Assembly: GCF_004362805.1 (NCBI RefSeq)
Contig: NZ_SNYF01000006.1
Coordinates: forward strand, 558,001-622,000
Direction of reading: 5' to 3'
Source: Algoriphagus boseongensis
GTDB lineage: Bacteria; Bacteroidota; Bacteroidia; Cytophagales; Cyclobacteriaceae
Length of the DNA: 64,000 nucleotides
Positions 1 to 64,000 of the stretch are shown in pieces; within the stretch, counting starts at the first letter, position 1, and the number at the start of each line of letters is the position of its first letter. The notes beneath the pieces are model-generated. The model saw nothing but the letters and a program-made list of their open reading frames with translations, was not told where the DNA came from and made no database searches. The position numbers and the translations under genes were made by a program.

Positions 1-157
1 CCAAAAACATGGTTTTCCAGCGCTCATTGGGTTGGTCATTTCGGGTTTCATCCTTGCCCAAAAGGATGTTTCTTTTCAGGAAAAGTATCCTTTTGCGTAA
101 AATTAACCCTGCTGCACCTAAAATCAGCACAAAGGCAAGTTGCGGTAATATGCTCAT
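1..157 (-). CDS. N-terminus of membrane-anchored Fe-S-binding protein (partial)
   Basis: The reading frame starts with ATG at 157 and runs off the left edge, giving about 52 residues. It opens with a hydrophobic segment (MSILPQLAFVLILGAAGLIL) followed by a basic stretch and the motif RNDQPNERWKTMFL. This resembles the start of the Bacteroidota heterodisulfide-reductase-like (Fe-S)-binding proteins, which begin with one membrane segment, then a conserved lysine/arginine-rich linker. No cysteine cluster lies within the visible part, so the Fe-S assignment rests only on similarity of this N-terminus as I remember the family. It reads away from tRNA-Phe. Confidence 0.5.
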   Translation of the reverse strand, partial: MSILPQLAFVLILGAAGLILRKRILFLKRNILLGKDETRNDQPNERWKTMFL

Positions 158-213
158 ATTGATCAGATTAGCTTGATATTCTAAATTTCTACTTTATTTT
201 TTTCTGAAAAGGG

Positions 214-244
214 TTTGTACCAAATATTCAAATTTCTACCTTTG
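214..244 (+). promoter_or_regulatory. Promoter of tRNA-Phe
   Basis: TTTG at 214-217, 19 bases, then TACCTTTG at 237-244. This fits the Bacteroidota housekeeping promoter (TTTG, then TAnnTTTG) exactly. Transcription would begin near 250, about ten bases before the tRNA. Confidence 0.8.
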
Positions 245-260
245 CAACACTTTAAACGAC

Positions 261-333
261 GGTGATGTAGCTCAGTTGGTAGAGCATCGGACTGAAAATC
301 CGTGAGTCGGTGGTTCGAGTCCACTCATCACCA
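261..333 (+). tRNA. tRNA-Phe (anticodon GAA)
   Basis: A full cloverleaf can be folded: acceptor GGTGATG pairs with CATCACC, D arm GCTC/GAGC, anticodon loop CTGAAAA with anticodon GAA, T arm GGTGG-TTCGAGT-CCACT, discriminator A at 333. CCA is not encoded. The outermost anticodon-stem pair is a T-T mismatch, so the stem effectively has four pairs. A strong promoter precedes it and a terminator follows at once, so it is a single-gene transcript. Confidence 0.95.
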
Positions 334-336
334 CGG

Positions 337-367
337 TCCCGATCCCACAAGGATCGGGATTTTTTTT
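337..367 (+). terminator. Terminator of tRNA-Phe
   Basis: Perfect nine-pair stem TCCCGATCC / GGATCGGGA with loop CACAA, followed by eight T. Confidence 0.9.
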
Positions 368-592
368 GCCCATTTCCTTCCTATTCCGGCCTAAACTTTC
401 CTGCTTTTTCATCGATGCAAAATATAAAATAGTCTGCATGCATACTATTTTTTAATCTGAATTTAAAATGAATCTAATTTCGGAGGCCTAGTGTTTGGCT
501 CAAATAGGGGTTTTTCATCGCTTTTAGAAAAAAAGTCAACATTTTTTTGAATCTCCTGTAACATTTACCTCTTTCATGCATCATCTACTAAA

Positions 593-1084
593 ATGAAGTC
601 ATTTTTCGAGCTGCATATCTGGCCCCTGAGAGGGAAGCTGTTTCGAATGGTCTATCTCTGGACCAAGGATAGGGACCTGTCAGAGGATATGCTTCAAAAT
701 GTCTTCGAAAAAACGGTGGAGCGTCAAAAGGAGCTTCAAACTCATCCCAACTTGAATGGATGGATTGTGAAAAGTTTGAAAAATGAGGTTTTGATGCATT
801 TTCGGAAAAACGGAAAGATTGATGGATTGGAGCGGGCCGACCACATCCCTCAACCCGAAACGAATGCTTTGGAGCTCTCAGAATCCAATCGGATCATCTT
901 CAGCTTGGTTGAAAATTTACCGGAAAAACAACGGGAAGTTTTTCAGCTAAGAGAAATTGAAGAAATGTCCTATGAAGAAATTTCAAACTTTTTGGAAATC
1001 AGTTTGGAGCAAGTCAAGGTGAATCTTCACCGAGCAAGAAAGACCATCAGAGAAAAATTAATCAACCAAGGAATAACTCCATGA
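593..1084 (+). CDS. RNA polymerase sigma factor, ECF type
   Basis: A 163-residue sigma-70 family protein with only regions 2 and 4, the usual size for an ECF factor. Region 2 covers roughly residues 10-75 (LSEDMLQNVFEKT is the conserved region 2 helix). Region 4 covers about 105-155, with LPEKQREVFQLREIEEMSYE and a helix-turn-helix ending in LHRARKTIREKL. Its last four bases overlap the start of the next gene (ATGA), so the two are translationally coupled. In such pairs the downstream membrane protein usually restrains the sigma factor. The targets probably include the two DUF4252 genes that follow, but that is inference from position. Confidence 0.92.
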   Translation: MKSFFELHIWPLRGKLFRMVYLWTKDRDLSEDMLQNVFEKTVERQKELQTHPNLNGWIVKSLKNEVLMHFRKNGKIDGLERADHIPQPETNALELSESNRIIFSLVENLPEKQREVFQLREIEEMSYEEISNFLEISLEQVKVNLHRARKTIREKLINQGITP

Positions 1085-1512
1085 GAGAAAGAATCGAGGA
1101 ATTGCTTCAAAAATACTGGGCTGGAGAAAGCAGCCTGGCTGAAGAGAAGGAGCTAAAGGAGTCCCTTGCCCAAGTGGAGGGGTTTGAAACTGAGAAATCC
1201 TTTTTCGGAGTATTAAAAGACTTCAAAGCCCAAATGCCGGAGAAGCTGAAAACCCCGGGAGGGAAGCCAAAATCAAAAACCATTCGCCTTCAATGGCTGA
1301 GTTGGGCGGCGTCTTTGGCATTAATTATAAGCTCTGTTTGGGTTTGGAGAGATTACGAAGAAAAAAAGGAACAAGAACAAGCTTACCAAGAAGTCATGGA
1401 GGCTTTGGCGATGATTCAGACAAATCTTGCTAAGGGTCAGGAGCAAATGAAGCCTTTGAATGATTTAAAGTACCTGAAAACTACCAATCAACTCTTCACC
1501 CAGGGTCAGTAG
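1081..1512 (+). CDS. Probable membrane-bound partner (anti-sigma-like) of the ECF sigma factor
   Basis: 143 residues. The N-terminal part (KYWAGESSLAEEKELKES) resembles the cytoplasmic start of Bacteroidota anti-sigma proteins. One membrane segment lies near residues 72-90 (LQWLSWAASLALIISSVWVW), followed by a charged, coiled-coil-like C-terminal part outside the membrane (EEKKEQEQAYQEVMEALAMI). It has no FecR domain and no zinc-binding HxxxCxxC motif, so a classical ZAS anti-sigma fold is not visible. The function is inferred from the four-base overlap with the sigma gene and from topology. Confidence 0.6.
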   Translation: MRERIEELLQKYWAGESSLAEEKELKESLAQVEGFETEKSFFGVLKDFKAQMPEKLKTPGGKPKSKTIRLQWLSWAASLALIISSVWVWRDYEEKKEQEQAYQEVMEALAMIQTNLAKGQEQMKPLNDLKYLKTTNQLFTQGQ

Positions 1513-1591
1513 CCTGGAATCGAGAGTTGATTAAAAAAATGAAAATCCACCTTCAGAGAGCTTTGGTGGCAACAAATTAAAAAATAAAGAC

Positions 1592-2137
1592 ATGAAAAAG
1601 ATAAGCACGTTACTGCTTCTGGTTTGGGGATTTTCCTTGTCAGCCATGGCTCAGGAGGATGCTATCCAAAAGTTCTTTTCCAAATACATGGAAGATGAGC
1701 GCTTTTCGCGGGTATATATTTCTCCTAAAATGATGCAAATGGCTGGAGGGTTTCTAAAGAACAATGCGGAAGGCGATAAAGATGCTGAAGAATTAGGGGC
1801 TTTGATAGGCAAGATTAGAGGGATCAGGATTCTTTCTTCTGAAGAGGTCAACGGCAAAGCCTTGTACCAGGAAGTGATGGGGACTTTGGTGAAAAACAGG
1901 TATGAGGAATTGATGGATGTCCAAGACAAAGGCAGCAGCCTAAAATTTATGATCCGGGAAGAGGCAGGCCTGATTAAGGAGTTGACGATGGTATCGGGAG
2001 AAGGGAGTAGTTTTTCACTCATATCTATGCTGGGATCTTTTACCTATCAAGACCTAAACATGCTTGCTGAGAAAACCAATATTCCTGGAATGGAACAATA
2101 CGTAAAGGGATCTAAAGGGCCGAAGGGACCAAAATAA
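1592..2137 (+). CDS. Secreted DUF4252-type protein, first copy
   Basis: 181 residues starting with a signal peptide that ends at AMAQ-ED (about residue 21). The mature part has the DUF4252 pattern: an early FFSKYMEDERFSRVYISPKMM segment, a central LIGKIRGIRILSS strand and a KNRYEELMDVQ strand. Function of the family is unknown. It ends in a short lysine/glycine/proline tail (repeated KGPK). It follows the sigma/anti-sigma-like pair by 79 bases and is followed after 33 bases by a paralogue, so all four genes probably form one operon. Confidence 0.82.
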   Translation: MKKISTLLLLVWGFSLSAMAQEDAIQKFFSKYMEDERFSRVYISPKMMQMAGGFLKNNAEGDKDAEELGALIGKIRGIRILSSEEVNGKALYQEVMGTLVKNRYEELMDVQDKGSSLKFMIREEAGLIKELTMVSGEGSSFSLISMLGSFTYQDLNMLAEKTNIPGMEQYVKGSKGPKGPK

Positions 2138-2170
2138 AATTGAATACTAAACCATAAACTTTGACTAAAA

Positions 2171-2650
2171 ATGAAAAAACTTGTTTTAACACTCACCTTT
2201 TTTGCCATGGTACTTGGAGTACAGGCGCAAAGCAAAAGTATCGCTGCATTGAAGGAGAAATACAAAGGCAATGAGGACTTCTTTCAAATGGAACTTGGAG
2301 GGAACTTCATGAATTTCGCAGAAGGCTTCAAAATTGATTTGGACGACAAGGATATGGCCACAGTGGCCAAGTCGGTAGAAAAGCTCAATTTTTTGACTTT
2401 ACCTGAAAATTCAGCTACCAAGGGTGAATTCATGGCATTGCAAAAAGGTCTGCAACGAGAGAATTATGATCTGCTCATGGAGGCTGCTGAAGGGAAAAGT
2501 GGATTCATGATTTATTCCAAAGGAAATAGAACTATATCAGATTTGGTCATTTTAGTCGGAGATGATAAAGACGGAGGAATGATGGTGGTAGAGCTCAAAG
2601 GAACCTTTACCCAAGAGATGGTAAACAAAGCCAAAAGCCAATTGAACTAG
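2171..2650 (+). CDS. Secreted DUF4252-type protein, second copy
   Basis: 159 residues; signal peptide ending GVQAQ-SK (about residue 20). It is a diverged paralogue of the preceding protein: the DEDFF/MELGGNFMNFAEGF segment, the VEKLNFLTLPEN strand and the ENYDLLMEAAEGKSGFMIY segment align with the same parts of the first copy. Function unknown. The ATG is preceded by an A-rich stretch, not a Shine-Dalgarno. A terminator directly follows, closing the sigma-factor operon. Confidence 0.8.
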   Translation: MKKLVLTLTFFAMVLGVQAQSKSIAALKEKYKGNEDFFQMELGGNFMNFAEGFKIDLDDKDMATVAKSVEKLNFLTLPENSATKGEFMALQKGLQRENYDLLMEAAEGKSGFMIYSKGNRTISDLVILVGDDKDGGMMVVELKGTFTQEMVNKAKSQLN

Positions 2651-2675
2651 TAGATTTCATGTAGATTGAATTACC

Positions 2676-2701
2676 AAAGCCTGGATTTCCGGGCTTTTTT
2701 T
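2676..2701 (+). terminator. Terminator of the sigma/DUF4252 operon
   Basis: AAAGCCTGG / CCGGGCTTT stem (one G-T pair, loop ATTT) followed by a T run. Confidence 0.85.
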
Positions 2702-2948
2702 ATTGATTCTAAAAATTTTTTGAAAAAATATTTTTCCATACAATCGATTCCGAAACTGGGATTTGTCAATTTGATGTAATGACATGATTTTGATAAATTG
2801 ACTATTTACCAAATTAAATTTTAAATAATTGATTTTTGTCAAAATTGGTCAGGCTTCGCTATCGATTGCAGACTTATTTTATATTATTTACAATAAATTG
2901 ATTGTATTGTTGATAAAAGTTAAAAAAAATCAACAATTCTTTAAAACA

Positions 2949-2979
2949 TTTGCAATTTCAGTTCCGTTAACTACCTTTG
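2949..2979 (+). promoter_or_regulatory. Promoter with long 5' leader
   Basis: TTTG at 2949-2952, 19 bases, TACCTTTG at 2972-2979: an exact match to the Bacteroidota promoter. Transcription should start near 2985, leaving a leader of about 110 bases before the ATG at 3097. The stretch 2702-2948 is very AT-rich and I see no gene in it. The promoter rules out the upstream ATT/TTG-type start that an ORF finder would choose at 2977. Confidence 0.8.
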
Positions 2980-3096
2980 AATCGTAATTCGAATTGCATC
3001 GAAGACCCTGTAGCCCAAAATGCCTCCCTGATGGAACTGTCCATCCTGCGGTTACTAAACACTAGAAATCTTAACCTTATTAAACCAACTAAAAAA

Positions 3097-3666
3097 ATGA
3101 AAAAATTAATGACTATGCTTTTTGTTGCTGGATTTGCAACAGGAGCGTTTGCTTACAACGATGACAAAGCAGTTGAAATCAGACAAACTGAGCCTGCTAA
3201 AGTAGTAGTGGCTGTTGCGGAAGCTCCAGCAGGTACCTTGGTGGTAAAAATCATGGATTCAGAAAACAATCTTGTTCTTCGTGATAGAATTTCCAAGACT
3301 GAAGCCTTTGCAAAAAGATATGATTTGAATGCACTTCCTGTAGGTCAGTATTCTGTAGAAGTATCAGATGTAAACGGAACTTTGAGAACTGCTACATTCA
3401 ATACTGCGGTAAAAACTAAGCCAGTGGTATTTTCAAGAGTGACCCAAATCGGTGAAAACCAGTACAGACTTTTGGTTTCTAATTTGGAAGCAAAGGACGT
3501 AACTGTTCAAATCTTCGATGGAGATAAACTGATCCATACGGAAGAAGTAAATAATCCTCAAGGACTTCACAAAGTTTACACTATCGAAAGACCAGGATTC
3601 CCAGATGCAATCAGCTTCAAAGTGACCACTTCAGGTGGATTTGAAACTTATGTAGCTTCAAAGTAA
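3097..3666 (+). CDS. Secreted two-domain beta-sandwich-like protein
   Basis: 189 residues from the ATG at 3097; a longer frame opens at 2977 but that lies inside the -7 box of the promoter. Signal peptide MKKLMTMLFVAGFATGAFAY. The mature part shows two similar halves of about 75 residues: each has a VVVAVAEAP / YRLLVSNLEA-type strand, then VKIMDSENN / VQIFDGDK, then LPVGQYSVEVSD / GFPDAISFKVTTSG. This looks like two small Ig-like or T9SS-C-terminal-like beta domains, often found in Bacteroidota exported proteins. I do not recognise a named family. The strong promoter suggests high expression. Confidence 0.7.
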   Translation: MKKLMTMLFVAGFATGAFAYNDDKAVEIRQTEPAKVVVAVAEAPAGTLVVKIMDSENNLVLRDRISKTEAFAKRYDLNALPVGQYSVEVSDVNGTLRTATFNTAVKTKPVVFSRVTQIGENQYRLLVSNLEAKDVTVQIFDGDKLIHTEEVNNPQGLHKVYTIERPGFPDAISFKVTTSGGFETYVASK

Positions 3667-3688
3667 ACTAAACCAACTTCTTTTATAA

Positions 3689-3723
3689 ATCCCTGTTGAG
3701 CCGGCTCGACAGGGATTTTTTTA
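3689..3723 (+). terminator. Terminator after the secreted two-domain protein gene
   Basis: Arms TCCCTGT / ACAGGGA plus an inner GAGCC / GGCTC, then seven T. It may act from both sides. Confidence 0.85.
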
Positions 3724-4626
3724 TTAAAAAAGCCAGGAAAATCGAACCCTTCCGATGATCTGTCCATCAGAAGTTGAAGTGTACCTGCTCCGATGGATTA
3801 TTCCATAGGAAAAACCAAAGTTTCGGTAATTCAGGACCACTTCTCCTATGGTTTCAATCCTAATTCCATTGGCATCTTAACCGGACTTCACACCAAAATT
3901 GCCCCCATCTACACTCCCTTCCCAGAAGCTTTTGATCCCCACTATTCCCAATTGGAAATATTGTTCAAGTCCCTTTCCAGAGACCCCGACTCTACTTCCA
4001 GTAAGTTGGGAAACAGAGAAAGGCAATAGTTTTCCAAACCTTAGGATTGGCCCAAAGGAGATATTTTGGTTCCAATTTCCGGCTGCAACATTGCCATAAA
4101 GATTAAAATCCAGCGTTGAATTTCCTGCCACATGGTAAATGCTCGAGAATGATAAATTAAACAATGCCGCATCTCCAAGTTGGGTTTCCCACCCCTCAGG
4201 TCTTGGAAATCCAAATTTGTCATGAAACCAATAATGCAACTGACTAACTCCAGAACTTGGGCCTAAGATTCCAAGCATTCCTTCCGCCTCTAAAAACCAT
4301 CGCTCCTTTCTCCATTGCTTGGCCAATTCACCAAATACCATTCCGGCATAAGGTCGGTCGAATTCAGTTGCAAATCCTGTTTTTCTTAAATCTGGAGTAT
4401 ACATCTCTTTGCCCAATCGAAATGAAATACTCTTCCCTTCTTTCAAATAGTGATGAAAACCTATGGAGATTCCATTGCTGTAGTAGCGATCCAATCTCCC
4501 AGGAACATAAGCGTCATTATCCAGGATTACAGTAATCTGACTTCGTCGGATTGAATCGTTTTCTCCAAATGCGCTTAGGCAAAAAAATAAGTTGAAACTG
4601 ATAAAAAAAAGGTAAAAAGCTTTCAT
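3724..4626 (-). pseudogene. LpxR-like outer-membrane lipid A deacylase gene with in-frame stop
   Basis: From ATG at 4626 the frame gives 249 residues and ends with TAA at 3877-3879. Reading on in the same frame gives 50 more residues (from DANGIRIETIGEVVL to IIGRVRFSWLF) before TAA at 3724-3726. The extension ends in alternating hydrophobic residues and a terminal F, as outer-membrane barrels do, and restores a length of about 300 residues, usual for the LpxR / DUF2219 family. Family features seen: signal peptide ending AFGE, VILDNDAYV, RYYSNGISIGFHH, HYWFHDKFGFPRPEGWETQL. A single T-to-A change (TTA Leu to TAA) would explain the stop. It is either a recent nonsense mutation or a sequencing error. 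Confidence 0.75.
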
Positions 4627-4676
4627 TTAAGAAATTAAGGGGAAGTGTTTTTTTCTGAGTCCGATTTATAACTTTT

Positions 4677-5255
4677 CTATTTCTCTGGAAAATTAAATCG
4701 AAGGACCGCTTCGGCAACTCTTTTACCCAGTCCAAATCCCTTATTTAAAAAAATCTCGTCCATTTTCTCATTAGAAAAAGAGCCTTCTCCAGTTATTGCT
4801 GAGGCCCCAAAGGCAGACTCCACCTCTTCTCCTCCCATGACAATCATTCCGTGGATGAGCATGGATCGCAGGATGTCAATCATTACCCCTTCTTCTCCAA
4901 TAGAAATGCCACCTCCCGTGGCAAATGCAGCTCCGATTTTGTTCTTCAAAGGTCTTCCCTCAAAAGGCCATGAATTGATGAATTCCTGAACAGGAGTAGC
5001 GATGTTAGCATTGTAAACAGGAGAACCAACTAAGATGGCGGATGCAGCTAGAAGATCTGAAACTTCCACCTCCTCAATAGCCAAAAGCTTCACTTCAACT
5101 CCGTTCACAGATTGAGCTCCTTTTTGAATGGCCTCTGCAAGGGTTTTTGTATTTCCAGATTGGGAATAGTAGGTGATCAGGACAATTGGGTTTTCCTGGG
5201 CAAGTAGAGAAAATGAATTCCCGAAAAGTAAGAGGACAAGCAGAAGATTTTTCAT
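4677..5255 (-). CDS. Exported flavodoxin-like / FMN-dependent oxidoreductase
   Basis: 192 residues. A signal peptide (MKNLLLVLLLFGNSFSLLAQ-EN) precedes a flavodoxin fold: ITYYSQSGNTKTLAEAI is the phosphate-binding loop for FMN, GSPVYNANIATPVQEFI and AAFATGGGISIGEE are the second and third flavin-contact loops, as in WrbA/flavodoxin-type NAD(P)H quinone reductases. Most family members are cytoplasmic; the signal peptide here implies an exported protein, so either FMN is supplied outside or the protein folds with cofactor before export. The substrate is unknown. It sits alone between the broken LpxR gene and the M14 pair. Confidence 0.75.
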   Translation of the reverse strand: MKNLLLVLLLFGNSFSLLAQENPIVLITYYSQSGNTKTLAEAIQKGAQSVNGVEVKLLAIEEVEVSDLLAASAILVGSPVYNANIATPVQEFINSWPFEGRPLKNKIGAAFATGGGISIGEEGVMIDILRSMLIHGMIVMGGEEVESAFGASAITGEGSFSNEKMDEIFLNKGFGLGKRVAEAVLRFNFPEK

Positions 5256-5289
5256 GTCTTAATTTTGGGGAATTTAGATATAAAAGAAA

Positions 5290-5322
5290 AAACTCCCCGA
5301 TTTAAAAGACCGGGGAGTTTTG
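5290..5322 (-). terminator. Terminator of the M14 peptidase operon
   Basis: Ten-pair stem AAACTCCCCG / CGGGGAGTTT, then a T run on the minus strand. Confidence 0.85.
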
Positions 5323-5334
5323 GAAATCAATTTT

Positions 5335-7083
5335 TTACTTCTTCCAAGTAGCTTTTCCTCCTTTGGCGGAGTTTACCGAGATACTGTAATTTGATCCTGA
5401 AGAAACGATCCACTTAACCTTCACCGCACTCATTCCCGGGATATTTTCCACGGCAATTTTTTCAGGAGAAGATTTTTGCTCCTTGAACTTGTTTCGGTCT
5501 TCATCTTCCACCACAAATCCCGCGACAACTTTGGCTCCTGAAATGGTAACATAATCTGGTCGTTCGATTTTGTATTTCAAATCCTGACTTGCGTGAGTTG
5601 GCATCATGCGCTCATTAAATATGGTCGCCGTGATGGCTTTCAATCCTCCACCCAAATCTTCTTCCTCTACATTCATGACAGAAAGTTTTGGTGTGTGATA
5701 GGCGTGAAAGATGGTAAATGCTGCGTTTCTATGTGCATCCTGCTCCAGCAAAAACCCTGGATGTGCTCTTCCAAAAGTCTTTTTGAATCCACCGATTTCA
5801 ACTGTTCCAAACTGAGGATGCTCGTATTCTTTCCAGTTTACAAAGGCATCTCCGAAAGTCAAGAGTTGATCCACCCGGAATTGCTCATCTTGGTTTCCTC
5901 TACCTCCACCGTCTTTGTGGAAATATAAATACGGGTTCATCAACTCATTGGAATAGGTGAATACCCCTCGGTTTCCATAAAACCAGTCCAATTCTCCCCC
6001 AAACACGGTATATAGATCTTTATAAACAGTGATGTAGCGATATCCAGGGATCATTTCTTGTCCCACTTTTCCTATTGCATCGTAGATTCTGATATCCTCT
6101 CTGGTGTAGGTATTGACATCTTCTTCTGCACCTGGACCTCTAAGGATCATCCCTCCGGAATTATGGAAACTTTGGGCTCCTGCTATGTTGGGATGTTTCA
6201 TCACAAATTCCATGATAGCTCTGTTTTCGGGAAGAGTAAAAGGATATCTCAAGGCTCCTCGCTGGATATAATCAGGCTGCCAGTTCCATCCCCAATCCCG
6301 GTTTGGATCATAATAGCCGATTCCGTCGTCATTTACTTCACCGTCCCCATCGTTGTCAATACCTTCCTGACCCAACATTTCATATTCACCCACTTGGTCA
6401 GGACCTACCATCATGAGCCTTCTTGAATCCAAAGGATCCTTGATAAATCTACCGGTTGGAGATTTTCGAATCATCATGGTGATGTTTCCATCCCCATCCA
6501 AATCATCCATCATATCCTCACCTGCCAGTCCGTCTCCATCATTATCCAAGACTAACATCCCAGATCTAGGAGTATTCGCATTGTTTGGTTCCTTGAAGAA
6601 ATTGTTCCGGGCATCAGGGTTGATGGTAGGAGTGATGTAGAATGTCTTTTCCTTCAGCAATTGCTTGATAAAGTCATTATCCGCATACATCTCGGTCAAA
6701 TACCAAGCAACGTAAAGAGAGAATTCTCCTCCCTGGATTTCATTGGAGTGAATGTTTCCGTCGATCCACATCGCTGGCTTATCGGTATCTTTTCCTGTGG
6801 AAAAATCAGTGATGGTGATGGTCAGAATGTCTCTTCCTTGCACAGATTTCCCGATGGATTCTACTTTGGCTAAGTCAGGATGAGCAGCTGCTATTTTCTT
6901 CATCAAGTCCCAAAGTCCTTCAGAACTGTAATATCTGTTGAAGGAAATTTCAACTTTAGGTTTGTGAGGGGTACCAATGGCACGGAAATAATTCTCATGT
7001 TGGGCATTTGCATCCAAAGCGCCAAGACTCAATGCTCCCAAAGCCAAGGCAACGATTGCTTTTCTTGTTTTCATAATCTTCAT
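5335..7083 (-). CDS. Secreted M14-family zinc carboxypeptidase, intact active site
   Basis: 582 residues with a signal peptide ending NAQ-HE (about residue 28). Catalytic features: zinc ligands in H112-S-N-E115, third ligand H307 in QSFHNSGG, substrate-binding DPNRDW near residue 259, and catalytic E380 in TYSNEL. Between about 180 and 260 there are calcium-type aspartate loops (DNDGDGLAGED, DLDGDGN, DNDGDGEVNDDG), a Bacteroidota feature of this branch. A beta-rich C-terminal domain follows from about 440. An alternative start is Met4. The gene begins three bases after the stop of a paralogue that has lost these residues, so the two are co-expressed. Confidence 0.92.
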   Translation of the reverse strand: MKIMKTRKAIVALALGALSLGALDANAQHENYFRAIGTPHKPKVEISFNRYYSSEGLWDLMKKIAAAHPDLAKVESIGKSVQGRDILTITITDFSTGKDTDKPAMWIDGNIHSNEIQGGEFSLYVAWYLTEMYADNDFIKQLLKEKTFYITPTINPDARNNFFKEPNNANTPRSGMLVLDNDGDGLAGEDMMDDLDGDGNITMMIRKSPTGRFIKDPLDSRRLMMVGPDQVGEYEMLGQEGIDNDGDGEVNDDGIGYYDPNRDWGWNWQPDYIQRGALRYPFTLPENRAIMEFVMKHPNIAGAQSFHNSGGMILRGPGAEEDVNTYTREDIRIYDAIGKVGQEMIPGYRYITVYKDLYTVFGGELDWFYGNRGVFTYSNELMNPYLYFHKDGGGRGNQDEQFRVDQLLTFGDAFVNWKEYEHPQFGTVEIGGFKKTFGRAHPGFLLEQDAHRNAAFTIFHAYHTPKLSVMNVEEEDLGGGLKAITATIFNERMMPTHASQDLKYKIERPDYVTISGAKVVAGFVVEDEDRNKFKEQKSSPEKIAVENIPGMSAVKVKWIVSSGSNYSISVNSAKGGKATWKK

Positions 7084-7086
7084 GGC

Positions 7087-8673
7087 TTAGAGTTTAATGG
7101 TTTGAGTGGCAAATCCTGTGTGAGGAGCTCCTGCTTTGAGGGAGATATTTCCCGTACCGCGAATAATCCAGCTATAGGATATTTTTTCAAAGGCTCCCAT
7201 GGATTCCACCAATGTGATTTTGTCTCCTGAGATGATTTTATCCTGGGAAGAATCCAGGTCAATCCGAATTTTTCTAAGCCATCTTGAACGAGCTCCCATT
7301 TCTGAATGAGTGGGAAGTGGGGAGTTATTAAAAAGATCCACACTTACTCGAGTCAGTCCATTTCCCAAAGCCTCTGTTTTGAGGTTGTGGAATTCTAGCT
7401 TGGGCTGCATTCCGGCAAGTTTCAGGATAAAATCGGTATGCTCCGCAGAGATTTCAGCCGCCTTTTCGTAAGGAGGATTAGTAAGCATAAATGGCTTAAC
7501 TCCTCCGACTTCTACTTTTTGATTCGGAAAATCAGGATGCTTTACTTCAGTCCAAGGCACAAATGAATTCCAGCCCAAAGAATCAGCCCATGCCAAATAA
7601 TTGGCTTCTGGATTGTTTTTCCCTTTGAATTCAGGAGTCCAATAGCCAGGAGTGGAGAAGCTTAATCTTGCAAAATGGAAATAGGCCCACTGGAAGAAAT
7701 CCCCGTCAGTCCCCTGATTAGTTTGTTGAAATGCCTTCTGAGAAACAGTCTTGTTGTAGACATCAGAAACCATGGCATTGATCACTTGGTCTTTTTCCAA
7801 AATGGAGGAAACTACTCGCTTTCTCGCTTCACCAGCATTGTACTTCAAAGGAGAGCTGAGGTTATTGGAAGGTGAAAAAGTCACAAAAGCGAAAATATTC
7901 CACTGCTCGAATAGGTAATCCAAAAGTGCTCTGCTCTCTGCCTGAGAAACTGCGATATCTCCAGCCAAAGGTTCAAATACCGGGAATTTATAGGTCAAGG
8001 ATTTGTTGAAAGCAATTCCTTCTTTGAGGTCTTCGGCAAATTTCCCGTCTTTGTCATCGTCTTTGGATTCCTTCATCACCAGGTATTTTCCTGCTTCGCC
8101 TTTGGAGCGATCGGCTTTTACCATCACTCGGGGATCTTCCTTGGAAACCGTCCAGTCTCCCATTGGATCCTCTACACGCATCCAAGTGATCAAGCCATCT
8201 CCGTTCAGATCGGAGTACCCATTGTCATTTGCAGTGCCATCTCGATCATGATCCACAGCACTTGCATTACCTCTGCGCTCATATTTCAAAGCCGCATGGT
8301 ATTGCTCATAGGCATCTGGAGACATGTTTGGGAAGACATAAAAAGTGGTGGTTTGCAATGCCTCTGCATGTTCAGCGATTAATTTCTCGGCAAATTGCAA
8401 GGCCAATTCCACACTCAGTACATGGTAACCTTCGACTCCCCCCACTACCGCAATCGCAGGTTTTTGGTCCATGTTTCCAGTACCGATTTTCAATACATAA
8501 ATATCTTTCCCACCAGCTGTTTTGGAGAGTGTTTTGAGCTCCGCTGAGGAATTGCTTCCAAGTTTTTGGAGTCTTTGGTTAATCTGGCTAAGGGTCGGGT
8601 AATCGCTTTGAGCAAAAACGCTGCTGCAAAACCAACTTCCCACCAAGAGTCCAGTGAGGATTAGTTTTCTCAT
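7087..8673 (-). CDS. M14-family-like protein with lost or swapped active-site residues
   Basis: 528 residues; signal peptide ending VFAQ-SD. It aligns along its whole length with the next gene's M14 peptidase: KPAIAVVGGVEGYHVL against KPAMWIDGNIHSNEIQ, the calcium-like loops DHDRDGTANDNGYSDLNGDG, and the C-terminal HPDFPNQKVEVGG against HPQFGTVEIGG. At the zinc site H-x-x-E has become E81-x-x-H84, i.e. the two ligands are exchanged. The third zinc histidine is serine (S267) and the catalytic glutamate position is proline (P342). It is therefore probably a pseudo-peptidase, perhaps a binding or regulatory partner of the active enzyme. Confidence 0.85.
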   Translation of the reverse strand: MRKLILTGLLVGSWFCSSVFAQSDYPTLSQINQRLQKLGSNSSAELKTLSKTAGGKDIYVLKIGTGNMDQKPAIAVVGGVEGYHVLSVELALQFAEKLIAEHAEALQTTTFYVFPNMSPDAYEQYHAALKYERRGNASAVDHDRDGTANDNGYSDLNGDGLITWMRVEDPMGDWTVSKEDPRVMVKADRSKGEAGKYLVMKESKDDDKDGKFAEDLKEGIAFNKSLTYKFPVFEPLAGDIAVSQAESRALLDYLFEQWNIFAFVTFSPSNNLSSPLKYNAGEARKRVVSSILEKDQVINAMVSDVYNKTVSQKAFQQTNQGTDGDFFQWAYFHFARLSFSTPGYWTPEFKGKNNPEANYLAWADSLGWNSFVPWTEVKHPDFPNQKVEVGGVKPFMLTNPPYEKAAEISAEHTDFILKLAGMQPKLEFHNLKTEALGNGLTRVSVDLFNNSPLPTHSEMGARSRWLRKIRIDLDSSQDKIISGDKITLVESMGAFEKISYSWIIRGTGNISLKAGAPHTGFATQTIKL

Positions 8674-8837
8674 AGAAATTGGATTGGGTTTTTTTCTGAG
8701 TTCAATCTAGACTGAATTTTAGGAAAAATTGCCCTAGAAAAAGGCCTCGTTTTGATTGAATTGCTAAAATCCAAACCAGCGGAAAGGCAAGGGGATAAGT
8801 GGTAGTCTTGAAATTCAAATTGCCAGAATAAATAAAA

Positions 8838-9704
8838 ATGGCTTATTTGAAGAGATCAAGTTTAAAGGATATGTTTAAAAGAATCGGACTTGCTATTGCA
8901 TTTTCTCCCAGAATGGAAGCCCTGATCACTGAGGCGAAAAGGCTCGTAAACTTTTTTGGAAGTGAGCTAATCTTGATCCATGTAGGAGTCAAGACAGAAG
9001 AACTCGAAGGACAGTTGGACGAGATTTTATCCAGATTGGGTGTGGAAAAAGCCAAGACTAAAGTGCTTTGGAAAGAAAATGGCAAACCAGCAAAGAAGAT
9101 TCTTGAAGCCTGTAGAGAGGAAAATGTAGACCTTTTGGTTGCTGGGGCATTAAAGCAAGAAGGTTTCTTGAAATATTACCTGGGCTCTGTAGGCAGGAAA
9201 ATTATCCGAAAAGCACCATGTTCGGTACTGACTCTCATCGAACCTAAAATGGAAACCACGGAGTTTTCCAAAGTGGTAATCAATGGGACTCAATTGGAAA
9301 TTACCCCAGAAGTGATCCGGCAGGGGATTGATTTTTCAAAGGCTATTGCTGCAAAAAATGTCTATATCCTCAACGAAATAAAAATGTATGGGCTCCTCAT
9401 GGGGACAGCCAGCGAGGATACTGAGGATGAGGTTTCGGGAACCAGAAGGCAGTTGGTTCAGGATGAAATCACCTACGTAGAGGAAAATATGAAAGGGATA
9501 GATGTGGGAGATTTAAAAATCAGTATCAAAGTAACGGGAGGGCGCTGGGCGACAGAGTTAGCAAGGTTTTGTGAAAAAATCGAAGCGGATTTACTCATTG
9601 TCGGTGACGACCGTAGCCTTACCTTTTTCGATCGCCTTTTTCCACATGATCTCGAGGACTTGCTCAGTACTCTTCCCTGTAATCTTTTAATCATTAAACC
9701 TTAA
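8838..9704 (+). CDS. Tandem universal stress protein (two Usp domains)
   Basis: 288 residues made of two UspA-like domains, residues about 12-145 and 150-288. The first ends with the nucleotide-binding-type segment LLVAGALKQEGFLKYYLGSVGRKIIRKAPCSVLTL; the second with ADLLIVGDDRSL...PCNLLIIKP. Met12 (8871), giving MFKRIGLAIAFS, looks like the canonical start of a Usp domain; the upstream ATG at 8838 is also possible. Eight bases separate it from the antiporter gene, so the pair is one operon. Usp proteins linked to KefB/NhaA-type antiporters often sense energy or nucleotide state for the transporter; that link is inference. Confidence 0.88.
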   Translation: MAYLKRSSLKDMFKRIGLAIAFSPRMEALITEAKRLVNFFGSELILIHVGVKTEELEGQLDEILSRLGVEKAKTKVLWKENGKPAKKILEACREENVDLLVAGALKQEGFLKYYLGSVGRKIIRKAPCSVLTLIEPKMETTEFSKVVINGTQLEITPEVIRQGIDFSKAIAAKNVYILNEIKMYGLLMGTASEDTEDEVSGTRRQLVQDEITYVEENMKGIDVGDLKISIKVTGGRWATELARFCEKIEADLLIVGDDRSLTFFDRLFPHDLEDLLSTLPCNLLIIKP

Positions 9705-9712
9705 GCGCCTCC

Positions 9713-10948
9713 ATGGAAACTCTAAACCATAAGGAGGTCATCAACCTTCTCCTCCAACTTGCGGCCATGCTGATCATGGCGAGGATTTTTGCGGAAATCG
9801 CGAGGAAATTGAAGCAGCCAGCAGTGGTGGGTGAAATCATCGCAGGGATTATTCTCGGTCCTACGATTTTGGGCTATGTGATGCCTGAGTTGCACGAAGA
9901 CTTATTCCAAAGCCATGAAATGACCAATATTGCCTTGGATGGTTTTGTCCAGATTTCAGTAGTGCTTTTGCTTTTTATTGCAGGAATAGAAGTCGAATTG
10001 CAGGTGGTTTGGAGTCAGGGAAAAAACGCTTTGAAAATTGCGCTGACTTCTATGGCCTTGCCCATCATCGCCGGATTTGTGGTGGCTTATGCATTTCCTG
10101 AATTTCTTGGAGTAAATATCAACGACCGGGCAGTTGCTTCCACCTTTTTCGGATTAGCCATTTCTATCACTGCACTTGCCGTGGTAGCTAGGGTTTTGAT
10201 GGACTTGGACTTATTTAAGACCAAGACGGGCTTACTGATCATCGCAAGTGCCATGGTGGTGGATGTGGTGGGATGGATCATATTTTCGGTGATCCTTTCT
10301 CTTTCCGAGTCTGGTCAAGAAGGCATTGGAGTTTGGCCGACTATCGGACTTACCCTGTTTTTTACAGTTTTTATGTTGACCCTTGGCAAGGCTTTGATCA
10401 ATCGGGTTTTGCCTTGGACCAATAAAAATCTGGCTTGGCCTGGGGGCTTACTTTCACTTTCTCTGGCTATCTGTTTTTTGGCTGCTTCTTTTACAGAATT
10501 TATCGGAATTCACGCAATTTTTGGAGCATTTATCATCGGTGTGGCTTTGGGTGATTCCGAACATTTGACTGAAAAAGCCAAAGAAATTCTGCATCAATTC
10601 ATCAATAACATATTCGCGCCCATCTTTTTTCTCAGTATTGGATTGAAAGTCAATTTTATTGAAGCATTCGATTTGGGTGTAGTTGGAGTGGTGGTGATTG
10701 TAGGATTTTTGACCAAATATTTTGGTGCATACCTGGGAGGAAGAATGGCCGGAGTGAAGCGAAACAAAGCTATGGTGGTCGGGTTTGGTTTGAGTACTCG
10801 GGGTAGCATGGACATCATTTTGGGCCTAATCGCTCTTGAAAGCGGCTTGGTTTCCGAGTCACTTTTCATTGGTTTGGTAATTCTGGCCTTGCTTTCTAGC
10901 ATTATCTCTGGGCCATTGATGGGATGGGCTGAAAAGTTGAAAATCTAA
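9713..10948 (+). CDS. Cation:proton antiporter, CPA2 (KefB/NapA-like)
   Basis: 411 residues with about 12 membrane segments and no TrkA-N/RCK cytoplasmic domain, so shorter than KefB/KefC. Family features: LKQPAVVGEIIAGIILGPTIL near residue 40, the discontinuous-helix segment FGLAISITALAVVARVL, and FTEFIGIHAIFGAFIIGVALGD. It exchanges H+ for Na+ or K+ across the inner membrane. The regulatory role missing from its C-terminus may be taken by the co-transcribed tandem Usp protein. Confidence 0.9.
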   Translation: METLNHKEVINLLLQLAAMLIMARIFAEIARKLKQPAVVGEIIAGIILGPTILGYVMPELHEDLFQSHEMTNIALDGFVQISVVLLLFIAGIEVELQVVWSQGKNALKIALTSMALPIIAGFVVAYAFPEFLGVNINDRAVASTFFGLAISITALAVVARVLMDLDLFKTKTGLLIIASAMVVDVVGWIIFSVILSLSESGQEGIGVWPTIGLTLFFTVFMLTLGKALINRVLPWTNKNLAWPGGLLSLSLAICFLAASFTEFIGIHAIFGAFIIGVALGDSEHLTEKAKEILHQFINNIFAPIFFLSIGLKVNFIEAFDLGVVGVVVIVGFLTKYFGAYLGGRMAGVKRNKAMVVGFGLSTRGSMDIILGLIALESGLVSESLFIGLVILALLSSIISGPLMGWAEKLKI

Positions 10949-11002
10949 AGGCTTGTCAATTGCCCATCTGAAGTTTCAATCAGGTAATTTGAACAAAGGG
11001 GC

Positions 11003-11010
11003 TAATTTTG
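11003..11010 (+). promoter_or_regulatory. Candidate -7 box before ferrochelatase
   Basis: TAATTTTG matches TAnnTTTG 30 bases before the hemH ATG. No TTTG lies at the expected distance upstream, so the promoter is only partly supported. Confidence 0.35.
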
Positions 11011-11039
11011 GGCTTTGAAAGAAAACCTAAGTAAACTTC

Positions 11040-12071
11040 ATGGCGATTAGCAAATCAAAAACCGGCGTTTTGCTGGTTAATCTAGGAACCCCGGACAGCA
11101 CCAAGACAGGAGATGTAAGAAAATATCTCCGGGAATTTTTGATGGATGGAAGGGTAATTGATTTTCCATTTATTCCTAGATGGATGCTAGTAAACTTAAT
11201 CATCGCTCCTTTCCGGGCTCCAAAATCAGCTGGGGAATACAGAAAATTATGGACGGATAGAGGTTCTCCACTTCTTTTTCACACAGCAGACCTCAAGGAA
11301 AAACTGATCCAAAAGCTGGATCCAGAAAAATACCTGGTCAGCATGGCTATGCGCTATCAAAATCCGAGTATTGAAAAGGGACTGGAAGAGCTGATGAAAG
11401 CCAAGGTGAAAAAGATCATTGTGGTTCCGCTTTTCCCTCAATATGCTTCTGCTACCAATGGATCAGTGATCGATAAAGTCATGGAGATCGCCCGTACTTG
11501 GCAGATTATCCCTGAGATTAATTTCATCAGCAATTTCATTGATCATCCTCTTTTCTTGGAAGCTTGGACTGAATTGGGCAAGGAAATGATGGCCAAGGAT
11601 GACTATGAAAAGTTCGTGTTTTCCTACCATGGATTGCCTGAACGACAGATTCGCAAAGGTTCGGTAGAAGGATATTGCCAATTAGGTGCCTGTTGCAACA
11701 AATATGGACCTAAAAATCAATTCTGTTATCGAGCGCAATGCTTCCAAACCACAAGATTGGTCGCTGAAAAACTAGGTATTCCTCAAGAGAAGACCCTTAC
11801 TTGTTTTCAGTCCAGATTGGGCAAAGATCCTTGGATTCAACCCTACACTGAGGACATCATTCATAATCTGGCCAAGGAAGGCGTGAAAAAAGTGTTGGTG
11901 TTCTCTCCGGCTTTCGTGGCAGATTGTCTTGAAACAACCATTGAAGTGGGGCAAGAGTACAAAGAGGAGTTTATTGAGCTGGGAGGAGAAAAATGGGATT
12001 TGGTTCCGAGTCTAAACTCCAGCGATACTTGGGTGGATTGCGTAAAGGACTTGGTAGAAAGCCGATCCTAA
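11040..12071 (+). CDS. hemH: Ferrochelatase
   Basis: 343 residues. It inserts ferrous iron into protoporphyrin IX, the last step of protoheme synthesis. Seen: GVLLVNLGTPDSTKTGDVRKYLREFLMD at the N-terminus, FSYHGLPERQ with the catalytic histidine (about residue 194), a cysteine-rich loop GYCQLGACCN...FCYRAQCF, and CFQSRLGKDPWIQPYTED with FSPAFVADCLETTIE near the end. The four or five clustered cysteines are typical of this Bacteroidota branch and may bind an Fe-S cluster (inference). It stands alone, apart from the siroheme genes 16 kb away. Confidence 0.96.
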   Translation: MAISKSKTGVLLVNLGTPDSTKTGDVRKYLREFLMDGRVIDFPFIPRWMLVNLIIAPFRAPKSAGEYRKLWTDRGSPLLFHTADLKEKLIQKLDPEKYLVSMAMRYQNPSIEKGLEELMKAKVKKIIVVPLFPQYASATNGSVIDKVMEIARTWQIIPEINFISNFIDHPLFLEAWTELGKEMMAKDDYEKFVFSYHGLPERQIRKGSVEGYCQLGACCNKYGPKNQFCYRAQCFQTTRLVAEKLGIPQEKTLTCFQSRLGKDPWIQPYTEDIIHNLAKEGVKKVLVFSPAFVADCLETTIEVGQEYKEEFIELGGEKWDLVPSLNSSDTWVDCVKDLVESRS

Positions 12072-12175
12072 ATTTGTTGCTTGGGATTATTAAAAGTCTT
12101 CTTGAATAATTTCTTGAGGGGAATTCAGGAAAATCGCGTATTTCGTACCTGTTAGTTTCTCATTCTACCTCTGCT

Positions 12176-13339
12176 TTGCAAAAATCCAACCACCAAACTT
12201 TATTATTCCTTGGGATTATCCTGATTTCCATCAATCTCAGGACTTCTATTGCTTCGGTGGGCCCATTGATTCCATTTATCCGCGAAGATTTGGGTATTTC
12301 CAATGGATTAGCCGGGTTTCTGACCACACTTTCTCTTTTAACTTTTGCTATTTTTTCTCTTTTCGCTCCCTCCTTGGGGAAGAAATTTGGGCATAGCAAA
12401 GCCATATTTTTTGGTATAGTTCTGCTGGCTCTGGGCGTAGTTCTTCGTGTTTTAGGGGGAATTGAATTGCTTTATCTCGGAACCGCTCTTACGGGAATAG
12501 GAATTGTTACAGCCAATGTCTTGATGATCCCTTTTTTTAAGGCAAGAATGCCTGAAAAAATAGGACTTCTTACTGCGATTCTATCAACCGGGATGTCCCT
12601 TTTCGCGGCAATTGCCTCCGGAATAAGTGTGCCCTTGGCTGTGGATTTGGGTTGGGGCTGGAGAGGATCTTTAGTTTCTTGGGTTAGTTTGATGGCATTG
12701 GCCTTACTTGTTTGGATACCTCAATTGAAGCCACATGCCTCTAGCGTACAGCGGGATATTTTTCAGGGGAAGAATGTATGGAAAAGCAAATTAGCCTGGG
12801 AAGTAACCCTTTTTATGGGAGCTCAGTCGGTGATGTATTTCACCATGATTACCTGGCTGCCGGATATGTTGATTTCCCGGGGAATGACTCCTGTTAATGC
12901 AGGAATTGCCCTTTCTTACATGCAATTGATTTCCTTGATTGGGACATTTTTTGCGCCTAATCTTTTGATTCGACTTAAGGAACAATCCGGAGTAATTCTA
13001 GCTGTTGGATTGGGCTATTTCATAGGATACGCAGCCTTGTTTATCCATCACGAGGTGATCACATTTATAGCTTTAACAGTAATTGGAATCGGAAGTGGAG
13101 CCAGTTTAAGTATCGCTTATACCTTGATTTCACTTAGAACTGCCGAAGATCTCACCACTGCAAAATTGTCTGGAATGGTGCAGTCAGCAGGTTATATTTT
13201 GGCAGCTCTCGGCCCCCTAGTTTTTGGTATTTCTCTGGATCTTTTTGGCAATTGGGACATCTTGATTTGGTTTTTACTGATTATGACCGTTCAGTTTCTT
13301 GCCTTTGGAATGCCTGCTGGTAGGGATAGAAAGATTTGA
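12176..13339 (+). CDS. MFS transporter, CynX/NimT-like
   Basis: 387 residues, about 12 membrane segments. The opening ISINLRTSIASVGPLIPFIREDLGIS matches the signature start of the CynX/NimT branch of the major facilitator superfamily (INLRxxxxxxxPLL). Members move cyanate, nitroimidazoles or small anions; the substrate here cannot be told. The start appears to be TTG at 12176: no ATG or GTG lies in frame upstream before the sequence becomes non-conserved, and the protein beginning MQKSNHQTLLFL places the first membrane helix correctly. Confidence 0.85.
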   Translation: MQKSNHQTLLFLGIILISINLRTSIASVGPLIPFIREDLGISNGLAGFLTTLSLLTFAIFSLFAPSLGKKFGHSKAIFFGIVLLALGVVLRVLGGIELLYLGTALTGIGIVTANVLMIPFFKARMPEKIGLLTAILSTGMSLFAAIASGISVPLAVDLGWGWRGSLVSWVSLMALALLVWIPQLKPHASSVQRDIFQGKNVWKSKLAWEVTLFMGAQSVMYFTMITWLPDMLISRGMTPVNAGIALSYMQLISLIGTFFAPNLLIRLKEQSGVILAVGLGYFIGYAALFIHHEVITFIALTVIGIGSGASLSIAYTLISLRTAEDLTTAKLSGMVQSAGYILAALGPLVFGISLDLFGNWDILIWFLLIMTVQFLAFGMPAGRDRKI

Positions 13340-13407
13340 AAGGAATTTAGAATTCTCATCCCCTTTGCCGGATAAAGGGGTATTTTTGCAAGAGGATATT
13401 TTGAGTT

Positions 13408-14010
13408 ATGCAAGACCTTTTCAATTCCATAGGAATCAGTGACAACCTTTTGAATTACCTGATCATGCCCTTGCTGATTTTTGTAGCAAGGATAGGAGAC
13501 GTGTCGATTAATACCCTTCGGATCATGTTTATGATGAATGGGAAGAAAAATATTGTTCCGATTTTGGGATTTTTTGAGGCTTTGATTTGGCTTTTAGCCA
13601 TCGGGCAGATTTTCCAAAACGTAAACAATCCTCTTTCCTACCTTGCCTATGCAGGAGGCTTTGCAACTGGAACTTATGTAGGGATGACTTTGGATGAAAA
13701 ACTTGCCTTGGGAAGGGTTCTGGTACGGGTAATTACTCCCAAAGCACCAGAAGTTTTGCTGGAATTTATGAAAGAGAAAAACTACCGCTTTACCAGCGTG
13801 GGTGCAGAAGGGCGGTATGGAAAGGTAAATTTACTCTTCACGGTAATGAAGCGGGATCAACTTCAGGAGTTTATTACTAAGGTAAAAGAGGTAGAGGAAA
13901 AGGCCTTTTATACCATTGAAAGCGTCAAGAGAGTGTCTGAAGAAGAGCTAAATGTGATGGAGGATAAACCGAGATTCCGCTCCAGACTTTTTAGCAGAGC
14001 TCGCGCCTGA
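13408..14010 (+). CDS. UPF0316 membrane protein (DUF5698/DUF2179)
   Basis: 200 residues. Three membrane segments in the first 95 residues (LLIFVARIGDVSINTLRIMFM, IVPILGFFEALIWLLAIGQIF, LAYAGGFATGTYVGM) followed by a soluble C-terminal domain of DUF2179 type (about residues 105-180). The RIGDVSxxTLR motif is the family signature. Function unknown. Its stop codon shares one base with the ATG of the next gene (TGATG), so the two are translationally coupled. Confidence 0.88.
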   Translation: MQDLFNSIGISDNLLNYLIMPLLIFVARIGDVSINTLRIMFMMNGKKNIVPILGFFEALIWLLAIGQIFQNVNNPLSYLAYAGGFATGTYVGMTLDEKLALGRVLVRVITPKAPEVLLEFMKEKNYRFTSVGAEGRYGKVNLLFTVMKRDQLQEFITKVKEVEEKAFYTIESVKRVSEEELNVMEDKPRFRSRLFSRARA

Positions 14011-14717
14011 TGGGGAATTCCTGGTTTCAGTTTCAGCAGTTTCGAATCAATCAGGATCGTTGTGCAATGAAAATCAGCACAGATGCAATCCTTTTGGGAT
14101 CTTTGCTAGAATCCCAAAATCCTAAAAGTATTCTGGATATTGGAACTGGTACAGGGGTGATTTCCTTAATGCTGGCCCAGAGATTTCTCGAAGCAAAGAT
14201 TCAAGCAGTGGAAATTGATGAGGATGCGGCAAAGCAAGCTGAAGAAAATTTTAAAGTAAGTCCTTTTGCCGAGCGGATTAGCCTTTTTCAAGGCAGATTT
14301 CAGGATTTTTGCTCTTTGGATTCCTTTGATTTGATCGTGAGCAATCCTCCTTATTTTCCTGATCATTTGAAATCCCATGATTTAAAGCGGAATAAAGCTT
14401 TGCATACGGACGAGCTTTCTTTTGAAGATTTAGCGGAGAATGCTTCCAAATTATTAAACCCCTCGGGTAGATTTTGGGTGATTCTTCCTCCCCGACAAAT
14501 GTCTGATTTCAGACAAATCGCCAATTCATATTCCTTGTTTCTGAATACAGTTGTTCAGGTTCATGATAGGCAGGATTTGGGAGTGTTAAGGGAAATTGGA
14601 GAGTTTTCCTTTCAGAATACCCATGGAATTATTAGAAAACTGGTTTTAAAAGAAGATTCTGGGGAATATTCTATGGAGTATAAAAAGGTTCTCAGTGGGT
14701 TTTTATTGGGTTATTGA
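14010..14717 (+). CDS. trmN6: tRNA1(Val) (adenine-37 N6)-methyltransferase-like
   Basis: 235 residues; class I SAM-dependent methylase. FQQFRINQDRCAMKISTDAILLG is the typical N-terminus, LDIGTGTGVISLMLAQR (about residues 42-58) is SAM motif I, AVEIDEDAA motif II, and NPPY (about residue 111) is the adenine N6-methylase motif IV. It matches YfiC/TrmN6, which methylates A37 of tRNA1-Val. Start ATG overlaps the upstream stop by one base. Confidence 0.88.
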   Translation: MGNSWFQFQQFRINQDRCAMKISTDAILLGSLLESQNPKSILDIGTGTGVISLMLAQRFLEAKIQAVEIDEDAAKQAEENFKVSPFAERISLFQGRFQDFCSLDSFDLIVSNPPYFPDHLKSHDLKRNKALHTDELSFEDLAENASKLLNPSGRFWVILPPRQMSDFRQIANSYSLFLNTVVQVHDRQDLGVLREIGEFSFQNTHGIIRKLVLKEDSGEYSMEYKKVLSGFLLGY

Positions 14718-14776
14718 GCAATTTTTAGAAGATTCGATTGATTTAGGTTAAAAATTGATCCTAAATATTGTCCTCA

Positions 14777-14807
14777 GTTGAATTATTTGACCTTTTTTCT
14801 ATTTTTG
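14777..14807 (+). promoter_or_regulatory. Promoter of the Kelch lipoprotein-TonB receptor-DUF4249 operon
   Basis: GTTG at 14777-14780, 19 bases, then TATTTTTG at 14800-14807. Start of transcription near 14813, 19 bases before the ATG at 14832. This excludes the in-frame upstream start at 14778. Confidence 0.7.
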
Positions 14808-14831
14808 GAGCCTATTCAACTACCACATTAC

Positions 14832-16289
14832 ATGCAAAAATTATTGTTTTTGAGCATTTTATGCCTGCTCTTAGTTGGATGGGCTTGTACTGAAGATACC
14901 GAAACTCCAATCATAGTAGCTACTGAAGAAGCGATATTTGTTGGGGGAGATCGGATAAGAATTTCTGGAAGATTGATTACCAATCAAGAAGTTTCTGCCA
15001 GTGATCATGGATTTCAGATTTCAGAAACTGAAGCCTTCAGCTCGCCTGTCACCATTTCCTTAGGAGCTAAAGAAGGTCCTGGCCGCTTTATAGGTGAGGC
15101 TACAGGTCTGAAAATTACCCAGAACTATTGGGTAAAAGCTTTTTCAGTTATAGGAGGGGAAGAGATCTCCGGTGAGGCTGTCCAGATTCAGACTTTAGAA
15201 CCACAATTGGAATCCTTTTCTCCGAGATTTTCCACGGTTGGGAAAGATCTGGTAATTAATGGAAGGAATTTCCCTGAGGGAACGAAGGTGTTTTTTGGGG
15301 ATAAGGAAGCTCAAATTGTCCAAAATCTCTTTGAAAGCCGGATAACGGTTAAGATCCCCGCACCAGGGACTTCAGCATTTGTACCGATAAGAGTTGTGGT
15401 ACAAAACAAAACCCTGGAGTTTTCTGAGAAATTCGAATATCAATCAGGGAAGTATACAAAAGTGACTGATTTCCCGGATCCAAGAATTTACAATTCTGTT
15501 TCCTTCACCAATGAACTAGGTTTTCATGTCGGCTTAGGAGAAGTCAGACTTACAGGGCCATACCGTAAATTCCAAAGATATAATCTAGCCACTGGAACTT
15601 GGACTGAGGTTTCATTTCCAGGGAACCCCAGGTCTTTTGCTTTTGCAACACCAAATTTCCTAGGAGGTGGCGCCTTGGAGATTGATCGGGATGTGTTTCA
15701 GTACGACCAGTCGTTTTACAAAATCAATGGAAGTACCTTTGAAAGGCTAGCAGACCTTCCTTTTAGAAGTCAAGATCAGTTGGCTATAGAGGTAGGCGGG
15801 GATTTATATTTATTCGGTGGAAGAGTGGTGAATTCCCAGGCGGTCAGAAAATACTCTAATACTTCGAAAACTTGGTCAAATTTGGCCAATGCCCCATTTG
15901 CTTTGACTTCAGAAAATCCATTTTTCGTGTATCAGGGTCAGATTTTTATTTTCAATTCTGCAGGAGAGCTTTATCAATTTAATCCTTCAAATTCCTCTTG
16001 GACTCTGAGAACCAAATATCCTGGAAGCTTGGGTCAAAGCTATGGGGTAGCGGTTGTTCAAGGAGCCAAGGCATATGTTGGATTATACCGGAGAACTCAA
16101 GAGATGTATGAACTGGATTTAAGCAGCTTTACCTGGAAAATAAAAAATCCAATTCCTGGCTTGCCTCAAAGCATCACGGTAGGTCAATTCGAATACAATG
16201 GCGCAATTTACATCATGAGAGTGCCTGAAGTTTCTGTCAATGGAGTATTTCCAATGGAATTGTACAAGTTTGAAACTAATGCACTTTAA
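14832..16289 (+). CDS. Exported IPT/TIG and Kelch-repeat lipoprotein
   Basis: 485 residues from ATG 14832. Signal peptide with a cysteine after LLLVGWA, so probably a lipoprotein; the acidic TEDTE after the cysteine resembles the surface-export signal known from some Bacteroidota lipoproteins. An Ig-like domain (about 25-120) is followed by an IPT/TIG domain (PQLESFSPRFSTVGKDLVINGRNF, about 125-210) and then by Kelch-like beta-propeller repeats (LYLFGGRVVNSQAVRKYSNT, GQIFIFNSAGELYQFNPSN, ELDLSSFTWKIKNPI). Likely a cell-surface binding protein. The TonB receptor gene starts 12 bases downstream. Confidence 0.8.
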   Translation: MQKLLFLSILCLLLVGWACTEDTETPIIVATEEAIFVGGDRIRISGRLITNQEVSASDHGFQISETEAFSSPVTISLGAKEGPGRFIGEATGLKITQNYWVKAFSVIGGEEISGEAVQIQTLEPQLESFSPRFSTVGKDLVINGRNFPEGTKVFFGDKEAQIVQNLFESRITVKIPAPGTSAFVPIRVVVQNKTLEFSEKFEYQSGKYTKVTDFPDPRIYNSVSFTNELGFHVGLGEVRLTGPYRKFQRYNLATGTWTEVSFPGNPRSFAFATPNFLGGGALEIDRDVFQYDQSFYKINGSTFERLADLPFRSQDQLAIEVGGDLYLFGGRVVNSQAVRKYSNTSKTWSNLANAPFALTSENPFFVYQGQIFIFNSAGELYQFNPSNSSWTLRTKYPGSLGQSYGVAVVQGAKAYVGLYRRTQEMYELDLSSFTWKIKNPIPGLPQSITVGQFEYNGAIYIMRVPEVSVNGVFPMELYKFETNAL

Positions 16290-16301
16290 AGCCCAAAAAG
16301 C

Positions 16302-18701
16302 ATGAAAAAAACGTTACTAATATTATTCGTTCTGCTTGGGCAATTTGCTATAGCCCAAACCAGTGCGCCGGTAAAGCGCGAAGTGGTAGGACGAGATGTA
16401 GGTCAACTCAAAGGAATCCGGATTTCCGGGCGAATCATTGATACCATTACTGGTGAAGCCTTGGTAGGAGCTACCGTGACTGTTCCTGAAATCAATGTCA
16501 CCAGGATTACCGATACAAACGGAAACTTTGATCTGGTTTTAGACAGAGCAGAATACAATCTGGTTTTTCGATATGTCGGTTACGAAATGGTTGATTATCC
16601 AATCACTGCTGTCGGTGATGGAAGGATTACAATCCGAATGATCCAGGAGGATTTCGAACTGGATGATGTGGTGATTTACGGCAGAGATCCTGATAAAAAT
16701 ATCAAATCTACAGACATGGGAGCGGTTACCTTGAGTATGAATACCATGCGAGAACTGCCTCCATTTTTGGGAGAAGTGGATATCGTGAGGTCTTTGGCAA
16801 CCCTTCCAGGTGTTAGCCAGGTAGGTGAAGCTTCTTCAGGTCTTAATGTGCGTGGAGGTGGAGTGGACCAAAACCTAATTCAATTTGGCGGTGCTCCTAT
16901 TTACAATCCTTCCCACATGTTCGGACTTTTTACTGCATTCAATGCAGATGTGGTCAACGATGTGACTTTGTATAAGGCTGTTGTGCCATCAAGATTCGGA
17001 GGGAGAAGTTCTGCGATTTTGGATATTCTTCCCAAGGCAGGAAGCATTGACAAATGGGGAGGAGATTTGATGTTGAGTAATTATTCCGGAAAAATTTCCC
17101 TCAATGGACCAATAGTAAAAGATAAGGTTTCTGTTTTGGGTGGATTTAGAATTTCTTATATCAACTGGTTTCTCCAGTCCATGAGCAATGTGACGCTTAG
17201 AAATTCCAATGCAAATTTCTATGATGGAAACTTGATTATCAGTGCGCCAGTTTCAGAAAAAAATGAATTTACCTACAGCTACTACACTAGCTACGATGAT
17301 TTTGCATTTGCTTCTGACACAACTATTTCTTGGAGAAACACTGCCCATTCACTTCAGTGGAAAAGTCAGTTCAGCGATAAATTTAGCTTGGAAGCATTAG
17401 GATATTATTCCCTTTACGACTACGGGATTTTCAATAATTCAGGAATAAACGATTTCACCATCAACTCCGACATTAAGGATATTGGAGGAAGATTGAATTT
17501 GACTTATGCCTTTAGCCCAACCAATAAGGTGGTTGTGGGTGGTGTTTACAAACAAATAGAAATTCAACCGGGTGAATTGGTGCCTACAGGAAATGAGGAT
17601 ATTCTACCCAAGAAAGTTCAGGATGAATTTGGTAGGGAAATGGCCGCTCACTTCCAGCATGAATTCGAGTTGGGGCAAAAATTTGGATTTTCGTATGGAG
17701 CAAGATATGATCTCTACCAATATTTTGGGCCTAGAGTGGTCAGAACTTATGCTGAAAATCAGCCAAAATCTGATGGTAGCGCAATAGCTGAGACGGTTTA
17801 TCAGGATGGAGAGGAAATCCAGTCTTACGATGGCTTTGGACCGAGAGCATCTATTCGTTACTCATTCAATAAGTCGACTTCAATTAAAGCTGGATACAAT
17901 AAAATGTACCAGTTCATTCACTTGATCTCAAATACAGCTACTATTGCTCCATCTGATGTTTGGAAACTAAGCGATCAATTCCTTAAGCCTCAGATTGCGG
18001 ATCAATATTCTCTTGGTTTCTATAAAAATTTCAAAGGCAACATATTTGAGACCTCCATCGAGGTTTATTACAAAGACCTTCAGAATGTAGTGGAATACAA
18101 AGACGGGGCGAATTTGATTCTTCAAAATCATATCGAAACCGAATTAATTCCCGCTCAGGGACAGTCCTATGGTGCTGAATTGTATATCAAGAAAAATCTT
18201 GGAAGACTTACGGGTTGGATTTCCTACACCTATTCCAGATCACTAAGAAGGGTAATCACTCCATACGAGGAGGAAAATATCAACAATGGAGAGTGGTATG
18301 CTTCCAATTTTGACAAACCAAATGACTTGACCCTCATTGGAAATTATAAAGTCAGTACCAATACTTCCATTTCAGCTACATTCGCATACAGTACTGGTCG
18401 ACCCATCACTTTGCCACAAGCTAAGTTTGATTACTCAGGAAATAGCCTTGCCTATTTTGACAGTAGAAACCAAGACCGATTGCCTGATTTCCATCGATTG
18501 GACTTTGCTGTAAACTTCAAACTCAAAGGAAGTGGGAAGTTTTTTGATGGAAATTGGACGTTTTCCATACTTAATGTTTATGGAAGAAAAAATCCTTTCT
18601 CCGTGTACTTTGATGATGCAGAGGGAGCTCCTCCACAATCTTTCAGACTTGCACTTTTGGGAGTGCCATTACCTAGTTTGAGTTATGCAATCAAATTCTA
18701 A
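16302..18701 (+). CDS. TonB-dependent outer-membrane receptor with carboxypeptidase-regulatory-like domain
   Basis: 799 residues. Signal peptide MKKTLLILFVLLGQFAIAQ. A carboxypeptidase-D-regulatory-like beta domain covers about residues 38-112 (SGRIIDTITGEALVGATVTV...NLVFRYVGYE), followed by a plug (about 130-240; GVSQVGEASSGLNVRGGGVD...YNPSHMFGLFTAFNADVV) and a 22-strand-type barrel ending in aromatic ...LPSLSYAIKF. No SusD gene accompanies it; instead there is a Kelch lipoprotein upstream and a DUF4249 protein downstream, a known Bacteroidota combination of unknown substrate. Confidence 0.92.
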   Translation: MKKTLLILFVLLGQFAIAQTSAPVKREVVGRDVGQLKGIRISGRIIDTITGEALVGATVTVPEINVTRITDTNGNFDLVLDRAEYNLVFRYVGYEMVDYPITAVGDGRITIRMIQEDFELDDVVIYGRDPDKNIKSTDMGAVTLSMNTMRELPPFLGEVDIVRSLATLPGVSQVGEASSGLNVRGGGVDQNLIQFGGAPIYNPSHMFGLFTAFNADVVNDVTLYKAVVPSRFGGRSSAILDILPKAGSIDKWGGDLMLSNYSGKISLNGPIVKDKVSVLGGFRISYINWFLQSMSNVTLRNSNANFYDGNLIISAPVSEKNEFTYSYYTSYDDFAFASDTTISWRNTAHSLQWKSQFSDKFSLEALGYYSLYDYGIFNNSGINDFTINSDIKDIGGRLNLTYAFSPTNKVVVGGVYKQIEIQPGELVPTGNEDILPKKVQDEFGREMAAHFQHEFELGQKFGFSYGARYDLYQYFGPRVVRTYAENQPKSDGSAIAETVYQDGEEIQSYDGFGPRASIRYSFNKSTSIKAGYNKMYQFIHLISNTATIAPSDVWKLSDQFLKPQIADQYSLGFYKNFKGNIFETSIEVYYKDLQNVVEYKDGANLILQNHIETELIPAQGQSYGAELYIKKNLGRLTGWISYTYSRSLRRVITPYEEENINNGEWYASNFDKPNDLTLIGNYKVSTNTSISATFAYSTGRPITLPQAKFDYSGNSLAYFDSRNQDRLPDFHRLDFAVNFKLKGSGKFFDGNWTFSILNVYGRKNPFSVYFDDAEGAPPQSFRLALLGVPLPSLSYAIKF

Positions 18702-18705
18702 AGAG

Positions 18706-19767
18706 ATGCTGAAAAGACTTATATATATTATTTTATTGCTCCCAGTTGCCTGTATTGATCCATATAAGATCGAGGTGCCAGAAGGAGAGCAGTTGCTCAC
18801 TGTGGAAGGAGCCATTACTTCCGGCCCTGGCCCACATGTTATTACACTGACGAGAAGTGCGACCTATGGAAGTGATTTTGAAGGCTTGATCAGGCCAGTG
18901 ACTCAGGCGACAGTAGTGGTTAGAGACGACTTGGGAAAAATCACTTTTCTGGCAGAAAGTGTGGACGCTAGAGGTTCTTATTTTACCCCAGCGAGTTTTA
19001 GTGCAGAGGTAGGAAGATCCTATACTTTGCTTATTGAAACACAAGAAGGGAAACTTTATTCTTCTTTCCCTGAGCGCGTGGAATCAGTTCCAAACTTGGA
19101 GAAATTGTCTGTCAAAACTCTGACTATTGATCAGGAAGGAGGAGGAAATCCTAAATCCGGAATTCAATTAATCGCCGAGGTAAATGATCCTGCAGACCAG
19201 AATAACTTCTATTATTGGAGAAATGGTCCTTCAGTTTATATTCTAGAAACCAGACCAGATCTATTTACGCCAAGACCTTCAGACTCCAATCCTTCCCGGG
19301 ACCCTCAACCCAAGGCCTGCTGTGCAGTTTGCTACCGGGAAGAATTCAGTAACAACCAAAGCCTATTCTTAGCAATTGATGACAATTTTAACGGATTGAC
19401 CACTCAGATTCCGGTTGCTTTTATAGAGGACGATGGATTGAGGTTTGTCAACAAGTTTAGAATCGATATCAAGCAATTGGGAATTTCTCAGGAGGCTTAC
19501 CGTTTTCTCAGATTGGTAAAGCAGCAGGCAGAAATTAGTGGGTCTATTTTTGATCCCCCTCCAGCAACCATCAGAGGAAATATGATCAGCTTAGACAATC
19601 CTGATGAGGTCGTTCTGGGCTATTTTATTGCCGCGGGGGAATCTGTGAAAAGGATTTATGTTGACAAGGATGATTTGACATTCAAACAAAATAAGGCAAT
19701 CATTCCAGACGATTGCTTAACAATACCCGGTACATCGGTAGATGCACCGGCTGACTGGAGACCTTAA
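18706..19767 (+). CDS. DUF4249 exported protein / lipoprotein
   Basis: 353 residues from the ATG at 18706, four bases after the TonB receptor stop; a longer frame from 18685 would overlap that gene and lacks a signal-peptide start. The N-terminus MLKRLIYIILLLPVACIDPYKIE is a signal peptide ending in a lipobox-like VAC. CIDPY, then LTVEGAITSGPGPHVITLTRSA and YTLLIETQEGKLYSS are DUF4249 signatures. It contains a CCAVCY cysteine cluster near residue 205. DUF4249 proteins regularly sit next to this type of TonB receptor and probably act with it at the cell surface. Confidence 0.88.
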   Translation: MLKRLIYIILLLPVACIDPYKIEVPEGEQLLTVEGAITSGPGPHVITLTRSATYGSDFEGLIRPVTQATVVVRDDLGKITFLAESVDARGSYFTPASFSAEVGRSYTLLIETQEGKLYSSFPERVESVPNLEKLSVKTLTIDQEGGGNPKSGIQLIAEVNDPADQNNFYYWRNGPSVYILETRPDLFTPRPSDSNPSRDPQPKACCAVCYREEFSNNQSLFLAIDDNFNGLTTQIPVAFIEDDGLRFVNKFRIDIKQLGISQEAYRFLRLVKQQAEISGSIFDPPPATIRGNMISLDNPDEVVLGYFIAAGESVKRIYVDKDDLTFKQNKAIIPDDCLTIPGTSVDAPADWRP

Positions 19768-19770
19768 ATA

Positions 19771-19800
19771 AAAATCCCGGCTGAAAAGCCGGGATTTTTT
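19771..19800. terminator. Bidirectional terminator between convergent genes
   Basis: AAAATCCCGGCT / AGCCGGGATTTT with a GAAA loop; A run and T run on the two sides serve both directions. Confidence 0.9.
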
Positions 19801-21124
19801 ATGCTGGTTTCTCGGAGAAACGAATGCCGAATTTTTCCAAGCCTTCTAAAATCGGCTCATAAATCTCCGATAGAACCGGGATGTGCAATCCCTTCAAGTT
19901 TATTTTATCATCCATAAATAAATCTACTGCCAAGGCTAAAGGCAAACCCACCGTTTTTGCCATGGCAGTATAGGTGGAGTCTTCTCCGATGGATACGAGG
20001 CTTGAAATTATTTTTTCAATCCCTGTAGATGTTTTGATTTCAAAAAGATGCTGCATAACAATCATGTCTTTATCCTCAGGCATGAGCTTCCAGTCATTTT
20101 CCAAGATGGCCTGAAGCAATTCTGCTGGACTTCCTTTAGTTTTTGGAAGTTTCCGATTTTCAAAAAATCCAAGCCACTGAAGTTTTTCGAAAGAAGCAAA
20201 ATCCAAATCAGGAATTAGCTCTGCCAATTTTTCCTCTACCGTCTGAGTCTCATGCCAAGGCAAGAATGCATTCAAATATTGTCTGAATGTGCTTCCTTCC
20301 GGTAATTCCATTTGGAAGCTATCATCCGTCATACCCAATTGGACAAAAATGTCCCAAGCCTTGCAATACCCAGCTCTTCTTAAGGTGCCTCTAAGCATGG
20401 TCGGGATATTTTCCAAACCATACACTTTTCGGTAACTCAAAGAATCTCGATTGGGGTAGCCATCAAAGTCTCCTAAGCCAGGGAAATGTACGATTTGAGT
20501 TTGTCTAAATAGTCGGTGGTAAGGGACATATTTGAGTTCTCCTTTTTCGATGTACCTAGAAGTTCCCTGTCCGGCCAATACCACATTTCTCGGATTCCAG
20601 GTGAATTTGTATTTCCAAGGATTATCCTCAGACTCTGGAGCCAAAAGCCCACCGCAGAATGACTTGAAAGAGGTAATTTCCTTACCGTTTTTTTGAGCCT
20701 CATGGATGATTTTCATCGCTGACATATGATCGATCCCCGGATCAAGACCACATTCGTTTAAAAAGAAAAGATTTTTTTCTTCAATCTGCCCTTTCCATTC
20801 CCGCATTTCCGCGCTTTCATAGGATGCAGAGAAAAAGTGCTTCCCTAAGTCGAGACAATCTTTCGCAACTTTCGGATGCATGAAGGCGGGAAGCATGGAA
20901 ATGACCGCATCTGCTTTTTTGATCAGATCTTTTCTAGCCTCTGCATCTCCTGAATCCAAAGCAAATGCCTGAGTACCAACTCTACCTTTCAATTTGGATT
21001 CGGCAAGATTTTGATCCAAATCGGCCAAAATCAAAGTTCTTCCTTTTGACTCACAGGAATCTGCCAAAAAATCGATGAGGTAAGTAGAAGATTTGCCTGC
21101 TCCTAGAATCAAGATTGTTTTCAT
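19799..21124 (-). CDS. Saccharopine dehydrogenase family protein
   Basis: 441 residues. N-terminal NAD(P)-binding Rossmann fold (ILILGAGKSSTYLIDFLA, residues 4-21; ADLD; VISMLPAFMHP) and the large saccharopine dehydrogenase C-terminal domain, with the hallmark LNECGLDPGIDHMSAMKII (about 122-140) and SFKSFCGGLLAPESEDNPWKYKFTWNPRN. It is closest in architecture to LYS9-type enzymes that interconvert saccharopine with glutamate and aminoadipate semialdehyde, so lysine breakdown is a likely role. Its partner (lysine-ketoglutarate reductase) is not in the window. Confidence 0.88.
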   Translation of the reverse strand: MKTILILGAGKSSTYLIDFLADSCESKGRTLILADLDQNLAESKLKGRVGTQAFALDSGDAEARKDLIKKADAVISMLPAFMHPKVAKDCLDLGKHFFSASYESAEMREWKGQIEEKNLFFLNECGLDPGIDHMSAMKIIHEAQKNGKEITSFKSFCGGLLAPESEDNPWKYKFTWNPRNVVLAGQGTSRYIEKGELKYVPYHRLFRQTQIVHFPGLGDFDGYPNRDSLSYRKVYGLENIPTMLRGTLRRAGYCKAWDIFVQLGMTDDSFQMELPEGSTFRQYLNAFLPWHETQTVEEKLAELIPDLDFASFEKLQWLGFFENRKLPKTKGSPAELLQAILENDWKLMPEDKDMIVMQHLFEIKTSTGIEKIISSLVSIGEDSTYTAMAKTVGLPLALAVDLFMDDKINLKGLHIPVLSEIYEPILEGLEKFGIRFSEKPA

Positions 21125-21245
21125 GAGTATGGGTTTACAAGCTAAAAATGGCCATATTTTTCTCCGAGAAAAAGGTTTTCGGGCAAGAATTCCTGAACAT
21201 TTACTTACCTTGATCGTTAGGATTTACCCAAATTAATTTCAAAAG

Positions 21246-21725
21246 GTGAAGAAAGTTGAAGTGAAAACTGAGATTGAAGAATTGATGCTTGATGAGCTAA
21301 ATTCTATTGAGCAAAATTTAATCTCAAGGGCCCAGGAAATTTCCAAGCAAGCGTATGCTCCCTATTCGGGGTTTCATGTTGGTGCGGCGGTATTGCTGGA
21401 AAACGGTGAAATTCTCCAATCCTCCAACCAAGAAAATGTAAGTTTCCCAACAGGGGTATGCGCAGAGCGATTGGTTTTGGGTTATGCCGGGGCAAATTTT
21501 CCCAATTCAGCTCCAATCATGCTTGCGGTGGTAGCTCAACGAGGAGGAGAGGAAACTTGGGCGGGAGTTTCTCCCTGCGGCATTTGTCGTCAAACCATCA
21601 ATGAAGTGGAAAACCGTTTTCAGAAATCGGTGACCATGCTTTTTTTGGGTCCAAATGGATTGGTGAGAAGAGTCAAGGGAATTTCCCAGTTATTGCCATT
21701 GAAGTTTGATGATCTGAAAAGTTGA
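21246..21725 (+). CDS. cdd: Cytidine deaminase
   Basis: 159 residues from a GTG start at 21246. It converts cytidine and deoxycytidine to uridine forms. YAPYSGFHVGAAVLLENGEI and QENVSFPTGVCAERLVL carry the C-A-E zinc/catalytic motif; SPCGICRQ carries the two further zinc cysteines. N-terminal extension of about 25 residues relative to the E. coli-like core. The esterase gene starts four bases later. Confidence 0.93.
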   Translation: MKKVEVKTEIEELMLDELNSIEQNLISRAQEISKQAYAPYSGFHVGAAVLLENGEILQSSNQENVSFPTGVCAERLVLGYAGANFPNSAPIMLAVVAQRGGEETWAGVSPCGICRQTINEVENRFQKSVTMLFLGPNGLVRRVKGISQLLPLKFDDLKS

Positions 21726-21728
21726 TCG

Positions 21729-22376
21729 GTGAAAAAGTCCATTCATTTTTCTTACGAAGCTCATTATTCAATTTCGCATGAATCAAGCGGAAATGAATCA
21801 GAAATTTGGATTGTATTTCATGGATATGGGCAATTGTCAGAGTTTTTTATCCGAAAGTTTCTTCCTTTTGATTCGGGGGATCGATTGATCATAGCTCCAG
21901 AAGGAACCAATTATGGATATCTCAAAGAGTTTCAGGGTCGAGTGGGAGCAAATTGGATGACTAAGCACGAGCGAGAAACTGCCATTTCCAATAATCATCG
22001 GTATTTGGATCGCTTGATGGAGGAGATTTTATCCAAGTTCTCAAATCCTCCCAAAATCCATGTTTTGGGATTTTCTCAAGGAGCTGCTACAGCTACCAGG
22101 TGGGCGAGTCGATTTCCAAAACAAATAGACACCATGGTCCTTTGGGCAGGTGGTTTTGCGCATGATTTGCATATGCCGGAGTCAAGGGAAAAATTCGCAG
22201 AAACCCGGATAATTTTGGTCTCAGGAGATCGTGATCCATTCTTGTCAGCGGAAGTCATTCAAAAGCAAAATGACATTCTTCAAAGCCTTGGAAAACAGGG
22301 AGAGAAGCTTTGGTTTTCGGGGGAGCATGAGATTAACTCCGAATTGTTGGGTAAAATCATCAATCTTAGAATTTAA
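21729..22376 (+). CDS. Alpha/beta-hydrolase, phospholipase/carboxylesterase type
   Basis: 215 residues; GTG start four bases after cdd. IVFHGYGQ forms the oxyanion loop, GFSQGAA (about residue 117) is the nucleophile elbow with the serine, SGDRDPF holds the aspartate and SGEHEI the histidine. It resembles the carboxylesterase/thioesterase family that includes YpfH and lysophospholipase-like enzymes. Natural substrate unknown. Confidence 0.82.
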   Translation: MKKSIHFSYEAHYSISHESSGNESEIWIVFHGYGQLSEFFIRKFLPFDSGDRLIIAPEGTNYGYLKEFQGRVGANWMTKHERETAISNNHRYLDRLMEEILSKFSNPPKIHVLGFSQGAATATRWASRFPKQIDTMVLWAGGFAHDLHMPESREKFAETRIILVSGDRDPFLSAEVIQKQNDILQSLGKQGEKLWFSGEHEINSELLGKIINLRI

Positions 22377-22466
22377 AGGTATTTTTTGGCCCTTAGATTG
22401 CTAAGTTTGAAACAATTTAACGAAATTTTGACTTTCGTTATTTTTCGATAAATCTTAAAACCATCC

Positions 22467-22904
22467 ATGCTTTCGCTTACTGAAAAAGAGGCAGACTTCA
22501 TTGCCTCCCAATTACTTAAAGGAAATGTGTGCTTCTATCAGATAGACAAGAAGAAAATTCACCACATGCCTGATGATGAAGATTACTTCAACTACGACCT
22601 GACTGAGGAAGAAGAGGATATCCTTGACGCCATCGAAGAAGAACCAGATAACTATGCGGAGTTTACCAAGATGGAATCTGCTCAGGAGCACCAAATGATG
22701 CAGGATTTTATTGATCGAAAAGTAAAAGAGAGAAATCTTGCCGAAGATCTGGTGAATGCTTTGAGTAAGCCCAAAGCGGCAACTGGGTTTAAGTTTCTGA
22801 TCGACGGTTCTAAATACAAACAAGATTGGGTGGACTATAGAAAAGGAAAATATCTGGATTGGGTAAAGGAGCAAGTTGACTCCTTCAATTACGCAGAAGA
22901 ATAA
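22467..22904 (+). CDS. Small acidic cytoplasmic protein, UPF0158-like
   Basis: 145 residues, no signal peptide or membrane segment, strongly acidic in the middle (DYDLTEEEEDILDAIEEEPDN). The C-terminal pattern FKFLIDGSKYKQDWVDYRKGKYLDWVKEQ, with repeated W and Y-K pairs, recalls UPF0158 proteins, but I am not certain. Function unknown. It is followed by a terminator-like hairpin and is probably monocistronic. Confidence 0.6.
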   Translation: MLSLTEKEADFIASQLLKGNVCFYQIDKKKIHHMPDDEDYFNYDLTEEEEDILDAIEEEPDNYAEFTKMESAQEHQMMQDFIDRKVKERNLAEDLVNALSKPKAATGFKFLIDGSKYKQDWVDYRKGKYLDWVKEQVDSFNYAEE

Positions 22905-22908
22905 ACAG

Positions 22909-22946
22909 AAGCCGGTTGGAATTAATTTCAAGCGGCTTTTCATTTT
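22909..22946 (+). terminator. Terminator-like hairpin after the UPF0158-like gene
   Basis: AAGCCG / CGGCTT outer stem and TTGGAA / TTTCAA inner stem with one mismatch, then a T-rich tail. Confidence 0.6.
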
Positions 22947-23009
22947 TTATCCCAGCCTTTAATTCGCTTTTTGTAGATTCGAAATCTTACCTTTCTGCTG
23001 GCTCAATTC

Positions 23010-24584
23010 ATGAAAAAAATCCTGATTCTAATTCTGATATTACTGTCGTGTTTACCTGTTTTAGCTCAAAACTGGGACTGGGGAGATCCTATTGATCCCC
23101 TTCAGGCAAAGTTTAAGGTACTACATTACAAACTGGAACTAACCCTTTTGCCAGATTCTCAAAGTATACAAGGGTCAAACACTATTACTTTTTCAGCTGA
23201 AGAAAAGCTGGATACATTGAGGCTAAACTTGATCAATTACTACCAGGTCGAAAAGGTGGTAATGAATGGAGCTGAGGTTAAGTTTTCCCATCAAAACGAT
23301 ATGCTGGACGTTATTCCGATAGACTGCACCTGTGATCAGGTTCAGGTTTTTTATTCAGGAAAAACTCCAATTGCCCTTAACCCTCCTTGGACTGGAGGTT
23401 TTACTTGGACCAAAGATGATCTGGATAATCACTGGATGGGACTTTCCAGCCAGGGTGAGGGAGCTAAAATTTTTATGCCGGCTTTGGATCATCCCTCAAG
23501 TCAGCCAACTCAGGGTGCAGATTTGATCTTGACCGCACCCAAACCTTATTTTATCGCATCAAATGGCCGATTGCTTGAGGTCAAGGAAAGTGAGGGAAGT
23601 TTGACCTATCACTGGTCTACGGATTATCCCATCAACAATTACAATTTGAACTTTACCCTTGGTGTTTTCCATGAAGAAAAGCTGGATTTTCAATCTGCTT
23701 CTGGGAAGACCATTCCCATGCATGTTTGGGTGTTGCAAGAAAACCGAGCGAAAGCCAAGGAATTGCTGGAGACTTTAAAAGTAAGTACCCAAACGCATGA
23801 AAAATACTTTGGGGCATTTCCTTTTCCAGAGGATAAAATAGCCGTTGTGGAGACTCCTTATCTCGGGATGGAGCACCAGACTATAAATGCCTACGGAAAT
23901 AATTTCCAATTCATCCCAATGGGGAAAGTCAACTATGACTGGTTGCTTCACCACGAATTGGGACATGAATGGTTTGGAAATAAAATCTCAGTGAAAGACT
24001 GGGCGGATATGTGGATTCATGAGGGCATTACTGCCTATGGAGATTGGTTGTTTTTTTGGGAACATGGAGGAGCTGAAGCCTATTTCTCCAAAGTCAAGAA
24101 AGAGTCCAGAGGAATTACTAATTCACTGCCTGTAGTCAGTCCTCCAAATTCGACAGAGGAGCGAGCCTATCATTCCGACATTTACACCAAAGGGGCCATG
24201 GTCATTCATTCCTTGAGAGGCATTTTGGGGGATGAGGTTTTCTTTCCCATGCTAAAGGCATTTTCCAGCGACGATAGGTTTACCTACCAAAACAAAGTGG
24301 TAACAAAGGACTTCACGGATTTTGTGGAAGCTTTTTCAGGAAAGGATCTTGACGGATTTTTCAATTTGTATCTCTATAACACTGATTTACCCAAACTTAA
24401 AATCAGTAAGAAAAATAAAGACACTTATGCTATAGCACTCCAGGGGATAGATTTCGAAATACCCCTAGAAATCGAGACTTCGGAAGGAATTAAGCGTCTG
24501 GAAATAGGGAAGAAAGGCGTGGAGATAAAAAGCGCTTCAGCTCCAGTAGTTGATCCCAAGGGTTGGCTTATGCTTCAAAAATAA
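23010..24584 (+). CDS. Secreted M1-family zinc aminopeptidase
   Basis: 524 residues; signal peptide ending VLAQ-NW. N-terminal beta saddle (about 30-210), then the catalytic domain with YLGMEHQT (in place of GAMEN, about residue 289), HHELGHEWFG (HExxH, near residue 315) and the third zinc ligand in WIHEGITAYGDW. Conserved Y in YTKGAMVIHSLR. The long helical C-terminal domain of classical M1 enzymes is absent; a short beta-rich end replaces it. Expected to cleave amino-terminal residues from peptides in the periplasm or outside. Confidence 0.93.
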   Translation: MKKILILILILLSCLPVLAQNWDWGDPIDPLQAKFKVLHYKLELTLLPDSQSIQGSNTITFSAEEKLDTLRLNLINYYQVEKVVMNGAEVKFSHQNDMLDVIPIDCTCDQVQVFYSGKTPIALNPPWTGGFTWTKDDLDNHWMGLSSQGEGAKIFMPALDHPSSQPTQGADLILTAPKPYFIASNGRLLEVKESEGSLTYHWSTDYPINNYNLNFTLGVFHEEKLDFQSASGKTIPMHVWVLQENRAKAKELLETLKVSTQTHEKYFGAFPFPEDKIAVVETPYLGMEHQTINAYGNNFQFIPMGKVNYDWLLHHELGHEWFGNKISVKDWADMWIHEGITAYGDWLFFWEHGGAEAYFSKVKKESRGITNSLPVVSPPNSTEERAYHSDIYTKGAMVIHSLRGILGDEVFFPMLKAFSSDDRFTYQNKVVTKDFTDFVEAFSGKDLDGFFNLYLYNTDLPKLKISKKNKDTYAIALQGIDFEIPLEIETSEGIKRLEIGKKGVEIKSASAPVVDPKGWLMLQK

Positions 24585-24586
24585 AA

Positions 24587-24610
24587 AAGCCCCGAAAAAA
24601 TTCGGGGCTT
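24587..24610. terminator. Terminator between convergent M1 peptidase and metK
   Basis: AAGCCCCGAA / TTCGGGGCTT with AAAA loop. The long T run is on the minus-strand side, so it mainly serves metK. Confidence 0.85.
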
Positions 24611-24615
24611 AGAAT

Positions 24616-25869
24616 TTAGATGCCAAAGGCAGCTTTGATCTTGTCTACATAGTCAAGCTTTTCCCAAGTGAACAATTCCACTTCTTTGACTACTTGCTCT
24701 CGGTATGGGGAATAGAAGGTTTTTCTTACGATTTCATTAGTTCTACCCATATGTCCGTAGGCTGCTGTTTCCTCATAAATCGGATTTCTCAGCTTAAGTC
24801 TTTGCTCGATGGCGTATGGGCGCATATCGAAAATAGCTTCTACATTCTTAGCGATTTCCCCATCGGTTAGATTCACTTTAGCCGTTCCGTAGGTATTTAC
24901 ATAGATTCCCATTGGAGCAGCTACACCAATTGCATAGGAAACTTGAACCAACATTTCGTCAGCTATACCAGCTGCTACCATGTTTTTGGCAATGTGTCTG
25001 GTAGCATAGGCAGCAGATCTATCCACTTTAGATGGATCTTTTCCAGAGAAAGCTCCTCCGCCGTGTGCACCTTTTCCGCCGTAGGTGTCTACAATAATTT
25101 TTCTTCCGGTCAATCCGGTGTCTCCGTGAGGTCCACCAATCACAAATTTACCTGTCGGATTGATATGGTATTTGATGTCAGAAGTGAAAAGCTTTTGAAG
25201 CTCTGGCTTCAACTTAGCCTTTACTCTTGGAATCAGAATATTGATAATGTCAGCTTTGATTTTGGCGAGCATGGTTTCCTCGGAGTCAAAATCATCATGC
25301 TGAGTGGAAACCACGATAGCATCAATTCTTTGAGGAAAATTGTCGTCGCTGTATTCAATCGTAACCTGTGACTTGGAATCTGGTCTTAGGTAGGTGATTT
25401 CTTTATTCTCTCTTCTCAAAGCAGCCAATTCGCGAAGGATCATATGAGAAAGATCCAAAGCCAATGGCATGTAGTTTTCAGTTTCGTTGGTTGCGTAACC
25501 AAACATCATCCCTTGGTCACCAGCACCTTGCTCTTCTGGATTTTTACGTTCAACTCCCTGGTTGATATCCGCAGATTGTTCGTGAATTGCTGATAGAACC
25601 CCGCAGGAGTTTCCTTCAAACATGTATTCACTTTTGGTGTAACCAATTCGATTAATCACATCTCGGGCGATTTTCTGGACATCCAAATAGATGTCCGATT
25701 TTACCTCGCCAGCCAAAACTACCTGACCGGTAGTGACAAGTGTTTCACAGGCTACTTTGGAATTTGGATCGAAGGCCAAAAAATTGTCAATCAGCGCATC
25801 AGAGATTTGGTCAGCGATTTTGTCAGGATGACCCTCAGACACTGACTCTGAGGTGAATAAATATGCCAT
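24616..25869 (-). CDS. metK: S-adenosylmethionine synthetase
   Basis: 417 residues from ATG at 25869 ([21 protein letters not shown]), which carries the conserved ATP-phosphate-binding start. [12 protein letters not shown] (about residue 118), [20 protein letters not shown] and [19 protein letters not shown] are the family signatures. It makes SAM from methionine and ATP. An in-frame ATG at 25896 would add nine residues but lies at the inferred transcription start and the extension is not family-like. No SAM riboswitch structure is evident in the short leader. Confidence 0.96.
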
Positions 25870-25904
25870 AAACTTACGTTCGGTTATGTTTTTCAAAGAA
25901 AGCC

Positions 25905-25935
25905 CAAAAATAGGGGAATGGTAGGAAATAAAAAA
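25905..25935 (-). promoter_or_regulatory. Promoter of metK
   Basis: On the minus strand TTTT, 19 bases, then TATTTTTG (plus-strand 25905-25912). The -7 box is exact; the upstream box has three of four bases. Confidence 0.6.
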
Positions 25936-26014
25936 CCTGTATTTGAGCTGAATAGGATTTTGTGGAAAAGGGCGAAAGGAGATTTTGGAGCTGCAATTTT
26001 TTAGAGTTTTTGAC

Positions 26015-26046
26015 TTTGCTTCCTGAAAATGGAGGTCTTATCTTTC
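26015..26046 (+). promoter_or_regulatory. Promoter of the DUF885-like lipoprotein gene
   Basis: TTTG at 26015-26018, 20 bases, TATCTTTC at 26039-26046 (seven of eight positions). Places transcription start near 26052 and the ATG at 26071. Confidence 0.6.
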
Positions 26047-26070
26047 CTTTTCCCAAATTCAAATGCTCCC

Positions 26071-27732
26071 ATGAGAAATAGTCCATTCTTATTCTTCATT
26101 CTTTTGTCGTTTGTATTCATCAGTTGTCAGAAAAGTCAGGATACTCATAAGGTTATTAAAAAAGAGCCGGCACCTTATTCGGACTTGGAGAATCTTTTTA
26201 AAGAATGGAGGGCATTCGAAAATCCTCCCAAACTGAATGGAGCTCCCGACTACCGAAAAGCAACTTTTGAAAAACGGATGCCTGACTTCCAAACCTTGCA
26301 AGCTAAACTCCTTGGAATGGACACTTCCGGCTGGAGTATAGCAGAGCAGGTGGACTGGAGAATAGTTTGGGCCGAGATGAATGGGTTTGATTTCAATTAC
26401 CGAATTCTAAAACCTTGGGAGCGGGATCCTGCATTCTACAAATCGATCTGGATGGAGCGAAGCGATGTGCCGGATCACGAGGGGCCTACTCATCATGGAA
26501 TAGTGGAAGTTTGGCAGTATGATTTTCCTCTCGAGGAAAGTAAGGTATCTGAATTTCTGGGAAAAATCGAGGCTATATCTGCGCTGAATACCCAAGCCAA
26601 AGAGAATCTGACTGGAAATGCAAAGGAGCTTTGGGAGGCTGGAATCCCCACAATTGAGCAGCAGGTCAGTGATCTACAAGAGATTCTGGGCTTTCCGGGA
26701 GTAGCAGAGAATCAGGATTTGGCAAAGGCTATTCAAGAAGCGATAGGTTCTACTGAGGATTTGGTCAAATGGCTTAAAGAAGAGGCTTCAAAGAAAGACG
26801 GGCCTTCTGGATTAGGAAAAGAAAACTATACTTGGTATTTGCAAAATGTTCATTTGGTTCCTTTGACTTGGGAGGATGAAGTGATGATTTTGAAGCGGGA
26901 ATTGGCACGGGCTTGGAGTTCGCTGAAATTGGAAGAGCATCAAAACAGGAATCTTCCCCCTCTTGAGGCAGCGGATACTCCTGAGGAATTCGAGAAATTG
27001 ACGGAAAAGTCTATTCAAAAAATGATGGATTTTCTGGAGAAGCAGGAGATTTTGACCGTAAAGGACTACTTCGAGCCTGCATTGCGTGAGCATAGAGGGA
27101 CTTTTGTCCCCAAGGAAAAGCGGAACTTCTTCACCATCGGGATGCATTATGATCCCCTTCCTTTGTATTCTCATTTTTACCATTGGTTTGAGTTGGCAAT
27201 TATGGACAATGAGCCTCATAAAAGCCTGATTCGAAGTGGGCCACTTCTGTACAATATTTTTGACAGCAGAAATGAAGGAACGGCAACGGCTGTGGAGGAG
27301 ATGTTTATGGATGCAGGACTTTATTCAGACTCTCCCCGTTCTAGGGAGATCGTATATATCATGGTTGCACAGCGGGCTGCACGGGGTTTAGGTTCGCTTT
27401 ATGCACAGGCCAACGAGATGACAATGGTAGAAGCGGGAGGAATTCATTCGAATTACACTCCCCGTGGTTGGATGAAAACTGAGAAGGAACTTTTGCTTTT
27501 TGAGCAGCATCTTTACATGAGGCAACCCGGCTACGGTTCAAGCTACATTACCGGAAAATATCTTCTGGAAAATGCTTTGGCTGACTTTGCTAGAATCCAA
27601 GAAGAAAAAGGAGAGGTGTTTACTCTTCGGCATTTTTTCGATCAGCTCAATGCTATAGGAAGCATTCCGATTGCCTTGGGTCATTGGGAGATGACTGGGG
27701 TCGATCCATTTATGAAAAAATTCGAAGAGTGA
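26071..27732 (+). CDS. Lipoprotein of the DUF885 type
   Basis: 553 residues from ATG 26071; lipobox FVFISC at residue 19. Helical throughout. The part [25 protein letters not shown] followed by [19 protein letters not shown] resembles the DUF885 layout (HExxPGH followed by EGWA..E), a zincin-like group. Here the first motif is not a clean HExxH, so peptidase activity is doubtful. A longer frame from 26029 overlaps the promoter and is rejected. Gene stands alone. Confidence 0.65.
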
Positions 27733-27797
27733 AGTGAACCACTCTAACTATGAGTGAATAGGTTAAAACTTGAAAAAAACTACAATAGCACACCTGC

Positions 27798-27862
27798 TAA
27801 GATCTTGATTCTAGCTATTTGATACTTAGATCTTGTGTCTAAAGTCTAATGTCTTGAGTCTC
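27798..27862 (-). repeat. Intercistronic micro-repeat A (at the end of the siroheme operon)
   Basis: Minus strand: tandem variants of AGACTTTAGAC / AGACTCAAGAC, then CTAAGTATCAAATAGCTAG. The 17-base plus-strand word TTGATACTTAGATCTTG (27819-27835) recurs with two changes at 31627-31643. CTAGCTATTTGATACTTA (27811-27828) recurs with changes at 33077-33094. The repeat words reach into the 3' end of the siroheme synthase gene. Confidence 0.65.
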
Positions 27863-28432
27863 TTTCCGCACCAACCCCTCTGTAATCTCATTCATCGCTT
27901 TGACTTTGTATTCAAAATCACCCTTGAGTGTAGCTCGATAGGCATTCAGGTTTTCTAATAAATCATCAATCTCCTCTGGGAGTACTTCTTCCAATAATTG
28001 ACGAAGACGCTTGGCTGTAGTAGGAGACTTGCCATTGGTGGAAATGGCAATTTTCAGGTTTCCCTTGGTCACAATGCCTCCAAGGTAAAAGTCGCAGAGC
28101 TCTGGCGTATCGGCTACATTCACCAACAAAAAGCGCTCTTTGGCCTCATTGCGAATCTGTCGATTTACAGCCTTGTCGTCGGTGGCAGCGATCACAATAT
28201 GTTTTCCTCCCAAGTACTTCTCATGATAGGCATCTTCGATTAGGCTAACAGTTTCCTTTCCTTCAGCCAGTTCCAAAAATTCCGGTCGGAAATACTTGGA
28301 GACAACTGTTACTTGTGCTTCTGGGCTTGACTTTAGCAAAAATTCCAGCTTTTCGGTCGCCACAAAGCCTCCTCCGATCAATAAAACATTGAGCTCATGG
28401 ACTTTAAGAAATATAGGATAGAGATGGTTCAT
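27839..28432 (-). CDS. Precorrin-2 dehydrogenase / sirohydrochlorin ferrochelatase (Met8-like)
   Basis: 197 residues. N-terminal NAD-binding fold (VLLIGGGFVATEKLEFLL, residues 17-34), AATDDKAVNRQIRNEA, and FYLGGIVTKGNLKIAISTNGKSPTTAKRLRQLLE are the CysG-N/Met8 signatures. It oxidises precorrin-2 and inserts iron to make siroheme, the cofactor of the reductase two genes upstream. The last six residues (TQDIRL) are encoded by bases that belong to the repeat words filling the following gap, so the C-terminus has probably been extended or altered by the repeat. Confidence 0.9.
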   Translation of the reverse strand: MNHLYPIFLKVHELNVLLIGGGFVATEKLEFLLKSSPEAQVTVVSKYFRPEFLELAEGKETVSLIEDAYHEKYLGGKHIVIAATDDKAVNRQIRNEAKERFLLVNVADTPELCDFYLGGIVTKGNLKIAISTNGKSPTTAKRLRQLLEEVLPEEIDDLLENLNAYRATLKGDFEYKVKAMNEITEGLVRKETQDIRL

Positions 28433-28573
28433 GAGAGATTTTAGAGGTTAGACACAATACATTTTGAAATACATAGAAATACTATAGAAATGGGCTCGAC
28501 TTCGTCGAGCGAAATATTTGAACAACTGAACTGAGGTATATTTCAATCGTATTTCGCCAAGGGCATATTTCTA
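28433..28573 (-). repeat. Intercistronic micro-repeat G (cobA to siroheme synthase)
   Basis: Minus strand begins inside the cobA stop: GAAATACGGTAGAAATAT, repeated 24 bases later as GAAATACGATTGAAATAT. A hairpin GCTCGAC / GTCGAGC follows (near 28496-28512), then inverted copies of the word (ATTTCTATAGTATTTCTATG). The gap is 138 bases although the genes are one pathway. Confidence 0.6.
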
Positions 28574-29344
28574 CCGTATTTCCATTTTCACCACTTCCCG
28601 ATACACCTCAGCCAATCGAAGACTTTCCCGAACCACTTCTCCCACGATGATCACCGCAGGAGCTTCAACCTGATTTTCTGCCGCCTTTTGCTCGATGTCA
28701 TGGATAAATCCTGCCGTAATTTTTTCTTCACTTGTGGTTCCGCTTTGGATAATTGCAATTGGAAGGCGTTCCTTTCCTGCCTTTCTGTAGGTTTCAGTGA
28801 TTTCTCCCAATTTTTTGGTTCCCATCAAGATCACCACCGTTGCCGTAGACTGAGCCGCAAGTGCTAGGTCTCTGGAGAGTTCACCCGCAGTAGTTGTACC
28901 GGTGACTACCCAGAAACTTTCAGAAACACCACGTTTCGTGACAGGAATCCCAACATTAGCAGGAACAGCAATCGCCGAAGTGATTCCTGGAACTACAGCT
29001 GTGGGAATGCCGAATGCCTCGATGTACTCGATTTCTTCTCCACCCCGACCGAAGACGAATGGATCTCCTCCTTTCAATCGGACTACATGACCGTGCTTTC
29101 GGGCGAGTTCTACGCAGAGTTGATTGGTGTCTTCCTGTGGTGTGCTGTGCCTGCCCACTCGTTTTCCTACGAAAATCTTCAGGGCCGTGGCGGGGGCATG
29201 CTTCAACAAAACCGGATCTATCAAGGCATCATACAAGACTACATCGGCCGTGTTTAATGCCAATATTCCTTTTAGCGTCATCAATTCCGGATCTCCGGGG
29301 CCTGCTCCGACAAGGGTGACTTTGGGATAAATTGCCTGTCTCAT
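28571..29344 (-). CDS. cobA: Uroporphyrinogen-III C-methyltransferase
   Basis: 257 residues. It methylates uroporphyrinogen III at C2 and C7 to precorrin-2 with SAM. VTLVGAGPGDPELMTLKGILAL (residues 9-30), RLKGGDPFVFGRGGEE (about 84-99) and VPGITSAIAVPANVGIPVTKRG are the diagnostic SUMT motifs. Stand-alone form, not fused to the Met8 domain as in CysG. Its start overlaps the reductase stop by four bases (ATGA), so the two are translationally coupled. The C-terminal MEIR and its TAG lie in the first unit of the repeat filling the next gap. Confidence 0.95.
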   Translation of the reverse strand: MRQAIYPKVTLVGAGPGDPELMTLKGILALNTADVVLYDALIDPVLLKHAPATALKIFVGKRVGRHSTPQEDTNQLCVELARKHGHVVRLKGGDPFVFGRGGEEIEYIEAFGIPTAVVPGITSAIAVPANVGIPVTKRGVSESFWVVTGTTTAGELSRDLALAAQSTATVVILMGTKKLGEITETYRKAGKERLPIAIIQSGTTSEEKITAGFIHDIEQKAAENQVEAPAVIIVGEVVRESLRLAEVYREVVKMEIR

Positions 29345-31437
29345 GCTTCAACCTCCTCTTCCCGATAGGATTTTAACAAGCCATACACCTCTAGGGCTTG
29401 TTGCGCATATTTTCTTGCAAATTCTTCAGTTGGCTCATTTTGGTTGATTTGGTATACCACATCAGCAAAGGAAGAATTGAGGTTTATTTTTCCTGTTTCA
29501 ATAAATTTCTCGTCAAATAAAGAGATGATATTCGCATAGCTGTTGGTGCTGATGTCTTCGCTGAGCAAAAGCGCCTTGGCAGCATTGATCAATCCTGCAT
29601 AATGGTGATAAATACTGTCTGACCATCTTTCATTTTCCAAAGCTTCTTGTCCCAAATCGAGCTTTTCCAAGGCCTCCAAAAGCAAAGTAGCCACCAAGTC
29701 GATCACTACTCCGGCACATTCCCCAACCCCGACTGCTACTTCATAGGCTTCCTGATGACCCCAATCCACCGAATCGGATTCGGTCACGGTAGAGGCGTCG
29801 CTAAGTTCTTTCAGCAAGTCATAGAAATACATTTGTCCTTGTTGATCATAGTAACTTAAGAAGTCCTTTCCTTCGGCATTTTTTTCAAAATCATCCAGCA
29901 AAACCCATAAGGCCTGAGGACCACGACGGCTTGGGATTTTCGTGACCTTATCCGCAAAGCGTCCATTTCCATCACCTAAATTTCCTCCTCCCAACAGTAC
30001 CTGAAGGGCTGGGATGACGGTTTTTCCGGCTTTCATAGACATTCCCTGAAATCCGATATGGGCCATATTGTGCTGTCCGCAGGCATTCATGCAGCCGGAA
30101 ATCTTAATAACTAGATCTCTATTTTTCAATAAATGGGGGTATTCGTTTTGGATGACCTTTTCCAGTTCAGATGCAATGCCTGTGGAGCTCGCGATGCCGA
30201 GATTACAAGTATCTGTCCCTGGGCAGGCAGTGATGTCACCAAGGGAGTTGTAGCCTCCTTGGGCGAGATTGATTTTTTTCAATTCTTGATAAAAGAAAGG
30301 GACCAAATCTTCCCTTACATCCCGGATCAGGATATTTTGGCGCAGGGTAAAACGAATTTCTCCTGCCGCATATTTTTCAACCAAATCCGCCAAAGGTCTG
30401 GCCTGATCCAAGTAGAAATCCCCCAAAGGTACCCGAACTCCAATTGACACGTAACCTTCCTGTTTTTGTGGAAGCACGTTAGTTAGTTTCCAAAGTTCAA
30501 AGTCCAGACCCAACTCTCCTTCAGGTTGTGCAGCCGGTGGGTTTGGTAAGGAAGGAGCTTCCTGATTTTCAAAATCGAGGGGAAATGATTGAAAAGGAAG
30601 TGCTTTTTTCTCTTTTTCCACCAAATCCAAAAAGGCTTCAATTCCGATTTCTTTAACCAAAAACTTCATCCTAGCCTTATTTCTTCGTGCCCTTTCCCCG
30701 TGACGATCGAAGATCCTCAAAACGGACTCAATGAATGGGATCAGTTGATCCGTTTCCAAAAATTCGGTGATCAAATCTCCGTGCCGTGGCTGGGAACCCA
30801 AGCCCCCTCCCAAAAGGACCTTAAATCCTCGAACTTGCTGACCATTGAATTCATTCATTTTTGGGATAAAGCCCAAATCATGCATATAGGCAAGCGCAGT
30901 ATCTTTCTCGGAGGAAGAAAACGCCATCTTAAACTTGCGGCCCATTTCCTGACAAATTGGGTTTCTTAAAAAATATCGGAAGGTAGCATCGGCGTAAGGA
31001 GTCACGTCAAAGGGTTCCTTTGGATCTATACCTGCGGTCTCGGATGCAGTAACGTTTCGCACCGTATTTCCACATGCCTCCCGGAGGGTCACATCATCTT
31101 TTTCCAGTTCGGCCCAAAGCTGAGGTGTCCTATCCAAACTCACATAGTGAATCTGAATATCCTGACGGGTAGTGATATGAAGACGGCCTGTGGAATATTC
31201 CTCCGAAACCTTGCAAATCCTTCGCAACTGGGCCGAAGTAGCTCTTCCATAGGGAAGTTTGATTCGGATCATTTGCACGCCTTGCTGTCTTTGTCCATAG
31301 ACTCCTCTGGCAAGTCTCAGGCTGCGAAATTTTTCCTCATCAATTTTTCCTTCCCGGAAAAGGGCAATCTTGCGCTCAAGATCAAGGATATCCTTTTCTA
31401 CAATGGGATTTTCAAGTTCGGTTCGAAAGCTTTGCAT
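29341..31437 (-). CDS. Siroheme sulfite (nitrite) reductase fused to a HEPN-like C-terminal domain
   Basis: 698 residues. Two ferredoxin-like siroheme domains (about 45-300 and 330-545): TTRQDIQIHYV, RNVTASETAGIDP, and the 4Fe-4S/siroheme cysteines in ACPGTDTCNL (C-x5-C) and SGCMNACGQH (C-x3-C). From about residue 580 a helical tail follows (LVATLLLEALEKLDLGQEAL...SIYHHYAGLINAAKALLLSE), resembling HEPN helices, a fusion seen in Bacteroidota. Context with cysH/D/N and siroheme genes argues for six-electron sulfite reduction to sulfide. The electron donor is probably ferredoxin; no flavoprotein subunit is present. Confidence 0.9.
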   Translation of the reverse strand: MQSFRTELENPIVEKDILDLERKIALFREGKIDEEKFRSLRLARGVYGQRQQGVQMIRIKLPYGRATSAQLRRICKVSEEYSTGRLHITTRQDIQIHYVSLDRTPQLWAELEKDDVTLREACGNTVRNVTASETAGIDPKEPFDVTPYADATFRYFLRNPICQEMGRKFKMAFSSSEKDTALAYMHDLGFIPKMNEFNGQQVRGFKVLLGGGLGSQPRHGDLITEFLETDQLIPFIESVLRIFDRHGERARRNKARMKFLVKEIGIEAFLDLVEKEKKALPFQSFPLDFENQEAPSLPNPPAAQPEGELGLDFELWKLTNVLPQKQEGYVSIGVRVPLGDFYLDQARPLADLVEKYAAGEIRFTLRQNILIRDVREDLVPFFYQELKKINLAQGGYNSLGDITACPGTDTCNLGIASSTGIASELEKVIQNEYPHLLKNRDLVIKISGCMNACGQHNMAHIGFQGMSMKAGKTVIPALQVLLGGGNLGDGNGRFADKVTKIPSRRGPQALWVLLDDFEKNAEGKDFLSYYDQQGQMYFYDLLKELSDASTVTESDSVDWGHQEAYEVAVGVGECAGVVIDLVATLLLEALEKLDLGQEALENERWSDSIYHHYAGLINAAKALLLSEDISTNSYANIISLFDEKFIETGKINLNSSFADVVYQINQNEPTEEFARKYAQQALEVYGLLKSYREEEVEA

Positions 31438-31454
31438 GGCTTTTAAAATTAATT

Positions 31455-31479
31455 CCCTATCGGGAATATAGGTTTATAG
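31455..31479 (-). promoter_or_regulatory. Candidate Rrf2 operator before the sulfite reductase operon
   Basis: Minus strand TATAAACCTATA, five bases, then ATAGGGAAT; the core CCTAT-N7-ATAGG spans 31456-31472, 19-35 bases before the reductase ATG. The same 17-base geometry and flanking TATAAA occur in the palindrome at 35171-35201 next to the Rrf2 gene. Confidence 0.55.
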
Positions 31480-31490
31480 ATTGTTAGAAA

Positions 31491-31519
31491 AGCCAAGGGT
31501 TTGGTCTTGGCTGTTTTTT
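31491..31519. terminator. Terminator-like hairpin between cysN and the reductase gene
   Basis: AGCCAAG / CTTGGCT with an eight-base loop. T run on the plus side, TTTTCT on the minus side. In the direction of the operon it would end the cysN transcript just before the second operator. Confidence 0.55.
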
Positions 31520-31520
31520 A

Positions 31521-31650
31521 GTTCGTTATTCGATGTTCAAGATTCGATATTGGAAATTTCGAATGCCGAACTCCGAATGATGATCTTCCTGCTGAAGTCA
31601 GGCATTGAAGTCTATGGTCTTGATGCTTGATACTAAAATCTTGCTACTCA
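31521..31650 (-). repeat. Intercistronic micro-repeat B (cysN to reductase)
   Basis: Starts in the cysN stop codon: minus strand GAGTAGCAAGATTTTAGTAT, matching micro-repeat A (plus-strand TTGATACTAAAATCTTG at 31627-31643). Then a second family of TCGA words: TTCGGAGTTCGGCATTCG and AATATCGAATCTTGAACATC, i.e. variants of ATATCGAA/CATTCGA, as also seen at about 34125-34150. Confidence 0.6.
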
Positions 31651-32912
31651 ATAAATCCCACCGAGACCGTATCAAAACTTCCTTCATCAATCAGAATAAA
31701 TGCTCCATTGGATCGATTGACTTGATAAGAGTCCACGTGAATAGGTTTGGAAAGGCGGAAATTCACCCTGCCAATGTCATTGAGTCGAAGCTCTTCTGTC
31801 TCCTGAGTTCCTGAGAAGTCAGTTTGAATTTTGCCTTCTATTTGTTCCACTTTCGCCAACACCCGATTCACTCCATGTTGAAGGATATACTTTTGTCCTA
31901 CTCGGAGGTTTTTGGAATTGACCTGACAAAGGGTAGCTGTGATAGTTTTTTCACTGGAAGGTTCTTCACCGACTTTCACAATCATATCCCCCCTGCTGCA
32001 ATCCACTTCGTCTACCAGAGTAATTACCACGGAAGCTCCTGGAGCTGCTGCTTCAATTTCCTGATCGAAAAAATGAATGCCTTTGATGGTGGATACATTT
32101 CCGGAAGGAAGGACGGTAACCTGGTCTCCGACTTTCAAGCTATTTCCATAAAGTTTCCCAGAAAACCCGCGGAAGTCATGGTAAGCTTCGGTTTTTGGTC
32201 GGATCACATATTGTACTGGAAATCTAGCCACTGCACTTTCCTGTAAGTCTTGAGGTTCCAGGACTTCCAAATGATCCAACAATGTGTTTCCTACATACCA
32301 AGGCATGTGTCCGGACTTTCTGGTGATGTTTTCCCCTTTTAAAGCTGAAACAGGAATGAAAGTGATTTGATCCTCGCTGAAGTTGCTCTTGGCTACCAGG
32401 GCATCAAAATCTGCTTTGATTTTCAAAAAGACATCCTCGCTGTATTCCACCAAATCCATCTTATTGATTGCCACGACTACATGGCTGATCCGGAGCAGGT
32501 TGCTGATGAAAAAGTGGCGATACGTTTGTTCAATCACGCCTTTACGGGCATCAATTAATATAATCGCCACCTGGGAAGTAGAAGCTCCCGTCACCATGTT
32601 TCGCGTATATTCCACATGGCCTGGAGTATCTGCTACAATGAAATTGGTCTTGTCGGTATTGAAGTAGATATGTGCTACATCAATGGTAATGCCTTGCTCC
32701 CGCTCGGCCACCAAACCGTCGGTAGCTAGTGAAAAGTCCAAGTAATCGTATCCACGTTGTCTGGAATTTCGCTCTATCGCTTCGATTTTGTCCGTAGTCA
32801 GGGAATTCGTTTCGTAAAGCAATCGCCCTATCAGGGTACTTTTGCCATCATCCACCGAGCCTGCTGTGGCTATTTTGATAAGTTTTCTGCCTTGTACGTC
32901 CATTTTTATCAA
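31644..32912 (-). CDS. cysN: Sulfate adenylyltransferase subunit 1 (GTPase)
   Basis: 422 residues. EF-Tu-like GTPase: P-loop GSVDDGKST (about residue 19), EREQGITIDVAHIYF switch I, DTPGHVEYTRNM switch II, NKMD. Beta-barrel domains follow. No APS-kinase (CysC) domain is fused. Together with CysD it makes APS from sulfate and ATP, GTP hydrolysis driving the reaction. Met4 is an alternative start. Absence of CysC fits with the APS-type CysH upstream, which needs no PAPS. Confidence 0.95.
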   Translation of the reverse strand: MIKMDVQGRKLIKIATAGSVDDGKSTLIGRLLYETNSLTTDKIEAIERNSRQRGYDYLDFSLATDGLVAEREQGITIDVAHIYFNTDKTNFIVADTPGHVEYTRNMVTGASTSQVAIILIDARKGVIEQTYRHFFISNLLRISHVVVAINKMDLVEYSEDVFLKIKADFDALVAKSNFSEDQITFIPVSALKGENITRKSGHMPWYVGNTLLDHLEVLEPQDLQESAVARFPVQYVIRPKTEAYHDFRGFSGKLYGNSLKVGDQVTVLPSGNVSTIKGIHFFDQEIEAAAPGASVVITLVDEVDCSRGDMIVKVGEEPSSEKTITATLCQVNSKNLRVGQKYILQHGVNRVLAKVEQIEGKIQTDFSGTQETEELRLNDIGRVNFRLSKPIHVDSYQVNRSNGAFILIDEGSFDTVSVGFIE

Positions 32913-33094
32913 TTTCTACTTTAGGTCATTTTTAAATTTTAAGATATGCTTCGCGAGATAGTGAAAGATATTTTGCCTTCGGCAAAAAGATAGACTGAGC
33001 TATATCTTGCCGATTTATCGGCAAATTTTTTTTATCTGCGCAGCTATCTTTCATTTTCCTGTCTTACTACTTGATACCAGCTATTTGCTACTTA
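32913..33094 (-). repeat. Intercistronic micro-repeat C with small hairpins (cysD to cysN)
   Basis: Starts in the cysD stop: minus strand TTTAAGTAGCAAATAGCTGG, related to micro-repeat A (CAGCTATTTGCTACTTA at 33078-33094 against CTAGCTATTTGATACTTA). It goes on with copies of AAGATA/TATCTT and two small hairpins: TTTGCC-TTC-GGCAAA near 32973-32987 and TTGCCGAT-TT-ATCGGCAA near 33008-33025. No gene is seen. Confidence 0.6.
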
Positions 33095-33991
33095 AAAGTA
33101 TCCCACCTTTTTCCTCGTCTCCATCGCTGCCTCTGATCTTTTGTCGTCGATGCGGGCTCCACGCTCTGAAAGGGTAGATTCTCGGATTTCTGCGACTACA
33201 TCGTCCAAAGTTTTCGCCTCTGAAAGTACCGCTGCCGTACAAGTCATGTCGCCAACGGTACGGAAACGAACCCATTTCTCGCTGACTTCCTCGTGGACCT
33301 CGCGATATACATGCTCATTAGCCGTCCAGATTAATCCATCCCGAAAGAAAACCTCCCGCTTGTGCGCAAAGTAGATGCTTGGGATGGCAATATTTTCTGT
33401 TCGAATGTATTCCCATACATCCAATTCGGTCCAGTTGGAAATTGGAAACACGCGAACGTTTTGGCCTACGTGGATTTTGCCGTTGAGCATGTCAAAAAGC
33501 TCAGGGCGCTGATTTTTTTCATCCCATTGTCCAAAATCATCACGGACGGAAAACACCCGCTCTTTAGCACGGGCTTTTTCTTCATCTCTTCTTGCCCCAC
33601 CGATACATGCATCAAATTTAAATTCTTCGATTGCGTCCAACAGCGTGGTGGTTTGAAGCGTGTTTCGGCTTGCATAGCGACCTTTTTCCTCACGAACTTT
33701 TCCCTGATCGATGGAGTCTTGTACATTTCGTACGATCAGTTCCAGTCCCAATTCCTTGACCAATTGATCTCTAAATTCAATAGTCTCCGGAAAATTATGA
33801 CCGGTATCCACGTGAAGTAGAGGAAAAGGGATTTTGGCAGGGAAAAAGGCCTTCTGGGCCAACCTCACTAAAGTGATCGAGTCTTTTCCCCCGGAAAAAA
33901 GCAGAACCGGACGCTCAAACTGCGCCGCCACTTCCCGAAGGATGTGGATCGATTCTGCTTCTTTAGGGTTAGGTATAAATAGGTTTGACAT
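33092..33991 (-). CDS. cysD: Sulfate adenylyltransferase subunit 2
   Basis: 299 residues. N-type ATP-pyrophosphatase fold: LLFSGGKDSITLVRLAQKAF (PP-loop SGGKDS, about residue 34), HVDTGHNFPETIEFRD, CIGGARRDEEKARAKERVFS, and FPISNWTELDVWEYI. It binds ATP and sulfate and works as a heterodimer with CysN. The family 4 repeat word (TCGTAAA) ends just before its ATG. Confidence 0.96.
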   Translation of the reverse strand: MSNLFIPNPKEAESIHILREVAAQFERPVLLFSGGKDSITLVRLAQKAFFPAKIPFPLLHVDTGHNFPETIEFRDQLVKELGLELIVRNVQDSIDQGKVREEKGRYASRNTLQTTTLLDAIEEFKFDACIGGARRDEEKARAKERVFSVRDDFGQWDEKNQRPELFDMLNGKIHVGQNVRVFPISNWTELDVWEYIRTENIAIPSIYFAHKREVFFRDGLIWTANEHVYREVHEEVSEKWVRFRTVGDMTCTAAVLSEAKTLDDVVAEIRESTLSERGARIDDKRSEAAMETRKKVGYF

Positions 33992-34187
33992 AGTATTTAC
34001 GAGTTACGAAGTACGATTTACGAGCTGGCTTGAAGCATCTAAACCTTGTTTTCAAATGGTTACTTATTTTGATTGTAAGAAGGGTGCTACATCAATTTTG
34101 CAATCATTCAATCTTCCAATTTTTCTATATCGAATGTCCAACATCAAATACTGAATGCTAAAGTTTACTGCTCACTGCCTACTGCTA
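33992..34187 (-). repeat. Composite intercistronic micro-repeat D (cysH to cysD)
   Basis: In the direction of transcription: AGTAGGCAGTGAGCAGT (34167-34183) starting two bases after the cysH TAG; TCGATAT-type words; AAATTGGAAGATTGAA... (34093-34122); GGTTTAGATGCTTC (34032-34045), five bases, AGCTCGTAAATCGTA (34012-34026); then 20 bases to the cysD ATG. The same words in the same order fill the mazG-ridA gap on the other strand (52945-53119), the last two exact and with the same five-base spacing. Confidence 0.85.
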
Positions 34188-34889
34188 TCTGGTATGCAGC
34201 CCACACTCCTTCTTCGAATCTTCCCACCACCATCTTCCAGCTCTTGCGTCTTCCCCAGGTAAAATTGCCCTGGTGCAAGGAGCACAGCCTATGCTGACAA
34301 ATCCCTGATCGTGAAGTGGATTGTAGGGGATTTTATGCTCATCTATGTAGGCAATCATCTCGTCGAATGTCCAATCCAAGAGAGGATTATATTTGAGAAT
34401 TTGGTTTCCTTCATCCCACTCGATTTTTTTCATTTCGCTGCGGTTGGCACTTTGCTCGGCACGGAGTCCGGTGACCCAGATTTCATTGCCTGCTAAAGCT
34501 CTTTTCAGGGGCTCCACCTTGCGGACATAGCAGCAAGACTTGCGATTTTCCACTGAATCATAGAATCCGTTGATTCCATTTTTTGCAACCCAATTTTCCA
34601 CAGAATCCCGCTCAGGATAATAAACTTGGATGCGGGTTTTATACTTGCTCTCAGTCCTTGCCAATAAGTCTAGGGTCTCCGGGAAAAGTCTGCCTGTATC
34701 CAAAGAAAAGATCTTAATCGGTAGATTTTGGGTGGCGATCAACTGCGTGATCACCTGATCCTCCTGACCTAGAGAGGTGGAGAACACAATTTTCCCTGGA
34801 AACAATTCAGCCAATAGGGCCAAACCTTCCGCTGGACTCAGGTGGTTAACCTGATTTTCAAGATCTGACCAATTCGGCTTCTTGCTCAT
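34185..34889 (-). CDS. cysH: Adenylyl-sulfate (APS) reductase, thioredoxin-dependent
   Basis: 234 residues from ATG 34889 (MSKKPNW); an upstream ATG at 34931 gives 14 extra residues. PP-loop-like IVFSTSLGQEDQVI (about 35-48), SLDTGRLFPETLDLL, SVENRKSCCYVRKVEPL, SIGCAPCTRAILPGED and KKECGLH. The CC...CxxC pairs mark the 4Fe-4S APS-reducing subtype, not the PAPS-only one; the final C in ECGLH is the thiosulfonate cysteine. It reduces APS to sulfite. Its start overlaps the DUF2061 gene end by about 32 bases. The first repeat word of the next gap starts right after the TAG. Confidence 0.93.
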   Translation of the reverse strand: MSKKPNWSDLENQVNHLSPAEGLALLAELFPGKIVFSTSLGQEDQVITQLIATQNLPIKIFSLDTGRLFPETLDLLARTESKYKTRIQVYYPERDSVENWVAKNGINGFYDSVENRKSCCYVRKVEPLKRALAGNEIWVTGLRAEQSANRSEMKKIEWDEGNQILKYNPLLDWTFDEMIAYIDEHKIPYNPLHDQGFVSIGCAPCTRAILPGEDARAGRWWWEDSKKECGLHTR

Positions 34890-35148
34890 GTTTTTTGGTA
34901 GTTCTGGTTGCATTTTCCCATACCCGCTCATGGAGGTAATACAGGAATATTTTGGTCACGACTTCTACAGATCCAATGGAAATCGCCATCACCAATTGAC
35001 CGGTCACGAAATAGGAAATAACCATGGTGTCAATCGTGCCGACAATTCTCCAGGAAATGGATTTGATCAGGCTTTTGAAGTTGGTGTCTTGTCCCTTTTT
35101 GGAGACAAAGAATTTTTTGAGAGGCAGGTCTAAGATCATATCGTACAA
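34858..35148 (-). CDS. DUF2061 membrane protein
   Basis: 96 residues with two membrane segments (ISWRIVGTIDTMVISYFVTG and LVMAISIGSVEVVTKIFLYYLHER). SWRxxGTxDTxxISxxxTG is the DUF2061 signature. Function unknown; the gene is commonly the neighbour of cysH in Bacteroidota and may help sulfate uptake or thiol metabolism (inference). Start: ATG at 35148 or, more likely in view of the promoter only 15 bases upstream, Met4 at 35139. Overlaps the cysH gene, suggesting coupled translation. Confidence 0.82.
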   Translation of the reverse strand: MYDMILDLPLKKFFVSKKGQDTNFKSLIKSISWRIVGTIDTMVISYFVTGQLVMAISIGSVEVVTKIFLYYLHERVWENATRTTKKHEQEAELVRS

Positions 35149-35162
35149 ACGGGATATGCTGA

Positions 35163-35201
35163 CAAAAGTATATAAAACCTATAAAAATTATAGGGTTTAT
35201 A
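35163..35201 (-). promoter_or_regulatory. Promoter and palindromic Rrf2 operator of the cys operon
   Basis: Plus strand: TATAAAACCTATAA (35171-35184), three bases, TTATAGGGTTTATA (35188-35201); 13 of 14 positions are complementary. Directly next to it, on the minus strand, TACTTTTG (35163-35170) is an exact -7 box pointing into DUF2061-cysH. The operator covers the region where the -33 box should be, so binding would block transcription. Confidence 0.75.
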
Positions 35202-35212
35202 TGGAAAAAATT

Positions 35213-35629
35213 TTATTCCCCTTTTAAAATATCTTCTAAAGTCTTGTTTTCCAGTATTTTGAGGGTTTCATCCCGGACTTGAATCATGACTTTATTAATC
35301 CCACATTTGGATTCATCCTTACACTCTGCGCATGGTTCATAGTAATTTAAGCTAACACAAGGGAGCATGGCAATGGGGCCGTCCAGTAATCGAATTACTC
35401 TGGAAAGTGGGATGTCTTTGGGGTCCTTGATCAGGTAGTAGCCACCGCCTTTGCCTTTTTTACTGCCGAGGTAGCCAGCCTTGCGGAGTTCCAGAAGGAT
35501 GTTTTCTAAAAATTTATGGGAAATGCCATATTCCTCGGCTATATCGTGGATGAGTACGGTTCCTTGTTCTTGGTGTTTGCCCAGGTAGGTGAGGGCATGA
35601 AGAGCGTACTTGGTCTTTTTGGAAAGCAT
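35213..35629 (-). CDS. Rrf2-family transcriptional regulator, probable sulfur or Fe-S sensor
   Basis: 138 residues from ATG 35629 (MLSKKTKYALHAL). An in-frame TTG at 35635 would add two residues. Winged helix: MLSKKTKYALHALTYLG, VLIHDIAEEYGISHKFLENILLELRKAGYLGSKKGKGGGY. A cysteine cluster C-x8-C-x2-C-x6-C (LPCVSLNYYEPCAECKDESKCG, about residues 91-112) could hold an Fe-S cluster, as in IscR/NsrR. Position next to the cys operon and the palindrome between them indicate that it controls sulfate assimilation, like CymR in Firmicutes. Confidence 0.9.
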   Translation of the reverse strand: MLSKKTKYALHALTYLGKHQEQGTVLIHDIAEEYGISHKFLENILLELRKAGYLGSKKGKGGGYYLIKDPKDIPLSRVIRLLDGPIAMLPCVSLNYYEPCAECKDESKCGINKVMIQVRDETLKILENKTLEDILKGE

Positions 35630-35683
35630 AAACAAAAATAAACCAATTCTTTGAATAGCCTAGTTCGGGAGTGGGGAATAAAA

Positions 35684-35710
35684 AATCCCCGACAATTTGC
35701 CGGGGATTAG
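35684..35710 (-). terminator. Terminator of htpG
   Basis: AATCCCCG / CGGGGATT stem, T run on the minus strand, 21 bases past the htpG stop. Confidence 0.85.
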
Positions 35711-35730
35711 ATTTTTAAAACTTGATGATT

Positions 35731-37617
35731 TTAGATCATCTCTACACTTCGCTTCACGAAGGCAGTTAGATCCTTGCCGATCAGCAAACCTTGAGAAAGC
35801 TTAGCCAAATCAAATGCCTGCTTTGCTAATTTAAGTTGGGCTTCTTCTCCCTCTGCTTTAAGGATCTTATCGACCACAGGATGATTACCATTGATGGCCA
35901 CTTTGTAGCTGTCTGGCAGGCTGCCGTAGAAGCTCATCGGTCCTCCTCCGGTCTGCGCCATGTCTTTCATTCTGCGCATCCATTCTTCCATGGTGATGGT
36001 CACAGGGAGTTCCTCTGGACTTAGCCCTTCGATTTCCACAGAATAGGATTTATCCCCAATCGCCTTTTCGAAGACTTCCTTCACTTGGTTGCTTTGGTCC
36101 TCGGTGAGCAGATTGGCATAGCTATCCTCTTTTTGGATCAGTTTTTCTACCACATCAGCATCGACACGTTTCATTTGGGTTTTCTCCAACTTGGTCTCGA
36201 TATGCTGGATGAAATGGCTGTCGATCGGAGAGTCCATCACCAAAACATCGTAACCTTTCTTGTTTGCAGAGTCGATAAAGCTGTCTTGCTTATTCAGATC
36301 AGTCGCATATAAGAAAATCACTTGGTCATTCTTATCCTTTTGAATGGCTTTTACCTTATCGGTGTATTCATCCAAAGTGAAATATTCATTCTTGGTGTTT
36401 TTCAGTAGGGTAAACTCTTTTCCTTTTTCGTAGAATTTATCCTCTGAAATCATCCCATACTTCACGAAAAGTCCGATGTCGTTCCACTTTTCTTCGTAAG
36501 CTTTACGGTCTTTTTTGAAGAGTTCGGAGAGCTTATCCGCTACTTTTTTGGTGATGTAGTTGTTGATTTTCTTCACATTTCCATCCGCCTGCAAGAAGCT
36601 TCGTGATACGTTGAGCGGAATATCCGGAGAGTCGATCACTCCATGCAAAAGCATTAAAAATTCAGGAACGATATCTTTCACCTCGTCGGTGATGAATACC
36701 TGGCGGCTGAATAACTTGATCTTATTTCGCTGAAGTTCAAATTCGTTTTTGACTTTCGGGAAGTACAAAACCCCAGTCAGATTGAAAGGGTAATCTACAT
36801 TCAAATGAATCCAGAACAATGGATCCTCACTCATTGGATATAGACTCTTGTAGAAAGCCAGATAATCCTCGTCCTTGAGATCGTTAGGGGATTTGGTCCA
36901 GATAGGGGAGGTGGTGTTGATGATATTGTCCACTTCCATGGACTTCCATTTTTTCTCTCCTTTGTCATCGACTCCATCTTCTACAGATTCGGTTTTGGTT
37001 CCAAACTTGATCGGAACAGGGAGGAATTTGCAGTATTTGTCCAGAATGCCCTGAAGCTTCCACTTGTCCAGGAATTCTTCAGAATCCTCATTGATATGAA
37101 GGATGATGTCTGTTCCTCGTTCCTTTTTCTTTCCTTTTTTGATTTCAAATTCAGTACTTCCATCGCAAGTCCAGATGGCTGGTTCGGCTCCCTCTTGGTA
37201 AGAAAGTGTGTGGATTTCCACATTTTTGGCAACCATAAAGGCGGAGTAGAATCCCAAACCAAACTTACCGATGATCTCATTGGCGTCCTTTTCATCCTTG
37301 AATTTCTCAACAAACTCAGTTGCCCCGGAGAATGCAATCTGGTTGATGTATTTTTTGATTTCCTCGGCAGTCATTCCGAGACCTTTGTCAGAAATGGTGA
37401 TGGTTTTCTTTTTCTCATCAAAAGCCACTTCCACGGTGATATCTCCCAATTCTCCTTTGTACTGGCCCAAAGTGGCCAATCGCTTGATTTTTTGGGTGGC
37501 GTCGACCGCATTGGACACGAGTTCCCGAAGGAAAATCTCCTGGTCGGAGTACAAGAATTTTTTGATGATGGGGAAAATGTTCTCGGTATGGATCGAGATG
37601 GTACCTTTTTCCTGCAT
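35731..37617 (-). CDS. htpG: Chaperone HtpG (Hsp90)
   Basis: 628 residues from ATG 37617 (MQEKGTISIHTENIFPIIKKFLYSD); an open frame continues to 37719 but is not family-like. GHKL ATPase domain: RELVSNAVDATQKIK, ITISDKGLGMTAEEIKKY, IGKFGLGFYSAFMVA; middle domain with LNVDYPFNLTGVLYFPK and DIPLNVSRSFLQ; C-terminal dimer domain. ATP-dependent folding of client proteins in the cytoplasm. A 7-bp inverted repeat with a nine-base spacer lies 30 bases before the ATG. Confidence 0.97.
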   Translation of the reverse strand: MQEKGTISIHTENIFPIIKKFLYSDQEIFLRELVSNAVDATQKIKRLATLGQYKGELGDITVEVAFDEKKKTITISDKGLGMTAEEIKKYINQIAFSGATEFVEKFKDEKDANEIIGKFGLGFYSAFMVAKNVEIHTLSYQEGAEPAIWTCDGSTEFEIKKGKKKERGTDIILHINEDSEEFLDKWKLQGILDKYCKFLPVPIKFGTKTESVEDGVDDKGEKKWKSMEVDNIINTTSPIWTKSPNDLKDEDYLAFYKSLYPMSEDPLFWIHLNVDYPFNLTGVLYFPKVKNEFELQRNKIKLFSRQVFITDEVKDIVPEFLMLLHGVIDSPDIPLNVSRSFLQADGNVKKINNYITKKVADKLSELFKKDRKAYEEKWNDIGLFVKYGMISEDKFYEKGKEFTLLKNTKNEYFTLDEYTDKVKAIQKDKNDQVIFLYATDLNKQDSFIDSANKKGYDVLVMDSPIDSHFIQHIETKLEKTQMKRVDADVVEKLIQKEDSYANLLTEDQSNQVKEVFEKAIGDKSYSVEIEGLSPEELPVTITMEEWMRRMKDMAQTGGGPMSFYGSLPDSYKVAINGNHPVVDKILKAEGEEAQLKLAKQAFDLAKLSQGLLIGKDLTAFVKRSVEMI

Positions 37618-37646
37618 GGTATAAATCAGTTTAGTTGTTACAAAAT

Positions 37647-37669
37647 ATTGATAAGAGAGACGTATCAAT
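37647..37669. promoter_or_regulatory. Inverted repeat before htpG (possible heat-shock operator)
   Basis: ATTGATA, nine bases, TATCAAT. The nine-base spacing is that of CIRCE, but the arms do not match CIRCE. On the minus strand ATATTTTG borders it, near the expected -7 box. Confidence 0.45.
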
Positions 37670-37684
37670 GCCCGTTCCAAGTGG

Positions 37685-37860
37685 AGAAAAGTGACAAGAT
37701 GGCATTTGAAGATTGCCACAAAGGCACGAAGACAGGAAGGAAAGCCTGAAGAAGATTAATTGACTTCGATCAGCGACAAAAATCAAAAAGCTGAAAAATG
37801 GATAAAGGATCACAGATATCACAGATCAAAATCATCTGTGGAAATCTGTGTCATCTGTGA
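37685..37860. repeat. Intergenic ATCTGTG words and degenerate repeat
   Basis: Two CACAGAT (37811-37817, 37820-37826) and three ATCTGTG copies (37834-37840, 37844-37850, 37853-37859), the inner pair forming a hairpin with a seven-base loop. Nearby is TTGCCACAAAGGCACGAAGA (37715-37734). Both look like dispersed intergenic words. No gene is seen here. Confidence 0.6.
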
Positions 37861-37888
37861 GAAAACTAAAAGTAAACCTTACTTCAGC

Positions 37889-38716
37889 TTAGGTTAAAGA
37901 ATAAGAAAAACCTAAAGGATCTGGAAATTCAAACTCAAAGCCTGTTGCAAGAATTTTTTCTGCGGATATCAATCGATCCTTGCCTTCGGGTTCATTTTGG
38001 AAGCTCGCCGGAGGAGCTATTCCTAGTTCTCTTGCATTTTTCTCATAGATCTCTCGTCGAAGAGGATGGATAGGAGCCACTCCATTGAAAGTTTGATTCC
38101 AAAGTCCTTTTTCTATAATCCAGGCAATCATCCTTACCGCATCGTCTTTATGAATAAAATTGACCCGAGTATGTCCGGCCACATTTTCTTTTCCTGAGAA
38201 ATATTTCCCCGGAATCCTTTCCTCACCCATCAAGCCTCCAAATCGGACTACAGTTAAGTCAAACTTTTTTTCTGCTTCCATCATTTGCTCGGCTTTGAAA
38301 AGGATTTCATTTCCTGTGTTTTCTAATGTGATAGGAAAATCTTCTCCATATTCTTTCGCAGAAACCATCTCAGGATATATCCCCGTGCTGGAAACAAAAA
38401 TCACTTTTTGAATAGGAGACTGGTCAATCAGTATCCGTAAATATTTCAATTGTTCCAAATGAAAAAGGCCATTTCCAGATCGGGTTCTTGGTGGGATATT
38501 TACAACCAGGATTTCAGATTGGAAAAGTTTATTAAAGCCAACGCCTTCAGGATGGGGATTTAAGGAAAATTGAATAGTTTCCAATTCTTCGGATTCAAGG
38601 GTTCTTTTTTTCTCTGGAGAAGTTGTTGAACCCAAAACCTGGTATCCTTTTGATTTCAGATATTTTCCTAGTGGTTTCCCCAACCAGCCAAACCCAATAA
38701 TTGAAATTCTAGTCAT
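37889..38716 (-). CDS. NAD(P)-dependent epimerase-like protein (YeeZ type)
   Basis: 275 residues. Rossmann start ISIIGFGWLGKPLGKYLKSKGYQV (GxGxxG variant), VIFVSSTGIYPE with the active-site-type serine, and RFGGLMGEERIPGKYFSG. It resembles the short SDR/epimerase family of E. coli YeeZ. The classical YxxxK motif is not obvious. Substrate unknown. Preceded upstream by the terminator of the fatty acid hydroxylase gene. Confidence 0.75.
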   Translation of the reverse strand: MTRISIIGFGWLGKPLGKYLKSKGYQVLGSTTSPEKKRTLESEELETIQFSLNPHPEGVGFNKLFQSEILVVNIPPRTRSGNGLFHLEQLKYLRILIDQSPIQKVIFVSSTGIYPEMVSAKEYGEDFPITLENTGNEILFKAEQMMEAEKKFDLTVVRFGGLMGEERIPGKYFSGKENVAGHTRVNFIHKDDAVRMIAWIIEKGLWNQTFNGVAPIHPLRREIYEKNARELGIAPPASFQNEPEGKDRLISAEKILATGFEFEFPDPLGFSYSLT

Positions 38717-38733
38717 AGCTAATAAAAAGAAAA

Positions 38734-38749
38734 CCTCCCAAAAGGGAGG
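38734..38749 (-). terminator. Terminator of the fatty acid hydroxylase gene
   Basis: CCTCCC-AAAA-GGGAGG; minus strand continues TTTTCTTTTT. Confidence 0.85.
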
Positions 38750-38755
38750 CTTGTT

Positions 38756-39382
38756 TTAGTCTTTTTTAGGCATGGTACCTAGGATAAAATCCCATAGCGG
38801 AGAACTCACACCAAAAGATGTATCCGGATCCTTGTAATGGTGTATTGCATGATTTACCCAAAGCACCTTGAAGAAATTCTTCGGAGGATTATAAGCATGT
38901 ACGATGTAGTGCACTCCCAAATAAGCAGTATAGCCTAACAGAAACCCAGGAAGGAAATACAAAGCAAAGTCTCCCATGATCAGGGTAAATACCAAATAGA
39001 AGATTGCAGCATAGGCGGCGCTCACAAAAGGAGGCATTGCCAATCTATCCTTGTCTTTTGGGTAATCATGATGAACTCCATGCACAGTATACTGTAATTT
39101 ATCTTTCAAAGGAGTATCCGGCTCCATATGAAAGAAATACTTATGCATCATGTATTCCACAAAAGTGAAGGCAAATAGACCTGTAAATAGAACCAGCATT
39201 CCCATTCCCAAACCTATTTCTGTGGTAGTCACGGCATAGTAAAAGGATACTGACGATATCGCCATGAACAAGGTAATCGGAACCAAAATATGGGTTCTGG
39301 ATATTTTCTCCAGTATTGGATTAGAAAACATTTTGGCAGAACCGAAATTGTCGGGTTTGTCCAATCTTCCAATCTTTTTCAT
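38756..39382 (-). CDS. FA2H-like fatty acid hydroxylase
   Basis: 208 residues from ATG 39382 (MKKIGRLDKPDNFGSAKMF). Four membrane segments and the histidine clusters of a membrane di-iron hydroxylase: MMHKYFFH, HGVHHDYPKDKDRLAMPP, GVHYIVHAY and NHAIHHYKDP. The run HGVHH...DRLAMPPFVSA, GFLLGYTAYLGVHY and SFGVSSPLWDFILGT closely follow eukaryotic fatty acid 2-hydroxylase (FA2H), more than carotenoid or sterol enzymes. It may 2-hydroxylate the acyl chain of sphingolipids or sulfonolipids (inference). A -7 box and an 11-bp inverted repeat lie just upstream. Confidence 0.82.
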   Translation of the reverse strand: MKKIGRLDKPDNFGSAKMFSNPILEKISRTHILVPITLFMAISSVSFYYAVTTTEIGLGMGMLVLFTGLFAFTFVEYMMHKYFFHMEPDTPLKDKLQYTVHGVHHDYPKDKDRLAMPPFVSAAYAAIFYLVFTLIMGDFALYFLPGFLLGYTAYLGVHYIVHAYNPPKNFFKVLWVNHAIHHYKDPDTSFGVSSPLWDFILGTMPKKD

Positions 39383-39428
39383 AAGTAGTAATTCTTTGAA
39401 ATTTGACTTCACCGGTAAATAACCGATG

Positions 39429-39470
39429 CAAAGGTAAGTTGTTTTGTGTTTTAGTGGTAAAAACACAAAA
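39429..39470 (-). promoter_or_regulatory. Promoter with 11-bp inverted repeat before the FA2H-like gene
   Basis: Minus strand TACCTTTG (39429-39436) is an exact -7 box. Just upstream, TTTTGTGTTTT (39442-39452), seven bases, AAAACACAAAA (39460-39470) are perfectly complementary and cover the -12 to -40 region. No TTTG is at the usual distance, so an activator or repressor site is likely. Confidence 0.6.
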
Positions 39471-39485
39471 TGATTTAGATCACTT

Positions 39486-40622
39486 TTAGACCATTTTCAA
39501 GGTTTCAGCGATCGTTTTTTCGTAGTAATCTACATACTTAGGCATAATTTGATGAATATCAAATTCTTTGGCCCGAGCCAAAGCTCTCTCTTTAAACCCA
39601 GGAAGGTTATTCTCGTCGAGAATAAATTTTGCCTTCGCAGTCATATCTTCCACATCTCCTACTTCACAGGCGAATCCAGTTACTCCATCCAAATTGAGTT
39701 CGGGAATACCTCCAGCATTGGAAGAAAGAACCGGTACCTCACAGGCCATGGCCTCCAAAGCGGCTAATCCAAAACTCTCTTTTTCAGAAGGCATCAAAAA
39801 CAAATCTGCAACTGAGAGGACTTCTTCCACCGCCTCAAGTTTTCCAAGGAATCTAATATCATCGCAAGTTCCCAGAGTTCGGCAAAGGCGCTCCATCCTG
39901 TCTCTTTCCGGTCCGTCACCAACCAAAAGTAATTTTGCAGGGATACTTTTTCTCAATTCGTAAAACACGTGGATTACGTCTTCTACCCGCTTTACTTTTC
40001 TAAAGTTGGAAGTGTGAACCAATAGCTTTTCTCCGTGAGGACAAATAGCCAGTTTGAAGTGCTCTTTTCTTTGCTTTTTGAATCTCTCCAGATCAATAAA
40101 GTTAGGAATGACCTGAATGTCTCGCTTGATGTCAAAATGCTCAAAGGTCTCTTTTTTTAGATCTTCTGATACGTCTGTAACTCCGTCAGATTGATTGATT
40201 GAAAAAGTCACCACTGGCTCATAGCTGGGATCTTTTCCGACCAATGTAATGTCAGTTCCGTGTAAGGTAGTGACCACCGGAATCTGAATGCCCTCTGTTT
40301 TTAGAATCTGCTTGGCCATGTAGGCTGCTGATGCATGAGGAATTGCATAATGCACATGCAAAAGGTCAAGGTTTTCATATTTCACCACGCTGACCATCTT
40401 GCTGGCAAGAGCAAGCTCGTAAGGAGCGAATTCAAACAGTGGGTAGCTTTTGATATCCACCTCATGGTAGAATAGATTTTCACTGAAAAAATCCAATCTC
40501 ATGGGTTGCTTATAGGTGATGAAGTGAACCTCATGGCCCACTTTGGCCAGACCTTTTCCAAGTTCAGTGGCTACTACACCACTACCACCGAAGGTGGGAT
40601 AACAGACGATTCCTATTTTCAT
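39486..40622 (-). CDS. bshA: N-acetyl-alpha-D-glucosaminyl L-malate synthase (bacillithiol synthesis)
   Basis: 378 residues, GT4 glycosyltransferase. KIGIVCYPTFGGSGVVATELGKGLA, HEVHFITYKQPMRLD, HVHYAIPHASAAYMAKQI and the nucleotide-sugar site PSEKESFGLAALEAMACEVPVL with EAGGIPE-type loop. It joins UDP-GlcNAc and L-malate in the first step of bacillithiol synthesis, the low-molecular thiol of this group. Adds to the sulfur theme of the neighbouring 8 kb. An AGACCT-N14-AGGTCT inverted repeat lies just upstream (40643-40668). Confidence 0.95.
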   Translation of the reverse strand: MKIGIVCYPTFGGSGVVATELGKGLAKVGHEVHFITYKQPMRLDFFSENLFYHEVDIKSYPLFEFAPYELALASKMVSVVKYENLDLLHVHYAIPHASAAYMAKQILKTEGIQIPVVTTLHGTDITLVGKDPSYEPVVTFSINQSDGVTDVSEDLKKETFEHFDIKRDIQVIPNFIDLERFKKQRKEHFKLAICPHGEKLLVHTSNFRKVKRVEDVIHVFYELRKSIPAKLLLVGDGPERDRMERLCRTLGTCDDIRFLGKLEAVEEVLSVADLFLMPSEKESFGLAALEAMACEVPVLSSNAGGIPELNLDGVTGFACEVGDVEDMTAKAKFILDENNLPGFKERALARAKEFDIHQIMPKYVDYYEKTIAETLKMV

Positions 40623-40794
40623 TTGATGCCGGGATGGCTTTTAGACCTGTTTGTAACACGCTAGGTCTGTGTTTTTGTTCAAAATAAACCTTTTTTTGGA
40701 GGCTTTTTTCAAGGCTTGGCCAATGAAATTGCACAGGTTACACTTTTGACCTTGGCAATTCCTGACTATTTTCCCGTCCAATTTACCTTATCTT

Positions 40795-42129
40795 ATGAAA
40801 AATACCTTCTTGTTTTTAAGTCTTTTTGGGCTTCTTATAGCTTGCCAACCTGAAGCCAAGACTTCCCCTGAAGTCGAAAAAGTAAACCCTGCCGAACTTT
40901 GGGGTACCAATCCTTGGCCAGAAATCCGTAAAAAAAGAATCAACCAGCTTTTGCCAGATGCTCTCAAAAACGCAGGAGTGGATGTTTGGTTGGTGGTTTG
41001 TAGAGAAAATTACAATGACCCAATCGCTACGCATGTCGGAGGAGAAAATGCCAGCGGAACGGCGGCATTTCTTTTCTTTACAGATGAAACAGGATTTCAT
41101 TCTTTAGTTTTTTCTCCCGATGGAGAGGCCACGGCTTTGGATGATTTGGATATTCATGAGAAAGTCGAGCCAGTACCTAGAGGGGAATCTGCTGTCGCAA
41201 AGGCAGTAGAATTTATCAAAGGAAAAGGTTTTAAATCTATTGCTATCAATACTTCTGCCTCCAATGAAATGGCGGATGGAATGACTCATAGCCAATACCA
41301 GGAATTAGCTCAGTTAATGGGACCTGAAGCTAGCAAATTGGTTTCTTCAGAGGAGTTAGTCTATGAATGGCTTTCCATTAAGCTTCCTGAAGAAGTTGAA
41401 ATTTTGACAAAAGCAGCTCAATTGGCAGCGGATTTCCAGGTGGAGGCCTATGCGATGATTGAGCCGGGAAAAACCACTGATGCTGATGTCGCGAAATTTT
41501 TGAAGGCAAAAATGGTGGAATACGGAGTCACCGATGCTTGGCATCCCGACCAAAATCCAAATGTCAACTCAGGACCTGATCGCGGGCATTCTCATGCTAC
41601 AGACAAGGTAATTATGCCGGGCGATGTGATTCAGACAGATTTCGGGGTAAAACTTTACGGGATTTGGGTAAGTGATATTCAGCGATTCGCCTATGTGCTA
41701 AAAGACGGCGAGACTACAGCTCCTGAGGAAATTCAGAAATACTGGGAAAACGGGAAAAATGGTAGCCGTGCAGCTCTTGGGGCTATGAAGCCAGGGGTGA
41801 AAGGAGAAGATGTAGATCGTGCCCAGCGGGATTTGATGGATGCCAATGGCTCTTTGTATGTTCCTTGGAGTACTGGGCACCCTGTTGGATATGTGGCGCA
41901 TGATGTGGGACCGAATTTGGGTGGAGCAAGACTTCCAAATCCTCGACCTGCAGCTCAAAAGTTATTAAAGCAGGGGATGGTTTTTGCCTTTGATGGATTT
42001 CATTGCTGGAAACAGGCAGACGGAACCGAAAAGACCATTTCAGTAGAAGAAATGGCCGTAGTGACAGAGGATGGAGCACATTATTTAATCCAGCCTCAGG
42101 AAGAATTGATTTTGGTAGGAAAGAAATAA
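40795..42129 (+). CDS. M24-family metallopeptidase lipoprotein (Xaa-Pro aminopeptidase-like)
   Basis: 444 residues. Lipoprotein signal MKNTFLFLSLFGLLIAC. N-terminal creatinase-like domain to about 195, then the pita-bread fold: metal ligands in IQTDFGVK, WVSDIQR, TGHPVGYVAHDVGP and SVEEMAVV. Where most members have an E in VFTIEPG, this one has VFAFDGFH, so one ligand may be aspartate instead. Predicted to act at the outer membrane or in the periplasm on proline-containing peptides. Followed by a terminator. Confidence 0.85.
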   Translation: MKNTFLFLSLFGLLIACQPEAKTSPEVEKVNPAELWGTNPWPEIRKKRINQLLPDALKNAGVDVWLVVCRENYNDPIATHVGGENASGTAAFLFFTDETGFHSLVFSPDGEATALDDLDIHEKVEPVPRGESAVAKAVEFIKGKGFKSIAINTSASNEMADGMTHSQYQELAQLMGPEASKLVSSEELVYEWLSIKLPEEVEILTKAAQLAADFQVEAYAMIEPGKTTDADVAKFLKAKMVEYGVTDAWHPDQNPNVNSGPDRGHSHATDKVIMPGDVIQTDFGVKLYGIWVSDIQRFAYVLKDGETTAPEEIQKYWENGKNGSRAALGAMKPGVKGEDVDRAQRDLMDANGSLYVPWSTGHPVGYVAHDVGPNLGGARLPNPRPAAQKLLKQGMVFAFDGFHCWKQADGTEKTISVEEMAVVTEDGAHYLIQPQEELILVGKK

Positions 42130-42146
42130 GGCCATCCAATGCATGG

Positions 42147-42182
42147 AAAAGGAAGATTCAACTTTGAGTCTTCCTTTTTTTT
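42147..42182 (+). terminator. Terminator after the M24 peptidase gene
   Basis: AAAGGAAGATTCAA / TTGAGTCTTCCTTT with one G-T pair, then eight T. Confidence 0.88.
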
Positions 42183-42245
42183 ATTTCTGTATAGGCATAG
42201 AATCCAGATACTTTATCTTTGGCCTTGGATCCAATTTTCCCGAAA

Positions 42246-43286
42246 GTGTATAAGTCCCTTCTCAAGCCCCTCCTTTTTCTTAAGAATCCAGAATCAGCTC
42301 ACCATTTCACCTTTGGGCTCACCAAAAAAACCTTCAATCTTCCTGTAGTCCATTCGATCGTTCAGGCGAATTTTAGTCTAGAAGATCCCAAATTGGAACG
42401 TGAGGTTTTTGGATTGAAATTCAAAAATCCTGTAGGCTTGGCCGCTGGATTTGATAAGGATGCCAAACTAATCGATGAGATGGCTATGTTGGGATTTGGG
42501 TTTATTGAGATAGGAACCCTCACGCCTAAACCCCAAGAAGGAAACCCGCTTCCAAGATTATTTCGATTGCCTCAGGATGAAGCTCTGATTAACCGAATGG
42601 GTTTCAATAACGGAGGGGTTTTAGCAGCGGTCGAGCGATTGAAAAAAAGAAAATCCAAGGTAATCGTGGGCGGAAACATCGGGAAAAACAAAGTGACTCC
42701 CAATGAGAATGCAGTAGACGATTACCTCTTTTGCTTGGAGGCTTTGCACCCCTATGTGGATTATTTTGTGGTAAATGTGAGTTCTCCCAATACCCCTAAT
42801 CTTCGGGATTTACAGGAAAAAGAGCCTTTAAAAGCATTACTTTCTGCGGTAAAAAACGCAAATGATGCCAAAGAAAAACCTAAACCTATTTTATTGAAAA
42901 TCGCTCCGGATCTTACTAATGGTCAACTAGACGATATCATTGAAATTGTCCAAGAAACCAAAATAGACGGCGTGATTGCGACGAGTACCACCATTAATCG
43001 TTCGGTTTTGACCACTCCCAAAGAGGAAGTCGAGGCGATTGGAGCAGGAGGAGTGAGCGGAAAAGTCTTGGCAAGCCGAAGTACAGAAGTCATCAAATAC
43101 CTTCATCAGAAGTCAAACGGGGCTTTTCCTATAATAGGAGTAGGAGGAATTTTCTCTCCAGAAGACGCAATTGAAAAGCTAGAAGCAGGAGCAAGCTTGA
43201 TTCAAGTCTACTCGGGCATGATTTATGAGGGACCTGGGTTAATCAAACGAATCAAAAAGGGACTTCTGGCATATTTTTCTAGGTAA
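42246..43286 (+). CDS. pyrD: Dihydroorotate dehydrogenase (quinone)
   Basis: 346 residues from a GTG at 42246, giving [23 protein letters not shown], which matches the usual class 2 N-terminus that touches the membrane. A TTG at 42219 would give nine more residues. [70 protein letters not shown] (catalytic serine) and [11 protein letters not shown] are family motifs. Fourth step of pyrimidine synthesis, passing electrons to menaquinone. Confidence 0.94.
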
Positions 43287-43337
43287 ATTGCCTTTCTGTA
43301 GCCTTTTGGCTAAACTTAAAACTGTATTTCCACCTAA

Positions 43338-45827
43338 ATGGCATCAGCTACACCGAAAACCAACACCTTTCGAAAGAAATCCGAGAATAGCCCTAAAAGC
43401 TCGTCTAAGTCAAAAGGGACTTCTTTTTCTTTTGAAAACGTAAAGTTCAAACAGCTTTCATTGGTTTTGGGAATTACCATGATCTCGGTAAGCATCTTTT
43501 TATTGATTGCTTTTGCCTCCTATTTGTTGAATGGTCCTGAAGATCAAAGTTTGGTTTTCAATAATCCAGATCAGGCAGTTCGAGATGCAGCAAGAGAATC
43601 ACAGAATTGGCTGGGATATTTAGGAGCACAGGCTTCTCATTGGTTGATCTATCGTTGGTTTGGTATAGCGGCCTTTTTTATTCCTCCATTTTTATTTCTA
43701 GTAGGTTTCCGTTGGACTTTTAAGTTCTCTCCTATTTCCCTGATGAGATATTCAGTTTTCGCTTTGTTTTCTACAGCGTGGATTGGCTTATTGACAGGGT
43801 ACATTGTCATTTTGGTGGAGGGGTATTCCTATTGGAGTTTTATTTCCGGAGGCTTAGGATATGAATTGGCGAAACTTTCCTCCGACTTCTTGGGGATGGG
43901 AACCTTCATATTGATTGCTGGAGCCTTCTTGATTTTTGTAGTACTCTTTTTTGGAGTAGATCAATTGAATTGGTTTTCCTCTAAAGAGAATGAAGACGAA
44001 GGCGATGAACCTTCACTTTCTTCGGATAAAACAAAGGCACCAAATCCTTTCCTAACAGATGAAGAACTCGAGGAAGAAATGGAAGAAGAGGATATCGCTG
44101 ATGATGGAAGTTCTTGGGAAATAAAGAATCTGGAAAGGGAGGAAGAACAAATCGAAACTTTTGTCGAGGAGCCTGAGGAAGAAGATGAACTCGATCTTTT
44201 TGATGTTCCTCAAGTGAATCTTTTAGAAGAAGGGGCAGCCAAGCAGGAAATCCGCTCAGGAAACTTTACTGTACAAAAAGCTCCTGAGGTAGAAAAAACT
44301 GCCGCTGAAGTCGAAAATCTTGACCCGTATGATCCTACCTTGGATTTGCCAAGATACCAGTATCCTACCTTGGATCTGCTCAATGAGTATGATGTAAAAA
44401 AGGTTACGGTATCTCGTCAGGAGTTGGAGGAGAACAAGGATAAAATCGTTACTACACTTGAAAATTTCCAGATTGGAATTCAGGGAATTCAGGCTACGAT
44501 TGGACCAACTGTTACCTTATATGAGATTGTTCCAAATCCGGGTGTAAAGATCTCCAAGATCAAAAATTTGGAAGACGATATCGCCTTGAGCTTGGCTGCT
44601 TTGGGAATTCGAATTATTGCCCCGATTCCTGGAAAAGGAACTATCGGTATTGAGGTTCCAAATAAGAACAGAGAATTGGTTCCTGCTCGGGCTGTGATTG
44701 GAACGGAAAAGTTCATGAAGTCTGACAAGGACCTGCCAATAGCCTTGGGCAAAACTATTTCCAATGAGGTTTTTGTGGCTGATTTGGCCAAGATGCCTCA
44801 CTTGCTGATGGCCGGTGCTACCGGGCAGGGTAAGTCTGTCGGGCTAAATATGATTCTGGCCTCCTTGATATACAAAAAACATCCTTCTCAGCTCAAATTT
44901 GTCTTGGTTGATCCTAAAAAGGTCGAATTAACCCTTTTCAATAAAATTGAGAGACACTTTTTAGCTAAGCTTCCAGGGTCCGAAGAGGCGATTATCACCG
45001 ATACCAAAAAGGTAATTTATACCCTAAACTCCCTTTGTATTGAGATGGATAACCGATACAATCTCCTCAAAGATGCCGGTTGTAGAAACCTCAAAGAGTA
45101 CAATGCGAAGTTTATCGCAAGAAAGCTGAACCCTGAAAAAGGGCATCACTTTATGCCGTATATCGTCCTCGTTATTGACGAGTTGGCGGATTTGATGATG
45201 ACGGCGGGGAAGGAAATTGAAGGGCCTATTGCGAGATTGGCCCAGTTGGCAAGAGCGATTGGAATTCACCTGGTAGTAGCTACTCAGAGACCATCCGTTA
45301 ACGTGATCACAGGTATCATTAAGGCTAATTTCCCAGCACGACTTTCTTTCCGGGTAACTTCGAAAATAGACTCCAGAACAATTTTGGATGCCGGTGGCGC
45401 AGACCAATTGATAGGCATGGGAGATATGCTTCTTTCTGTGGGATCAGAAATGACACGAATCCAGTGTGCTTTCCTAGATACGCCTGAAGTAGATTCTATC
45501 TGTGATTGGATTGGAGAGCAGAAAGGATATTCTTCGGCTTATATGCTTCCAGAATTTGAGGGAGAAGACGGGGATGGTTCAGCTTCTGATGTAGACCTTT
45601 CGGACCGTGATCCACTTTTTGATGAAGCCGCTAGATTGATTGTTTTGCACCAGCAAGGAAGTACCTCTTTGATTCAGAGAAAACTGAAACTTGGCTACAA
45701 CAGAGCCGGAAGAATTGTTGATCAATTGGAGGCTGCAGGCATCGTAGGGCCTTTTGAAGGCTCAAAAGCCCGAGAAGTGCTCATCCAAGATGAAGGTAGT
45801 TTGGAACGGTTATTGAATAGTTTGTAA
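43338..45827 (+). CDS. ftsK: DNA translocase FtsK
   Basis: 829 residues. Four membrane segments (about 35-215), an acidic linker (about 220-330, many E and D), then the motor: GATGQGKSVGLNMIL (Walker A, about 495), VLVIDELADLMM (Walker B), TQRPSVNVITG, RILDAGGADQLIGMGDML. The C-terminal gamma winged helix (LIVLHQQGSTSLIQRKLKLGYNRAGRI) reads KOPS-like sequences. It pumps chromosome ends across the septum. Confidence 0.96.
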   Translation: MASATPKTNTFRKKSENSPKSSSKSKGTSFSFENVKFKQLSLVLGITMISVSIFLLIAFASYLLNGPEDQSLVFNNPDQAVRDAARESQNWLGYLGAQASHWLIYRWFGIAAFFIPPFLFLVGFRWTFKFSPISLMRYSVFALFSTAWIGLLTGYIVILVEGYSYWSFISGGLGYELAKLSSDFLGMGTFILIAGAFLIFVVLFFGVDQLNWFSSKENEDEGDEPSLSSDKTKAPNPFLTDEELEEEMEEEDIADDGSSWEIKNLEREEEQIETFVEEPEEEDELDLFDVPQVNLLEEGAAKQEIRSGNFTVQKAPEVEKTAAEVENLDPYDPTLDLPRYQYPTLDLLNEYDVKKVTVSRQELEENKDKIVTTLENFQIGIQGIQATIGPTVTLYEIVPNPGVKISKIKNLEDDIALSLAALGIRIIAPIPGKGTIGIEVPNKNRELVPARAVIGTEKFMKSDKDLPIALGKTISNEVFVADLAKMPHLLMAGATGQGKSVGLNMILASLIYKKHPSQLKFVLVDPKKVELTLFNKIERHFLAKLPGSEEAIITDTKKVIYTLNSLCIEMDNRYNLLKDAGCRNLKEYNAKFIARKLNPEKGHHFMPYIVLVIDELADLMMTAGKEIEGPIARLAQLARAIGIHLVVATQRPSVNVITGIIKANFPARLSFRVTSKIDSRTILDAGGADQLIGMGDMLLSVGSEMTRIQCAFLDTPEVDSICDWIGEQKGYSSAYMLPEFEGEDGDGSASDVDLSDRDPLFDEAARLIVLHQQGSTSLIQRKLKLGYNRAGRIVDQLEAAGIVGPFEGSKAREVLIQDEGSLERLLNSL

Positions 45828-45860
45828 TCGCTGTTTTTTCCAAGCAGTTGCCCTTGATTC

Positions 45861-46514
45861 ATGAGATTAGTACTTTCCTTATTCCTCCTTTTTTTTATTG
45901 GATTAGCCCCGCTTAAACTTCAAGCTCAAAAAGACCCAAAGGCCAAAACGGTTTTGGATGCGATGAGTCAAAAGTATCAAAGCATGAATGGCTTTACTGC
46001 TGGCTTTGACTACACCTATGCAGATGGAGCTGGAACTGGAGATCGCCAAACTGGCGAGCTAGCCGTGAAAGGGGAAAAATATAGACTCAAACTTCCTGAT
46101 CAGGAAATTTACAATGATGGGAAGACGGTTTGGACTTTTATCCAGACAGAAACTTACAAAGAAGTTACCATCAACGATGTCTCTCAAATGGAAGGTGAAT
46201 TGACTCCTTCCAATATTTACAAAATGTATCAAAGCGGCTTCAATTATCGACTTTTGGCTGATAAGTCTTACCAAGGGAAAACAGTCAATGTCGTGGAGTT
46301 GATTGCCCAAAAGACTGATGCTCCATTCAAGCAAGTCAAATTGATGGTGGATAAAACCTCCAAAGATTTATTGGGTTGGGAAATGTTTGATGGGCAAGGA
46401 GGAGTATTTACCTATACCTTCAAAAACCTTAAAGCTGCTCCAAATCTACCGGTGGACTATTTTGTTTTTGATCCCAAAAAATATCCAGGAATTGAGGTTA
46501 TTGACCTTAGATAA
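45861..46514 (+). CDS. lolA: Outer-membrane lipoprotein carrier protein LolA
   Basis: 217 residues; signal peptide ending LKLQAQ-KD. The mature part has the LolA pattern: MSQKYQSMNGFTAGFDYTY, KGEKYRLKLPDQEIYNDGKTVWTFIQ, and a C-terminal YTFKNLKAAPNLPVDYFVFDPKKYPGIEV. Carries lipoproteins across the periplasm. It starts 33 bases after ftsK, an arrangement common in Bacteroidota, and is likely in the same operon. Confidence 0.92.
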   Translation: MRLVLSLFLLFFIGLAPLKLQAQKDPKAKTVLDAMSQKYQSMNGFTAGFDYTYADGAGTGDRQTGELAVKGEKYRLKLPDQEIYNDGKTVWTFIQTETYKEVTINDVSQMEGELTPSNIYKMYQSGFNYRLLADKSYQGKTVNVVELIAQKTDAPFKQVKLMVDKTSKDLLGWEMFDGQGGVFTYTFKNLKAAPNLPVDYFVFDPKKYPGIEVIDLR

Positions 46515-46535
46515 TCATGTCAATTTTCTGAATTT

Positions 46536-47084
46536 TTAGACCTTCTCGGCCTCTTTTCTAAAGTCATTTACAATTTCCTCAATGGTTTTTTCCAGTTCCT
46601 TGATTTTTGGAACTACGGGCTCAAGTACCCAAATCACTCCTGGAGCCAAGGGCTCAATATATTGAAGAAACTCGCTGTCTTTTCTCCACTCTCGGGGCAT
46701 CTTTAAATCAAACTGGAAGGAGAGCCAAATAAAAAGGCTGATAAAAAATCCGGTTTTCACGATTCCCAAAATCGCCCCGGCTATACTGTCCAATCCTCCT
46801 AAAAGGATCATATCCATTACTTGTTTTAACACCCAACCTGCAGTATTGACTAGGATTAGGGTGATCAAAAAAACTATCAAAAACGCTATGATAGGGAAAG
46901 CGAAGGTCAAATCATCCAATCTTTCAGCAAGCCATTTACTCACTGGATCCATGAAATACACTCCTAAAATTATGGCCAAAATAAAACCTATGAGACCTAC
47001 AATGCCCATCAACAGGCCTTTCTTGTAGCCCTCATAGGCTCCTAATACAATCAAAATCAGTATGACAATATCTACTGCTGCCAA
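46536..47084 (-). CDS. CvpA-family membrane protein
   Basis: 182 residues, four membrane segments in the first 135 (VDIVILILIVLGAYEGYKKG and FAFPIIAFLIVFLITLILVNTAG among them), charged C-terminus. IVILIxxxxGAYEGYKKG is the CvpA start. Family members are linked to colicin V export in E. coli, more generally to envelope homeostasis; the exact role is unknown. One base separates it from the yqeY stop. Confidence 0.88.
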   Translation of the reverse strand: MAAVDIVILILIVLGAYEGYKKGLLMGIVGLIGFILAIILGVYFMDPVSKWLAERLDDLTFAFPIIAFLIVFLITLILVNTAGWVLKQVMDMILLGGLDSIAGAILGIVKTGFFISLFIWLSFQFDLKMPREWRKDSEFLQYIEPLAPGVIWVLEPVVPKIKELEKTIEEIVNDFRKEAEKV

Positions 47085-47085
47085 C

Positions 47086-47538
47086 TTAAGAATTCAATAG
47101 GGTTTTCACCTTGTCTGCAATAGCTTTTCCATCAGCTTTTCCCGCTAATTGCTTGCTTGCAACTCCCATTACTTTTCCCATGTCCTTGGCGCTTACTGCT
47201 CCCGTGACATTTATAATTTCCTGAATGGCCAAGGTTAGTTCCTCATCGGTCATGGCTTTTGGCAAAAACTCCTGTATAACCGCCAATTCAGCTTGCTCCA
47301 CTTCCAAAAGGTCTGCTCTTCCCTGATTTTCGTAAATTTCAGCGGAGTCTTTTCTTTGCTTGGCTGCCTTGGTCAAGAGTTTCATTTCCTCATCAGCGCT
47401 CAGAGAGCCCGAATATCCCTCTTTGGTTTCTTCCAAAAGAATCAAAGATTTGATTGCCCGCAAGGCAGTCAATCTCACCTTGTCTTTAGCGATCATTGCT
47501 GATTTAATTTCACTTTCTACTTTCTGCTTTAAACTCAT
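47086..47538 (-). CDS. GatB/YqeY-domain protein
   Basis: 150 residues. LKQKVESEIKSAMIAKDKVRLTALRAIKSLIL, AAKQRKDSAEIYENQGRADL and LTLAIQEIINVTGAVSAKDMGKVMG are the YqeY pattern, similar to the tail of aspartyl/glutamyl-tRNA amidotransferase B. Function unclear, perhaps tRNA-related. Forms an operon with cvpA; divergent from pdxJ. Confidence 0.93.
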   Translation of the reverse strand: MSLKQKVESEIKSAMIAKDKVRLTALRAIKSLILLEETKEGYSGSLSADEEMKLLTKAAKQRKDSAEIYENQGRADLLEVEQAELAVIQEFLPKAMTDEELTLAIQEIINVTGAVSAKDMGKVMGVASKQLAGKADGKAIADKVKTLLNS

Positions 47539-47600
47539 TAGTCCTAAGTTTGTGTTACATCAAAAATACTGGGTAAAAATACCCTTTTTTCCTACCTGAT

Positions 47601-48317
47601 ATGACAAAACTGAGTGTAAATATCAATAAGATCGCCACTTTGAGGAATGCCAGAGGGGCAAATAATCCGAATGTAGTCCAGGTGGCATTGGACTGCGAGC
47701 GATTTGGAGCAGAAGGGATTACGGTCCACCCGAGGCCTGACGAGCGCCACATTCGCTACCAAGATTGTCTGGATTTGGCAAAGGTTGTAACTACCGAATT
47801 CAATATTGAAGGCTATCCCGATCAGCGATTCATGCAGTTGATTCGGGAAGTTAAGCCAGCTCAGGCGACCCTGGTACCTGATCCTCCTGATGCGATTACT
47901 TCGAATACAGGTTGGGATACGATCGCTCATCAAAGCATGCTGAAAGATATTGTTGCCGAACTGAAGGAAATCGGTACCCGAGTTTCCATTTTTATCAATC
48001 CCGAGGCAAAATATTTCGAACCGGCAAAATTAACTGGGACTGACCGAGTCGAGCTTTACACTGAGCCCTATGCCTCTAATTACCATCAAAACCGAGAGCT
48101 AGCAGTAAGACCTTATGTCGAGGTTTCAAAAATAGCCCGAGAATTAGGCTTGGGTCTCAACGCCGGTCATGATTTGGATCTGCATAATTTAGCCTTCTTG
48201 AAAAAGAGCATTCCTTGGCTGGAAGAAGTCTCCATTGGCCATGCCCTGATCTGTGATGCACTGTACTTTGGACTGGAAAATACGATCCAAATGTATCGAA
48301 GGCAGTTGGAGGAGTAA
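47601..48317 (+). CDS. pdxJ: Pyridoxine 5'-phosphate synthase
   Basis: 238 residues, TIM barrel. [16 protein letters not shown] (family start), [44 protein letters not shown] and [13 protein letters not shown]. It condenses 3-amino-1-hydroxyacetone phosphate with deoxyxylulose phosphate, the last step in de novo vitamin B6 synthesis. A five-pair GGGTA/TACCC hairpin with T run precedes it by ten bases, perhaps by chance. The gap after it carries the family 3 and 4 repeat words. Confidence 0.97.
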
Positions 48318-48440
48318 GTAATTTTAAAATTGAAAAATTTTAAGATTTGAAAATTTAATAAGTGATAAGGATTCGTTGTGGATAAGGCCTTTTTGCTAAA
48401 AAGAGCCTCGTAAATCGTAATTCGTACATCGTAAATCAAG
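48318..48440 (+). repeat. Composite intercistronic micro-repeat F (pdxJ to hydrolase)
   Basis: Begins a few bases after the pdxJ stop with AT words (TTTTAAAATTGAAAAATTTT and AAGATTTGAAAATTTAA; 48321-48360), then a TTTTTGCTAAAAAG hairpin-like word, then CTCGTAAATCGTA (48407-48419) repeated as ATTCGTACATCGTAAATC. The 13-base word ends 21 bases before the ATG, as at 53119 and 33992. Confidence 0.8.
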
Positions 48441-49199
48441 ATGAAATTAAACTTCAAAAAACTCGGCTCAGGAAAGCCTTTCGTGATTTTACATGGTCTT
48501 TTTGGATCTGCTGATAACTGGTTTTCTATCGCCCGGGAATTAGAAAAAACCTATACGCTCTATCTGGTAGACCAAAGAAATCATGGGGATTCCCCGCACT
48601 CAGACCAATGGAATTATCAGGTCATGGTGGAGGATTTGAAAGAGCTATTGGATGATGAAGGCTTGGAAAAGGTCTTTTTGATGGGGCATTCCATGGGGGG
48701 AAAGACGGTGATGAATTTTGCCTGCACTTATCCTGAGCGGGTGGAAAAATTAATCGTAGCCGATATTGCTCCTCGCTATTATCCTGTCCACCATGAGACA
48801 ATCTTGGAAGGGTTAAATTCTATCCAGTTGAAAGAAATCAAAAGTCGAAAGGAAGCAGATGATCAATTGGCTAAATACATTCCAGATTTGGGTACTAGGC
48901 AGTTTTTATTGAAAAGTTTGGCAAGAAATGCGGATGGCTTTGTCTGGAAAGTCAATCTTCCGGTGATCACAGCAAACATTGAAGAGGTTGGTCAAGAATT
49001 GGCTGATTGGGCAAAGTATTTAGGGCCAACCCTGTTTTTAGGTGGAGGAAATTCCAAGTATATCCAACAGAAAGATATTGAGGATATTGCTTCCCATTTC
49101 CCAAATTACAACTTAGAGTTTGTTCCAAATGCAGGGCATTGGCTTCACGCTGAGCAGCCCGAAGCTGTAATTGAAGAAGTTCGAAACTTTCTGAAATAA
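48441..49199 (+). CDS. Alpha/beta-hydrolase (YbfF-like esterase)
   Basis: 252 residues. FVILHGLFGSADNWFSIA is the oxyanion segment, GHSMGGKTVM (about residue 92) the nucleophile elbow, ADIAPRYYP and the late GHWLHAEQPE with the catalytic histidine. It is closest to the YbfF/abhydrolase-11 esterases. The start is fixed by the repeat word that ends three bases before the ATG. Confidence 0.88.
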   Translation: MKLNFKKLGSGKPFVILHGLFGSADNWFSIARELEKTYTLYLVDQRNHGDSPHSDQWNYQVMVEDLKELLDDEGLEKVFLMGHSMGGKTVMNFACTYPERVEKLIVADIAPRYYPVHHETILEGLNSIQLKEIKSRKEADDQLAKYIPDLGTRQFLLKSLARNADGFVWKVNLPVITANIEEVGQELADWAKYLGPTLFLGGGNSKYIQQKDIEDIASHFPNYNLEFVPNAGHWLHAEQPEAVIEEVRNFLK

Positions 49200-49203
49200 A
49201 AAA

Positions 49204-49219
49204 GGAGCTTAAGAGCTCC
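49204..49219. terminator. Bidirectional terminator between hydrolase and cysteine desulfurase
   Basis: GGAGCT-TAAG-AGCTCC flanked by A run and T run. Confidence 0.8.
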
Positions 49220-49226
49220 CTTCTTT

Positions 49227-50369
49227 TTATACTTCTACTGTATAGAGTTCTTTCAATTTGCCGATGGTATAGTCTACATCCTCCAGCGTGTTAAACCTGC
49301 TGAAGGAAAATCTTACTGAATCTCTTTCAGGATTATGATTCAAGGCTCTTAAAACATGGGAACCAACAGTGGCTCCTGAGCTGCATGCTGAACCTCCTGA
49401 AGCTGAAATTCCCTCCAGATCCAGGTTGAAAAGTAACATCCCTCTGTTGGCTTCAGAGGGAGGAAGGCTCACATTCAAAACGGTGTAAAGACTCTTGTCC
49501 AAATCAGCTGAAAGTCCATTGAATTCAACCCCAGGAATCTCGGCGGTTAATTTTTCAATGAAATGTTTTTTCACCTTCTCCACTTGAGCTTTATGCCCTG
49601 CCATATCTTCATAGGCTAATTCCAAAGCCTTTGCAATTCCGATAATTCCGATCACATTTTCAGTACCTCCGCGCATATTTCTCTCCTGTGCACCCCCATG
49701 GATGAAAGGGTGGATTTTCTTGTCTTTTCTCACATAAAGAAAACCAGATCCTTTTGGGCCATGAAATTTATGTCCTCCCGCAACGATGGCATCCACGGGA
49801 AGATTTTTTAAATCATGGGCATAATGTCCCATGGTTTGAACGGTATCAGAATGGAAGAATGCCCCATATTCACGGGCAAGTTCTCCTATTTTTTCCAGAT
49901 CGTTCAGGTTTCCGATTTCGTTGTTGGCATGCATCAAGGACACCAAGCTATTCGGATTCGCCTTAAGTAATTCTTCCAGTTGGCCTAAATCAATTTCACC
50001 TTTGGAATTTACATCTAGAAGGCTAAGCTTGATTTGACCCTTTTTTTCCAATACTTCCAAGGTATGGAGCACTGCATGATGCTCAATTGGAGAGCTGATG
50101 GCATGGGTAATTCCATGAGTTTCTACCCCACAGACTAAGGCTGTGTTATCCGCCTCTGTACCTCCTGAAGTGAAGAAAATTTCAGCAGGTGTGGCATTGA
50201 GCAATTCCGCTACTTTCTTTCTTGATTTCTCAATTGCATTTCTTACTTCCCTGCCATGGCTATGGACAGAGGATGGATTGCCAAAATGAGACTTCATAAA
50301 AGGAAGCATGGCCTCGATCACGCGATCGTCCATGGCTGTGGTAGCGGCATTGTCAAAATAAACTTTCAT
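49227..50369 (-). CDS. Cysteine desulfurase, IscS/NifS family
   Basis: 380 residues, PLP fold type I. VYFDNAATTAMD, SGGTEADNTAL, SVSLMHANNEIGN, GGHKFHGPKG with the PLP lysine (near 204), and the catalytic cysteine in GGSACSSGATVGS (about 325-337). It takes sulfur from cysteine for Fe-S clusters or tRNA thiolation. No IscU or SufE gene is next to it, so which branch it serves is unclear. Confidence 0.93.
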   Translation of the reverse strand: MKVYFDNAATTAMDDRVIEAMLPFMKSHFGNPSSVHSHGREVRNAIEKSRKKVAELLNATPAEIFFTSGGTEADNTALVCGVETHGITHAISSPIEHHAVLHTLEVLEKKGQIKLSLLDVNSKGEIDLGQLEELLKANPNSLVSLMHANNEIGNLNDLEKIGELAREYGAFFHSDTVQTMGHYAHDLKNLPVDAIVAGGHKFHGPKGSGFLYVRKDKKIHPFIHGGAQERNMRGGTENVIGIIGIAKALELAYEDMAGHKAQVEKVKKHFIEKLTAEIPGVEFNGLSADLDKSLYTVLNVSLPPSEANRGMLLFNLDLEGISASGGSACSSGATVGSHVLRALNHNPERDSVRFSFSRFNTLEDVDYTIGKLKELYTVEV

Positions 50370-50403
50370 TCTATTTGGGTTGGGTAAGTGCTGGGGTATT
50401 GGG

Positions 50404-51798
50404 TTAAATCAAAGAGGAACTCACCACCTCTTTGATGTCCAAAATAATCTTTTTGGCCAAATGTTCCGCAGTGGCTTCAGAATCAGATTCTGAATAGATT
50501 CTGATAATCGGCTCCGTATTTGATTTTCTTAAATGCACCCATTCTTTTTCGAACTCGATTTTTACTCCATCGATATCGTTGATTGGATGCTTTTTGTATT
50601 TCTCTTTGATCTCCAATAAAATCTTATCCACGTCGATTTCCGGGGTAAGCTCAATCTTGTTTTTGGAGATGTAGTAATTCGGATAGGATGCCCGAAGCAT
50701 GGAAATTGACTTTCCGAATTTTGCCAAATGGGTCAAAAACAAGCCGATTCCAACCAATGCATCTCTACCATAATGGGAAGTTGGATAGATGATTCCTCCG
50801 TTTCCTTCTCCTCCGATCACTGCATTTACAGCTTTCATTTGGTTGACTACATTGACTTCTCCAACTGCAGCTGCCGTGTAGGTACCGCCTCTTTTGAGAG
50901 TGACGTCTTTTAGCGCTCGGGTGGAGGAAAGATTGGAAACTGTATTTCCAGGGGTTTTGGAAAGCACATAGTCAGCTACTGCTACCAAAGTATATTCTTC
51001 CCCAAACATGGATCCGTCTTCATTGACAAAGGCCAAGCGATCTACATCCGGATCCACTACAATTCCCAAATCAAAATTTCCTTTTTCCAATTTCTTGGAG
51101 ATTTCTCTTAGGTTTTCTGGAAGAGGTTCTGGATTGTGGGGAAAATGTCCATCTGGAGTGCAGTACATTTTTTCGATGGTCTCTACACCCAATGCTTCCA
51201 AAAGTTTTGGTACCGCAATGCCTCCAGTAGAATTTACAGCGTCTACAACGATTTTGAAATTTCGCTTTTTGATAGCTTCAACATCTACCAATTCCAATTC
51301 CAAAACATGCTGGATATGTCGGTCAATGTAATCATCGATCTGAGTGTATTTACCAAGTTTTTTTACTTCAGCAAAGTTGAAGTCCTCCTTTTCGGCTTTT
51401 TCCAAAATGGATTTTCCTTCCTCGTCTGAAATAAATTCACCGATGGAATTGAGCAATTTCAGCGCGTTCCATTGGATAGGATTATGGCTGGCAGTAAGGA
51501 TAATTCCCCCTCCAGCATTTTCTTTTGGAACTGCAAATTCAACAGTTGGGGTAGTGCTAAGACCAAGGTCGAACACATGAATTCCCATTCCCTGAAGTGT
51601 AGCAGAAACCAGTCTGGAGATCATATCTCCAGAAATTCTCGCATCTCGGCCAATCACCACTTTGGGATTTCCTGTTTTTTCGATTACCCATGCCCCATAG
51701 GCAGAGGTGAATTTTACCACATCGATTGGAGTAAGACCTTCACCGGATTTTCCTCCGATAGTTCCTCTAATACCTGAAATAGATTTAATGAGCGCCAC
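50404..51798 (-). CDS. glmM: Phosphoglucosamine mutase
   Basis: 464 residues, four-domain phosphohexomutase. ISGIRGTIGGKSGEGLTP, LTASHNPIQWNALKLL with the phosphoserine (about residue 102), DPDVDRLAFVNEDG (metal-binding DPDxDR), GEGNGGIIYP and the C-terminal RKSNTEPIIRIYSE. The GEGN rather than GEQS sugar loop is found in the Bacteroidota phosphohexomutases. It interconverts glucosamine 6- and 1-phosphate for peptidoglycan precursors. Assignment to glucosamine rather than mannose/glucose is likely but not certain. Confidence 0.85.
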   Translation of the reverse strand: MALIKSISGIRGTIGGKSGEGLTPIDVVKFTSAYGAWVIEKTGNPKVVIGRDARISGDMISRLVSATLQGMGIHVFDLGLSTTPTVEFAVPKENAGGGIILTASHNPIQWNALKLLNSIGEFISDEEGKSILEKAEKEDFNFAEVKKLGKYTQIDDYIDRHIQHVLELELVDVEAIKKRNFKIVVDAVNSTGGIAVPKLLEALGVETIEKMYCTPDGHFPHNPEPLPENLREISKKLEKGNFDLGIVVDPDVDRLAFVNEDGSMFGEEYTLVAVADYVLSKTPGNTVSNLSSTRALKDVTLKRGGTYTAAAVGEVNVVNQMKAVNAVIGGEGNGGIIYPTSHYGRDALVGIGLFLTHLAKFGKSISMLRASYPNYYISKNKIELTPEIDVDKILLEIKEKYKKHPINDIDGVKIEFEKEWVHLRKSNTEPIIRIYSESDSEATAEHLAKKIILDIKEVVSSSLI

Positions 51799-51847
51799 GT
51801 ACAGTTGGTTTAATGAACTTCTGAAAAAGAAAAAATAAGAACAGGGA

Positions 51848-52078
51848 TTATTTGAATTTAGCTAGGACTTTATCCACTTCATTGTCTGGATTGCCACAGG
51901 CGGTGTTGCCATCCATGGTTTTTCCACAGTAGCCGCATGTAGCTCCCTCTTTGTTTAAGAAAGGGCTTTGGGAGGCACAAGTGCCTTTGAATTCACCGTT
52001 TTTCAAGAAAATGAGCCTCACGGACATCAAAACGAAGAACAATGCCACAAAACCCACGGTTATCAATACAGTTGTCAT
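51848..52078 (-). CDS. Small single-span membrane protein with four cysteines (NqrM-like)
   Basis: 76 residues. One membrane segment (VLITVGFVALFFVLMSVRLIFL) followed by FKGTCASQSPFLN...GATCGYCGKTMDGNTACGNP. The order membrane span, C, then C-x2-C, then C recalls NqrM, the small iron-delivery factor for Na+-NQR, but the match is loose and no nqr genes are in view. Could instead be an uncharacterised Bacteroidota membrane protein. Located between glmM and mazG. Confidence 0.5.
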   Translation of the reverse strand: MTTVLITVGFVALFFVLMSVRLIFLKNGEFKGTCASQSPFLNKEGATCGYCGKTMDGNTACGNPDNEVDKVLAKFK

Positions 52079-52150
52079 AACGGATAAATTTGCGCAAATT
52101 TAAAGCTTTACTTCGAAAACGTCCACACCTTCTCCTTAGTTTCCCAAGAC

Positions 52151-52951
52151 ATGTCTAATTTGAGTACCCGTGCCGAGCAATTGGCTGCCTTCGATCGACT
52201 GTTGACCATTATGGATGAACTCAGGGCTCAGTGCCCCTGGGATAAAAAGCAAACCACAGAGAGCCTCAGGCATTTAACGATTGAAGAGACCTTTGAGCTT
52301 TCAGATGCGATTTTGGAAGGAAATCCAGAGGAAATCAAAAAAGAGTTGGGAGATATTCTTTTGCATATTGTTTTCTATGCAAAAATCGGATCCGAGGAAG
52401 GAAACTTCGATATAACTACCCTTACCAATGCGCTTTGTGAAAAACTGATTCGTCGCCATCCGCATATTTATGGTGACGTGCAGGCCAATGATGCAGACAC
52501 AGTAAGCCAAAATTGGGAGAAAATTAAATTGAAGGAAAAAGGAAATGTTTCCGTTTTGGGAGGAGTTCCGAAGTCTTTGCCAGCCTTGATCAAAGCGATG
52601 CGAATTCAGGAAAAAGCTCGAGGGGTTGGTTTCGATTGGGAAGAGAAACATCAGGTTTGGGAAAAAGTGGAGGAGGAAATGCAAGAATTCAAGGAAGAAT
52701 TCAATGCAGCCGATGAGAAAGAAATTGATAAAGAAAAAGCCACGGCTGAGTTTGGAGATTTGCTTTTTTCCCTGATCAACTATGCGAGATTCATTTATAT
52801 CAATCCTGAGGAGGCGCTGGAGAGAACGAATTTGAAATTTATCAAGCGCTTTCAATACCTGGAAAACGCCGCCAAAACTGCCGGGAAAAATCTCAGTGAG
52901 ATGACCCTGGCAGAAATGGATGTGTATTGGAATGAAGCGAAGAAGCAGTAG
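52151..52951 (+). CDS. mazG: Nucleoside triphosphate pyrophosphohydrolase MazG
   Basis: 266 residues, two MazG domains. First: LLTIMDELRAQCPWDKKQTTESLRHLTIEETFELSDAI with ExxE, then KKELGDILLHIVFYAKI; second: EKVEEEMQEFKEEF...EFGDLLFSLINYARF. It removes non-canonical or excess NTPs. Its TAG stop lies inside the word GCAGTAGGCAG, the first unit of the repeat that fills the following gap. Confidence 0.95.
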   Translation: MSNLSTRAEQLAAFDRLLTIMDELRAQCPWDKKQTTESLRHLTIEETFELSDAILEGNPEEIKKELGDILLHIVFYAKIGSEEGNFDITTLTNALCEKLIRRHPHIYGDVQANDADTVSQNWEKIKLKEKGNVSVLGGVPKSLPALIKAMRIQEKARGVGFDWEEKHQVWEKVEEEMQEFKEEFNAADEKEIDKEKATAEFGDLLFSLINYARFIYINPEEALERTNLKFIKRFQYLENAAKTAGKNLSEMTLAEMDVYWNEAKKQ

Positions 52952-53119
52952 GCAGATTTTAGTAGGCAGTAAGCAGTGGGCAGATAGCAATCGGCGCCTT
53001 TTATTCGAAATTGCAAGATTGAAAAATTGTAAAATTCATTATACTAATAACCTTTTAAGAAAGTAGGTTTAGATGCTTCTAATTAGCTCGTAAATCGTAA
53101 TTCCCAAATCGTAACTTCT
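52945..53119 (+). repeat. Composite intercistronic micro-repeat E (mazG to ridA)
   Basis: GCAGTAGGCAG (52945-52955) contains the mazG stop; AGTAGGCAGTAAGCAGT at 52961-52977; AAATTGCAAGATTGAA... (53008-53037); GGTTTAGATGCTTC (53066-53079), five bases, AGCTCGTAAATCGTA (53085-53099); 20 bases to the ridA ATG. This repeats, in the same order, the words between cysH and cysD on the other strand. Confidence 0.85.
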
Positions 53120-53500
53120 ATGTCAAATAAAATCATTTTCACTACCGAAGCGCCTGCGCCGATTGGCCCATATTCCCAAGCGGTTTTAGCAGGAAATACA
53201 CTTTATGTTTCTGGCCAAATTGCCCTAGATCCGGATTCTGGTGAATTGATTAATGAAAATATCACCGAGGAAACTCATGCTGTCATGAAAAATATGGAAG
53301 CCATTCTCCGGGCAGCTGGGTATGGATTCTCGGATATTGTCAAATGCACCATTTTTATCCGGGACATGGGGCAATTCGGGACTATCAACGAAGCCTATGG
53401 ACAATATTTTAAATCAAACCCTCCGGCAAGAGAAACAGTTGAAGTAAGCAAGCTTCCCAAAAACGTGAATGTTGAAATTTCCTGTATTGCAGTAAAATAA
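53120..53500 (+). CDS. RidA-family enamine/imine deaminase
   Basis: 126 residues. APAPIGPYSQAVLAGNTLYVSGQIALDP, MKNMEAILRAAGYGFSDIVKCTIFI, and PPARETVEVSKLPKNVNVEISCIAVK are the RidA/YjgF signatures, including the arginine of the active site. It hydrolyses reactive enamines formed by PLP enzymes. The next gene starts four bases later with TTG. Confidence 0.95.
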   Translation: MSNKIIFTTEAPAPIGPYSQAVLAGNTLYVSGQIALDPDSGELINENITEETHAVMKNMEAILRAAGYGFSDIVKCTIFIRDMGQFGTINEAYGQYFKSNPPARETVEVSKLPKNVNVEISCIAVK

Positions 53501-53503
53501 ACG

Positions 53504-53995
53504 TTGAATCTACTCCCTTATCATACCGAGACTTTAGTCAGTGTACTTTCCAAAAAGGAAGTTCTGGGGCATCTTATGCGGGTGACTAGGGAGGTGAATT
53601 TCATGGATACCCGAACCCAAGGCGGTCCAGAAATCAAATTCAATGGAATGATCGGTCAGGAAGGATTTCGAATTTCCAGAAGTATTCGAAGAGGGGAAAC
53701 TTTTCTTCCACTGATGAGGGGAAAAGTGGAATCTACGCCAAGAGGCTCAATCATTTTTCTCACCTATCAATTATTCCCCGGAGCGATTTTCTTTTTGAGC
53801 TTTTGGAGTATTGTCCTGCTGGGATTTACTGCCTTCTATTTTGCAGGGGTAAAAAACTACACCTATGGAAGTATTTGCCTCATTTTAGGTGGACTCAATT
53901 ATCTCCTAGGGATCTTTTTCTTTCAAAGACAAGTCAAGCTTTCCAGGGAAGTTTTCCATGAATTAATCAATTTTCAGTTGAAGGATAAGGATTAA
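53504..53995 (+). CDS. Membrane protein with two C-terminal spans, unknown
   Basis: 163 residues, apparent TTG start four bases after ridA. Residues 1-85 are soluble, with beta-strand-like segments (GPEIKFNGMIGQEGFRISRSI); two membrane segments follow (IIFLTYQLFPGAIFFLSFWSIVLLGFTAFYFAG and YTYGSICLILGGLNYLLGIFFF), then a charged tail. I do not recognise the family. Co-transcribed with ridA by position. Confidence 0.6.
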   Translation: MNLLPYHTETLVSVLSKKEVLGHLMRVTREVNFMDTRTQGGPEIKFNGMIGQEGFRISRSIRRGETFLPLMRGKVESTPRGSIIFLTYQLFPGAIFFLSFWSIVLLGFTAFYFAGVKNYTYGSICLILGGLNYLLGIFFFQRQVKLSREVFHELINFQLKDKD

Positions 53996-54006
53996 GTTCC
54001 GCCGGC

Positions 54007-54038
54007 TTAGGCTTAAAAGGCTTTAGGTCTTAACTTTG
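54007..54038 (+). promoter_or_regulatory. Promoter of fumC
   Basis: TTAG, 20 bases, then TAACTTTG at 54031-54038, an exact -7 box 32 bases before the ATG. Confidence 0.55.
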
Positions 54039-54070
54039 CGCCCGAAAAACCAAACCCATATACCAATACC

Positions 54071-55471
54071 ATGTCAATCCGTATCGAAAAAGACACCATG
54101 GGACCAGTGGAGGTTCCTGCAGACAAATACTGGGGAGCTCAGACTCAGCGCTCTATCAACAATTTCAAAATCGGAGGGGAGAAAAACCGCATGCCGATTG
54201 AAATTATCCGTGCTTTCGCTATCCTGAAAAAAGCAGCTGCCCAAACCAATGCAGAATTGGGCGTGATGTCTCAAGAAAAGGCTGACATCATTGGAAAAGT
54301 TTGCGATGAGATTTTGGAAGGAAAACTGGACGACCAGTTTCCTTTGGTGATTTGGCAGACAGGTTCAGGGACTCAGTCCAATATGAATACCAACGAGGTG
54401 ATTGCTTATCGCGCTCACGTTTTGATGGGAGGTTCTTTGGAAGATGCCAAGAAAATGATCCACCCTAACGATGACGTCAACAAGTCTCAGTCCTCAAATG
54501 ACACTTACCCAACGGCAATGCACATTGCTGCTTATAAAATGGTAGTGGAAACGACCATTCCGGGAGTTCAGAAGTTGAGAGATACCTTGGCTGCAAAAGC
54601 TGAGGCTTTTAAGAACGTAGTTAAAATCGGCCGTACTCACTTTATGGATGCCACTCCATTGACTTTGGGGCAAGAGTTTAGCGGATATGTAGCCCAGTTG
54701 GATCATGGATTAAGAGCTTTGAAAAATACCTTAGCGCACCTTTCTGAATTAGCCTTGGGAGGAACTGCTGTTGGAACTGGCTTGAATACTCCTCAGGGAT
54801 ATTCTGAGTTGGTTGCGAAGAAAATTGCTGAGCTTTCAGGACATCCTTTTGTCACTGCTCCAAATAAATTTGAAGCTTTGGCAGCGCATGATGGGATGGT
54901 TGAGTCTCACGGGGCTTTGAAGCAATTGGCAGTTTCCTTGATGAAAATCGCCAATGATATTCGAATGCTTTCCTCTGGGCCTAGATCTGGAATTGGTGAA
55001 ATTTTGATTCCTGAAAATGAGCCAGGATCATCCATTATGCCAGGGAAAGTGAATCCAACACAGGTGGAAGCTATGACTATGGTTGCTGCTCAAGTGATGG
55101 GTAATGATGTTGCGATTACTATTGGTGGATCAAACGGTCACTTTGAACTGAACGTGTTCAAGCCTTTGATCGCGGCTAATTTCCTTCAGTCTGCAAGATT
55201 GATCGGTGACGCTTGCGTTTCTTTCAATGATAATTGTGCGATTGGAATCGAGCCAAATACTCCAATGATTCAAAGACATTTGGAGAATTCCTTGATGCTA
55301 GTGACTGCTTTGAATACCCATATCGGCTATGAAAATGCGGCTGCTATCGCTAAAAAAGCTCATAAAGAAGGGACTAGCCTAAGAGAAGCGGCAATTGCTT
55401 TGGGCTTGTTGACTTCAGAGCAATTTGACGAATGGGTGAAGCCAGAAGATATGATCGGAAGCTTGAAATAA
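54071..55471 (+). CDS. fumC: Fumarate hydratase class II
   Basis: 466 residues. [29 protein letters not shown] at the start, [38 protein letters not shown] (sites A/B), [18 protein letters not shown], and the superfamily signature [16 protein letters not shown]. It interconverts fumarate and malate without an Fe-S cluster. Monocistronic between a promoter and a terminator. Confidence 0.97.
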
Positions 55472-55488
55472 ATTTTCTTTTCCTAATT

Positions 55489-55525
55489 AAAGAGGCTGCA
55501 AATCGAATTTGCAGTCTCTTTTTTT
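55489..55525 (+). terminator. Terminator of fumC
   Basis: AAGAGGCTGCAAAT / ATTTGCAGTCTCTT (one G-T pair), then T run. May also serve the convergent patatin gene. Confidence 0.9.
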
Positions 55526-55526
55526 A

Positions 55527-57299
55527 TCATTTCTCCCAAAATCGCTCCTCTTTTGGAAGTTGTTCCAGGTATTCGTTGGTCTGGTCATAGCCTTTTTTAA
55601 GTATTTCCTTCCACTTGCTTTCATCCAAAAGGCCGACTCCTTTCAGGTTGAGTTCGAAATAATGCGAAACTTTGGATTTGGTGACTTCCTGTTTTTGATG
55701 ACTGTTTAGCATCAGGGAATTGATGATCAAAGAACCCACGTTTGGAAGCTTGTATTTGCTTTTTCTTGAAAATTTGTCCCAAAAAATACTCCAATTGCTT
55801 GGAGTACTTTCAAATTCAACCTTTCGGTCAATCAATCCAGAAAGTGAAACGGCTATGATTTTGGAAATCGGATATCGATACATGGGTTCAATAGGCAAAT
55901 TGTCCATCACCGCACCGTCTACATGTAGGTACTGATCAATAACCACCGGAGGAAAAACTCCAGGTATTGCCATACTCGCCATTACCTGCTGCCAGATTGG
56001 ACCTCTATCATGAATTTTCGCAGAAGCACGGGAATAGTTTGTAGAGACACAATAAGAATTTACCCAGATGTCTTCGAGACCAAATTCTTTGAAGAGGTTT
56101 TTCACAAACTTTTTGACCTTTTTCCCAGATAGAAATGAAATCAGGGGTAAAGAAATATCATTTGAAGTAAGTTTAGATTCTACAGCATGCTGGGTGATTA
56201 CCTCGATTTTTTCAAAGTCAAAATCTGAAAAACTCATGGTGATTCCATAAATCGCGCCTGCACTGGTTCCTCCAAGAAAGTCGATTTCAATTCCTTTTTC
56301 CTGAAGCGCCTTGACCACCCCCAAATGGGCATATCCTTTGGCACCTCCTCCTCCGAGTACCAAGCCAGTTGCATTATTGGTGATGATTCTGCAAAATCTC
56401 CGAATATCTCCCGAATTACCCTGTCTTACGTGAATATGAAGATTGATGGTTCTGTTTTCCAGCCATTTGGAAGTTTCCTTTGGCATTGAAGCCTCTTTTT
56501 CATGAAGGAAAAGAAGGTAGATTTTTTTGTTTAAGATACTTTGGGAATACAGATCCAAATCTTTTTCTATCTGGTATAAGGCTGGATTTCCCTTAAAATC
56601 GGTAGCCAGAATCACCAAATCAGCATAGACCAGGCATTGATGGGACCAGTTGGGGTTGGTTTCACTGCATATAAGAATATTCACCCCCGCATAACTTTCC
56701 AAGGAATCAAAAAACTCATGATCGCTGAGGGCTTCCTGTGATTCATGATCAAAAACCTGGACAGGGATTCCATTTTCTTTAAAATAGGCCTCCATGTCAA
56801 TCGTCCAAGGGGACAAATCATGGTCTGCTTGTAAATTTATCAGGGCTATATTTTTTGGAGGGGAGGATTGGTTCTGCTGAAAGGTATTTCTCCTCAACCT
56901 ATTGATTACAAATCGGGTCATGGAATTTGCCAACTTGGGATTTCGAGCTACCAGTTGGAAGTATTCCTGCTGATCAAATTCTAGAACGGCTGACTTTCGA
57001 ATGGCTAAGACCGATGCCATCCTTGGTTCTCCGGTAAACAAAGCAAATTCCCCTACAGGCTCTCCTTCTCCAATATCCCCAAGAATTCTCACTCCATTTC
57101 CATCCTCTTTAATTGCTCGAAGTCTTCCAGAAAGGACTATATACAAGCAACTCTCAGAATCCCCTTGGTGGAAAAGATACTCCCCGGTATTAAACTCTTT
57201 TTTGGTTCCTGAGGAAATAATCTGCTCGAGGAGGTCGTCGTTTAGTTCACCAAAAAGCTTATGAAAAAGTTGGTGATACTTGTTTTTAAGGCTATTCAT
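55527..57299 (-). CDS. Patatin-like phospholipase with N-terminal cyclic-nucleotide-binding domain
   Basis: 590 residues. A cNMP-binding domain at about 20-135 (GEYLFHQGDSESCLYIVLSGRL, GDIGEGEPVGEFALFTGEPRMASV), a middle region (about 155-300) of PtrC/NTE type, and the patatin domain from about 310: GLVLGGGGAKGYAHLGVVKAL, catalytic serine in GGTSAGAIYG (about residue 345) and DGAVMDNLPIEPM with the aspartate. Same layout as human/bacterial neuropathy-target-esterase-like proteins. The phosphate-binding loop of the cNMP domain (GEFALFTGEPRMAS) keeps the key arginine, so nucleotide control is plausible. Confidence 0.92.
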   Translation of the reverse strand: MNSLKNKYHQLFHKLFGELNDDLLEQIISSGTKKEFNTGEYLFHQGDSESCLYIVLSGRLRAIKEDGNGVRILGDIGEGEPVGEFALFTGEPRMASVLAIRKSAVLEFDQQEYFQLVARNPKLANSMTRFVINRLRRNTFQQNQSSPPKNIALINLQADHDLSPWTIDMEAYFKENGIPVQVFDHESQEALSDHEFFDSLESYAGVNILICSETNPNWSHQCLVYADLVILATDFKGNPALYQIEKDLDLYSQSILNKKIYLLFLHEKEASMPKETSKWLENRTINLHIHVRQGNSGDIRRFCRIITNNATGLVLGGGGAKGYAHLGVVKALQEKGIEIDFLGGTSAGAIYGITMSFSDFDFEKIEVITQHAVESKLTSNDISLPLISFLSGKKVKKFVKNLFKEFGLEDIWVNSYCVSTNYSRASAKIHDRGPIWQQVMASMAIPGVFPPVVIDQYLHVDGAVMDNLPIEPMYRYPISKIIAVSLSGLIDRKVEFESTPSNWSIFWDKFSRKSKYKLPNVGSLIINSLMLNSHQKQEVTKSKVSHYFELNLKGVGLLDESKWKEILKKGYDQTNEYLEQLPKEERFWEK

Positions 57300-57444
57300 G
57301 GGGCTGGGTTATTTGGGTTTTCTATTCTTTTCTAGGATTTTATATTAGAAAAGGGGTATAGGCTAACTAAAAATATTCTTTATTTCTGAGAAAAAATAGC
57401 CTCTAATGCAGCTCGTTTAGGGAGAGCTTGGGTAAAAATGAAAT

Positions 57445-57462
57445 AAGCCGGCAAACCGGCTT
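57445..57462 (-). terminator. Terminator of tRNA-Arg
   Basis: AAGCCGG-CAAA-CCGGCTT; minus strand continues into T-rich sequence. Confidence 0.75.
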
Positions 57463-57473
57463 AAATCTCGAAG

Positions 57474-57545
57474 TAGCCTAGCTAGGAATCGAACCTAGAT
57501 CTAGCGTTTAGGAAACGCTTGTTCTATCCGTTGAACTACAAGGCC
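57474..57545 (-). tRNA. tRNA-Arg (anticodon CCT)
   Basis: Minus strand folds as a cloverleaf: acceptor GGCCTTG / CTAGGCT (with G-T and one T-T), D arm GTTC/GAAC, anticodon stem AGCGT/ACGCT around TTCCTAA, T arm CTAGG-TTCGATT-CCTAG, discriminator A. It reads AGG codons. CCA is not encoded. Confidence 0.92.
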
Positions 57546-57605
57546 ATAAAAAGAGTCGCAAGATAAAGCAAAACCAAACTTTCCCGCAAATATTCTGAAT
57601 CCAAC

Positions 57606-57637
57606 TTGTGGCTTTACAAGGAATTAACCTATCTTTG
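57606..57637 (+). promoter_or_regulatory. Promoter of the rpsP operon
   Basis: TTG, 21 bases, TATCTTTG at 57630-57637 (exact -7 box), leaving a leader of about 45 bases before rpsP. Confidence 0.65.
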
Positions 57638-57690
57638 CACTCCAAAATTAGGATGGACGGGTTCCATCCAATCACTTAATCTAAACAATT

Positions 57691-58272
57691 ATGTCCGTAA
57701 AAATCAGATTAGCACGTCGAGGCAGAAAAAAACAAGCCATCTATGACGTCGTTGTAGCTGATGCAAGAGCACCACGTGATGGTCGCTTCATCGAAAAACT
57801 CGGAACTTACAATCCGAACACAAACCCTGCTTCTATCAACATCAACAATGAGCGCGCTCTTACCTGGTTGTTGAATGGAGCTCAGCCAACTGATACCGTG
57901 AAGGCTATGCTTTCTTACAGAGGTGTCATGCTGAAGAAACACCTTCAAATTGGTGTGTTGAAAGGTGCAATCACTCAAGAACAAGCTGATGCTAAATTCA
58001 ATGCTTGGATCTCTGAGAAGGATGCTAAAATCGAAGGCAAAAAAGATAAGCTTGCAACTGCAAAAGCAGACGCTCGTGCTAAGGCACTTGCTGCTGAAGC
58101 GGCTAAGAACCAAGCTCGTTTGGATGCCATCAAAGCAAGAGAAGATGAGCAAAAGGCTTTGCTAGCTGCTGCTGAAGCTGCTAACAATCCTGCCGCTGCT
58201 GAGGCTGCTGCCGAAGAAGCTGCTCCTGAAGCTACCGAAACTCCTGCAGAAGGCGGAGAAGCTGAAGCTTAA
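57691..58272 (+). CDS. rpsP: 30S ribosomal protein S16, long form
   Basis: 193 residues, more than twice the usual 80-90. The S16 core ([41 protein letters not shown]) covers about 1-85; the rest is a lysine-rich helix (about 105-165) and an alanine/glutamate-rich tail. Such tails occur across Bacteroidota. First gene of rpsP-rimM-trmD-rplS. Confidence 0.96.
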
Positions 58273-58286
58273 TAGAATCAATTTCC

Positions 58287-58817
58287 ATGAACAAGGATCA
58301 GTGCTTTCAAATAGGCCGTATAGCCAAAGTTCATGGACTTCGTGGTGAAGTAAATGTGGTGCTGGATGTAGATTATCCGGAGGATTACGACGGATTAGAG
58401 CACCTCTTTCTCGAACAAAAAGGCCGATTGGTCCCCTTCTTTTTGGAGCACTTTGTGATCCAGCCTGGAAGTAGAGCTTTGGCAAAGTTTGAGGAACTTG
58501 ATACCATCGAGCAGGTGGAAATGCTGGTAGGATCGGAAGTTTATCTTCCGCTGACCGAACTTCCTGAGCTAGAAGAGGATCAATACTATTACCACGAGCT
58601 GATTGGATACGAGGTTTTTGATGAAACCAAAGGTCTGATTGGCCCTGTGCAGATTATCTACGATTTGGAAACACAGGATCTCCTCGGAGTGACTCACCAG
58701 GGTAAAGAAGTGCTGATCCCAATTCAGGACGGAATCATCCAAAAGGTGGACAAGGCAGCTAAAAAAGTTTACTGCCAGTTGCCCGAAGGCTTACTTGACA
58801 TTTATTTGGAAGACTGA
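58287..58817 (+). CDS. rimM: Ribosome maturation factor RimM
   Basis: 176 residues. [24 protein letters not shown] at the N-terminal domain and the PRC-barrel part [21 protein letters not shown]...[14 protein letters not shown]. Helps mature the 30S head with S19. Its stop shares one base with the trmD ATG. Confidence 0.95.
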
Positions 58818-59506
58818 TGCATATCGACATCATCACTGTAGTGCCAGGATTATTGGAAGGGCCTTTTTCCCATTCGATTCTGAAAAGAGCCGAAGAAAAA
58901 GGACTAGCCAAAGTTCAGATGCATAACCTTCGGGACTATGCGACAGGCAAGCAAAAGCAGGTGGATGATTATGCATTCGGTGGTGGTGCCGGGATGGTGA
59001 TGATGATCGAGCCTATTGCTCGATGCATTGAAGCCCTTCAAACGGAACGTCAATACGATGAAATCATCTACATGACCCCGGATGGAGAGACTTTCGACCA
59101 ACCCATGGCCAATGACCTTTCCCTAAAGAAAAACCTCCTGATCCTCTGCGGTCATTACAAAGGAGTTGATCAGCGGGTAAGGGATAAGTTTATCACCAAG
59201 GAAATCAGCATCGGAGATTTCGTCCTTTCTGGGGGAGAATTGGCAGCAGCTGTAGTGGCTGACGCAGTGATTCGCCTGATCCCGGGAGTATTGAACGACG
59301 AGACTTCGGCATTGACAGATTCCTTCCAAGATAATTTGCTGGCTCCACCGGTTTATACCCGGCCTGCCGAGTACGAGGGAATGAATGTTCCTGAAGTGTT
59401 GCTCTCAGGACATGAAGCCAAGATAAGCGAATGGAGATTTGAAGCGTCGGTTCGCCGAACCAAAGAAAAACGACCTGATCTGCTCAAGGGCACAGGTTGG
59501 GAATAG
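58817..59506 (+). CDS. trmD: tRNA (guanine-37 N1)-methyltransferase
   Basis: 229 residues, SPOUT fold with trefoil knot. [59 protein letters not shown] and [16 protein letters not shown] are the TrmD motifs. Methylates G37 of tRNAs to keep reading frame. One-base overlap with rimM. Confidence 0.96.
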
Positions 59507-59583
59507 GCGAGACAGGATTTTAACAACGTAATTCATTTAAACCGCTGCGGCGGTGCACTGCGAAAGCATAAAAACATAAAGCT
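59507..59583 (+). promoter_or_regulatory. Leader of rplS with small hairpins
   Basis: The 77-base gap holds CCGC-TGCG-GCGG and, next to it, a TGC...GCA hairpin (GCACTGCGAAAGCA). Autoregulatory L19 leaders are known in other bacteria; whether this is one cannot be decided here. Confidence 0.3.
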
Positions 59584-59949
59584 ATGAGCGATCTAATGAA
59601 AATTGTAGAAGCGGAATACAGCGAAGCAAGAGCTAAATTCCCTTCTTTCAAAGCCGGTGATACCATCAACGTACACGTACGAATCAAAGAAGGTAACAAG
59701 GAGCGTATCCAGCAGTTTCAGGGAACTGTGATCCAGCGTAAAAACCCTAATTCAAACGGAGAGACTTTCACCGTTCGAAAAGTTTCTAACGGAGTTGGTG
59801 TAGAGCGTATCTTCCCAATCATCTCCCCTTCTATCGAGCAAATCGACCTAGTAAGACAAGGTAAAGTAAGAAGAGCACGTCTGTTCTACTTGAGAGGTCG
59901 TCAGGGTAAGGCTGCGAGAATCAAGGAAAAAATCGTACACAAGCACTAA
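59584..59949 (+). CDS. rplS: 50S ribosomal protein L19
   Basis: 121 residues. [87 protein letters not shown]. Standard length. It follows trmD after a 77-base leader and is ended by a strong terminator. Confidence 0.97.
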
Positions 59950-59970
59950 GTCGCTTGGTAAGAAAGATAA

Positions 59971-60000
59971 AAAAGGAACCCAAATCTGGGTTCCTTTTTT
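59971..60000 (+). terminator. Terminator of the rpsP-rplS operon
   Basis: AAAAGGAACCCA / TGGGTTCCTTTT with AATC loop, T run. Confidence 0.92.
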
Positions 60001-60033
60001 GGTTTTGGGTAACTTGTACCAAACGATCCAGCT

Positions 60034-60318
60034 ATGAACCCCTCCATTTCTTTCACCGATCCCGGCGCCATTCTGGGTAAAACCTTCCTTCGAATCGCAC
60101 AAGTCCTTTTGGTAATTTTAGCCGTATGCTCGGGCTATATGGCCTACTTGGCCAGTGAGGGGCTTTTTTCAGGCTGGAATATCGAGATCGACTCAGACTT
60201 GGAACAGCTCTTCCCCGGAGTCTCACCAGATTCCTGGATCCTGTACCTATTTCTCGGACTAGCGGTGAAGTTTTTATTTTGGTTCGGGATTTTGGCTTGG
60301 TTGGAAAGGAAGATTTAA
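60034..60318 (+). CDS. Small membrane protein, unknown
   Basis: 94 residues with two membrane segments (TFLRIAQVLLVILAVCSGYMAYLA and ILYLFLGLAVKFLFWFGILAWLE) joined by an acidic loop (NIEIDSDLEQLFPG). No family recognised. It starts 34 bases after the operon terminator, so it has its own promoter. Confidence 0.6.
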   Translation: MNPSISFTDPGAILGKTFLRIAQVLLVILAVCSGYMAYLASEGLFSGWNIEIDSDLEQLFPGVSPDSWILYLFLGLAVKFLFWFGILAWLERKI

Positions 60319-60424
60319 TCTTCCATAATTCCTTAAATTAAACTCTCTTTTGTGTAATAAAGAAAACTGATAGAATTAGTTGAATTTTTTAATTACACCT
60401 TGAATTGCCAAAATCAAGGAAAAA

Positions 60425-60628
60425 ATGAAATTCATAATTTTAGGTTTGGGGATTCTTGTTTTTGGAGTTTCATTTTTGATTTATTTAAAAAAAGAAAATT
60501 CAATAATGGAAAAGGATCCAATGGGAAGAGTAGCTAAAATGAAAGGATATGTAGGAGCTGTTGGTGCAATTTTATTAGGACTTTCTATGATAATCAAGGG
60601 AACTGCTGTCTTCCGATTATTCGAATGA
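60425..60628 (+). CDS. Very small membrane protein, unknown
   Basis: 67 residues with two membrane segments (FIILGLGILVFGVSFLIYL and GYVGAVGAILLGLSMIIKG). Its 3' end overlaps the convergent toxin gene by 35 bases. The AT-rich ATG context AAAAATG and conserved-looking hydrophobicity make it plausible, but it may be species-specific. Confidence 0.5.
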   Translation: MKFIILGLGILVFGVSFLIYLKKENSIMEKDPMGRVAKMKGYVGAVGAILLGLSMIIKGTAVFRLFE

Positions 60629-60866
60629 TCTGAATTTGCTCTGATTCTTTGAAATAGATGGTATGTGACCCGTGTACACAAAATCGATAGCCAACCCTTA
60701 TTTCATCAGCCATGGGGTACATTTCAGGATTTTTGGCTATCCTTTCAAAGGTTTTTTCCAGGGAATGGAAGTAGCGCTCAGCTTGAATTTCTCCAAACCT
60801 ATGCAATCCGTAAATGTAGATTTGTATCAGGTCTTCCTCAGCCTGAAGACTAAGTGAATACGGCAT
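60594..60866 (-). CDS. parE: ParE/RelE-type toxin
   Basis: 90 residues. YSLSLQAEEDLIQIYIYGLHRFGEIQAERYFHSLEKTFERIAKNPEM is the ParE start; GYRFCVHGSHTIYFKESEQIQIIRIIGRQQF the C-terminal strands. Basic, small, follows its antitoxin by five bases. ParE toxins poison DNA gyrase; RelE cleaves mRNA; sequence favours ParE. Confidence 0.88.
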   Translation of the reverse strand: MPYSLSLQAEEDLIQIYIYGLHRFGEIQAERYFHSLEKTFERIAKNPEMYPMADEIRVGYRFCVHGSHTIYFKESEQIQIIRIIGRQQFP

Positions 60867-60871
60867 AGGAT

Positions 60872-61108
60872 TTATTCAGACCGTTTTTTGGCTTCTTCCA
60901 GAATCTCAGCCATTGATTTAGTGGATAAGCCACTTTTTTCCCCTTTGATCAGTTCGCTTCTAAGCCAATTTCGTTCTGATTCCTGCTCTCTCTGTCTGCG
61001 GATAAGATCATTGATTAATTCACTTTTGCTGGCATATTCATTTTCCTCAATTTTCTGTTTCAACCAGCGATCATTCGGTTCAGTTACTGTTATTGTTTGT
61101 CGTGCCAT
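60872..61108 (-). CDS. parD: ParD-type ribbon-helix-helix antitoxin
   Basis: 78 residues. ARQTITVTEPNDRWLKQKIEENEYASKSELINDLIRRQREQE is the ribbon-helix-helix DNA-binding half; SGLSTKSMAEILEEAKKRSE is the toxin-wrapping tail. Binds the perfect palindrome 13 bases before its ATG and represses the operon. Confidence 0.9.
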   Translation of the reverse strand: MARQTITVTEPNDRWLKQKIEENEYASKSELINDLIRRQREQESERNWLRSELIKGEKSGLSTKSMAEILEEAKKRSE

Positions 61109-61120
61109 AGTTGTGAATAT

Positions 61121-61140
61121 TTGGTGTAAATATACACCAA
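61121..61140. promoter_or_regulatory. ParD operator palindrome
   Basis: TTGGTGTA, four bases, TACACCAA: perfect eight-base arms. It contains TATATTTA on the minus strand, close to TAnnTTTG, so it overlaps the likely -7 box. Confidence 0.75.
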
Positions 61141-61271
61141 TTACGTTTTAGATTATCGCATTAAGCTGAATCTCATTTATTTCGTGAAGCCTAAACTCTT
61201 CTTGAATTATATTTTTTTCAGGACCTGACTTCCTTCTTTTCCAATCCTTCTCCCTTTCCTCCACAATTCCC

Positions 61272-61279
61272 TATCTTTG
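61272..61279 (+). promoter_or_regulatory. -7 box of gltX
   Basis: TATCTTTG, 63 bases before the ATG at 61342. No TTTG at the right distance. Confidence 0.45.
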
Positions 61280-61341
61280 CCCCCTGATTTCTAGAAACCC
61301 GTGCCCGGTTTTTCGGGTTATTTGTCCAGAATTTGATTCCC

Positions 61342-62880
61342 ATGTCTAGAGAAGTTCGCGTACGATTCGCCCCATCTCCCACAGGACCACTCCATATCGG
61401 AGGAGTCCGCACCGCCTTATACAATTACCTTTTTGCCAAAAAAATGGGAGGGAAATTCCTTCTCCGAATTGAGGATACCGATCAGGGCAGATTTGTGCCT
61501 GGCGCAGAGGATTACATCAAAGAATCCTTGGAATGGCTGGGAATTGCTCCTGAGGAAAGCCCTTGGAAGCCAGGCGACGTAGGGCCTTATAGACAATCTG
61601 AGCGCAAGGAAATGTACAAGCAGTACGCCTTGGACTTGATTGAGAAAGGTCATGCCTACTATGCTTTTGATACAGCAGAGGAGCTTGAAGCCATGCGAGA
61701 GCGCTTAACTGCTGCACGTGTCGTTCAGCCTCAGTACAATGGCATCACCCGTACTCAGATGAAAAACTCCCTCACACTTCCCGCGGAAGAAGTGAAGGCT
61801 AGATTGGAATCCGGTGATCCCTATGTGATCCGGGTGAAAATCCCTTTGAAAGAGGATGTTCGCTTAAATGATATGATTCGAGGTTGGGTGATGGTGCATA
61901 GCTCTACTTTGGATGACAAAGTGTTGATGAAGTCAGACGGCATGCCTACCTACCACTTGGCAAATATCGTGGATGATCACTTGATGGGAATTACCCATGT
62001 GATCCGGGGAGAGGAATGGTTGCCTTCCGCACCTTTGCACGTGTTGCTTTACAAGTTTTTTGGATGGGAAGATACGATGCCTCAGTTTGCACATTTGCCG
62101 CTTTTGCTGAAGCCGGATGGAAACGGAAAACTCAGCAAGCGCGATGGGGATAAATTGGGCTTCCCTGTTTTCCCATTGAATTGGACAGATCCTTTCTCGG
62201 GAGAAAAATCCCCTGGATTCCGTGAGCAAGGCTATTTGCCAGATGCCTTCCTGAACTTTCTGGCATTTCTAGGTTGGAATCCCGGAGATGATCGGGAAAT
62301 CTTTTCCTTGGAGGAATTGGTGGAAGCATTCTCTGTGGAGCGAATCGGGAAGTCAGGAACCAAGTTTGACATTGCAAAGGCTAAATGGTTCAATGAACAA
62401 TACCTAAGATCTAAGCCAAATTCTGAATTAGTTGAGTTTTTGACGGCATCGGCTCAAATGGAGGATATAGAAATTCCATTGGAAAAGGCTTTTGCCATTA
62501 TTTCCTTGGTCAAAGACCGGGTGACTTTCCCTGATGAACTGTGGAAGGAAAGCCGCTTTGTGATGGTGGCTCCGACTGAATTTGATCAGGAGGTAGCTAC
62601 TAAAAAATGGAATGTCGATGCGGTGAAAGTGCTGAGTAGCTATTCGGTCGCATTGGATGGATTTACCGGAAACTTTGATGCAGTGACTGCGAAAAGCCTT
62701 TTGGAATCCACTGCCGAAGCAGAAGGAATCAAGTTGGGCAAAGTGATGCAAGCTGTCCGATTGGCAGTGACCGGAATGGGTGGTGGGCCCGATTTGATGG
62801 AAGTTTTTGCTATCTTGGGTTCTGTAGAAGTGGCCAAACGAATTCGTTTTGCATTAGATACTTTGACTGTTGTAGCCTGA
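61342..62880 (+). CDS. gltX: Glutamate-tRNA ligase
   Basis: 512 residues from ATG 61342 (MSREVRVRFAPSPTGPLHIGGVRTALYNY), with HIGG in place of HIGH; a TTG at 61333 would add three residues. FLLRIEDTDQGRF, FAHLPLLLKPDGNGKLSKRDGDK (KLSKR as KMSKS), and the helical anticodon-binding end. Class I synthetase. One base separates it from the next small gene. Confidence 0.96.
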   Translation: MSREVRVRFAPSPTGPLHIGGVRTALYNYLFAKKMGGKFLLRIEDTDQGRFVPGAEDYIKESLEWLGIAPEESPWKPGDVGPYRQSERKEMYKQYALDLIEKGHAYYAFDTAEELEAMRERLTAARVVQPQYNGITRTQMKNSLTLPAEEVKARLESGDPYVIRVKIPLKEDVRLNDMIRGWVMVHSSTLDDKVLMKSDGMPTYHLANIVDDHLMGITHVIRGEEWLPSAPLHVLLYKFFGWEDTMPQFAHLPLLLKPDGNGKLSKRDGDKLGFPVFPLNWTDPFSGEKSPGFREQGYLPDAFLNFLAFLGWNPGDDREIFSLEELVEAFSVERIGKSGTKFDIAKAKWFNEQYLRSKPNSELVEFLTASAQMEDIEIPLEKAFAIISLVKDRVTFPDELWKESRFVMVAPTEFDQEVATKKWNVDAVKVLSSYSVALDGFTGNFDAVTAKSLLESTAEAEGIKLGKVMQAVRLAVTGMGGGPDLMEVFAILGSVEVAKRIRFALDTLTVVA

Positions 62881-62881
62881 T

Positions 62882-63067
62882 ATGACTAAGAAAAAGAAAA
62901 AAGAAGCTGACCCAAAAGTTCATGAGGAACTCAAAGGGTTTAAGATGGAAATCAACTCTTTTGGAGAGATTTCTTCTACGCTATCTATTGACAAGATTAA
63001 TGAGTTTTTGAATAAAAATGTGGAGGATAAAAAGCTGAAAGATCGGGACGATTTGGATTCAGAATAA
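62882..63067 (+). CDS. Small charged protein downstream of gltX, unknown
   Basis: 61 residues, lysine-rich start (MTKKKKKEADPKVHEEL) followed by FKMEINSFGEISSTLSIDKINEFLNKNVEDKKL. No known domain. One base behind gltX and closed by a terminator, so translated from the same message. The hydrophilic composition suits a cytoplasmic helper protein. Confidence 0.7.
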   Translation: MTKKKKKEADPKVHEELKGFKMEINSFGEISSTLSIDKINEFLNKNVEDKKLKDRDDLDSE

Positions 63068-63097
63068 TGCCTCCTCTGAATTTTGAAAAAGTAAACT

Positions 63098-63125
63098 AAA
63101 AGCTCCTAAATGGAGCTTTTTTTTT
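63098..63125 (+). terminator. Terminator of gltX operon
   Basis: AAAAGCTCC-TAAAT-GGAGCTTTT with a nine-T tail. Confidence 0.9.
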
Positions 63126-63167
63126 ATCTTGTTCCCCCAAGGTGGTTTTGAAACCTAATTCGGATTT

Positions 63168-64000
63168 ATGCGACAATCGTTTTTTACTCTTTTTTTCCTT
63201 TTTTTCATCCAACTGGGTTTTTCTCAGACTTCCAAAATAACCGGTACCCTCAGCAATGAATTAACTGGAGATGCTTTGGTAGATTTTCATGTTTTCATTC
63301 CCAATACGACTTATCAAGCCTTTTCTGATTCCACCGGGAAATTCATTTTGACGGGTATACCGGAGGGGAAATGGGTAATCCAGGTTAGAGGATATGGCTG
63401 GGAAACTTTGGAAAACAAGGTGGTCGTCAAAGCAGGAGTTCCTCTTGATTTGGATTTGAAACTTAGTCCAGAAAGCTCCTTTGCCTCAGCCTCAGACCAA
63501 TTGTCTAAGTCCAAACTTTCCAAATTAGAAGATGAAGTTCGGGAAGCTTTTGTGGGAAAGGACATCAAAGACGAAAGCGTTCATTTCTTAAATCCCGACA
63601 AGCTGATTTTTGAATCTCAGCCTGACAAAACCTATAAAATAGCCTCTGTTGGGCCACTTTTTTTCACAAATAAGGAAACTGGATATCTGGTATCGATCTA
63701 TTTCCAGCCCTTTATTTTGGGTTCTGGGGAAAAAATTCAGCAGACCGTCACTTACTTTGAATTACCCCGAGAAGAAAGCCTAGAGGCTGAAAGACGTAAG
63801 GCCAGATTGGCGGCGTTTCAGCGTAGTCCTCAGAATTATCTTTCCATGTTGATGGAAGGAAAGGCCGAAAATTTTTCATCCAATCCCAATCCAGAAGTAG
63901 CATTTGGACCAAATGGAGGGGATTACTTACTGAGCTTTTCCAAACCAATTCAGGTGGATTTAGGGACTGATATGAAAGGGGTTTTGGATTATTCGGGAGA
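63168..64000 (+). CDS. Secreted protein with carboxypeptidase-regulatory-like domain (partial)
   Basis: ATG at 63168, open to the right edge (about 277 residues visible). Signal peptide MRQSFFTLFFLFFIQLGFSQ. A carboxypeptidase-regulatory-like beta domain covers about 24-100 (ITGTLSNELTGDALVDFHVFIP...IPEGKWVIQVRGYGWETLENKV). After it, no TonB plug appears in the visible part; instead a region rich in K and E (SLEAERRKARLAAFQRSPQNY). It may be a receptor-like or cell-surface protein; the C-terminus is needed to tell. Confidence 0.75.
   Translation, partial: MRQSFFTLFFLFFIQLGFSQTSKITGTLSNELTGDALVDFHVFIPNTTYQAFSDSTGKFILTGIPEGKWVIQVRGYGWETLENKVVVKAGVPLDLDLKLSPESSFASASDQLSKSKLSKLEDEVREAFVGKDIKDESVHFLNPDKLIFESQPDKTYKIASVGPLFFTNKETGYLVSIYFQPFILGSGEKIQQTVTYFELPREESLEAERRKARLAAFQRSPQNYLSMLMEGKAENFSSNPNPEVAFGPNGGDYLLSFSKPIQVDLGTDMKGVLDYSG

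Follow-up and report, generated by a model that had tools for sequence, protein, structure and literature searches.

Ordered arrays of heptanucleotide units between cysH and cysD and at other gene edges in Algoriphagus boseongensis

The stretch of DNA considered here, hereafter the window, comprises 64,000 nucleotides of Algoriphagus boseongensis contig NZ_SNYF01000006.1 (positions 558,001 to 622,000), in which genes were named from their Pfam domains: PAPS reductase (cysH and cysD), MazG, Ribonuc_L-PSP (ridA) and PdxJ. On the minus strand cysH (34185..34931) is followed by cysD (33092..33991), and the gap between them holds, in order, a CAGTNNG heptad array read from the sequence directly 3' of the cysH stop (34164..34184), a degenerate TTCNNNA-type heptad array (34125..34162) whose place is taken in relatives by clearer TTCGATA-type arrays, an octad array of the AAATTGAA type (34093..34124), the composite GGTTTAGATGCTTC-N5-AGCTCGTAAATCGTA located by pattern search (34012..34045), and a TCGTANN heptad array reaching the cysD start (33992..34024), within which Tandem Repeats Finder reports a period-7 TCGTAAA tract at 33997-34024. 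The TAG stop codon of cysH is itself in register with the first heptad, CAGATAG being followed by CAGTAGG. On the plus strand the last codons of mazG (52151..52951; ..AAGCAGTAG) lie within an AGTAGGC heptad array that crosses the stop (52944..52989; Tandem Repeats Finder gives period 7 at 52961-52983 and period 14 at 52944-52989), and the way to ridA (53120..53500) continues through a AAATTGAA-type octad array (53008..53036), a second copy of the composite (53066..53099) and a TCGTANN heptad array (53088..53114), the two arrays being reported by the same program with periods of 8 and 7. A third gap of like build, 48318-48440, leads from pdxJ to an alpha/beta hydrolase gene and has AAATTG-type and TCGTAAA-type parts with the middle word missing: an octad array of the AAATTGAA type (48320..48361, plus strand; period-8 tract at 48320-48356) and a TCGTANN array (48408..48437, plus strand; period-7 TCGTAAA tract over the whole extent), which ends 3 nt before the hydrolase ATG and is kept in A. 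mannitolivorans. A TTCNNNA-type period-7 tract also occupies 31522..31577 (minus strand) of the window gap 31438-31643. The words of the composite gaps are thus pieces of degenerate arrays with units of 7 nt, in some cases 8 nt, of the classes CAGTNNG, TTCNNNA, AAATTGAA and TCGTANN.

The first-pass annotation of the window had claimed that two unrelated gene junctions share these words in a fixed order beyond chance, and the comparison bears this out. The composite is exact at 34012-34045 (minus strand) and 53066-53099 (plus strand), with an identical N5 spacer and with 20 nt from its 3' end to the ATG in both gaps (cysD ATG 33991; ridA ATG 53120), and 100 dinucleotide shuffles yielded 0 matches. 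A hand recount returned the same agreement for the accompanying words, 25 of 30 for the AAATTG word and 16 of 17 for the AGTAGGCAGT word, and an alignment of 67 columns puts the identity of the two copies at 81%. The AGTAGGCAGT word, said to stand directly after the stop, does so in the cysH-cysD gap, but in the mazG-ridA gap it begins 9 nt past the stop. The exact composite is found at two places in the 4.18-Mb genome, upstream of cysD and of ridA, and a genome-wide search allowing up to 3 mismatches gave no third copy. Two occurrences had been named in advance as an outcome that would refute the claim; this is what the exact composite gives, while its parts belong to arrays found throughout the genome. 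Among 72 Algoriphagus genomes the composite is present in 7, at 8 places, of which 7 are the cysH-cysD gap and the eighth is the mazG-ridA gap of A. boseongensis. All 8 places are intercistronic, and the tie to gene junctions stands; the idea of a recurring mobile or gene-junction element finds no support, the composite being a feature of one junction plus one extra copy. The N5 spacer (34027-34031; 53080-53084) could form the loop of a tiny GCTT-N5-AAGC stem, which is fuller in loci L190 and L191 than in A. boseongensis.

The history of the cysH-cysD junction can be followed across species, as cysD adjoins cysH in 69 of 80 named CysH loci. Seven outgroup species (Pararhodonellum, Anditalea, three Echinicola, Rhodonellum and Litoribacter; L210, L246-L250, L253) have a gap of 6-9 nt. 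In Algoriphagus, Belliella, Mongoliibacter and relatives it spans 46 to 524 nt, the longest being in Belliella; three Belliella/Cyclobacteriaceae gaps of 36-55 nt contained no clear array. The shared order runs from the stop codon through a GACNNAA or CAGTNNG array, a TTCNNNA array, a AAATTGAA array, the core, a GAANNNN array and a TCGTANN array to the ATG, and is complete in few species. Over 70 rows including A. boseongensis, the parts were counted as GA-type 53 (a loose pattern), TCGTA 36, TTC 23, GAA 16, CAGT 12, AAATTG 9 and the GATGCTT core 5, in a search that misses degenerate copies. The distance from the last TCGTANN unit to the cysD ATG is 2 mod 7 in 25 of 36 gaps and 3 mod 7 in 9 of 36. 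At the opposite edge, CAGTNNG arrays accompany a TAG stop of cysH in 7 of 8 cases, against 1 of 52 among the other gaps of at least 40 nt. In L225 and L227 cysH extends a few codons (..LHSSRQ, ..LHSSKQ) into the CAGT array, which supplies the stop codon. Some mosaics contain further material: an insert of the CACTGCGAGG..CTCGCAATGACG type, in some only in part (L187, L193, L196, L197, L198, L205, L208), or the word GTCAGTCTGAGCGAAGTCGAAGAC or a near variant of it (L215, L221, L224, L226, L228, L231, L262).

Among the length differences at this junction, steps of one or two whole 7-nt units are prominent. In 49 near species pairs, which are not independent of one another, 7-nt indels numbered 24 and 14-nt indels 14, compared with 10, 8, 1 and 2 for lengths of 6, 8, 13 and 15 nt, and the closest species differs from A. 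boseongensis by one 7-nt step in the CAGTNNG array. Between A. boseongensis and A. mannitolivorans arrays are present in only 5 of 40 alignable gaps, and these gaps show no clear excess of 7-nt indels (2 of 7 nt among about 20). Within 60 orthologous gaps of the two species some align well and some hold a replaced vocabulary, as at 92960-93203 and 94650-94778 (numbered on A. boseongensis contig 2 from 558001), where GAAATA / TATTTC elements stand opposite TTACGA or GGAAGTC arrays of A. mannitolivorans. At the stop codon at 84186 different heptads follow in the two species, in the same register.

Arrays of this kind extend well beyond the window. With up to 1 mismatch, TCGTANNTCGTANNTCGTA matches the genome 40 times and the reversed pattern once. 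A census of the window and 20 regularly spaced stretches, together 464 kb with 253 gaps at least 20 nt long, returned 10 period-7, 9 period-8, 1 period-13 and 3 period-14 tracts and none of any other period from 4 to 15, while shuffled gaps gave 0 to 0.4 tracts of the same periods. When all gaps are pooled, lag 7 shows only a small excess and is not the only lag that is raised, and in genome G153, which bears arrays yet is poor in them, there is practically no pooled excess; the arrays are confined to a minority of gaps. As for single words, four tandem TCGTA units occur in 28 of 148 genomes of the family (4 for the reversed control) and in 32 of 296 of the phylum (17 for the reversed control), so that one word taken alone is only mildly enriched phylum-wide. 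Small samples from another five genomes, of which four belong to families other than Cyclobacteriaceae, gave period-7 segments at 2 of 70 stop sides in G198 (both near the stop, at -6 and +9) and 2 of 35 in G394 (one beginning 16 nt inside the gene and spanning the stop), and at 0 of 67, 0 of 45 and 0 of 41 in G165, G385 and G122.

What recurs genome-wide, and was absent from the first-pass annotation, is the degenerate array of 7- or 8-nt units, with arrays beginning at stop and ending near start codons. With the window and stretches picked for matches left out, and with A. mannitolivorans orthologues of the window gaps included, 28 of 986 gene 3' ends in five genomes carried a period-7 segment, whereas periods 5, 6, 8, 9, 10 and 11 gave 0, 3, 4, 3, 2 and 2; 22 of the 28 begin within -12..+9 of the stop codon and 7 span it. 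On the start sides there were 13 such segments, 9 of which lie no more than 20 nt from the ATG. Outside the window the gene ends are our own calls, start codons being especially prone to error. A fuller set of 1345 gene ends from five genomes, in which the A. boseongensis sample is partly picked, has 39 period-7 stop segments against 2, 3, 6, 4, 2 and 3 for the same other periods. Thirty of the 39 begin at -12 to +9 of the stop, 7 further on and 2 within the gene, and 8 cross the stop codon; at starts, period 7 accounts for 23 of 1308 against 0 to 5 for other periods, and 19 of the 23 end no more than 20 nt from the ATG or past it. For arrays detected from post-stop bases alone, the register continues through the stop codon, with 1.29 of 3 matches at lag 7, 1.26 at lag 14 and 0.65-1.10 at other lags. 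The phase TGA|TTTACGA is found in 7 of 14 TTACGA arrays of the A. boseongensis sample, and genes bearing arrays end in TGA, TAA and TAG 13, 10 and 8 times, compared with 355, 816 and 174 overall. A service as stop devices in three frames was considered and set aside: CAGTNNG arrays hold stops in 1.25 frames (shuffled 1.19 +- 0.27) and GACNNAA arrays in 1.37 (shuffled 1.10 +- 0.13, about two standard deviations lower), and stops in all three frames are found at rates of 0.12 against 0.06 and 0.07 against 0.06, which leaves such a purpose unsupported.

The orientation of the words differs between the two ends of a gap. In 50 loci, some picked for matches, the ratio TTACGA:TCGTAA in tandem gaps is 40:8 in the stop-side half and 3:35 in the start-side half; divergent gaps give 5:1 on the left and 1:4 on the right, and convergent gaps 1:0 and 2:3. 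Loci outside the window and the picked stretches give 13:3 and 1:4 for tandem, 1:1 and 1:3 for divergent, and 1:0 and 2:2 for convergent gaps, so that the reversal is firm for tandem gaps only. Pairing of the two ends of one gap at a score of at least 26 was seen in few cases, 4 of 209 A. boseongensis gaps against 0.0008 of pairs from different gaps; three other genomes gave 0 of 45, 0 of 56 and 1 of 65. At L060 2086-2556 a 117-aa reading frame lies between inverted TTTACGA and TCGTAAC arrays that have similar inner sequence. The reversal could suggest that the arrays are putative binding sites, arranged in pairs, for a regulator or a protein that shapes the chromosome, by analogy with Geobacter metallireducens, for which such a role has been proposed and where, in the part of that report compared, tandem 7-8 nt units likewise lie on opposite strands at variable distance (Aklujkar, 2009; PMC2700814). 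Many unrelated vocabularies are present per genome, however, they are exchanged between species, and word classes are mixed at the two ends of one gap, all of which make this proposal quite improbable. The reversed words, together with shared cores such as TTGAAGTnC ahead of the TCGTANN array and the Y1 transposases of the genome (3 strong matches and 1 weak), might also recall the inverted ends of a miniature element of REP or MITE type moved by a transposase. This would be more doubtful still and is considered very unlikely, as the four Y1 genes are flanked by other palindromes and not by heptad arrays, the three A. boseongensis gaps folded form no stable palindrome, the composite is not dispersed but present in two copies only, and inspection of the 60 orthologous gaps by eye revealed neither a target-site duplication nor a clean empty site.

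Several features could be read as signs of selection on the transcript, the arrays being cis-acting leader or trailer parts of an RNA that act in translation start, mRNA processing or stability, with the heptad as a putative contact site. In 36 of the 70 gaps TCGTANN arrays retain their position ahead of cysD and stay in phase with its ATG, the order of parts is common across the genus, and A-type arrays prefer tandem gaps, of which 21 of 342 have one, over convergent (1 of 73) and divergent (2 of 108) gaps, the counts being 6 of 177, 1 of 42 and 0 of 63 with picked stretches removed; a translational part has also been suggested for the pre-start TAACTGA repeats in the sections of MacGregor (2015; PMC4679880) compared here. 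Nevertheless, words change wholesale between close species at one junction, orthologous operons function with gaps of 6-9 nt, and the composite gaps have no excess of RNA folding over shuffles (z +0.22 and +1.97), so that this explanation seems unlikely. The third A. boseongensis gap folds with z -1.45, eight gaps of other species that have both TTC and GAA arrays have a median z of -1.4, and z falls below -3 in 5 of 49 gaps (L196, L198, L201, L214, L223). An RNA hairpin as the common mechanism was rejected on its absence from the A. boseongensis composite gaps, and an Rfam scan of the window at gathering thresholds returned two tRNAs only, with the composite gaps matching no curated family. 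Any role for the cell, such as an A-rich unstructured leader that would belong to the second gene alone, is a guess.

One plausible explanation, held to be probable if by no means assured, is that the composite represents the right-hand half of a cysH-cysD spacer in a subgroup of Algoriphagus, and that arrays lengthen by 7 nt at a time at gene edges and are occasionally copied from one junction to another. The mosaic, its order in many species, the anchoring at gene edges and the 7- and 14-nt length steps are observed directly. The spacer would have grown in a junction that is only a few bases long in outgroups, to become a mosaic of arrays with 7- or 8-nt units from the stop codon to near the start codon; slippage in whole units would lengthen and shorten the arrays, which would stay at gene edges because steps of 7 nt are not tolerated in coding sequence, and the middle of the gap would hold older, decaying material. 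The sister species A. mannitolivorans has the composite at cysH-cysD only, and its mazG-ridA gap, like those of other relatives examined, contains different words, so that the composite most likely reached mazG-ridA later, as an ectopic copy. In the A. boseongensis lineage the segment that runs from the octad array almost to the start codon would have been copied into mazG-ridA by gene conversion or template switching, donor and mechanism both being inferred. Template switching at quasipalindromes reportedly creates hairpins in E. coli. A single copying event from cysH-cysD to mazG-ridA would be the simplest history, and the fixed word order would follow from common descent of the spacer plus this one event, although the relatives may instead have lost a mazG-ridA composite independently. 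Slippage alone leaves unexplained both the reversal of words between gap ends and the confinement of variable bases in TCGTANN mostly to two positions. It is conceivable, but rather unlikely, that stop codons seed the arrays, in that some process lengthens DNA by 7 nt at a time where coding sequence begins or ends, for example at the point of translation termination, beyond which the transcript is free; the word of an array would then derive from the sequence context of the stop codon of the gene that bears it. The association of TAG with CAGTNNG, the register through the stop and the stop usage of array-bearing genes are supporting hints for such seeding, and a further one is the single TGA stop that is followed in two species by two different arrays in a single register.

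Cyanobacterial STRR are heptanucleotide repeats, and prokaryotes have long simple sequence repeats. Among the latter heptanucleotide units dominate and polymerase slippage has been proposed (Mrazek, 2007, as cited in PMC4679880), and as far as the passages compared go they have no tie to gene edges, unlike the arrays described here. Of the two nearest counterparts, the first are the TAACTGA direct repeats of Beggiatoaceae, Cyanobacteria and some Bacteroidetes, which, in the portion of that work compared (MacGregor, 2015; PMC4679880), share a 7-nt unit, an intergenic location often right before the start codon in the sense orientation, 7-nt length steps between strains, and in Flexibacter litoralis one set right after a stop in reverse orientation. 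They are, however, exact repeats of one word, whereas a genome of Algoriphagus contains a large number of degenerate words, its arrays begin at or cross stops, and several of them form an ordered mosaic within one gap. Measured against such repeats and the STRR, the arrays agree in being tandem, intergenic and of 7-nt period, differ in that their units are degenerate and of several classes per gap, and change length by whole units in the cysH-cysD gap, with only weak indications of this in the A. boseongensis and A. mannitolivorans set. The paired octa- and heptanucleotide sites of Geobacter metallireducens, the second of these counterparts, resemble the arrays further in being intergenic and multicopy, but use other words, and the passages compared (PMC2700814) do not give placement relative to stop or start codons. 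REP and BIME palindromes, as described in the relevant part of Di Nocera (2013; PMC3733652), are 20-40 nt long, tagged and linked to RAYT genes; they are similarly intergenic, mosaic and often located between co-directional genes, whereas the heptad arrays are untagged, have no link to Y1 genes and, in the composite gaps, fold no better than shuffles. An open-access literature search found no report of stop-codon anchoring or ordered mosaics for such repeats, and it is these two features that are new, heptanucleotide arrays as such being already known. Such repeats have been noted in several phyla with no agreed origin or role, and the stop and start rule, together with a single junction traced across 69 loci, in which its length ranges from a few bases to more than 500, turns this into a testable question: what process adds 7-nt steps at gene edges, and are operon junctions remodelled by it?

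Other repeats are also present in these genomes. At 37809-37859 of the window there is a palindromic repeat of the CACAGATGA type with units of about 9 nt, similar copies of which are found in loci L052, L055, L059, L111 and L116. The Y1 transposase genes (PF01797; L296, L297, L298, L299) have flanking palindromes of the CCCC..GGGG type, and the repeats at 1612-4064 of L044 resemble the flank of L297.
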